DNA of 32,369 nucleotides from contig CADCUI010000051.1 of the NCBI GenBank assembly GCA_902805845.1, forward strand, positions 1-32,369, in the 5' to 3' direction. The notes under the pieces are model-generated. The model saw nothing but the letters and a program-made list of their open reading frames with translations, was not told the DNA's origin and made no database searches. How positions within the stretch are numbered: position 1 is the first letter of the stretch; every line of letters begins with the position of its first letter. A program made the position numbers and the translations under genes. Below, piece by piece: positions 1-32,369 of the stretch. The stretch is from an uncultured Nocardioidaceae bacterium (GTDB lineage Bacteria; Actinomycetota; Actinomycetes; Propionibacteriales; Nocardioidaceae).

Positions 1-518
1 TTCTGGTCGGCCCAGGCGCGCGCAGCGCTCGCGGTCGTGATCGCGCAGACGGTGGCCGTCGTCGACAGGATGAGCGCGCGGGAGAGCCACGCGTCCTGGA
101 CGCCGTAGTAGAGCAGGGAGGGCGCCGCGACGAGGCAGACGGTGCCGAGGAGTGCGACGAGGACGCCGCGCCCACGCAGGTCGATGCCCAGCCACAGGGC
201 GACGAGGACGGCGAGGAAGCCGACTCCGTTCCCGTCGGGGACCATCCGCATGAGCCCGACGGCCCCGAGGTCGAGGACCATGACGACGGCCCCGGCCGTC
301 AGGGACCGGGCCGGCGCCGGGGACAGCAGGGTCCACACGCTCGTGCCCAGCAGCAGGACGAGGCCGCCGACGTACCACGTGCTGAAGGCGTTGTCGGCGC
401 CCCGGTGCAGCGCCGCGTCCACCGCGACCAGCACGAGGAGCAGCGCCTGGCGGACCGGGGGCTGCAGCTGCGTCGTCCCGCGCCGGAACGCGAACGCCCG
501 CACGGTCGTCACACTCAT
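1..518 (-). CDS. Membrane protein, N-terminal part (probable sensor), runs off the window
   Basis: This reading frame starts at ATG 518 behind a strong ribosome binding site (GGGAGGAGG, about 4 nt before the ATG on the minus strand) and runs open for 172 codons off the left edge. A short cytoplasmic start rich in Arg is followed by about five or six hydrophobic segments (roughly residues 23-38, 47-65, 70-90, 97-112, 115-133 and 142-162). The visible part ends in an Ala/Arg-rich stretch that would enter the cytoplasm. Such an N-terminal membrane module commonly precedes a PAS, histidine kinase or GGDEF output domain, but none is visible here, so the sensor role is inference. It could equally be a plain membrane protein. 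The region between it and leuA holds tandem repeats and a 16-bp palindrome that may control it. Confidence 0.65.
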   Translation of the reverse strand, partial: MSVTTVRAFAFRRGTTQLQPPVRQALLLVLVAVDAALHRGADNAFSTWYVGGLVLLLGTSVWTLLSPAPARSLTAGAVVMVLDLGAVGLMRMVPDGNGVGFLAVLVALWLGIDLRGRGVLVALLGTVCLVAAPSLLYYGVQDAWLSRALILSTTATVCAITTASAARAWADQ

Positions 519-587
519 GCTCCTCCTCCCGGTCGGAGCAAGCCTTGCAGAGCCGTGCCCGTCGCGGGCGGGATCGGCCGAAGTCGC

Positions 588-2526
<1,939 letters not shown>

Positions 2527-2530
2527 CCGC

Positions 2531-2556
2531 GTGTCCCGCGGCCCTCATGTGGGTAC
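2531..2556 (+). promoter_or_regulatory. Possible SigB-type promoter of the ChaB/Rho_N gene
   Basis: GTGT at 2531-2534, a 16-nt spacer and GGGTAC at 2551-2556 resemble the general-stress sigma promoters of actinobacteria (GTTT, 14-16 nt, GGGTA). It points to the small gene at 2594 and would leave a leader of about 30 nt. It overlaps the divergent leuL promoter region. Confidence 0.4.
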
Positions 2557-2593
2557 TCGTTGCCCGAACGGTCCCACGCGGAGGAGGAACACG

Positions 2594-2998
2594 ATGCCGG
2601 GCAAGGACGAGCTTCCGTCGACGTTGAAGCGCTCCCCCCAGAAGGCGCAGCGCACCTGGGCCAAGACCCATGACTCGGCGGTGGAGGAGTACGGCGAGGG
2701 CGAGCGCGCGCACCGCACCGCTTTCTCCTCGCTCAAGCACAGCTTCGAGAAGGTCGGCGACCACTGGGAGGGCAAGGACGAGAAGGGCCCCTCGGACAAG
2801 CAGGCCGCGAAGTCGGGGAAGTCTGCCCGCAAGGGTGGCAAGACGGCCGAGGGCGTCGATGCCAATGCGAGCAAGAGCCACCTCATGGACGTCGCGAAGA
2901 AGCTGGACGTCAGCGGTCGGTCGCGGATGAACAAGGACGAGCTGGTCGAGGCGATCAAGAAGGCCAACAGCAAGAGGACTCGCCAGAGCCGCTCCTGA
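2594..2998 (+). CDS. ChaB family protein with C-terminal Rho_N domain
   Basis: This is a small basic protein of 134 residues. Residues about 1-60 match the ChaB fold (LPSTLKRSPQKAQRTWAK, then a helical segment with HRTAFSSLKHSFEKVGDHW). A Lys/Ser/Gly-rich linker follows. Residues about 92-125 form a Rho_N/SAP-like helical hairpin (SHLMDVAKKLDVSGRSRMNKDELVEAI without the full stretch), a module that binds nucleic acid in Rho and in many actinobacterial stress proteins. The start at ATG 2594 follows GAGGAGGAA by 3-5 nt; the frame is open upstream to 2531 but without such a site. The gene is divergent from leuL-leuA and converges on pyc, only 30 nt away. The exact function is unknown. A role as a nucleic-acid-binding stress protein is inferred from the domain and the SigB-like promoter. 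Confidence 0.85.
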   Translation: MPGKDELPSTLKRSPQKAQRTWAKTHDSAVEEYGEGERAHRTAFSSLKHSFEKVGDHWEGKDEKGPSDKQAAKSGKSARKGGKTAEGVDANASKSHLMDVAKKLDVSGRSRMNKDELVEAIKKANSKRTRQSRS

Positions 2999-3028
2999 CC
3001 GCCGAGGGAGACTGCGTCGAGAGGGCCC

Positions 3029-6000
3029 TCAACCGACCACGACGACCAGGTCCCCCCCGTCGACCTCCTGGGGCCCCCGCACGGCGACGCGCTTCACGGT
3101 CCCACCCACTGGCGTCGTGATGGAGGCCTCCATCTTCATCGCCTCGATGGTGGCCACCGTCGAGCCCGCCTCGACCTCGTCGCCCTCCGCCACGGTGGCG
3201 GTGACCACGCCGCCGAACGGCGCAGCGACCTGTCCCGGCACCCCGGCGTCGGCCTTCTCCGCCGCGGGCGCGTCCGCGGCCACCGAACGGTCGCGGACGT
3301 TGACCGGGCGGAGCTGACCGTTGATGGTGCACATCACCGTGCGGATGCCGCGCTCGTCGGGGTCGCTGATCGCCTCCACCCCGAGGATCAGCGTCTTGCC
3401 CTCCTCGATCTCCACGCGGTGCTCGGTGTTCGGGCGCAGTCCGTAGAGGTAGTCCAGAGTCCGGAGCACCGACACGTCGCCGTAGCGTTCGCGTGACTCG
3501 AGGAAGTCCTTCGTCGGTCCCGGGAACAGCAGCGCGTTGAGCGTCGTGCGTGTGTCGGTGGCCAGGCCGTGCCGTTGGTCGTCGGTGAGCTCGGTGAGCT
3601 GCGGCTTGACGGTGCGGCCGGCGAGCGCCTTGCTGCGGAAGGGCTCCGGCCAGCCACCGGGTGGTTCGCCGAGCTCGCCGGCGAGGAAGCCGATGACCGA
3701 GTCGGGGACGTCGAACCTCCCCGGCTCCGCCTCGAACTCCTGGGGGTCTGCGCCCACCGCGACGAGGTGGAGGGCCAGGTCGCCGACGACCTTCGAGGAC
3801 GGCGTCACCTTGACGATGTTGCCGAGGATGGCGTTCGAGGCGGCGTACATGTCCTCGATCTGCTCGAACTTCTCGCCCAGCCCCAGTGCGATCGCCTGCT
3901 GGCGGAGGTTGGACAGCTGGCCGCCGGGGATCTCGTGGGTGTACACCCGCCCGGTGGGGGAGGGCAGCCCGGACTCGAACGGAGCGTAGACGCGGCGGGT
4001 CGCCTCCCAGTACGGCTCGAGGTCGCAGACCGCGTCCAGCTCCAGCCCGGTCTCGCGGGCACCGTGGTCGGTTGCCGCCACGAGCGAGGACAGGGCCGGC
4101 TGGCTCGTCGTCCCCGCCACCGGCGCGGAAGCGGCGTCCACGGCGTCGACGCCCGCCTCGATGGCAGCGACCAGCGTCGCGAGCTGACCGCCGGGGGTGT
4201 CGTGGGTGTGCAGGTGGACGGGGAGGTCGAAACGGTCGCGCAGCGCCGTCACCAGCGTGCGTGCCGCCGGCACCCTGAGCAGCCCGGCCATGTCCTTGAT
4301 CGCGAGCACGTGGGCACCTGCCTCGACGATGCGCTCGGCCAGGTGGAGGTAGTAGTCGAGGGTGTAGAGCCGCTCCCCCGGGTCGGAGAGGTCGCCGGTG
4401 TAGCAGAGGGCGACCTCGGCCACCGCGGTTCCGGTGGCACGCACCGCGTCGATGGCCGGCCGCATCTGCGCCACGTCGTTGAGGGCGTCGAAGATCCGGA
4501 AGACGTCGATGCCGGTCTCGGCCGCCTCTCCGACGAAGGCCTCGGTCACCTCGACGGGGTAGGGCGTGTAGCCGACCGTGTTCTGACCTCGCAGCAGCAT
4601 CTGCAGGCAGATGTTCGGCACTGCGCTCCGCAGCGCGGCGAGCCGCTCCCAGGGGTCCTCGGCGAGGAAGCGGAGGGCGACGTCGTACGTCGCACCACCC
4701 CACGCCTCGAGCGACCACAGCTGGGGCGTCAGCCGCGACACGTGCCCCGCGACGGCGAGGAGGTCACGCGTCCGGACCCGGGTGGCGAGCAGCGACTGGT
4801 GTGCGTCGCGGAAGGTGGTGTCGGTGACGGCGACCGCAGTCTGCGCCCGCAGCGACCGGGCGAACTCCTCGGGTCCCACCCGGCGGAGCAGGTCCCGACT
4901 GCCCTCGGTGGCCGGTGGCGCGCCGACCAGCGGCGGGAGCTTGTCGGTGGGGTCGAGGGCGGCCCGAGCGGGCCCGTGCGGCTGGTTGACGGTGACGTCT
5001 GCGAGGAAGGTGAGCAGCTTGGTGCCGCGGTCGGCGCTGGAGCGGGCGGTGAGCAGGTGCGGGTGGGTCTCGATGAAGGCGGTGGTGACGCGCCCGGCCC
5101 CGAAGTCGGGGTCGTCGAGGACCGCCTGCAGGAACGGGATGTTGGTGGCGACCCCGCGGATCCGGAACTCGGCGAGGGCCCGGCGCGCCCGCTCCACGGC
5201 GGTACGGAAGTCCCGGCCGCGGCAGGTCAGCTTGGTGAGCATCGAGTCGAAGTGCCCGGACACCTCGGCGCCGGTGTAGGTGGTGCCGCCGTCGAGGCGG
5301 ATGCCGGCCCCGCCGGGTGAGCGGTAGGTGGTGATCACGCCGGTGTCGGGACGGAACCCGTTGGCGGGGTCCTCGGTGGTGATCCGGCACTGCAACGCCG
5401 CGCCCCGGAGCCGCACGCCGTCCTGGTGGAGGCCGAGGTCGGCGAGGCTCTCGCCGGAGGCCACCAGCATCTGGGACCGCACCAGGTCCACGTCGGTGAC
5501 CTCCTCGGTCACCGTGTGCTCCACCTGGATCCGCGGGTTCATCTCGATGAAGACGTAGCGGCCGTGGGGATCGAGCAGGAACTCGACGGTGCCCGCGTTC
5601 AGGTAGCCGATCTCGTGGGCGAAGCTGACGGCGTCTGCGCAGATGCGGTCGCGGAGCCCGGGGTCCAGGTTGGGAGCCGGCGCGATCTCCACGACCTTCT
5701 GGTGACGGCGCTGCACCGAGCAGTCCCGCTCGAAGAGGTGGATGACCTGCCCCTCGGCGTCGGCCAGGATTTGCACCTCGATGTGGCGCGGGTCGACCAC
5801 TGCCTGCTCGACGAACACGGTGGGGTCGCCGAAGGCGCCCTCGCCCTCGCGCATGCAGGTCTCGACCGCCTCACGGAGCTTCGCCGGGTCGTCCACGCGG
5901 CGCATCCCGCGTCCGCCGCCGCCGGACACCGCCTTGACGAAGAGCGGGTAGTCCATGCCCGCCGTGGCCTCGACGAGCGCGTCGACGTCCGTCCCGGGGT

Positions 6001-6406
6001 CTGTGCTCTGCAGCGTGGGCACGCCGGCGGCTCGTGCGGCGGCAACCGCCCTCGCCTTGTTGCCGGTCAGCGCGAGCACCTCGGCGGAGGGCCCGATGAA
6101 GGTCACTCCGGCCCGGGCACATGCCTCCGCCAGCCCCGGGTTCTCCGAGAGGAACCCGTAGCCCGGATAGACGGCGTCGGCGCCCGCGCGTACGGCGGTC
6201 TCCACGATGAGCTGGGGATCGAGGTAGGCCCGGACCGGATGACCGCGCTCGCCGATCTCGTAGGCCTCGTCGGCCTTGAGCCGGTGCTCGGAGTTGCGGT
6301 CCTCGTGGGGGAAGACCGCCACGGTCTGCGCGCCGAGCTCGTATGCGGCACGGAACGCCCGGACCGCGATCTCGCCGCGGTTGGCTACGAGCACCTTGCG
6401 AAACAC
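3029..6406 (-). CDS. pyc: Pyruvate carboxylase
   Basis: This biotin enzyme carboxylates pyruvate to oxaloacetate with ATP and bicarbonate and replenishes the citric acid cycle. At 1125 residues it is full length for a single-chain PYC. The order is: biotin carboxylase from the N-terminus (FRKVLVANRGEIAVR; ATP-grasp loop with SGGGGRGMR; EMNPRIQVEHTVTE) to about residue 450; the carboxyltransferase barrel from about 530 (TDTTFRDAHQSL, LHTHDTPGG); and a C-terminal biotinyl domain with EAMKME, where Lys about 1091 carries biotin. I chose GTG 6406 because GGAGGAG lies 9-10 nt upstream and homologues begin at this point. The frame is open to GTG 6436, but that codon sits in a hairpin and lacks a binding site. 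It lies 89 nt downstream of fhs on the same strand and converges on the ChaB gene. Confidence 0.97.
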   Translation of the reverse strand: MFRKVLVANRGEIAVRAFRAAYELGAQTVAVFPHEDRNSEHRLKADEAYEIGERGHPVRAYLDPQLIVETAVRAGADAVYPGYGFLSENPGLAEACARAGVTFIGPSAEVLALTGNKARAVAAARAAGVPTLQSTDPGTDVDALVEATAGMDYPLFVKAVSGGGGRGMRRVDDPAKLREAVETCMREGEGAFGDPTVFVEQAVVDPRHIEVQILADAEGQVIHLFERDCSVQRRHQKVVEIAPAPNLDPGLRDRICADAVSFAHEIGYLNAGTVEFLLDPHGRYVFIEMNPRIQVEHTVTEEVTDVDLVRSQMLVASGESLADLGLHQDGVRLRGAALQCRITTEDPANGFRPDTGVITTYRSPGGAGIRLDGGTTYTGAEVSGHFDSMLTKLTCRGRDFRTAVERARRALAEFRIRGVATNIPFLQAVLDDPDFGAGRVTTAFIETHPHLLTARSSADRGTKLLTFLADVTVNQPHGPARAALDPTDKLPPLVGAPPATEGSRDLLRRVGPEEFARSLRAQTAVAVTDTTFRDAHQSLLATRVRTRDLLAVAGHVSRLTPQLWSLEAWGGATYDVALRFLAEDPWERLAALRSAVPNICLQMLLRGQNTVGYTPYPVEVTEAFVGEAAETGIDVFRIFDALNDVAQMRPAIDAVRATGTAVAEVALCYTGDLSDPGERLYTLDYYLHLAERIVEAGAHVLAIKDMAGLLRVPAARTLVTALRDRFDLPVHLHTHDTPGGQLATLVAAIEAGVDAVDAASAPVAGTTSQPALSSLVAATDHGARETGLELDAVCDLEPYWEATRRVYAPFESGLPSPTGRVYTHEIPGGQLSNLRQQAIALGLGEKFEQIEDMYAASNAILGNIVKVTPSSKVVGDLALHLVAVGADPQEFEAEPGRFDVPDSVIGFLAGELGEPPGGWPEPFRSKALAGRTVKPQLTELTDDQRHGLATDTRTTLNALLFPGPTKDFLESRERYGDVSVLRTLDYLYGLRPNTEHRVEIEEGKTLILGVEAISDPDERGIRTVMCTINGQLRPVNVRDRSVAADAPAAEKADAGVPGQVAAPFGGVVTATVAEGDEVEAGSTVATIEAMKMEASITTPVGGTVKRVAVRGPQEVDGGDLVVVVG

Positions 6407-6423
6407 CCGAGCTGCTCCTCCTG

Positions 6424-6440
6424 CCGGGTTGTCCACCCGG
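6424..6440 (-). terminator. Hairpin between fhs and pyc
   Basis: CCGGGT (6424-6429) and ACCCGG (6435-6440) form a 6-bp stem with a 5-nt loop just before the pyc ribosome binding site. No T-run follows. It could attenuate read-through from fhs or shape the pyc leader. Confidence 0.35.
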
Positions 6441-6495
6441 CTTCCCTACGACGGCCTGCCCAGGGCTGTGACGGTATCGACTCGGTGTCGAGCGG

Positions 6496-8199
6496 CTACG
6501 ACAGTCCCACAATCCGGCCATCGTCGGTGAGGTCGATGCGCGCGGCGGCCGGCTCCTTGGGGAGCCCCGGCATCGTCATGACGTCGCCGCAGACCAGCAC
6601 GACGAACCCGGCACCCGCCGACAGCCGCACCTCGCGCACGTGCAGCGCGTGCCCCGTCGGGGCGCCGCGCAGCGCCGGGTCGGTGGAGAAGGAGTACTGC
6701 GTCTTGGCGATGCAGACCGGCAGGCCGCCGTACCCGTCGTCCTCGATGCGCTTCAGCCGGCGCGCCGCTTTCGGGTCCCACGTCACCGCCGCCGCCCCGT
6801 AGAGACGGCGCGCGACGGTCTCGGCCTTCTCGCGCAGCGGCAGGTCGTCCTCGTAGGTGTAGGTCAGCGAGGCCTTCTCCTCCTCCAGCAGCGTGAGGAC
6901 GCCCTCGGCCAGCTCCGTCGCGCCCGCGCCACCGTCCGCGAAGTGGGTGGCGGCGAAAGCCCTCACCCCGTGAGCACCGATCAGCTCGACGGCCCGCGCC
7001 AGCTCGGCCTCGGTGTCGGAGGGGAAGCGGTTCAGCGCCACCACGCAGGGGATGCCGTAGACCTCGCGCACGTTGTCCAGGTGACGGGCGAGGTTCGCCA
7101 TCCCCGCCTCGAGCGCGGCGAGGTCCTCGGTGCCGACATCGGCGACCGCGACGCCTCCGTGGTACTTGAGGGCACGGATGGTGGCGACGACCACGGCCGC
7201 GTCGGGACGGAGCCCCGACTTGCGGCACTTGATGTCGACGAACTTCTCCGCGCCCAGGTCCGCCCCGAACCCGGCCTCGGTCACCACGAAGTCGGCCAGC
7301 CGCAGCGCGGACCGGGTGGCGATCACCGAGCTGCACCCGTGCGCGATGTTGGCGAAGGGGCCGCCGTGGACGAAGGCGGGTGCGTGCTCGAGGGTCTGCA
7401 CGAGGTTGGGCGCGAGCGCGTCGCGGAGCAGCACGGTCATCGCGCCGTCGGCGCCGAGGTCGCGCGCGGTGACCGGCGCCTTGCTCCTGGTGTAGCCCAC
7501 GACGATGTCGCCGATCCGCCGCTTGAGGTCGGCCCACGACTCGGTGAGGCAGAAGATCGCCATCAGCTCGGAGGCCACCACGATGTCGAACCCGTCCTCG
7601 CGGGGGAAGCCGTTGGCGACGCCGCCGAGGCCGACGACGATGTCGCGCAGGGCCCGGTCGTTGAGGTCGACGACGCGCTTCCAGGTCAGGGTCCTCGGAT
7701 CGATGTCCAGCGCGTTGCCGTGGTGGACGTGGTTGTCGACAAGCGCGGCCAGCAGGTTGTTGGCGGCCGCGATCGCGGTGAAGTCTCCGGTGAAGTGCAG
7801 GTTGATGTCCGACATCGGGACGACCTGCGCGTAGCCACCGCCCGCAGCGCCGCCCTTCATCCCGAACACCGGCCCCATGGAGGGCTCACGCAGGCACGCC
7901 ATCGCCCGGTGACCCAGCACCTGCAGGGCGTCGGTGAGCCCGACCGTGGTCGTCGTCTTGCCCTCTCCGGCCGGCGTCGGCGACATCGCCGACATGAGGA
8001 TCAGCTTGCCCATCGGGCGGTCCTCGAGCGTCGAGAGGTACCCGAGGTCGACCTTGGCCTTGTGGTGGCCGTAGGGGACCAGGTGCTCCTCGTCCACCCC
8101 GAGCCGCTGCCGCGCCACCTCGGTGATGCGCCAGAGGTCGGCCGCGTTCGCGATGTCGATGTCTGGCGGGATCGGTCCCTTGCTCGTCGTGTTCGTCAT
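6496..8199 (-). CDS. fhs: Formate-tetrahydrofolate ligase
   Basis: Fhs makes 10-formyl-tetrahydrofolate from formate, THF and ATP, feeding purine and formyl-methionine synthesis. The protein has 567 residues, typical for the family. It shows the P-loop-like ATP site [10 protein letters not shown] at about 75-84, followed by [18 protein letters not shown] and DINLHFTGD, both family signatures, and YGHHKAKV near residue 43. ATG 8199 was chosen because GAAGGTGGAG precedes it and the sequence matches the family from there. The upstream open frame to 8391 lies within fchA and is a shadow. The ATG overlaps the fchA stop by 4 nt (ATGA), so the two are translationally coupled. Together they interconvert formate and methylene/methenyl-THF. 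Confidence 0.97.
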
Positions 8200-8840
8200 G
8201 ACTCCACCTTCCGGCGTACCGTCTCGCGCAGCGCGGCGCCGCGCTGCATGGTCTGCGCGACGTCGGCGACGTCGTCGAGGAGCCGGCGACGCGGGTCGTC
8301 CGCCGGCAGGCCGCGAAGGTTCTCGGCCACGTTGAGGGCGGCGGTGCTGGCGGCGGCCTGGAGGGCGTCGGCCGCGGCCGCCAGGTCGCACACCAGCGTC
8401 GGGTTCACCACCGGCAGCAGGCGCTCCGCCAGCGCCACCAGCTCGCCGGCGACCGCGACGACCTCTGCCGGAGGGCCGGCGGCGTCCGCGACGGCGTCAC
8501 GGATGGAGCTGCGGCGCCGTTGCCTGGCCGCCTCGTCGTCGTGGGGCAGGTCGTACGCCGCGCTCACCGCCACGAAGGCGGCCTCGTCGTCGGCCGCCAG
8601 GTGGAGTGCGCGGGATCGCAGCCGGTCGGCGGCGTCGACGATCTCTGCCGCCAGGCCGGCGCTGTCGCCCTCGCCGGCTCCGGAGAAACGGGCGCCCATC
8701 GCCACCAGCGCCGCGGCCTGGGCGGCGTTGAGCGCGGCGACCGCGCCGCCGCCGGGCGTGGGCGAGCGGCTCGCCAACCGGTGCAGGAACCCGGTGATGG
8801 TCTCCTCCCCCACCGCCGGGCGCGGCTGCGCGTCTCCCAT
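8196..8840 (-). CDS. fchA: Methenyltetrahydrofolate cyclohydrolase (cyclodeaminase/cyclohydrolase family)
   Basis: The 214-residue all-helical protein belongs to the FTCD_C/FchA family, which hydrolyses 5,10-methenyl-THF to 10-formyl-THF or deaminates formimino-THF. The diagnostic start of the fold, [20 protein letters not shown], is at about residues 17-36, with the substrate-binding PGGGA loop. Start ATG 8840 fits homologues (MGDAQPRP); the frame runs on to 8912 but upstream codons do not resemble the family. No clear Shine-Dalgarno sequence precedes this ATG. Linkage to fhs with a 4-nt overlap favours the cyclohydrolase role in one-carbon metabolism over histidine breakdown, since no hut gene is nearby. 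Confidence 0.9.
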
Positions 8841-8898
8841 GGCGCGAAGCCAACACTGTGTGCGCACTCCGCGGCAAGTGCGATGGCGTCCCCTGAAG

Positions 8899-8946
8899 AC
8901 GCAGACAGCCACCTGCCGGGGGCTTACCCCGGAGGTGGCTGTGCGT
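8899..8946. terminator. Long stable hairpin upstream of fchA
   Basis: An inverted repeat folds as ACAGCCACCT (8905-8914) with AGGTGGCTGT (8933-8942), then an inner CCGGGG/CCCCGG stem around a GCTTA loop, and an outer ACGC/GCGT pair beyond a small bulge. It lies between the 9088-9516 gene and fchA on the minus strand. There is no long T-run on either side, so it may be a terminator of the upstream gene or part of the fchA leader. The remaining sequence from 8841 to 9087 shows no gene that I can support. Confidence 0.5.
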
Positions 8947-9087
8947 TTCAGCTCACCGGCCCGTCAGCCGCCTCTCGGCGAGTGGCCGCTCGCAGCGGCA
9001 GAAGGTGAGGCCCGGGGGCATGATCCGGACCGGCTGAGAGAGGAACCGCGAGGGCGCGCACGGTATTCCGTGGCGACCGACGTCGGC

Positions 9088-9516
9088 TCAGTCATCCGAG
9101 GTGGACCACTGCAAGCGCTTCTGCAGCAGCGTCTCCAGAGTGATGGACTCGCCGTCGCGCCCACCTCGCCCCACCTCGAGCGGTGGGGGCGTCGGGTCGA
9201 CCCGGACGGTGCGCCAGCGCCCGAACGGCACTTTCGGCACCAGCAGCACGTAGTAGCTGCCGTCTGCGCCGACGCCGATCGACTGGTTGCGGCGCAGGTA
9301 CCAGCCGGTGACTCCGGTCCGGTAGCGGCCACGTCCCGACCAGGGGCGGACCTTCAGCTCCTCGGTCGCGAGCCCGCCCTGCACCGCCTGAGCAACGAAC
9401 TTGTCGATCAACGCCTGGGCCTTCGTGGACTCCTGCTCGCTGCGCTGCCGTTGCACCTGGGTGTGGTACGCCGCCTGCGCTGCCCGCTCCGCCCGGCGCT
9501 CCTCCGCCTCGTCCAT
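9088..9516 (-). CDS. Conserved hypothetical protein, 142 aa
   Basis: I do not recognise a named family. The first 45 residues are strongly charged and helical, with many Glu, Arg and Gln residues (MDEAEERRAERAAQ), a likely coiled coil. From about residue 55 the sequence becomes beta-like and aromatic (RPWSGRGRYRTGVTGWYLRRNQSIGVG, seen in parts, then YYVLLVP). It ends in an acidic tail. There is no signal peptide or membrane segment. The start at ATG 9516 has a good binding site (GGAGGTGGGCG before it). It is followed by the long hairpin before fchA and preceded by a small membrane protein gene 17 nt away, possibly in one transcript. Confidence 0.7.
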   Translation of the reverse strand: MDEAEERRAERAAQAAYHTQVQRQRSEQESTKAQALIDKFVAQAVQGGLATEELKVRPWSGRGRYRTGVTGWYLRRNQSIGVGADGSYYVLLVPKVPFGRWRTVRVDPTPPPLEVGRGGRDGESITLETLLQKRLQWSTSDD

Positions 9517-9533
9517 CGCCCACCTCCATTGCT

Positions 9534-9764
9534 TCAGCCGCGCGCGAGCCGGACTCCGATGGCCACCCCACCGATCACGATGCCCAGGAGACCGAAGGCA
9601 CCGAGGACGACCGCGAAGGAGAGGAACACCTCCCGGTCGCCGCCGCCGGCCTGGGCGGCGAACAAGCCGGCGAGGACGGTGAGGACGAGCCCCACCCCCG
9701 CGAACCCGAGACCGGGGGTGCCGGACACGGGGGTGCCGGACACGTCACGGGTCTCCGTCTGCAT
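9534..9764 (-). CDS. Small two-helix membrane protein, 76 aa
   Basis: This short protein begins with a Thr/Gly/Pro-rich stretch containing a repeated VSGTP and then has two hydrophobic helices (about residues 20-36 and 46-70) joined by a polar Gly-Gly-Asp-Arg-Glu loop. The start at ATG 9764 is favoured because a TATGCT -10 box lies exactly 6 nt upstream, which places the transcription start on the ATG; the in-frame ATG 9794 would lie upstream of that promoter. Function is unknown. It is followed 17 nt later by the 9088-9516 gene. Confidence 0.65.
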   Translation of the reverse strand: MQTETRDVSGTPVSGTPGLGFAGVGLVLTVLAGLFAAQAGGGDREVFLSFAVVLGAFGLLGIVIGGVAIGVRLARG

Positions 9765-9770
9765 CCGGTG

Positions 9771-9776
9771 AGCATA
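9771..9776 (-). promoter_or_regulatory. -10 box for a leaderless transcript
   Basis: TATGCT on the minus strand ends 6 nt before ATG 9764. In actinobacteria this spacing puts the +1 at the A of the start codon. It supports the chosen start of the small membrane protein. Confidence 0.5.
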
Positions 9777-9802
9777 GAGCCGGACGCCCCCCACCCGCCG
9801 GA

Positions 9803-10624
9803 TCAGCTCGGCACAGCGCGAGAAGGGCGGTCAGTCCGCCGCAGCAGGTGCAGCACCGACTGGTAGTGCTCCGTCACGCGGCCACCGCACTCGTCGGCCG
9901 CTGCCCCCACGGCCTCGACCTCGTGCTCGGTCCAGTTGCTGAACGTGCGGAAGAGTTTCTGCACCTGGTCGGTGGTCAGATCGACGGACCACCTCCACCG
10001 CTCGGTGCGGGAAGGTTCGAACCACCCACCAGACGCCAGCTCGGCCATGGTCGGTCGGTCATCGGACCTGTTCGCGGCCGCGTGGGCACCGCGTCTGACC
10101 ACGATCTGGTTCACGTGGTCGCGGAACGCCGTGCTCACACCGGCGTCTCCGAAGATGTGGCGAAACACGGCGAGCGCCCCAGCCGGTCGCAGCGACGCGT
10201 GCAGCCTCGGCAGTCCGACCGACAGGTCCACCCAGTGCAACGAGGTCGCGGCGACCACGGAGTCGAACGACGACCGAGGCAGTGCGGTGTCCTCCAGACG
10301 ACCCACGACCACGGCGGCGGCCGGGACCGCCCGCCGGAGCAGCGTGGCCAGCTCCCGACCGGGCTCGAGCGCCACCACGTCGCTGCCCGAGGAGACCAGG
10401 GCCCGGGTGGCCAGTCCGGCCCCTGCCCCCACCTCGAGCACACGAACCCCCGGACCGAGCACCTGCTCCGCCACCAGGGTGTCGAAGATGACGTCCGGAT
10501 ACGGCGGGCGCGAGGACGCGTAGTCGTCCGCCATGCACTCGAAGTGCGTCCACGACACCCGGCCAGGATATTCGAGGCACCCCGGCACGGGGCTCAGGTC
10601 GTGGCCGGACCGGTTGGTGCGCAT
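9803..10624 (-). CDS. Class I SAM-dependent methyltransferase
   Basis: The 273-residue protein has a methyltransferase type 11 fold. It contains ADDYASSRPPYPDVIFDTL at about 32-50, motif I VLEVGAGAGLATRAL (about 62-76) for SAM binding, an acidic VALEPG at the end of strand 2, and SFDSVVAATSLHWVD, the usual motif IV region with an aromatic pair. The substrate is not predictable. Family members of this type act on small molecules. The start at ATG 10624 is not certain: no clear binding site is visible, and ATG 10534 would cut into a segment that homologues of this type usually have. It is divergent from the HTH_42 gene at 10727. Confidence 0.8.
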   Translation of the reverse strand: MRTNRSGHDLSPVPGCLEYPGRVSWTHFECMADDYASSRPPYPDVIFDTLVAEQVLGPGVRVLEVGAGAGLATRALVSSGSDVVALEPGRELATLLRRAVPAAAVVVGRLEDTALPRSSFDSVVAATSLHWVDLSVGLPRLHASLRPAGALAVFRHIFGDAGVSTAFRDHVNQIVVRRGAHAAANRSDDRPTMAELASGGWFEPSRTERWRWSVDLTTDQVQKLFRTFSNWTEHEVEAVGAAADECGGRVTEHYQSVLHLLRRTDRPSRAVPS

Positions 10625-10682
10625 CCGGCTGAGAGCGTCACACTGGCCTTGCGGTATCAGCTACCGGACGCCGGGGGAGGTC

Positions 10683-10730
10683 ATGGTCGAAGCGGCAACC
10701 CGGCGGCTCGCCATCCTCACGAGCCCGTGA
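10683..10730 (+). CDS. Possible 15-codon upstream reading frame
   Basis: ATG 10683 opens a 15-codon frame whose TGA stop overlaps the GTG start of the next gene (GTGA). A GGGGGAGG run precedes the ATG but only 2 nt away, which is tight for a ribosome binding site. The downstream GTG has no site of its own, so translational coupling is possible. The peptide itself shows no special residue bias. Confidence 0.3.
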   Translation: MVEAATRRLAILTSP

Positions 10731-11812
10731 CCACCGCCCACCAGATCGCCCGGTGGCGGCTTGCCAGCCAGCACCTCGTGTCACCCCACCTGTCCTCGGC
10801 GTCGGAGGTGGTCGACAGCCTGCTCGCGGTGCAGTCCGAGAACCCCAGTCAGGCAGCGTGGGCGGTGGCCTGCCGGACGAGTCGTCGCGATGCGGCCGCG
10901 CTCACGGCCCTGCTCGACGAGGGCCGGGTTGTCCGCACGCACGTGCTGCGACCCACCTGGCACTTCGTGTCGGCAGCGGATGTCGGGTGGCTCCTGGATC
11001 TGACGTCGCCACGGGTGCGCCCGGTCGTGGTGCGGCAGCTGACGGAGGTGCATGGATGGACCGGAGCCGACGTCGACCGCGCATCCTCGGTTCTCGGTGA
11101 CTCCCTGACGGAGCGGCCCCACCAGACCCGGGAGCAGCTGGCGGACAGTCTGGGGCAGCGCGGCGTGCATGCCGGTGGGCAGGCGCTGATGCTCGCGCTC
11201 GCCGTCGCGGAGCTGGACCAGCTGGTGTGCAGCGGCCGGCCGCTGGACGGAAGGCACACCTACGCGCTGTTCGCCGACCGGGTGGGGACCACGAGGCGGT
11301 TGGACCGCGATGAAGCGTTGGCCGAGCTCGCGCTGCGCTACTTCACCGGCCATGGGCCTGCCACGGAGCGCGACCTCGCCTACTGGGCGACGCTCACGCT
11401 CACCGACGTACGGCGGGGCGTCGCTCAGGTCCGCGACCGGCTGGCGTCGTTCGAGCATGACGGCCTCGCGTTCTGGCACGCGCGCGACGCATCGGCGCCG
11501 AGCGGGACGCAGGAGCCGACGGGACACCTGCTGCAGATCCTCGACGAGACCTACCGCGGCTATCAGCAGAGCCGGATGGTTCTCGACGTCGAGGGGGTCG
11601 TGCCCGTCGGTCGGGAGACCGCGATCGGGATGGCGCTGGTCGACGCGCAGATGGTCGCCCGGATGAAGCGCACCGTCGGCCGCCGTGTCGTCTTCGAGCT
11701 CGCTCCCTACCGTGGTGCGCTGGCGTCCTCGGAGCTCGAGTCCTTGGAGGATGCCGCCGCTCGGTACGGAGGCTTTCTCGGTCTCGAGCACGAGCTCGTG
11801 GTGCGGCCGTAG
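10727..11812 (+). CDS. HTH_42 family protein (AlkZ/YcaQ-type, winged-helix DNA-binding)
   Basis: The 361-residue protein matches the HTH_42 family. That family includes the Streptomyces DNA glycosylase AlkZ, which unhooks crosslinked DNA, and E. coli YcaQ. The N-terminal winged helix covers about 1-60. Other family marks are RTHVLRPTWHFVS (about 84-96), YFTGHGPATERDLAYW in the middle and a C-terminal barrel domain. The catalytic QxQ of AlkZ (QxD in YcaQ) falls at VQSEN, so here it is Gln36-Ser-Glu38. GTG 10727 was chosen because the family similarity begins there (VTTAHQIARWRLASQHL). No good ribosome binding site precedes it. It may act in DNA repair or resistance to a DNA-damaging product, but activity with the altered motif is uncertain. 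Confidence 0.8.
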   Translation: MTTAHQIARWRLASQHLVSPHLSSASEVVDSLLAVQSENPSQAAWAVACRTSRRDAAALTALLDEGRVVRTHVLRPTWHFVSAADVGWLLDLTSPRVRPVVVRQLTEVHGWTGADVDRASSVLGDSLTERPHQTREQLADSLGQRGVHAGGQALMLALAVAELDQLVCSGRPLDGRHTYALFADRVGTTRRLDRDEALAELALRYFTGHGPATERDLAYWATLTLTDVRRGVAQVRDRLASFEHDGLAFWHARDASAPSGTQEPTGHLLQILDETYRGYQQSRMVLDVEGVVPVGRETAIGMALVDAQMVARMKRTVGRRVVFELAPYRGALASSELESLEDAAARYGGFLGLEHELVVRP

Positions 11813-11851
11813 GAGTCGTCCGACGGGGCGCCTATCCGATGTCGCGGCGCA

Positions 11852-12625
11852 TCAGCGCGGCGGGCTCGCCGCTCCCAGGTGCCGGGAGGTCGCCTTGGCC
11901 GCCTTGCGGATGCCGCTGCGCTCGTCCAGCCAGCCGCCGGCGACGCCGATGACAGGGACCTTGGCGATGGTCCGGGTGAGAACGCCGCCGCGCGGTCGGG
12001 TGTCGAGGGTCTTCTGCAGCTCGAGCAGGTTGGTGGCGAGCCTCCACAGGGCCCGCACGCCCCGTTGGGATCGGTTCCTCAGCGACGCCATCCCGCCCGG
12101 CGGCTCGGTCTCGTCCTCGCCGGCTTGCTCGAGAGCCTGTCGGGACTCCTGTGCGGTCGGCACTGCGGGCGCCGAGGACACGTCCCGGTCGAAGAGGACC
12201 TTGGCGAGCAGCGGGACCCAGTCGTCGGCGGCGACGATGCCGTGCTCGCGCGCCACGGCGCAGACGGCCAGCCCGGACGCGGAGGCCCCGAGGGCCGACC
12301 GCAGGGGAAGCCGGTCAGCGACCAGCCCGGCGAATCGTGGGGCGGCGGCCGCAAGACCTGCGGTGACCTCGATGCGCCGCAACCACCAGTCGATCCTCCT
12401 CTCCAGTGGCAGGTCGGTCCACGCGGGCGACGACGGCGTGGTGTCCCCGACGAGGCTGTCGCGGGCTCGGTCGAGGAGCTTGCGTGATGGGCCTGCATCG
12501 GGCGGTGGGTCCTCGTCACTTCCGAGCCAACGGGCCGGGTCGGCCAGGACCTGCTCCACCATCCCGGCGTAGACGGACAGGCTCCGGACGAGCGCGTCGT
12601 CCGACTGGGGGGTCTGCTTGGCCAC
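11852..12625 (-). CDS. Helical protein of unknown function (EcsC-like features)
   Basis: This 257-residue protein is not assigned with confidence. The N-terminal half is charged and helical with conserved-looking aromatics (LPLERRIDWWLRRIE about 73-87). The middle has an Ala/Gly-rich amphipathic stretch (GLAAAAPRFAGLVADRLP, ALGASASGLAVCAVAREHGI). The C-terminal part has KVPVIGVAGGWLDE followed by basic residues. The Gly/Ala helices and VPVIGxxGG are reminiscent of EcsC-type proteins, which is a weak resemblance. The start at GTG 12625 follows AGGAG by 9 nt. It lies 66 nt downstream of the CarH-type regulator on the same strand and is probably co-transcribed, so it may belong to the same regulon. 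Confidence 0.7.
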   Translation of the reverse strand: MAKQTPQSDDALVRSLSVYAGMVEQVLADPARWLGSDEDPPPDAGPSRKLLDRARDSLVGDTTPSSPAWTDLPLERRIDWWLRRIEVTAGLAAAAPRFAGLVADRLPLRSALGASASGLAVCAVAREHGIVAADDWVPLLAKVLFDRDVSSAPAVPTAQESRQALEQAGEDETEPPGGMASLRNRSQRGVRALWRLATNLLELQKTLDTRPRGGVLTRTIAKVPVIGVAGGWLDERSGIRKAAKATSRHLGAASPPR

Positions 12626-12691
12626 GGTGGTCTGCTCCTGTCTCGCCGCCCCGAACGGGCGCTGGTCGTCGACGGGCCCGCTTCGGAAGGG

Positions 12692-13624
12692 TCAGTCCTG
12701 GGCGGCGGCCGTCCCCGCACCTTGCCCACCTGCGGTGTGCGCATGCAGCAGTGCGTCCAGCTCCCCCGCGGCGTCGCCGATCCGGTAGGCCAGCTCGTGG
12801 ACGTCGCCGCCGAGGGCGGTGCCGAAGGCGCCTCCGCTGGCGACGAAGAGCCCGGAGTGGTGCGCCTTGAGCAGGCGCACGGTGTTGCGGGCGCTGGGCT
12901 GATCGGCGGCCGTGACCACGCACAGGACGGCGGCGTCGGCGTGGTGCGCACGCACGGCTGTCAGCCAGCTGGCTTCGGGAACGTCTCCCCCCAGGTAGAG
13001 CACGTCCAGCCCGCGTCGGCGTACGGCGGTCGCGAAGGCAAGGGCACCGAGCTCGTGCTGACTTCCCGGGGGAAGTCCGACCACCACCTTGGGACCCCGC
13101 GCGCGCGACCCGGCGGCCTCGAACGCGGCCGAGAGTCTCCTCAGCACCGCGTGGCTGGCCATGTGCTCCCCGGCGACGTCGATGTCCCCGCGAGCCCAGC
13201 CCTGGCCGAGGGCGACCAGCGTGGGCAGCAACCAGGTGTCGACCGCATGCTCGAACGAGCTCAGGGCCAGCCCCTCGTCCAACACAGCCTCGACAGCGTG
13301 CGCATCGACCCGTGCGGCGGCATCCAGGAAGGCCTGGGTGTGGGATGCGACCGTGTCGGCGTCCGACGCGCTGCCCGGGATGGGCAGCGGACCGCCGTCC
13401 ACCGGGATCTCGCCGGTGCGGATGGCGGCAGCGGCGCGGGCAGGCGACCAGCCGGCGTCGACCAGCTTGCGCATCGCGGACAACGTGGCGATGGCGGTGG
13501 GATCGTAGACCCGGTACCCGCCCTCACTGCGTTCCGGCGCCACGACACCGTAGCGCCTCTCCCACGTGCGCAGGGTCGCCTCGGTGACTCCCACGACGCG
13601 CGCTGCATGCTTGATGGTGAACAA
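12692..13624 (-). CDS. CarH/LitR-type MerR regulator with B12-binding photoreceptor domain
   Basis: This 310-residue protein begins with a MerR helix-turn-helix (residues 1-70: MFTIKHAARVVGVTEATLRTWERRYGVV, in two parts, then GGYRVYD). It is followed by a helical B12-cap domain (about 95-175) and a cobalamin-binding Rossmann domain (about 178-300). The CarH signature Wx9EH is present as Trp143...Glu153-His154, and His190 in PPGSQHELG matches the lower cobalt ligand. In Thermus CarH the dark adenosylcobalamin tetramer binds DNA and light breaks it. The second cobalt ligand of the light state (His132 of Thermus CarH, directly after the Trp) is Ala144 here. The start is TTG 13624, as homologues begin MFTIK, with a TAGAGT -10 box 9 nt upstream. 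It is divergent from a membrane cassette; no carotenoid or photolyase gene is in view. Confidence 0.9.
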   Translation of the reverse strand: MFTIKHAARVVGVTEATLRTWERRYGVVAPERSEGGYRVYDPTAIATLSAMRKLVDAGWSPARAAAAIRTGEIPVDGGPLPIPGSASDADTVASHTQAFLDAAARVDAHAVEAVLDEGLALSSFEHAVDTWLLPTLVALGQGWARGDIDVAGEHMASHAVLRRLSAAFEAAGSRARGPKVVVGLPPGSQHELGALAFATAVRRRGLDVLYLGGDVPEASWLTAVRAHHADAAVLCVVTAADQPSARNTVRLLKAHHSGLFVASGGAFGTALGGDVHELAYRIGDAAGELDALLHAHTAGGQGAGTAAAQD

Positions 13625-13633
13625 GGTGTGACC

Positions 13634-13639
13634 ACTCTA
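13634..13639 (-). promoter_or_regulatory. -10 box for the CarH-type regulator
   Basis: TAGAGT on the minus strand ends 9 nt before the TTG start codon. It matches TAnnnT and suggests a very short leader. TGAACA at 13618-13623, overlapping the start codon, is the reverse complement of TGTTCA at 13705-13710, so autoregulatory binding is possible. Confidence 0.4.
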
Positions 13640-13693
13640 CCGAGACGGGGTGGCACCCCTCGGCCGGATCGGGTTTGATCGTCCCACCTAAGA

Positions 13694-13742
13694 TGCACAA
13701 TGTTTGTTCACGCTTCGTTTGGGCCTCCGCACGCCCGGGAAA
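13694..13742 (+). promoter_or_regulatory. Possible promoter/operator of the GlsB-PGPGW cassette
   Basis: In an unusually AT-rich stretch for this genome, TGCACA (13694-13699) and TGTTCA (13705-13710) are spaced by one helical turn (11 bp). They are followed by GTTT (13717-13720), a 16-nt spacer and GGGAAA (13737-13742), which resembles a general-stress sigma promoter. Either the divergent CarH-type regulator or a stress sigma factor could act here. Both are inferences from motif shape only. Confidence 0.3.
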
Positions 13743-13822
13743 ATATGTGGAGCCACGCCGTCTCCCTGGCCCGCCCCGGGCCAGGTCCAGCACCTCGCGT
13801 CACGGGAAACGGATCTGATCGC

Positions 13823-14107
13823 ATGAGCACCGCCAGCGTCTTCACCGCCATCCTGGCCGGCATCGTCATCGGCGCCCTGGGCCGGTTGATCATCCCCGGC
13901 CGCCAGGCCATCGGCTGGATCCTCACGTTCGCCCTCGGCCTCGTCGGCGCAGTGGTCGGCGGGTTCCTCGCCGAGGGCATGGACGTCGAGGTGTGGTGGC
14001 AGGTCCTGATCTTCCAGGTCGTCGTCGCCGGGGTCCTGGTGGCTCTCGTCAGCCTCCTCATCCGCAACTCGGCAAGCAAGTGGAGCAACCGCAGGAGCCA
14101 CGCATGA
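13823..14107 (+). CDS. GlsB/YeaQ/YmgE family stress membrane protein
   Basis: The 94-residue protein has the three-helix layout of the transglycosylase-associated (GlsB/YeaQ/YmgE) family. Helix 1 contains AGIVIGALGRLIIPGRQ, with the family's Gly-Arg-Leu-hydrophobic-Pro-Gly turn. Helix 2 is GWILTFALGLVGAVVGGFL, and helix 3 follows (VVVAGVLVALVSLLI) before a basic tail. Members are small inner-membrane proteins induced by general or osmotic stress; the biochemical role is unknown. The start at ATG 13823 gives the usual family length; the frame is open upstream to 13700 but without family resemblance. Its stop overlaps the next start (ATGA). It is divergent from the CarH-type regulator. Confidence 0.88.
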   Translation: MSTASVFTAILAGIVIGALGRLIIPGRQAIGWILTFALGLVGAVVGGFLAEGMDVEVWWQVLIFQVVVAGVLVALVSLLIRNSASKWSNRRSHA

Positions 14108-14553
14108 CCTCGACGACCGAACCGCTCACGCGACGGGAGGCAGGGTGCCCCGACTGCACCGACGGACTCGGCGCTGCCACCCCGGTCCAGAAGGGCAGCT
14201 GGCGTGACCGCATCCGCACCAAGCCCGGGCTCGCGCAGGCCTGGCGCGTCGGCGTCTTCGTCGTCGGGCTGCTCTGCGTCGCCCTCGGCTTCGCACTGGC
14301 GGTGCTGCCCGGACCCCTCACCATCCCGCCGGTGCTCCTCGGCCTGTGGGTCTGGTCCACGGAGTTCCACTGGGCACGCCGCTTCTTCGAGAGCTTCAAG
14401 GAGAAGGCCAGAGCCACCTGGGCGCACGCGAAGAGCCACCCGGCCAGCTCCACGCTGATCACCGTCGGCGGCTTGGCCGCGGCCGCCGTCGCCTTCTGGG
14501 CGGTGGGGCACTTCGCGCTGGTCGACCGCCTCAAGGACGCCGTCGGCCTCTGA
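14104..14553 (+). CDS. PGPGW/TIGR02611-like membrane protein
   Basis: This 149-residue protein resembles the PGPGW family of small membrane proteins. A soluble start carries a CPDC pair (residues 15-18) that could bind metal. Helix 1 (about 47-70) leads into VLPGPLTIPPVLLGLWVWSTEF, corresponding to the family's PGPGW loop with Leu in place of Gly-Trp, and then HWARRFFESFKEK. A second hydrophobic segment lies at about 118-138. The start ATG overlaps the stop of the GlsB-like gene by 4 nt, so the two are co-translated. Function is unknown in the family. The pairing with a stress membrane protein suggests an envelope role. Confidence 0.75.
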   Translation: MTSTTEPLTRREAGCPDCTDGLGAATPVQKGSWRDRIRTKPGLAQAWRVGVFVVGLLCVALGFALAVLPGPLTIPPVLLGLWVWSTEFHWARRFFESFKEKARATWAHAKSHPASSTLITVGGLAAAAVAFWAVGHFALVDRLKDAVGL

Positions 14554-14666
14554 TCGTCGGCGGGCAGCTGAGCCGTCGCCCGGCCGGTCCCGCCGGCGCT
14601 GCTCGACCAGGGGCGCCCGTGTGCCGGGCATGCCCTTCGCTCGTAGGTCCAGTGCCTTTCGGCCCG

Positions 14667-14694
14667 TTTGCCTGAGCGCTTTGCGCCGTAGGGT
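14667..14694 (+). promoter_or_regulatory. Promoter of the secreted repeat protein
   Basis: TTTGCC (14667-14672) and TAGGGT (14689-14694), 16 nt apart, form a plausible housekeeping promoter about 93 nt before the start codon. The rest of the 14554-14786 gap shows no gene or clear terminator. Confidence 0.4.
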
Positions 14695-14786
14695 CCGCAT
14701 CGGGGAAACCCGAAGCTCGGTGTTCCTCGACAGAGCGCGCCGCGGGCGGCGCGACCACCAGCGGTGGGTTGCGGCAAGGGGGATCC

Positions 14787-15923
14787 ATGTTTCGGCTTAT
14801 GGGGTTGCGTCGTGCGGCCTGTGTGGCGATCGCGCTCGCGGCGACGGGAGGGTGGCTCGCTCCAGCGGACGCGGCGCCCACGACGCAGCCGGCGCCGAGC
14901 TGGGTGCCGAACGGGACTGTCTACGCGGTCGCCCACGTCGGCAACGTGGTCTACCTCGGCGGGAAGTTCACCGCTCTCCGGGACCCGGCGACGGGAGCAC
15001 AGGTGGCGCGGGCCCGCGTGGCCGCGCTCGACGCCACGACAGGGGCGCTCATCAGGGACTGGAACCCAGGAGCCAACGGCGTCGTGCGCGCCATCGCGGT
15101 CGGCTCGAACGGCACCGTCTACCTCGGTGGCGACTTCACCGCCGCGGGAGGCCGGACCGCGGTCCGGTTGGCCGCCATCTCGCCCTCGGGGGCCTCGGTC
15201 TCCGGGTGGTCGGCGTCGGCGAACGGCGTCGTGCAGGACATCTGGGCTTCCGGCTCCTCGGTGTACGTCGGAGGGCGGTTCGGTTCGGTGAACGGGCGCT
15301 CCCGCGGAGGCGTGGCCAAGCTGGCAGCCGCCACGGGGGCACTGCAGAGCGCCTTCGACGCGAAGATGGGCGGTGGGCGCGTCTGGGCGATCGAGCCGTC
15401 TCCGGACGGTGGCTCCCTCGTTCTCGGAGGCTGGTTCACGTCGTTGAGCGGTCAGAGTCGTTTGTTCGCCGGGGCGGTGTCGCTCGACACGGGGGAGGTG
15501 ACCGGCTGGCGGCCGCCCTCGGAGTGCTCCACCTGCTACGTGATGGGACTCGCCTCGGACTCGAGCAGCGTGTACGCCGCCACGGCCGGCCCCGGCGGTC
15601 GGGTGGTCGCCTGGTCAGGGACGACCGGGTCGCGGCGATGGGTACGTGGCGGCGACGGCAACGTGCAGGCCGTGGACGTCCACGGCGGCGTCGTCTACGC
15701 CGGTGGACACTTCGGCCCGAAGTTCTCAGGGACGACCCGCCACCAGCTGGCCGCCATGAACGCCTCGACCGGTGCGCTGCTGTCCTACTCCCTGCCCTTC
15801 TCCGGCAACGACCACCCTGGCGTCTGGTCTGTCGAGGCCGACGCCTCCGGGCTGCGCCTCGGAGGCGGCTTCACGTTCGCCGGCAACCCAGCCGCGAGGT
15901 ACGCCTATCTGCGCGAGCAGTAG
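14787..15923 (+). CDS. Secreted beta-propeller-like repeat protein
   Basis: The 378-residue protein starts with a signal peptide (MFRLMGLRR, then a hydrophobic core ACVAIALAATGGWLA and a PADAAP cleavage region near residue 30). The mature part consists of repeats of about 40-50 residues containing VYLGGxFT or close variants: VVYLGGKFTAL, VYLGGDFTAAGG, VYVGGRFGSVNG, LVLGGWFTSLSG, VYAGGHFGPK, LRLGGGFTFAG. This is the pattern of delta-60/PQQ-like propeller proteins. One Cys pair (CSTC) lies in the fifth repeat. There is no catalytic motif, cell-wall anchor or lipobox. The start at ATG 14787 follows AAGGGGG by about 6 nt. Its role outside the cell is unknown; such proteins may bind polysaccharide or protein. 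It converges on era across a strong terminator hairpin. Confidence 0.8.
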   Translation: MFRLMGLRRAACVAIALAATGGWLAPADAAPTTQPAPSWVPNGTVYAVAHVGNVVYLGGKFTALRDPATGAQVARARVAALDATTGALIRDWNPGANGVVRAIAVGSNGTVYLGGDFTAAGGRTAVRLAAISPSGASVSGWSASANGVVQDIWASGSSVYVGGRFGSVNGRSRGGVAKLAAATGALQSAFDAKMGGGRVWAIEPSPDGGSLVLGGWFTSLSGQSRLFAGAVSLDTGEVTGWRPPSECSTCYVMGLASDSSSVYAATAGPGGRVVAWSGTTGSRRWVRGGDGNVQAVDVHGGVVYAGGHFGPKFSGTTRHQLAAMNASTGALLSYSLPFSGNDHPGVWSVEADASGLRLGGGFTFAGNPAARYAYLREQ

Positions 15924-15924
15924 C

Positions 15925-15941
15925 CCGGGCCGTCGGCCCGG
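15925..15941. terminator. Terminator hairpin between convergent genes
   Basis: CCGGGCC (15925-15931), a GTC loop and GGCCCGG (15935-15941) form a perfect 7-bp GC stem, directly after the stop of the secreted repeat protein and 25 nt from the era stop. There is no T-run, as is common for terminators in such GC-rich genomes. It can serve both directions. Confidence 0.6.
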
Positions 15942-15966
15942 ACGCGCTCGGCTCGCGGTCTCCAGG

Positions 15967-16884
15967 TCAGAAGCCCAACCGGCGCAGCTGTCGCGGGTCG
16001 CGCTGCCAGTCCTTGGCGACCTTGACGTGCAGGTCGAGGTAGACCGGCGTGCCGAGCATCGCCTCGATGCTCTTCCGGGCCTGCGTGCCGACCTCGCGCA
16101 ACCGGGCGCCGCGGTGCCCGATGACGATGCCCTTCTGCGAGGAGCGTTCGACGAACAGCTCAGCGTGGATGTCGAGCAGCGGCCTGTCCTCGGGGCGGTC
16201 CGGCCGCAGTCCCATCTCCTCGACCACGACGGCGATGGAGTGCGGAAGCTCGTCGCGCACCCCCTCGAGGGCCGCCTCCCGGATCAGCTCGGCGACGATC
16301 GCCTCCTCCGGGGTGTCGGTCAGCTCGCCCTCCGGATAGAGCGGCGGTCCCTCCGGCAGCCGCGCCACCAGGAGGTCGGCGAGGAGGCCGGTCTGGTGTC
16401 CAGAGACCGCTGACACGGGCACGACGTCGGCCCACTCGACCCCCACCTGGTCGCCCAGCGCGGCCAGGTCGACCAGGTGCTCCGCGATCCGGTCCGGCGG
16501 CACCAGGTCGGTCTTCGTGGCCACGGCGAGCTTCGCGGTGCGGCGTACCTTGGCCAGCTCGGTGGCGAGGAACCGGTCGCCCGGACCCACCTTCTGGTCC
16601 GCGGGGAAGCAGGCGGCGACGACGTCGACCTCGGCCCACGTCGAGGTCACCAGGGCGTTGAGCCGCTCCCCCAGCAGGGTCCGTGGCCGGTGCAGCCCCG
16701 GGGTGTCCACCAGCACCAGCTGCGCGTCGGGCCGGTGCAGGATCCCCCGCACCACCGTCCGTGTGGTCTGCGGGCGGGACGAGGTGATGGCGACCTTCGT
16801 GCCGACGAGCGCGTTCGTCAGCGTGGACTTCCCGGCGTTGGGCCGGCCGACGAAGCAGGCGAAGCCACTGCGGAACGCGGTCAC
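15967..16884 (-). CDS. era: GTPase Era (ribosome assembly)
   Basis: Era binds the 3' end of 16S rRNA and acts in 30S maturation. The 305-residue protein has G1 GRPNAGKS (13-20), the switch I region with SSRPQTTR, G3 DTPG (60-63), G4 in the form TKTD (about 123-126, where NKxD is usual) and a C-terminal KH domain with GHRG (about 255-258) and the preceding Era signature ELFVERSSQKGIVIG. The start at GTG 16884 gives the family length; the upstream open frame to 17088 is a shadow of tmsB. GTG lies 2 nt after the tmsB stop without its own clear binding site, so it is probably translationally coupled. In most actinobacteria era follows the CDA-like gene directly; here tmsA-tmsB lies between. Confidence 0.96.
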   Translation of the reverse strand: MTAFRSGFACFVGRPNAGKSTLTNALVGTKVAITSSRPQTTRTVVRGILHRPDAQLVLVDTPGLHRPRTLLGERLNALVTSTWAEVDVVAACFPADQKVGPGDRFLATELAKVRRTAKLAVATKTDLVPPDRIAEHLVDLAALGDQVGVEWADVVPVSAVSGHQTGLLADLLVARLPEGPPLYPEGELTDTPEEAIVAELIREAALEGVRDELPHSIAVVVEEMGLRPDRPEDRPLLDIHAELFVERSSQKGIVIGHRGARLREVGTQARKSIEAMLGTPVYLDLHVKVAKDWQRDPRQLRRLGF

Positions 16885-16886
16885 CG

Positions 16887-18179
16887 TCAGCTCAGCCAGT
16901 CCGGCCTGAGCGGGAAGCCGGAGCTGCCGTCGGCGTTCGGCCGGACTCCGAGCACCTGGTGCAGCTGGATGTCGTTGATCTCGAAGCCACGGCTGCAGCC
17001 GGTGAGGTAGAGCCCCCACACCTTCGCGGTGCCCTCCCCCACCTCGGCGACGCACGCGTCCCAGTGGGCGGCGAGGTTGCGCGCCCACTGTCGGCAGGTC
17101 ATCGCGTAGTGCTCACGCAGGTTCTCCTCGTGACGCACCTCCAGGCCGACGTCCTGCATCTCGGTGATGATCCGCCCCGAGCCGATGAGCTCGCCGTCGG
17201 GGAAGATGTAGCGGTCGATGAAGGCGCCCACCTCGACGGGTCGGTTGTGCGGCCGGGTGATGCAGTGGTTGAGCAGCCGGCCTCCCGGGGTCAGCTTGTC
17301 GCGCAGGAACGTGAAGTACGGCGGGTAGTTCTTCACGCCGACGTGCTCGGTGAGACCGATCGAGCTGATCGCGTCGAAGTCACCCTCGGCGACGTCCCGG
17401 TAGTCCTGGTGACGCACCTCGGCGAGGTGGTCGAGCCCGTCCCGCTTGATCGCCTCCTGCGCCCATGTCGCCTGTCGGCGCGAGAGGGTCACGCCGAGCA
17501 CCTCGACCTCGTAGTTGCGCGCCGCGTGCCGCACCATCCCGCCCCAGCCACATCCCACGTCCAGCAGGCGCATCCCCGGCCGGAGGCCGAGCTTGCGGGC
17601 GACGAGGTCGTACTTGAACTCCTGAGCCTCCTCCAGGGTCGCCTCGGGCGTGGGGTAGCAGGCACAGGTGTAGGTCATCGAGTGCCCCAGCACCAGCTCG
17701 TAGAACCTGTTCGAGACGTCGTAGTGGTGGGAGATCGCCCCGGCGTCACGAGTGCGGCTGTGCCGGGCACCCTCGAGCAGCCGGCGCCAGCCCGGGAGCG
17801 TCTCCTGCGGCGGCGGTGGCGGCGGGACGAGGTTGCGCAGGCCCAGACCACGCACCAGCCTGACCGCGTCGGCCGCCGTCGGCCGGCGGAAGCTGAGCCG
17901 GCTCATCGCCAGCACCATCACCTCGTAGGGGTCCCCCAGGTCGACACCCTCCAGATCGAGGTCACCGGACACGTACGCCCGGGCCATGCCGAGGTCGCCG
18001 GGGGCAGTGAGCAGGTAGGCGAGCCCCCGCCGGTTCCGCAGGTGCAGCTTCACCGGAGAGTCCACCGGGCCGGCGGCGCTCCCGTCGTACGCGGTGAAGC
18101 GGAACTGGAGCCCGTGCTGGAACAGGCTCTCCAGGGCGCCGGCGATGGTGACGTCCGCACCGGATCGCTGGTTGCTCAT
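16887..18179 (-). CDS. tmsB: 10-methyl fatty acid methyltransferase (cyclopropane synthase family), TmsB/BfaB-type
   Basis: The 430-residue protein belongs to the cyclopropane-fatty-acid synthase family. It has HHYDVSNRFYELVL (151-164), motif I LLDVGCGWGG (205-214) for SAM, and SIGLTEHVGVKNYPPYF as the active-site region. The ATG overlaps the stop of an FAD-dependent reductase gene (ATGA). That pairing is the arrangement known as tmsAB or bfaAB. There the methyltransferase adds a methylene group to the double bond of an oleoyl chain in phospholipid and the flavoprotein reduces it to 10-methyl stearate (tuberculostearic acid). The pairing makes this assignment preferable to an ordinary cyclopropane synthase. 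A proline run (PPPPPP at about 119-124) sits in the linker between the N-terminal and catalytic parts. It is followed 2 nt later by era. Confidence 0.88.
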   Translation of the reverse strand: MSNQRSGADVTIAGALESLFQHGLQFRFTAYDGSAAGPVDSPVKLHLRNRRGLAYLLTAPGDLGMARAYVSGDLDLEGVDLGDPYEVMVLAMSRLSFRRPTAADAVRLVRGLGLRNLVPPPPPPQETLPGWRRLLEGARHSRTRDAGAISHHYDVSNRFYELVLGHSMTYTCACYPTPEATLEEAQEFKYDLVARKLGLRPGMRLLDVGCGWGGMVRHAARNYEVEVLGVTLSRRQATWAQEAIKRDGLDHLAEVRHQDYRDVAEGDFDAISSIGLTEHVGVKNYPPYFTFLRDKLTPGGRLLNHCITRPHNRPVEVGAFIDRYIFPDGELIGSGRIITEMQDVGLEVRHEENLREHYAMTCRQWARNLAAHWDACVAEVGEGTAKVWGLYLTGCSRGFEINDIQLHQVLGVRPNADGSSGFPLRPDWLS

Positions 18180-19564
18180 CGCCGTCCCACCGCCTTGTCG
18201 TAGAGACCCGTCAGCCGCCCCGCCGGGTCCAGCTCCTGCCTCAGGTCGTCGAGGTTCTGCGTGTTGTAGAGCCGGTCGAAGGTCGCCTTGTCGTAGTAGG
18301 CGTCGGAGTAGAGGGACTTGTGCCCGCCGAGCTCATGGACCTCCCGCTCCACCGCTCGGTTGACGTCCCCGTCGCGGCGTCCGGGCGCCACCGGGACCGT
18401 GCCCCAGAACCCGGCGTTGACGTAGGTGGTGCCGGTCGACAGAGGGTACGTCGGCCAGGGCCGCGCGCTGCCCGGCCCGGCCGGCTCCCGGAGCCGCAGC
18501 GGGCACAGCCACACCGGCCGCATGCCCACCTCGGCGTCGAACCAGGTCAGGAAGTCCGGCAGCCGCGACAGCGGCACCTCGATGTCCTGGACCACCCGTT
18601 CCCGGCGCGTTCCGTGGCGGGCGTCGATCCGCCTCGACACACCCCACCGCTGGTCGAGCGCGATCAGCCGCGAGTAGACGTCGCTGCGGCGCCAGCGCCG
18701 TGGCCACGCCCTCCGGACCCGTGGGTCGTGGAGCCCGAACGCGCCCGAGCACCAGAACCAGTCGGTGTCCCACCGCCACAGGTAGTCGTGCGCCGTCAGC
18801 CGGTCGACCGTCCGCTCCTGGATCGAACGGAAGTAGATCTTGTCACCGGTGTAGTCGCTGGTCGTGACCTCGCTCGCGCGGCTGGACGACCAGGTGGCGA
18901 GCGTCAGGTAGGCCTCGTCCGGGGCGAACGCGACACCGTCGAGTCCGTCGACCCGGGTGCCGTCCCACTCGCGGGAGGTCGTGATCTGTTCGATCGCCTC
19001 CGTCAGGGCGCCCAGGTCGGTGAAGTGGACATGACGCAGGTCGACGACCTCGGGCACGGGCTCGAGCTCGATGCGAAGGCGGGTGGCGTAGCCCACACAT
19101 CCGTAGGAGTTCGGGAACGCGTCGAAGAGCCGGTCCCCCGGCTTCACCGTCACGATGTCACCACCACCGGTGAAGACGTCGATCTCCACCACGGACTCGT
19201 GCGGAAGCCCGTTGCGGAACGACGTGGACTCGATCCCCAGCCCCGTCACCGCTCCACCGAGCGTGATCGTGCGCAGCTGCGGCACGACGAGCGGGATGAG
19301 CCCGTGCCGCAGGGTGACGTCCACCAGGCGCTCGTAGGTGCACATGCCCTGCACGTCCGCGGTCCGTGCTGCTGCGTCGACCTCGATGACCCCGTGCAGC
19401 CCTGAGACGTCGAGCCCGGGCCCTCCGGTGCGGGCACGGGAGCGGAACAGGTTGGACGTGCGCTTGGCGAGCCGCACGGGCGCGCTGGGCGGGATGACGG
19501 CGTAGGACCGCGCCAGGGCACGGACCCCGGCCTCGTGACTGTCCCAACCCACCTGGTCGACCAC
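18176..19564 (-). CDS. tmsA: FAD-dependent 10-methylene fatty acid reductase, TmsA/BfaA-type
   Basis: This is an FAD-binding oxidoreductase of the PCMH/GlcD type, 462 residues from the chosen start. The FAD-binding half (about 30-190) contains VRLAKRTSNLFR, the VSGLHGVIEVD segment, QLRTITLGGAVTGLGIES and GCVGYATRLRIEL. The C-terminal half has many aromatic residues (DYLWRWDTDWFWCSGAFG) as in TmsA proteins. In the tms system it uses NADPH to reduce the methylene intermediate made by TmsB. The start is uncertain. GTG 19564 is preferred because a TAGGTT box ends 7 nt before it, suggesting a leaderless message; TTG 19573 and GTG 19552 are alternatives. It lies 77 nt after the CDA-like gene and overlaps tmsB by 4 nt. 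Confidence 0.87.
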   Translation of the reverse strand: MVDQVGWDSHEAGVRALARSYAVIPPSAPVRLAKRTSNLFRSRARTGGPGLDVSGLHGVIEVDAAARTADVQGMCTYERLVDVTLRHGLIPLVVPQLRTITLGGAVTGLGIESTSFRNGLPHESVVEIDVFTGGGDIVTVKPGDRLFDAFPNSYGCVGYATRLRIELEPVPEVVDLRHVHFTDLGALTEAIEQITTSREWDGTRVDGLDGVAFAPDEAYLTLATWSSSRASEVTTSDYTGDKIYFRSIQERTVDRLTAHDYLWRWDTDWFWCSGAFGLHDPRVRRAWPRRWRRSDVYSRLIALDQRWGVSRRIDARHGTRRERVVQDIEVPLSRLPDFLTWFDAEVGMRPVWLCPLRLREPAGPGSARPWPTYPLSTGTTYVNAGFWGTVPVAPGRRDGDVNRAVEREVHELGGHKSLYSDAYYDKATFDRLYNTQNLDDLRQELDPAGRLTGLYDKAVGRR

Positions 19565-19571
19565 CCGCCAC

Positions 19572-19577
19572 AACCTA
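19572..19577 (-). promoter_or_regulatory. -10 box before tmsA
   Basis: TAGGTT on the minus strand ends 7 nt before GTG 19564. It would allow tmsA-tmsB-era to be transcribed independently of the upstream cluster, from a leaderless start. Confidence 0.4.
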
Positions 19578-19641
19578 CAACCGGGAGACGGGGTGCCGCC
19601 GCTGGACCGGTGGGTGAACGCCCGCGTGGGCGGCCGGCAGG

Positions 19642-20013
19642 TCAGGTGGTGGTCGTGGTGATCGCCTGCCCACGCGGGTCACCGGAGTGGATGGACACCC
19701 CCGCGCCTGCGAAGTCCCGCACGAGCACCACGTCGGCATCGTCGACCTCGTCCGCGTCACCCAGCACCACAGCCGCCTCGAGGCCGGCGGCAGCGCTCGA
19801 GACCGCCATCGCGACCGCCACTCCCAGCGCGGATACCCGCAGCGTCGGGAGCTCGACCGTCGCGCCGGCGTAGGTCCGGCCGTCGAGGTCGCGAACCGCG
19901 GCTCCCTGGGACGCGCGGGTGCGAGCCCGCGCGGAACGGGCGAGCGTGACGAGCTTGGCGTCCTCGGCGGAGAGCGACGTACCGGCGGGCTCCGGCACGG
20001 GACCGTCAGGCAT
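19642..20013 (-). CDS. Cytidine-deaminase-fold protein lacking zinc ligands (Rv2365c-like position)
   Basis: The 123-residue protein aligns with cytidine deaminase around GAAVRDLDGRTYAGATVE (about 38-55) and the following long helix. Where active enzymes have CAE (zinc Cys and catalytic Glu), this one has Ser61-Ala-Leu63. The second zinc motif PCxxC is absent; that region reads DEVDDADVVLVRD. It cannot be a normal zinc deaminase. Genes in this place before era, such as Rv2365c of Mycobacterium tuberculosis, are conserved in actinobacteria, so the inactive protein probably has a structural or regulatory job. The ATG overlaps the end of the CNNM gene by 8 nt. The tail is a run of five Thr residues. 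Confidence 0.8.
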   Translation of the reverse strand: MPDGPVPEPAGTSLSAEDAKLVTLARSARARTRASQGAAVRDLDGRTYAGATVELPTLRVSALGVAVAMAVSSAAAGLEAAVVLGDADEVDDADVVLVRDFAGAGVSIHSGDPRGQAITTTTT

Positions 20014-21331
20014 GGGTGTCGGTGTAGGTCTCGGCCGCGTCGGTGTCGTCCACGTCGACCGGGGTCTCCAACGGCGTGATCAGCACGGTGCCGATGCGGT
20101 TGCGCCGCCCGCGCGGGCCCTCTGCCTCGAACCGGAGACCGTGTGCCTCCACGACGGAGCCGGCGATCGGGACGCGACCCAGGTGCTTGCCCATCAGCCC
20201 CCCGACGGTGTCCACGTCGTCGTCGTCGATGCCGACGCCGCACACCTCGTCCAGGTCGTCGACGAGCAGCCGCGAGCTCACGCGGATGGAGCCGTTGTCC
20301 AGCTGCTCGACCGCGACCTCGGCCTGGTCGTACTCGTCGGTGATCTCCCCGACGATCTCCTCCAGGACGTCCTCGATGGTCACCAGCCCCGCGGTGCCGC
20401 CGTACTCGTCGACGACGACCGCGACGTGCTTGCGCTCGGCCTGCATCTCGCGCAGCAGCTCGTCCACGGGCTTGGAGTCGGGGACGTACATCACCGGACG
20501 CACCACCGACTCGACCCGTTCGGTCGTCTCGGCCTCGTGCCTGTCGAACACCCGCTTGGTGACGTCCTTGAGGTAGGCGACCCCGATGACGTCGTCGAGG
20601 TTCTCGCCGATCACCGGGATCCGGCTGAAGCCGCTGCGCAGCGCCAGCGACATGGCCTGACGCAACATCTTGCTGTGCTCGATGAACACCACGTCGGTGC
20701 GCGGGACCATCACCTCACGCACCAGGGTGTCCCCGAGCTCGAAGACCGAGTGGATCATCTGGCGCTCGCCGGACTCGATCACCTGGCTCGCCTCGGCCAG
20801 GTCGACGAGCTCGCGCAGCTCGGCCTCGGTGGAGAACGGTCCCTCGCTGAAGCCGCGGCCGGGCGTGAGGATGTTGCCCAGCACGATGAGCAGCTGTGGC
20901 AGGGGTCCGAGCACGCGCGTGAAGAGCACGACGAAGCCGGCGCTGAGCAGCGCGACCCGCTGCGAGTGCAGCCGGCCGATGGTCCGCGGCCCGACGCCGA
21001 TGATCACGAACTCGACCACGAGCATCACGGCGACCGTGATGACGGCGGCGATCCAGGTGCGGTCGACGTACCCGAGGACGACCTCGGTCACCAGCACGAT
21101 CGCGGTGATCTCGCAGAGCATGCGCAGGAACAGCGCGGTGTTGACGTAGCGGGGCGGGTCCTCGGCGATCGCCAGCAGCCGGCGCGCGCCGTGCCGCTCC
21201 TCGGCGACCAGCTCTTCGGCGCGGACCTTGGAGACCGACGCGAGGGCGGCGTCGACGCTGGAGAAGAAGCCGGCCACGAGGACCAGGAGCGCGGCGGTGA
21301 CGAGGAGCCACGGGTCAGCGTTCACGACCAC
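20006..21331 (-). CDS. CNNM/hemolysin-C family membrane protein with CBS pair
   Basis: The 441-residue protein has three parts. The N-terminal CNNM (DUF21) membrane domain spans about residues 1-190, with hydrophobic helices around 8-28, 92-112 and 124-150 and the FFSSVDAALASVSKVRAEEL start. A CBS pair follows at about 205-335 (MVPRTDVVFI, FSRIPVIGENLDDVIGV, VVVDEYGGTAGLVTIEDVLEEIVGEI, each in part). A CorC_HlyC domain occupies about 350-425. Related proteins handle Mg2+ or Co2+ efflux; calling them hemolysins is historical. The start is GTG 21331, 10 nt after the ybeY stop, with a GGTGAT stretch before it. The place after ybeY is the standard actinobacterial order. Confidence 0.93.
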   Translation of the reverse strand: MVVNADPWLLVTAALLVLVAGFFSSVDAALASVSKVRAEELVAEERHGARRLLAIAEDPPRYVNTALFLRMLCEITAIVLVTEVVLGYVDRTWIAAVITVAVMLVVEFVIIGVGPRTIGRLHSQRVALLSAGFVVLFTRVLGPLPQLLIVLGNILTPGRGFSEGPFSTEAELRELVDLAEASQVIESGERQMIHSVFELGDTLVREVMVPRTDVVFIEHSKMLRQAMSLALRSGFSRIPVIGENLDDVIGVAYLKDVTKRVFDRHEAETTERVESVVRPVMYVPDSKPVDELLREMQAERKHVAVVVDEYGGTAGLVTIEDVLEEIVGEITDEYDQAEVAVEQLDNGSIRVSSRLLVDDLDEVCGVGIDDDDVDTVGGLMGKHLGRVPIAGSVVEAHGLRFEAEGPRGRRNRIGTVLITPLETPVDVDDTDAAETYTDTHA

Positions 21332-21341
21332 ATCACCGGGC

Positions 21342-21830
21342 TCACTCGACCGACGCGCCCGAGAGCACGCCCTGCCACTCGGCCAGCAACCGTGCCTGGA
21401 GACCGAACATCTCCGCGTGCTCCTCGGAATCCGCGTGGTCGTAGCCGAGCAGGTGCAGGATGCCGTGCACCGTGAGGAGGTCGACCTCGTCGGTGAGCGA
21501 GTAGCCGGTCTGCCCCTTCTCGCGGGCCTCGTCCGCCTGCCGCTGGGCGACCGACGCGCACAGCGCGAGGTCGCCGAGGACGCCCTCGACGGGCTCGTCG
21601 TTGACGTGACCGGGCCGAAGCTCGTCCATCGGCCACGCGAGGACGTCGGTGACGCCGGTGCTGCCCATCCACTTCTCGTTGAGCTCCGCGATCGTCTCCT
21701 CGTCGACGAGCATGATGCACAGCTCGGCCTGCGGGTGCACGCGCAGCCGGTCGAGGACGAATCGGCCCAGCCGCACGAGGCGGCGCGCGTCGACCTCGGA
21801 CTGCGACTCCTCGAGCACCTCGATGCTCAC
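21342..21830 (-). CDS. ybeY: Endoribonuclease YbeY (rRNA maturation)
   Basis: YbeY is a zinc endoribonuclease required for 16S rRNA 3'-end maturation and ribosome quality control. The 162-residue protein carries the diagnostic zinc motif HGILHLLGYDH, with His122, His126 and His132, followed by EEHAEMFGLQ. The earlier conserved segment is LNEKWMGSTGVTDVLAWP (50-67). The start is GTG 21830, overlapping the phoH stop by 4 nt (GTGA), so the pair is translationally coupled. This phoH-ybeY-CNNM-era linkage joins several ribosome maturation factors. Confidence 0.97.
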   Translation of the reverse strand: MSIEVLEESQSEVDARRLVRLGRFVLDRLRVHPQAELCIMLVDEETIAELNEKWMGSTGVTDVLAWPMDELRPGHVNDEPVEGVLGDLALCASVAQRQADEAREKGQTGYSLTDEVDLLTVHGILHLLGYDHADSEEHAEMFGLQARLLAEWQGVLSGASVE

Positions 21831-22867
21831 GGTGTGCCCTCCTGGCGACGTCCGCGGGGGCCTCTCGCCGGCGGGCCGTCGTCGGGCGACTGGTTGGCCT
21901 CGAACTCGTCGTAGGCCGCGACGATGCGGCCCACCAGCCGGTGGCGTACGACGTCGTGGCTGGTCAGCCTGTTGAAGGAGACGTCCTCGACCCCGTCGAG
22001 GATCTGCTCGACCACCCGCAGACCGCTCTTCGTCCCGCCCGGGAGGTCGATCTGGGTGACGTCGCCGGTGACGACGACCTTGGACCCGAACCCGAGACGG
22101 GTGAGGAACATCTTCATCTGCTCGGGCGAGGTGTTCTGCGCCTCGTCGAGGATGATGAAGGCGTCATTAAGCGTTCTACCGCGCATGTATGCCAGGGGCG
22201 CGACCTCGATCGTCCCGGCCGCCAGGAGCTTCGGGATGGTTTCCGGGTCGAGCATGTCGTGCAGCGCGTCGTACAGCGGGCGCAGGTAGGGGTCGATCTT
22301 CTCGCTCAACGTGCCCGGCAGGAAGCCCAGCCGCTCTCCCGCCTCGACGGCCGGCCGGGTGAGGATGATCCGGTTGACGTTCTTGGCCTGCAGCGCCTGG
22401 ACGGCCTTGGCCATCGCCAGGTAGGTCTTGCCGGTGCCGGCGGGCCCGATGCCGAAGACGATCGTGTGCTTGTCGATCGAGTCGACGTAGCGCTTCTGGT
22501 TCAGCGTCTTCGGCCGGATCGTGCGCCCGCGGTTCGAGAGGATGTTGAGGCTCAGCACGTCGGCGGGCCGCTCCTGCGACTCCGCGCGCAGCATGCCGAT
22601 CGCCCGCTCGACGGTCTCCGGGGTGATTCCCTGGCCGGTGCGCAGGATCGCCACCAGCTCGTCGATGAGCCGCTCGGCGAGGGCCAGCTCGGCCGACTCG
22701 CCCCGCAACGTCACCCGGTTGCCACGGACGTGGACGTCGGCGTCGAACCCGCTCTCGATGAGGGCCAGGTGCTCGTCGTTGGGGCCGAGCAGCGACACCA
22801 TGTTGATGCTGTTGGGCACGTCGACGATGTGCTGGGGCTGGTCGCGACGGTTCGTGGTCTCGGTCAT
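21827..22867 (-). CDS. phoH: PhoH-like ATPase
   Basis: The 346-residue protein has an N-terminal KH-like segment (to about 110) and a PhoH ATPase domain with Walker [10 protein letters not shown] (141-149), [18 protein letters not shown] and Walker [10 protein letters not shown], all family signatures. PhoH proteins are predicted RNA-associated ATPases or helicases and often neighbour ybeY. ATG 22867 was chosen because a TAGCAT -10 box (22925-22920) overlaps the alternative ATG 22921, so that codon cannot be in the message from this promoter. GCAGG lies about 7 nt before the chosen ATG. The 97-nt gap behind the HIT gene supports a separate promoter. Confidence 0.94.
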
Positions 22868-22919
22868 GGACGGCCTGCGGCGGCCGGGCCTCCTGGGTCG
22901 GGGCTGTTCGGACCCGTCC

Positions 22920-22925
22920 ATGCTA
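22920..22925 (-). promoter_or_regulatory. -10 box before phoH
   Basis: TAGCAT on the minus strand, in the HIT-phoH gap, would start transcription near 22913 and leave a leader of about 45 nt. It decides against ATG 22921 as the phoH start. No good -35 is visible. Confidence 0.35.
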
Positions 22926-22964
22926 CGGGTCGAGCGTCGCGGATGCGGATCCGTCGTACGCCGC

Positions 22965-23318
22965 TCAGCCCGGAGGCCACCCCATCGGCCGACCGCCGAG
23001 GACGTGGCCGTGCACGTGGAAGACGCTCTGCCCGACCTGCGAGCCGGTGTTGAAGACCAGTCGGTAGTGCCCGTCCAGCCCCTCCGCGTCGGCCACGGCC
23101 GCAGCGCACGCCATCAGGTCGGCGAGCGCTGCGGGCTCGTGCTCGGCCAGGGCGGCCACGTGCGGCTGGTGGGTTTTCGGGATCACCAGGACGTGGGTCG
23201 GGGCCTGCGCGTTGATGTCGCGGAAGGCCAGTGACGCCTCGGTCTCGAGCACCACGTCGGCCGGCACGTCACGGGCGACGATGGCGCAGAAGAGGCAGTT
23301 CCCGTCGCCGTCGGTCAT
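22965..23318 (-). CDS. HIT family (histidine triad) nucleotide-binding protein
   Basis: The 117-residue protein is a HINT-type phosphoramidase or nucleotide hydrolase. It shows the histidine triad HVHGHVLGG with His101, His103 and His105, plus CLFC near the N-terminus (Cys8, Cys11), which with His50-type residues binds zinc in part of this family, and the core HVLVIPKTHQPHV. Its physiological substrate is unknown. ATG 23318 is fixed by a TAGGGT -10 box exactly 6 nt upstream, indicating leaderless transcription and thus a promoter inside the cluster. A tandem 22-bp repeat lies between it and rsmE. Confidence 0.94.
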   Translation of the reverse strand: MTDGDGNCLFCAIVARDVPADVVLETEASLAFRDINAQAPTHVLVIPKTHQPHVAALAEHEPAALADLMACAAAVADAEGLDGHYRLVFNTGSQVGQSVFHVHGHVLGGRPMGWPPG

Positions 23319-23324
23319 GGCCGC

Positions 23325-23330
23325 ACCCTA
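23325..23330 (-). promoter_or_regulatory. -10 box for leaderless HIT transcript
   Basis: TAGGGT on the minus strand ends 6 nt before ATG 23318. The spacing equals that before the genes at 26455 and 29900, and places +1 on the start codon. Confidence 0.55.
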
Positions 23331-23350
23331 CCGACGTACGGCATCCCGGG

Positions 23351-23394
23351 CGGGTCGGGCAGGCATGGAGGACGGGTCGGGCAGACATGGAGGG
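23351..23394. repeat. Two-copy 22-bp tandem repeat
   Basis: Copies at 23351-23372 and 23373-23394 agree at 20 of 22 positions, and a third partial copy (CGGGTCA) follows. The repeat fills the gap between rsmE and the HIT gene, upstream of the HIT -10 box. It may be a slippage product or a pair of binding sites. Confidence 0.7.
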
Positions 23395-23398
23395 CGGG

Positions 23399-24139
23399 TC
23401 AGCGCCAGCGGGGGGTGCGGGCCAGGAGGGCCGCGGCCGCCGCGACCCCGGCGGTGGACGACCGCAGCACCGACGAACCGAGCCGGAGCGGCTCGGCACC
23501 GACGTCGGCGAAGGCTGCGAGCTCGTCGTCGGTGAGCCCGCCCTCCGGGCCGACGACGATCACGATCTCGCCACGGCCGGGCACCGGGACATCGGCCAGC
23601 GGACCGGAGGCGGCCTCGTGCAGGACCACGGGCACCGAGGCGGAGGACAGCAGAGCAACGACCTCCCCTGTCTCGGCGACGGGGCGGACCTCCGGGAACC
23701 ACGCACGTCGTGACTGCTTGGCGGCCTCGCGGGCCGCGGTGCGCCACTTGGCCAGCGCCTTGTCGGCCCGGTCGCCACGCCACCGCGCGATGGACCTCGC
23801 GGCCGCCCACGGCACGATGACGTCGACACCGACCTCGGTGAGCATCTCGACGGCGAGCTCGCCACGGTCGCCCTTGGGGACGGCTTGCACGACGACCACC
23901 CGCGGGGACTCCGCCGCACGCGTGCCGACCTCGAGCACCTCGGCCGTCAGGGACCCCTTGCCGACGTCGCTGACCCGGCCACGGATCACGGTGCCCGCCC
24001 CGTCGGTCAGCGCGATCTGCTCTCCGACCGCCATCCGCCGCACCACGGCGGCGTGGTGGCCCTCGGGGCCCTCGAGCACGGCGGTGTCCCCCACGGACAG
24101 GCGCGCCGCGTCGGGCAGCTGGAAGTAGGCGACCGTCAT
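23399..24139 (-). CDS. rsmE: 16S rRNA m3U1498 methyltransferase RsmE
   Basis: RsmE methylates U1498 (E. coli numbering) in helix 44 of 16S rRNA using SAM. The 246-residue protein has an N-terminal PUA-like domain (HHAAVVRRMAVGEQI about 28-42) and a SPOUT methyltransferase domain with VVVQAVPKGDR, the VGPEGGLTDDE loop and the C-terminal LGSSVLRSSTAGVAAA that forms the trefoil-knot SAM site. ATG 24139 is where similarity begins; the open frame continues upstream through the dnaJ 3' end as a shadow. It lies 4 nt after the dnaJ stop, so the two are probably translated from one message. Confidence 0.96.
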   Translation of the reverse strand: MTVAYFQLPDAARLSVGDTAVLEGPEGHHAAVVRRMAVGEQIALTDGAGTVIRGRVSDVGKGSLTAEVLEVGTRAAESPRVVVVQAVPKGDRGELAVEMLTEVGVDVIVPWAAARSIARWRGDRADKALAKWRTAAREAAKQSRRAWFPEVRPVAETGEVVALLSSASVPVVLHEAASGPLADVPVPGRGEIVIVVGPEGGLTDDELAAFADVGAEPLRLGSSVLRSSTAGVAAAAALLARTPRWR

Positions 24140-24143
24140 CGGC

Positions 24144-25319
24144 TCAGCGGGTGCCGAAGAGGCGGTTGAACACCGACTTGCGCTGGGACACCTGCCCCGA
24201 CGGCTTCTCCTCCCCGCGGAGCTCGGCGAGCTGGCGCAGCAGCGCCTCCTGGTGGTCGTCGAGCCGGGTCGGCGTCTCGACGACGACGCGGACGACGATG
24301 TCGCCGCGGGTGCCTCCGCGGAGGGAGGGCACGCCCTGCCCCGGGACCACGAGCTCGGCGCCCGACTGGGTGCCCGCCTTGATCTCCAGCGGCACCTCGG
24401 CCGGCGGGGGCGAGCTGATGCCGGCATCGGAGGCCTCGGTCGGTGACAGGTCGGACTCCAGCGTCGGCAGGATCACCGAGGCCCCGAGCGCGGCGGCCGT
24501 CATCGGCAACGAGACCGTGCAGTGCAGGTCCCGGCCCCGGCGCACGAACACGTCGTGCTCGGCGACGTGCAGCTCGACGTAGAGGTCGCACGACGGTCCA
24601 CCGCCAGGACCCACCTCGCCCTGCTCGGCCAGCTGCACCCGGGTGCCGTCGTCGACGCCGGCCGGGATCTTGACGGTCAGGGTGCGCCGGGAGCGGACCC
24701 GTCCCTCGCCCGAGCACTCCCGGCACGGCTCGGGGATCAGCTGGCCGAAGCCGCGGCAAGCGGCGCACGGCCGCATCGTGCGGATCTCGCCGAGGAACGA
24801 CCGCTGGATCTGCACGGTCTCGCCCCGGCCGTGACAGGTCTGGCACGGCACCGGGTGGGTGCCGGGAGCGGCGCCCTCGCCGGCACAGGTCGGGCACAGC
24901 ACGGCGGTGTCGACCTTGAGCTCCCGGGTGGTGCCGAAGGCGGCCTCGGCCAGCGACACCTCCAGGTGGATCAACGCGTCCTGCCCTCGACGTACCCGCT
25001 GCCGCGGACCGCGGCCCTGCGCCGCCGCGCCACCGCCGCCGAAGAACGCGTCCATGATGTCGGTGAACGAGAACCCCGCCCCCGCCCCGGCACCGAAGCC
25101 CCCGGAGAACGCGTCGCCGCCCATGTCGTACTGCTGGCGCTTGTCGGGATCGGAGAGCACCTCGTAGGCCCGCGTGACGTCCTTGAAGCGCTCCTGGCTG
25201 GCCGGGTCGGGGTTGACGTCGGGGTGCAGGGTCCGGGCCAGCCGGCGGTAGGCCTTCTTGATCGCGTCGGGGTCCGCGTCGCGCGGAACGCCGAGGATCT
25301 CGTAGGGGTCGTTGCTCAC
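24144..25319 (-). CDS. dnaJ: Chaperone DnaJ (DnaJ2 type, hrcA-linked)
   Basis: This Hsp40 co-chaperone stimulates the DnaK ATPase. The 391-residue protein has a J domain with HPD (about 32-34), a Gly/Phe-rich region ([13 protein letters not shown]) and four CxxCxGxG zinc motifs ([32 protein letters not shown]) at about 145-205. C-terminal substrate-binding domains follow. An Ser/Pro/Glu-rich insertion ([18 protein letters not shown]) interrupts the C-terminal domain where most DnaJ proteins have a short turn; it is typical of some actinobacterial DnaJ2 proteins or strain-specific, and I cannot tell which. The start is GTG 25319, 22 nt after hrcA. As in other actinobacteria, this dnaJ is the copy controlled with hrcA. 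Confidence 0.95.
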
Positions 25320-25341
25320 CAGGAACTCACTGACTTTCTCG

Positions 25342-26364
25342 TCATCCTTCGTCGAGGATCTTGGACAGGTACTGCGCGACTGCCCGGACGCTGGCCATCG
25401 CGCCCGGGTAGTCCATGCGGGTCGGTCCCAGCACGCCCAGGGTCGCCACCGACTCCGAGCCGGGGCCGTAGCCGGTGGCCACCACGGCGGTCGAGGCGAG
25501 CCCCTCGTAGGGGACCTCCGAGCCGATCCGGACCGTCAGCCGCGCGGGGGACCCGGACTCCCCGAGCAGCTTGAGCAGCACGACGTGCTCCTCGAGCGCC
25601 TCCAGCAGCGGGCGGATCGTGAGATCCAGGTCGTCGCCGAAGCGCGCGAGGTTGGCCGTGCCGCCCACCCTCACGCGCTCGTCGGAGCGGTGGTCGGAGA
25701 TCGCCTCGACCAGCGCCGCGACGAGCAGCGAGAGCAGCGGGCGATCGGCGCCCTCGTACGCCGCAGGCAGGCTGGCCAGCTGCTCGGCGGCGTCGGCGAT
25801 GCGCTTGCCGGCGACCGCGCGGTTGACCGCCAGCCGGAGCGCGGCGACCTTGTCGTCGCTGATCCCCTCGGGGAGCTCCACGACGCGCTGCTCGACCCGG
25901 CCGGTCGACAGGATCAGCACCAGGAGCAGCCGCGTGGAGCTGAGCGTCACGAGCTCCACATGGCGCACCGTGGAGCGCGACAGGGTGGGGTACTGCACGA
26001 TGGCGACCTGCCGGGTGAGCTGGGCGAGCAGCCGGACCGACCGCTGCACCACGTCGTCGAGGTCGACGGCTCCCTCGAGCAGCGTCGTGATGGCGCGGCG
26101 CTCGGCTGCACTCAGCTGCTTGACCTGGCTGAGCCTGTCGACGAAGCGCCGGTAGCCCTTCTCGGTCGGGATCCGGCCCGCACTGGTGTGCGGCTGGGCG
26201 ATCAGCCCCTCCTCCTCCAGCGCGGCCATGTCGTTGCGGACCGTCGCCGGGGAGACGCCCAGCTGGTGCCGCTCCACCAGAGACTTGGATCCCACCGGCT
26301 CCTGCGTCGACACGTAGTCCTCGACGATCGCACGGAGGACGGCCATCTTCCGATCCTCGACCAC
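25342..26364 (-). CDS. hrcA: Heat-shock repressor HrcA
   Basis: HrcA represses groE-type and its own genes by binding CIRCE; GroEL activity keeps it folded. The 340-residue protein has an N-terminal winged helix ([21 protein letters not shown], seen in parts; [20 protein letters not shown]) and the HrcA-type GAF-like dimer domain ([16 protein letters not shown] onward). I chose GTG 26364, which has GGGAGGAGG a few nt upstream; ATG 26346 is a possible later start. The frame is open to 26403, but that is beyond the ribosome binding site and inside the CIRCE element. It is first in the hrcA-dnaJ-rsmE series. Confidence 0.97.
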
Positions 26365-26392
26365 GACCCCTCCTCCCGAAGACCTACCTCGT

Positions 26393-26419
26393 CTGGCACT
26401 CACCTGCGGCGAGTGCCAA
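26393..26419 (-). promoter_or_regulatory. CIRCE operator (HrcA binding site)
   Basis: On the minus strand TTGGCACTC, a 9-nt spacer and GAGTGCCAG form the inverted repeat; the consensus is TTAGCACTC-N9-GAGTGCTAA. It lies 28 nt before the hrcA start and overlaps a TAGCAT -10 box (26424-26419). HrcA bound here would block its own transcription and that of dnaJ. Confidence 0.93.
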
Positions 26420-26442
26420 TGCTAGCGCGTGGCGGGGCTGGC

Positions 26443-26448
26443 TAGGGT
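26443..26448 (+). promoter_or_regulatory. -10 box for leaderless MBL-fold gene
   Basis: TAGGGT ends 6 nt before ATG 26455. The hrcA promoter fires in the opposite direction about 20 bp away, so the CIRCE site might also influence this promoter. Confidence 0.55.
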
Positions 26449-26454
26449 GGGCAG

Positions 26455-27243
26455 ATGACCGGCGCCCTCCCCGAGCCCGGGTCCGCGCCGGTGGAGATCG
26501 CCGACCGCGTCTGGGCGGCTCCGTCGGAGTCCGGCCCCGAGGCCACCGTCGTCGTCGTGGCGGGTGCAGCCGGTCTGCTGGTGATCGACCCGTCCGGGCC
26601 CGAGGACCGCATGCAGCACCTCGTCGCCTGGCTGGCAGGACGCGGCGAGGTGGTGGCCGTGGTCAACACCCATGGTCACGCGACACACACCAGCGGCAAC
26701 GCCGCCCTGCGCACCGCGTGGCCGAAGGCCCCGGTCGTGGCCCACGAGGCCGCCGTCCTCGACGGCGGTCCGCCCGAACGCTCCTTCTCCTCCGTCGCGA
26801 CCGTCGACCTGGGCGACCGGATCGTCGAGCTCCTCCACCCGGGTCGAGGGCACAGCGCCGGGGACCTCGTGGTGCTGGTGCCGGGCACGGACGTCGTGGC
26901 CGCCGGCGACCTCGTCGCCGGCGAGGGTGCGCCTGGGTACGGCCCCGACTGCTTTCCGCTGGAGTGGCCGGCCAGCCTCGACCTCGTGCTGGGGCTGCTG
27001 AGCGAGCGCAGCGTGGTGGTGCCCGGCCACGGCGAGGCGCTCGGGAGCGCGGCGATCGCAGGTCAGCGCGCCGACATGGGGGTGCTGGCCGAGTCGGTCC
27101 GCGACCTCGCCGGCCGGTCGGTGCCGGTCGAGCAGGCGCTGGCGGAGGCGGAGTGGCCCTTCCCCCGGGAGACGCTGCACCACGCCGTGCGCCGTGGCTA
27201 CGACCAGCTGCCTCGGTCCGCGCGGCGGCTGCCGCTGCTGTGA
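26455..27243 (+). CDS. Metallo-beta-lactamase-fold hydrolase with altered metal motif
   Basis: The 262-residue protein has the MBL fold. Its metal motif reads NTHGHATHTSGN: His73, His75 and His78 are kept, but the Asp of HxHxDH is Thr77. Other metal positions look intact: GHSAGD (His133), AGDLV (Asp152) and PGHG (His192). Family members hydrolyse thioesters, lactones, sulfates or phosphodiesters; the substrate here cannot be told. Loss of the Asp would weaken metal site 2, so the enzyme may be mononuclear or have changed chemistry. The start at ATG 26455 is set by the -10 box 6 nt upstream. Its last 46 bp overlap the end of the convergent DUF1707 gene. Confidence 0.87.
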   Translation: MTGALPEPGSAPVEIADRVWAAPSESGPEATVVVVAGAAGLLVIDPSGPEDRMQHLVAWLAGRGEVVAVVNTHGHATHTSGNAALRTAWPKAPVVAHEAAVLDGGPPERSFSSVATVDLGDRIVELLHPGRGHSAGDLVVLVPGTDVVAAGDLVAGEGAPGYGPDCFPLEWPASLDLVLGLLSERSVVVPGHGEALGSAAIAGQRADMGVLAESVRDLAGRSVPVEQALAEAEWPFPRETLHHAVRRGYDQLPRSARRLPLL

Positions 27244-27680
27244 CCCCGTGAGCAGTGGCCGAAGCCGCGGCTGAGCACCAACCAGCCGATGAGCAGGGCC
27301 ACGAACAGCGGCAGGACGTCGAAGAGAGTCAGAGACGCCAGGACGAGCAGCAGGATGAGCGCACCCGGCCGCACACCCGACCGCCGGCGTCCGCCGTTCC
27401 CGGCAGATCGAGCCGGGACCTGGGCGCGTGTCGCCCCGTTGGGGGCCCCGGCGGACCGCAGCGCCGGCAGGTCGCGGAACAGCGGCCACAGCTCGGCGTT
27501 GGTCTTGGCCGCATGTGCGCGGGAGCTGCGCTCGTCGAACTCCTCGTAGGTGATCCGGCCCGCGGCATAGTGCTCACCGAGCAGGGCGACCGCGTGCTCG
27601 CGCTCCGCGTCGCCGATCCGGAGCCGGGGACCAGACTGACCGGACGGTCCGGAGGCGCCGCCGGGCAAGCCCGTGCTCAT
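27198..27680 (-). CDS. DUF1707 (SHOCT-like) membrane protein
   Basis: The 160-residue protein has the DUF1707 domain at about 19-70: RIGDAEREHAVALLGEHYAAGRITYEEFDERSSRAHAAKT (in part), a motif set shared with SHOCT-type domains found in many actinobacterial envelope proteins. A Pro/Arg-rich linker follows. One or two hydrophobic helices at about 105-137 (ALILLLVLASLTLFDVLPLFVALLIGWLVL, in part) anchor it in the membrane. The basic tail is short. It overlaps the PadR gene by 4 nt (ATGA), which indicates co-translation, and its 3' end overlaps the convergent MBL-fold gene by 46 bp. PadR-DUF1707 pairs are common in actinobacteria; the job of the domain is unknown. Confidence 0.87.
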   Translation of the reverse strand: MSTGLPGGASGPSGQSGPRLRIGDAEREHAVALLGEHYAAGRITYEEFDERSSRAHAAKTNAELWPLFRDLPALRSAGAPNGATRAQVPARSAGNGGRRRSGVRPGALILLLVLASLTLFDVLPLFVALLIGWLVLSRGFGHCSRGHSSGSRRADRGSWS

Positions 27681-28300
27681 GCGTCCCCCTCGGCGAGCAG
27701 GCCGTACAGCCGGCGCCGGGTGTCGGCCAGGATCTCGGCCGCCTCCGCCTGCTGCTGGCGGGTTCCGTTGGTGATCACCTGCCAGACGGCGCCCATCACC
27801 TGCCCGATGACCGGCTTGAGGTCGGTGGTCTCGGTGCCCTCGTCGGGGTCGCCGCCCTCAAAGGCGCTCCACGTGGCCGCCAGCTCCTCGGGGTGCTCGG
27901 CGACGTACGCGCGCCCCTCCTCGGTGAGCGTCAGCAGCCTCCGCCGGTCACTCTCCACGCCCTCGACGAGTCCCTCGTCCTCGAGCTGCTGGATGGTCGG
28001 GTAGACCGAGCCGGGACTCGGCTTCCACGCGCCGCCGCTTCGCTCGGCGATGTCCTGGATGACCTGGTAGCCGTTCTTCGGCTCGACGGCGAGGACGTCG
28101 AGGATCGCCGCGCGGACGTCACCCCGACGTACCCGCGGCCCCCGTCCGGTGAACGGTCCCTGCCCGCCGCCGTGGGTGAGGCTGATGAGGCCTTGGACCC
28201 ACGGTGGTGGGGTGCTGCTCCACCCGCCGCGGCGATGGCCGGAGCCACCTGCCGGGCGGTCCGCGCTCGACCACGGCTGGTCCCATGAGCTGCGACCCAT
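27677..28300 (-). CDS. PadR family transcriptional regulator
   Basis: The 207-residue protein has a long polar N-terminal extension (about 1-55, rich in Gly, Ser and Trp) followed by the PadR winged helix at about 58-130: RRGDVRAAILDVLAVEPKNGYQVIQ (in part), GSVYPTIQQLEDEGLV and RRRLLTLTEEGRAYV. The C-terminal helix about 165-200 makes the dimer interface in this family. PadR regulators usually repress their own operon. ATG 28300 follows AGAGGA by about 9 nt; the frame is open to 28384 without support. A CGATATATCG palindrome lies 56-65 bp upstream of the start. The stop overlaps the DUF1707 start. Confidence 0.93.
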   Translation of the reverse strand: MGRSSWDQPWSSADRPAGGSGHRRGGWSSTPPPWVQGLISLTHGGGQGPFTGRGPRVRRGDVRAAILDVLAVEPKNGYQVIQDIAERSGGAWKPSPGSVYPTIQQLEDEGLVEGVESDRRRLLTLTEEGRAYVAEHPEELAATWSAFEGGDPDEGTETTDLKPVIGQVMGAVWQVITNGTRQQQAEAAEILADTRRRLYGLLAEGDA

Positions 28301-28355
28301 GTCAGCGTCCTCTCGCCGGGAGGACCGGGTCAGAGGACCCGCTCCGATACCGTGA

Positions 28356-28369
28356 CGATATATCGCGAT
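28356..28369. promoter_or_regulatory. Palindromic operator candidate for the PadR regulator
   Basis: CGATATATCG (28356-28365) overlaps the second palindrome ATCGCGAT (28362-28369). It is AT-rich against the genome background and sits just upstream of the PadR-DUF1707 operon, between it and the divergent DUF3097 gene. It may be the autorepression site and may contain the -10 region. Confidence 0.55.
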
Positions 28370-28466
28370 GGGTCGCCGGACCACCCCTTGTCTGAACGAT
28401 TGTCGGACGGTCGTCTGGACGTCCCCGGCCCGGCGTGCCGGGCGGGCCGCGACCGCAGCCGCGACC

Positions 28467-28472
28467 TAGCGT
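28467..28472 (+). promoter_or_regulatory. -10 box before the DUF3097 gene
   Basis: TAGCGT ends 8 nt before ATG 28481. No ribosome binding site is visible, so the message may be leaderless or nearly so. Confidence 0.4.
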
Positions 28473-28480
28473 GGGCGCTC

Positions 28481-29335
28481 ATGACCTTCGACCGCTACGG
28501 CTCCGACATCCTCAACAGCGACTGGCGCGCGCCCCGGCGCGGACGCGCGGTGGAGATCTCGGCGGACAAGGGGCTCGTGGTCGAGGAGGTCACCACCGAC
28601 TGGTGCGGAGAGATCGTCACGGTCGAGCGTGATCTCGCCACCGTCACCCTCGAGGACCGCCGGGGCCGCCGCCGCACCTTCCCGCTCGGGCCGGGGTTCC
28701 TGCTGGAGGGAGTGCCGGTGATCCTCTGCGCCCCCGTCAGGTCCGTGGCCACGACACCCACCCGGACCGCCTCGGGGTCGGTCGCGGTGCCGGGCAGCCC
28801 GGCGCGGGTGGCCCGGGCAAGCCGGATCTTCGTGGAGGGCCGACACGACGCCGAGCTGGTGGAGCGGGTCTGGGGCGACGACCTGCGCCTGGAGGGCGTG
28901 GTCGTGGAGTACCTCGACGGTGTCGACGACCTCGCCGAGCAGCTGGGCGACTTCCGTCCCGGACCGGAGCGGAAGGCCGGCGTGCTCGTCGACCACCTCG
29001 TGCCCGGCTCCAAGGAGAGCCGGATCGCGGCCTCGATCGCCCGAGGTCCGCTCGGTCGGCACGTCCTCGTGGTGGGGCACCCGTTCGTCGACATCTGGCA
29101 GGCAGTCAAGCCCGAGCGCCTCGGCCTGGAGGCATGGCCGGTGGTCCCGCGCACCGTCGAGTGGAAGCACGGCATCTGCCAGCGGCTCGGTTGGCCGCAC
29201 CGTGACCAGGCCGACATCGCACGGGCCTGGAAGCACATCCTCGGGAAGGTGCGCTCCTACCAGGACCTCGAGCCCGCCCTCCTGGGTCGGGTCGAGCAGC
29301 TCATCGACTTCGTCACGACGCCCGAGGACTCCTGA
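28481..29335 (+). CDS. DUF3097 family protein
   Basis: The 284-residue protein belongs to DUF3097, an actinobacterial family of unknown role. The N-terminal part (MTFDRYGSDILNSDW, family start) is followed by a small beta domain to about residue 85. From about 110 the sequence SRIFVEGRHDAELVERVWGDD, then EYLDGVDDL, recalls a Toprim fold (Glu in VEGxxDA, later acidic pairs), which binds Mg2+ in primases and topoisomerases; this is my inference from motif shape. Conserved His/Trp segments follow (VVGHPFVDIWQAVKP, WKHGICQRLGWPH). ATG 28481 was chosen from the family start and the -10 box; the frame is open upstream to 28352. It converges on the TM2 gene with a 13-nt gap. Confidence 0.9.
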   Translation: MTFDRYGSDILNSDWRAPRRGRAVEISADKGLVVEEVTTDWCGEIVTVERDLATVTLEDRRGRRRTFPLGPGFLLEGVPVILCAPVRSVATTPTRTASGSVAVPGSPARVARASRIFVEGRHDAELVERVWGDDLRLEGVVVEYLDGVDDLAEQLGDFRPGPERKAGVLVDHLVPGSKESRIAASIARGPLGRHVLVVGHPFVDIWQAVKPERLGLEAWPVVPRTVEWKHGICQRLGWPHRDQADIARAWKHILGKVRSYQDLEPALLGRVEQLIDFVTTPEDS

Positions 29336-29348
29336 CCCGGTAGCCGCG

Positions 29349-29900
29349 TCAGGACTTCAGGATGCGGCCCTGCGCGTCCCTGGAGTCGCTGGTCAGCAGG
29401 ATGATGCCGTCGATGATCGACCACAGGGCGCCGATGCCGCAGGTGAAGATCGCGACCAGCAGCTGGGCCACGCCGAGACCCACCTGACCGATGTACATCC
29501 GGCCGACGCCCGAGATGAAGATCTGGAGCAGCCCGGCGACCAGCTTGGACTTGTCGGAGTACGGCAGCCCCGTCTCGGGGTGGATGCCGTAGGGCGCAGC
29601 AGGGTTGTAGGCCTGCCCGTAGAAGCCTGCCGGAGCCGGCTGGCCGTAGCCGCCCTGCGCCGGCTGCCATCCCTGCGGCGGTGCCTGTGCGTAGTCCGGC
29701 TGCGGGGGCTGCCAACCCTGCTGCGGGGGCTGCCAACCCTGCTGCGGCTGCTGGCCCTGGGTCTCCCATCCTGTCGGCGGCGGGGGGGCGGCGTCGTAGG
29801 AGGGCGGCGGGGGCGGCAGCGGCGTCGTCGGCTCCTGGGATCCGTCGGAGCCGCCCGTGGGGTCGGGCTGTCCCTGCTCGGGACCCGGCGTCTGTGTCAT
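29349..29900 (-). CDS. TM2 domain membrane protein with Pro/Gln-rich N-terminus
   Basis: The 183-residue protein has a long disordered N-terminus (about 1-110) rich in Pro, Gln, Gly and Tyr with GWQPPQQ repeats. The C-terminal TM2 domain has two helices: KLVAGLLQIFISGVGRMYIG (about 118-137) and VAQLLVAIFTCGIGALWSIIDGI (in part), joined by a short turn that carries the conserved Gly-Arg-Phe/Met-Tyr pattern. TM2 proteins are widespread and their function is mostly unknown. The start at ATG 29900 is set by a TAGGGT -10 box 6 nt upstream. Two perfect 21-bp tandem repeats in the coding region encode the GWQPPQQ units, so the linker length may vary between strains. Confidence 0.9.
   Translation of the reverse strand: MTQTPGPEQGQPDPTGGSDGSQEPTTPLPPPPPSYDAAPPPPTGWETQGQQPQQGWQPPQQGWQPPQPDYAQAPPQGWQPAQGGYGQPAPAGFYGQAYNPAAPYGIHPETGLPYSDKSKLVAGLLQIFISGVGRMYIGQVGLGVAQLLVAIFTCGIGALWSIIDGIILLTSDSRDAQGRILKS
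29701..29742. repeat. Two perfect 21-bp tandem repeats in the TM2 gene
   Basis: Units at 29701-29721 and 29722-29742 are identical and encode a seven-residue Gln/Pro/Trp repeat. Identity at wobble positions indicates a recent duplication. Confidence 0.85.
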
Positions 29901-29906
29901 GCGCTC

Positions 29907-29912
29907 ACCCTA
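29907..29912 (-). promoter_or_regulatory. -10 box for leaderless TM2 gene
   Basis: TAGGGT on the minus strand ends 6 nt before ATG 29900, the same geometry as before the HIT and MBL-fold genes. Confidence 0.55.
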
Positions 29913-29953
29913 GCCACGAACAACTCCAGCAGAGAGAGGAAAATCCCGGAGCA

Positions 29954-31177
29954 TCACGCCACGAGGTCGCGCACCACCGCGTCGGCGAGCAGCCGGCCCC
30001 GAGGAGTCAGCACCACGTGGTCCCGGTCGGGCCCCACCAGGCCCCGCGAGCGGAGTCCCACGAGCTGCGACCGCCCGTGGTCGTCGAGCACCGACACCGG
30101 CAGCCCCTCCACCAGTCGGGTCTCCAGAAGGATCCGCTCCACGCGGCGAGTCTCGGGGTCCAGCAGCTCACGACCGACCGCCGGGGATCCGCCCGACCCG
30201 AGCCTGGCAGCCCAGGCAGTCGGGTGCTTGGCGTTCCACCAGCGGACCCCGCCGACGTGGGAGTGCGCCCCCGGGCCGACACCCCACCAGTCCCCCCCTC
30301 GCCAGTAGAGGAGGTTGTGGCGGCACTGGGCGGCGTCGTCGCGGGCCCAGTTGGAGAGCTCGTACCAGCTCAGTCCCGCGCGGCTCAGCTCCTCGTCGGC
30401 CGAGGCGTACTTGTCCGCCAGGTCGTCGTCGTCAGGCGCCGGGACCTCGCCGCGGGCGACCCGCCGCGCCAGCGCCGTACCCTCCTCGACGATCAGGGCG
30501 TACGCCGAGACGTGGTCGGGGTCGCACGCCAGCGCCGCCTCCAGCGTCCGGAGCCAGTCGTCCCGGGACTCCCCCGGCGTGCCGTAGATGAGGTCGAGGC
30601 TCACCTGGTCGAAGCCGGCAGCCCGCGCCTCCGCCACCACCCCGGGTACGCGGTCCGGGTCGTGGGTGCGGTCGAGCACCCGCAGCACGTGCGGCACCGA
30701 GGACTGCATGCCGAAGGAGATGCGGGTGAACCCGCCCTGCCGAAGCGTGTCGAGCTCGCGCCGACTGACCGTGTCCGGGTTGCACTCGGTGGTCACCTCG
30801 ATGCCGGGCGCCAGACCGAACTCCCGGTCGATCCGGTCCAGGACCCTGACGAGATGGTCCGCGGGGAGCAACGTCGGCGTCCCGCCGCCGAAGAAGACCG
30901 TGTCCACCGGCCGGCCCACGTCCCCGAGGACCCGACGTGCGAGCTCGACCTCGCCAGCCGCCGCCTCGGCGTACGTGTCCTGGGAGGCGCCGACGAGGCC
31001 AGGCGGCCCGAGCTCGGACGCGGTGTAGGTGTTGAAGTCGCAGTAGCCGCACCGGACGGCACAGAACGGCACGTGGACGTAGAAGCCGAGTCCGCGCTCG
31101 CCGACCGACGTCAGGGCCGCCGGGGGGAGCGCGCCATCGGTGGGCACGGGGTCTCCGACCGGCAACGCAGATGGCAC
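29954..31177 (-). CDS. hemW: HemW-type radical SAM protein (heme chaperone)
   Basis: The 407-residue protein resembles oxygen-independent coproporphyrinogen oxidase and is now assigned to HemW, a heme-binding chaperone. It has the radical SAM motif CAVRCGYCDF with Cys39, Cys43 and Cys46, the GGGTPTLL motif, NPDTVS, and the C-terminal HemN/HemW domain (YELSNWARDDAAQCRHNLLYW, in part; GVGPGAHSH). The CxxxCxxC with Phe after the last Asp (rather than the extra Cys of HemN) supports HemW. The start is GTG 31177, preceded by CTGGGGGC. hemW normally lies close to hrcA in actinobacteria; here five genes separate them. The short gap to the terminal repeat region contains a small GCGGC/GCCGC hairpin at 31196-31208. 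Confidence 0.94.
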   Translation of the reverse strand: MPSALPVGDPVPTDGALPPAALTSVGERGLGFYVHVPFCAVRCGYCDFNTYTASELGPPGLVGASQDTYAEAAAGEVELARRVLGDVGRPVDTVFFGGGTPTLLPADHLVRVLDRIDREFGLAPGIEVTTECNPDTVSRRELDTLRQGGFTRISFGMQSSVPHVLRVLDRTHDPDRVPGVVAEARAAGFDQVSLDLIYGTPGESRDDWLRTLEAALACDPDHVSAYALIVEEGTALARRVARGEVPAPDDDDLADKYASADEELSRAGLSWYELSNWARDDAAQCRHNLLYWRGGDWWGVGPGAHSHVGGVRWWNAKHPTAWAARLGSGGSPAVGRELLDPETRRVERILLETRLVEGLPVSVLDDHGRSQLVGLRSRGLVGPDRDHVVLTPRGRLLADAVVRDLVA

Positions 31178-31210
31178 GCCCCCAGGATCTCACCCGCGGC
31201 TTCGCCGCTC

Positions 31211-31268
31211 CCCCGCCCCGTCCGATCGGGCGCGGGACATGGCGCGCGCCCGATCGGACGAGGCGGGG
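31211..31268. repeat. Palindromic element H1 upstream of the AbiEi/DUF559 gene
   Basis: Arms at 31211-31234 and 31245-31268 are complementary at 23 of 24 positions around a 10-nt loop. Each arm contains the unit CGATCGGACGAGGCGG or its complement (one change). The same unit recurs three more times in the last 120 bp of the window. The element starts 34 nt beyond the hemW start codon and ends 62 nt before the next gene. It has no T-run and is too large and regular for a simple terminator. Confidence 0.9.
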
Positions 31269-31330
31269 TGTACGGGGGCGGTTGTGGATGACGAGGACCC
31301 GGTACGGCGCAGCTGTGGGACGGTCCTCGG

Positions 31331-32269
31331 ATGCGCGCCGACGACCTCAAGGGGTGGGTGGACCTTGCCGAGCGACAGGCCGGCGTGATCTCCCGTGACC
31401 AGCTGCGCACCTACGGGGCGGACCGCCACTTCGTGCGTACCCAGCTCTCGGCCCGGCGGTGGCAGCAGGCGAGCGGCACCGTGCTCGTCACGACGACCGG
31501 GCCGCTGTCACGCGCTCAGCGGCTGTGGGTAGGCGTGCTGCAGGCCGAGAGGCCGGCTGCTCTGTCAGGGCTCACCGCGCTGGAGGTCGCCGGGTTGCGC
31601 GGCTGGGCCCGGGAGGAGATCACCGTGCTCGTGCCCAAGTCCGACGACCCGGTCCGGCTGGCCGGCTATCGGTTCGCCGAGACCCGCAGGGACATCCCGA
31701 TGCTGACCGCTCCCACGGCGCCGCCCCGGCTGCGCATCGAGCCGGCGACGCTTCTGTGTGCTGCCTACGAGCGTTCCGAGCGGACCGGGAGTGCGCTCCT
31801 GGCCGCCGTGGTGCAGCAGCGGCTCACCACGGTCGGCAGGCTGCGCGAGGAGCTCGCCGCACTCCGGCCGCTGCGCCGGGCGCCCCTGTTCCGGCTGCTT
31901 CTCGGTGACATCGAGGGCGGCGCCCAGTCCATGGCGGAGATCGACCTGGGACGGGTCTGCACCCGGTTCGGCCTTCAGCCTCCGCACCGGCAGACGCCTC
32001 GGCGGGACCGCAACGGCAGGCGACGGTGGCTCGATGCCGAGTGGCACCTGGCCGACGGTCGGATCATCGTGCTCGAGGTCGACGGGGCCTTTCACGGCGA
32101 TGTCGAGCACTGGTGGAGCGACATGGGACGCGAGCGGGAGCTGGTGATCAATCGGCGCGAGGTACTCCGATGCAGCTCCTACGAGCTGCGCCGGCAGCCG
32201 GAGCGGATCGCGGCCGACCTTGCTCGCATCGGCGTACCGATGCGGCGTCCGGGCGAGCGCGGCGCCTAG
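31331..32269 (+). CDS. AbiEi-antitoxin-like N-terminus fused to DUF559 (Vsr-like nuclease fold)
   Basis: The 312-residue protein begins with an AbiEi-type winged helix (about 8-55: LAERQAGVISRDQLRTYG), followed by the AbiEi middle segment (ALSGLTALEVAGLRG, then a beta-rich part with VPKSDDPVRLAGYRF). The C-terminal 110 residues match DUF559, a PD-(D/E)XK fold related to Vsr: LDAEWHLADGRIIVLEVDGAFH gives Asp235, Glu249 and Asp251 as candidate metal ligands, followed by WWSDMGRERELVINRREVLRCSSYELRRQP (in part). Such genes are numerous in Nocardioides-type genomes and no partner toxin is visible here. Function is unproven; DNA cleavage or nicking is the inference. It has no clear ribosome binding site. 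The last codons and stop lie inside a degenerate copy of the flanking palindromic repeat. Confidence 0.85.
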   Translation: MRADDLKGWVDLAERQAGVISRDQLRTYGADRHFVRTQLSARRWQQASGTVLVTTTGPLSRAQRLWVGVLQAERPAALSGLTALEVAGLRGWAREEITVLVPKSDDPVRLAGYRFAETRRDIPMLTAPTAPPRLRIEPATLLCAAYERSERTGSALLAAVVQQRLTTVGRLREELAALRPLRRAPLFRLLLGDIEGGAQSMAEIDLGRVCTRFGLQPPHRQTPRRDRNGRRRWLDAEWHLADGRIIVLEVDGAFHGDVEHWWSDMGRERELVINRREVLRCSSYELRRQPERIAADLARIGVPMRRPGERGA

Positions 32270-32293
32270 GACGCGCTCGATCGGACGAGGCGG
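32245..32293. repeat. Degenerate palindromic element H3 covering the AbiEi/DUF559 stop codon
   Basis: The right arm (32272-32293) carries the intact unit CGATCGGACGAGGCGG. The left arm is weak (32245-32261, sharing GTCCG and GAGCGCG with the other copies). The loop contains the gene's TAG stop, where the neighbouring copy has CATAG. The gene end was therefore either built from, or invaded by, the repeat. Confidence 0.7.
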
Positions 32294-32331
32294 ATGCGGC
32301 GGCGGGCTCACCCGCCTCGTCCGACTGAGCG
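32274..32331. repeat. Inverted pair downstream of the AbiEi/DUF559 gene
   Basis: Arms 32274-32293 and 32312-32331 pair at 18 of 20 positions around an 18-nt loop. It uses the right arm of H3 and the left arm of H2, so the transcript could fold in alternative ways. It begins 5 nt after the stop codon and could serve as terminator. Confidence 0.75.
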
Positions 32332-32366
32332 CGGCGCATAGCACGCGGGCGATCGGACGAGGCGGG
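32311..32366. repeat. Palindromic element H2 at the window end
   Basis: The left arm (32311-32333), a 10-nt loop and the right arm (32344-32366) match H1 in layout. Fourteen outer base pairs are intact, an internal mismatch of a few bases follows, then CGCG/CGCG. Segment 32327-32365 repeats 32255-32293 at 35 of 39 positions. The array probably continues past the window. Confidence 0.8.
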
Positions 32367-32369
32367 GGT

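Follow-up and report, generated by a model that had tools for sequence, protein, structure and literature searches.

Introduction

REP elements are common repeats of bacterial genomes. The RAYT genes associated with them are flanked by REPs, occur in single copy and are each distinct where a genome holds several, as described in a section of PMC3116915. CGTC REPs are reported to have no dedicated transposase (PMC3733652), and Di Nocera 2013 describes inverted repeats, some of them moderately abundant, around Y1 transposase genes. The words transposase and endonuclease do not occur in the accessible portion of a 2025 survey of REPs (PMC12306157). On the protein side, the YcjD profile detected Vsr (PMC1189080), and the available part of the same article states neither a function nor a link to repeats for YcjD/DUF559. 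In the open-access literature, no report was found that ties DUF559 to palindromic repeats, although mention elsewhere is possible, nor any report of REPINs with a RAYT in Actinobacteria.

Here we analyzed the window, a stretch of 32,369 nucleotides forming contig CADCUI010000051.1 of an uncultured Nocardioidaceae bacterium (the host genome), in which a DUF559/AbiEi-like gene lies between palindromes. Comparison with its homologues (genomes, contigs and loci are labelled G, C and L) suggests that tiny mobile DNA repeats with an enzyme of their own form a family that has gone unnoticed until now.

Results

A nuclease gene between palindromes

The first-pass annotation had reported five copies of a 16-mer. 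All five were recovered at the same coordinates, three exact and two imperfect (31213-31228 with 1 mismatch, 32312-32327 with 2 mismatches), and no sixth copy was detected in the window with up to 3 mismatches allowed. Shuffled sequence searched at up to 3 mismatches contained a mean of 2.7 16-mers, and five or more in 14 of 100 shuffles; the evidential weight lies on the three exact copies, the hairpin pairing and the genome counts. Folding bore out the proposed hairpin design, with arms of about 22-24 nt and a loop of 10 nt (z-scores of -7.5, -6.4 and -4.0 for three plus-strand stretches). The positions of the 16-mers stand, and their grouping was revised to three palindromes, of which the second, downstream of the gene, is decayed. 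A search against Rfam gave three matches, each far under its gathering score. The features of the locus are as follows.

31213..31266, no strand assigned: upstream palindrome of 54 bp with 22-nt arms and a 10-nt loop, between the divergent hemW and nuclease genes
31331..32269, plus strand: AbiEi/DUF559-like nuclease gene, 312 aa (homologue alignments, PADLOC, structure prediction)
31352..31678, plus strand: AbiEi-like N-terminal part, residues 8-116, presumed DNA-binding (PADLOC AbiEi, E=2.2e-9)
31928..32230, plus strand: DUF559/Vsr-like C-terminal nuclease part, about residues 200-300 (alignments, profiles)
32240..32293, no strand assigned: decayed downstream palindrome, 42 bits on covariance model R1
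32312..32365, no strand assigned: second downstream palindrome, 72 bp from the first downstream one and 4 bp from the contig end

The left arm of the palindrome at 32240-32293 overlaps the 3′ end and stop codon of the nuclease gene, and the upstream neighbor was identified as hemW (TIGR00539).

The protein had been read as a Vsr-like fold fused to an AbiEi winged helix. Its AbiEi part was detected directly by PADLOC, and AbiEi_4 was matched in 20 of 48 alignment members (E≤0.1). The assignment of the nuclease part comes from relatives rather than from the protein's own Pfam result: Pfam returned no match for the window protein, DUF559 (PF04480) included, while DUF559 was matched in 34 of the 48 alignment members (E≤0.1, best 1.6e-5). 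The Vsr family was absent from the 8 Pfam families matched by these 48 sequences. A profile of 20 diverse homologues reached the solved endonuclease-like protein 3hrl with E=8e-6 over residues 224-301, compared with only 0.34 for a profile of the close homologues alone. Active-site-like residues are conserved, E203, Q221, D235, E249, G252, H255, D264 and R267 being invariant in the 20 diverse and 48 close sequences, and the predicted structure is confident (pLDDT 92, pTM 0.83).

Homologues are bracketed by matched palindromes

Bracketing was quantified with a score defined as the best ungapped match between a left-flank hairpin and a right-flank hairpin. A first set gave a matched pair (score ≥12) at 24 of 48 loci, against 0 of 48 distal flanks taken at these loci, where control windows clipped by contig ends scored 0, and 21 of 2256 crossed loci. 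The count of 24 is too low, since the score misses pairs that are clear by eye in left-right alignments (L058, L066, L067, L072, L074 and L102). The second set came from a genome scan of which the 80 top-ranking loci among 156 were retained; after 4 of these 80 were left out for lack of a whole gene call, a pair (score ≥14) was present at 57 of 76 loci versus 2 of 68 distal and 177 of 5700 crossed comparisons. One of the two distal matches (L114) is an artefact, the window having overrun the contig and caught the gene's own flanks.

Across all distinct homologues (160 loci, 152 with a gene call and 8 dropped for lack of a whole call), matched pairs were present in 101 of 141, compared with 1 of 60 distal controls whose windows were complete, and fell below the threshold in 40 of 141. 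Specificity controls gave 0 of 29 loci for hemW and 2 of 127 for neighboring genes. With another homologue as query, the palindromes lay a median of 1052 bp apart, center to center (95 of 134 loci). A link between repeat and nuclease family, proposed from the single locus, is therefore upheld by the concentration of matched pairs at family members. The copies are dispersed like REPs, yet these genes are strongly enriched in matched pairs on their two sides, and no reasonable doubt is left that palindrome and nuclease are associated.

Palindromes are specific to paralogues

Paralogues were compared in 25 pairs from 14 genomes, with identities of 27-78%; near-identical multiple gene copies within a genome were found in none of them. 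Both loci possessed a clear pair of their own (≥13) in 12 of the 25, and at least one locus was without it in the other 13. For 11 of these 12, the best palindrome match between paralogues did not exceed 13. The exception, G147, reached 22 between paralogues versus 43 and 36 within loci. In G012, two paralogues that are 78% identical (L096 and L097) scored 44 and 27 within their loci and 8 between them, and the three homologues of the host genome have three unrelated palindromes. On a broader scale, the palindrome class was shared by 61 of 120 nearest relatives below 70% identity, against a mean of 24 and a maximum of 43 in 1000 shuffles, with crude classes chosen by eye and relatedness obtained by a fast method. 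The palindrome is tied to the paralogue and not to the genome.

Dispersal in the host genome

Within the window, the 16-mer is indeed confined to the flanks of one gene, as first described; genome-wide it is not, and many further copies exist. The host genome (3.28 Mb, 91 contigs) contained 57 matches (30 + 27) at up to 2 mismatches, and the reversed-pattern control 4. The 54-bp palindrome was located at 27 or more hairpin places (54 strand matches), three of which bracket the nuclease gene; this is a lower bound, as covariance model R1, built from 18 copies, scored 150 of 7575 candidates. Three pairs of places at contig ends are alike, flanks included (two such stretches, when compared, gave 97% and 88%), so some of the 27 may be duplicates. 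Six contigs stop close to a palindrome copy, at a distance of up to 65 bp for C24, C26, C33 and C51 and of up to 220 bp for C28 and C86, so that the repeat seems to break the assembly.

In the extracted copies, the outer 16-mers are partnered 38 bp apart for a total of 54 bp, with L030, which has no partner, as the sole exception, and sequence likeness between copies ends at the palindrome borders. Compensatory arm changes amounted to 0 pairs in the 18 copies, a count biased by the choice of copies on one good arm. Uncompensated arms fit a copied DNA element better than a selected RNA, and an RNA structure under selection was rejected on the same count. According to rough gene calls, 8 of 21 host copies lie inside an open frame. 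No nuclease remnant was detected at E 0.01 near 20 loci of other host copies. The palindrome of the host paralogue on C72 is hardly dispersed, with its two flanking copies, one further copy with 1 mismatch and one with 3 (reversed control: 3).

Dispersal and co-occurrence in other genomes

The exact pattern GTCGTGTGCC-N(20-34)-GGCACACGAC was present in 22 of 197 family genomes, with 97 copies in all and up to 24 per genome; the reversed control gave 0 everywhere. Although 40-54 bp were permitted, 81 of the 83 copies listed measure exactly 46 bp. A homologue or remnant is found no more than about 210 bp away from 14 of these 83 copies (of 97), where about 0.06 were expected by a hand estimate. 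A nuclease homologue, near or distant, was found in 19 of the 22 genomes carrying the palindrome, and none at threshold in G128 (5 copies), G122 and G134 (1 copy each).

A second pattern, ACGTCCGAA-N(22-40)-TTCGGACGT, was found in 20 of 38 genomes of a genus with 8-Mb genomes from the same order, with up to 180 copies (control: 0) that form runs at 61-62-bp spacing. Such runs comprise four palindromes in G218 and resemble REPIN clusters (C55:53269-53497, C99:53116-53342 and C101:18021-18249). A matching nuclease (≥53% identity) occurs in 8 of the 38 genomes. All 8 genomes that have this nuclease contain copies (1 to 180), compared with 12 of the remaining 30 (P = 0.0026; rank test 3e-4; both uncorrected for kinship), and two of these 12 contain remnants of the gene (G043 and G230). 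All 8 matching genes are bracketed by palindromes with exact arms, the upstream one beginning 73-187 bp ahead of the start codon and the other lying at the stop codon.

Palindromes also stand beside gene remnants in G066 and G149. Dispersed palindromes with the nuclease gene absent or reduced to a remnant were observed in G128 (5 places), G149 (C11:196513) and G043 (C80:163197), and these genomes are candidates for decay after gene loss.

Presence and absence of the unit

In G027, which belongs to another genus, the hemW-adjacent orthologue lies between two near-identical palindromes of the same design and a different stem. The 1100 bp between the stop codon of an AMP-binding acyl-CoA ligase gene and hemW consist there of palindrome, gene and palindrome, the first hairpin beginning 2 bp past the ligase stop codon and the last ending 18 bp before hemW. 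None of 29 relatives has the nuclease at hemW. Where both neighboring genes were in reach (20 of the 29), the gap ranged from -43 to 284 bp and was below 120 bp in 17, with 15, 21 and 29 bp in G003, G004 and G015. At the hemW locus of the 29 relatives, no hairpin reached the threshold in 23, and the six others carry a hairpin that, judged by eye, differs from the window's; the hairpin at L253 is of the TTGTCAG type. Comparison of orthologous loci with and without the gene, which the first-pass annotation had linked to precise insertion or excision, thus revealed a unit of about 1.1 kb that is missing as a discrete block, at one locus and by gain or loss.

Near L153 (Nocardioides sp. ChNu-153) stands a palindrome doublet without a gene; the site of L159 (N. 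alkalitolerans) that aligns with it does not have the doublet, a single case compatible with gain or loss. The 269 kb covered around the genes contained three extra copies.

Short YcjD-like DUF559 genes

With E. coli ycjD (DUF559) as query, 43 records of a plasmid collection were obtained. Matched pairs flanked the YcjD-like genes at 12 of 22 places: 10 of 16 in a first batch (score ≥11; 0 of 48 controls) and 2 of 6 in a second, whose 18 control values peaked at 10. L244 and L231 look paired by eye, and the palindrome is one-sided or missing at L230, L234, L236, L241, E. coli ycjD and L277-L279. Several of these genes lie inside operons (suf, L242; hpa, L239, L245 and L281; paa, L280; transhydrogenase, L276). 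The palindrome link is thus probably a property of DUF559, beyond the AbiEi fusion alone.

Palindromes of the CCCTCTCCC or CCCCCAATTCTGGGGG type bracket short DUF559 genes at L235, L237, L239, L240, L242-L245 and L280, in alpha-proteobacteria, Deinococcus and cyanobacteria. The flanks of the DUF559 gene of Novosphingobium (L237, 2001-2297) look CGTC-REP-like by eye, with CGTC, an AT-stem and a CCA tail. That CGTC REPs are the general alpha-proteobacterial partner is no more than a possible lead, as the YcjD-type plasmid matches mostly occur with CCCTCTCCC-type palindromes. In Neisseria gonorrhoeae (L232, gene at 2001-2339), a 114-bp repeat with 88% identity stands on both sides of the DUF559 gene, and the solved protein 3hrl may be a relative of it. 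E. coli ycjD itself (L229, 6408-6761) is flanked by a CCCCTCACCCTAACCCTCTCCCC-type repeat on just one of its sides.

Discussion

We favor, with a probability of about 0.6, a REP/RAYT-like system whose enzyme is an unrelated PD-(D/E)XK-type nuclease. The simplest account is that the nuclease spreads or homogenizes its own palindrome, and we infer that it recognizes and cleaves it. One element would comprise palindrome, nuclease gene and palindrome. Each nuclease lineage would have its own palindrome, presumably recognized via the AbiEi-like N-terminus, and the C-terminal DUF559 part (PD-(D/E)XK, Vsr-related) would presumably nick or cut it. Single and double palindromes may then spread in trans as non-autonomous copies. 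The gene itself would rarely be mobile, with few distinct copies kept, and its decay would leave palindromes behind.

Homing by gene conversion is an unlikely alternative in which the nuclease would cut palindromes, or matching sites without the gene, and repair would copy the unit and homogenize the palindromes, the dispersed copies being targets or relics. The nuclease domain, the matching left and right copies and the 21 neighborhood clusters among the 76 loci would all be expected from such a process. At hemW, however, no target palindrome is visible, because the hairpins of the gene-free relatives are absent or unlike the window's, and homing alone leaves unexplained both the up to 180 copies per genome and the runs spaced by 62 bp.

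A rather more doubtful reading treats the gene as a passenger, cargo between palindromes moved by another transposase. It would account for a unit bounded by palindromes and has a parallel in the inverted repeats that Di Nocera 2013 reports around Y1 genes. The class of transposase searched was Y1, and the REP transposase family PF01797 was detected in 0 of 25 genomes, the host genome included, although the same profile matched 5 of 14 control genomes; a RAYT in the host genome was accordingly rejected. Moreover, palindrome identity follows the nuclease paralogue and palindrome class follows nuclease relatedness, and both speak against a passenger.

AbiEi antitoxins use inverted repeats to repress the operon that encodes them. 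Self-regulation would have the AbiEi-like part bind the palindrome and repress its own gene, with the downstream palindrome as a terminator and the other copies as regulated genes or terminators, and several host copies do lie directly past stop codons or between convergent genes according to rough gene calls. We nevertheless judge this improbable, as it leaves unexplained the downstream copy of the same sequence, the dispersal at fixed length, the clusters and the palindromes beside remnants in G066 and G149.

The alternatives of the first-pass annotation, that the palindromes are plain terminators or a dispersed repeat present here by chance, would agree with strong hairpins and a dispersed repeat and are scarcely credible, given near-zero bracketing controls (distal, hemW and neighboring genes), and terminators in particular fit poorly with a palindrome between divergent genes, a paralogue-specific sequence and its absence from relatives together with the gene.

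More broadly, DUF559/Vsr-like nucleases, alone or fused to AbiEi, may serve a large class of bacterial palindromic mobile repeats as their dedicated enzymes, a tentative generalization to which we give somewhat less than even odds. If true, it would represent a second, independently invented REP system, with PD-(D/E)XK instead of HUH chemistry, that could take in some abundant repeats for which no enzyme is known, among them the CCCTCTCCC-type repeats of Proteobacteria, the cyanobacterial GGGGG palindromes and possibly the CGTC REPs. If a second nuclease family is tied to palindromes of its own, many genes now named 'DUF559' or 'AbiEi antitoxin' would gain a suggested function, many actinobacterial repeats would be explained, and naturally occurring nuclease-palindrome pairs would become available, with a specificity that the genome itself reveals.

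Among known systems, the AbiE type IV toxin-antitoxin shares the AbiEi-like N-terminal domain, but the C-terminus here is nuclease-like; no toxin gene was found among the two named neighbors (hemW and, in G027, the AMP-binding acyl-CoA ligase), the downstream side of the window's own gene lying beyond the contig end. YcjD/DUF559 (PF04480) and the Vsr-related PD-(D/E)XK nucleases correspond to the C-terminal domain, which in the window protein is assigned through its relatives. CGTC-tagged REPs (Di Nocera 2013) are likewise short palindromes without a known transposase, and CGTCAT occurs in 16 of 120 loci here, some palindromes starting with it; most palindromes here are longer and symmetrical. 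As with an insertion sequence, palindromes and gene form a discrete block missing from relatives (at the hemW locus only), but the near-identical multiple gene copies of an insertion sequence are lacking in the 25 paralogue pairs (27-78% identity).

The closest system is REP/REPIN with RAYT. It differs in its enzyme, a Y1/HUH transposase instead of a DUF559/AbiEi protein, and in its palindromes, which here are longer (about 42-56 bp), nearly symmetrical and, across 17 copies of the window's family aligned together with their flanks, without a conserved GTAG end. Both systems have an enzyme gene flanked by short palindromes, non-autonomous copies dispersed as singles, doublets and clusters, and distinct enzymes that each possess their own palindromes, encoded by genes without many near-identical copies.
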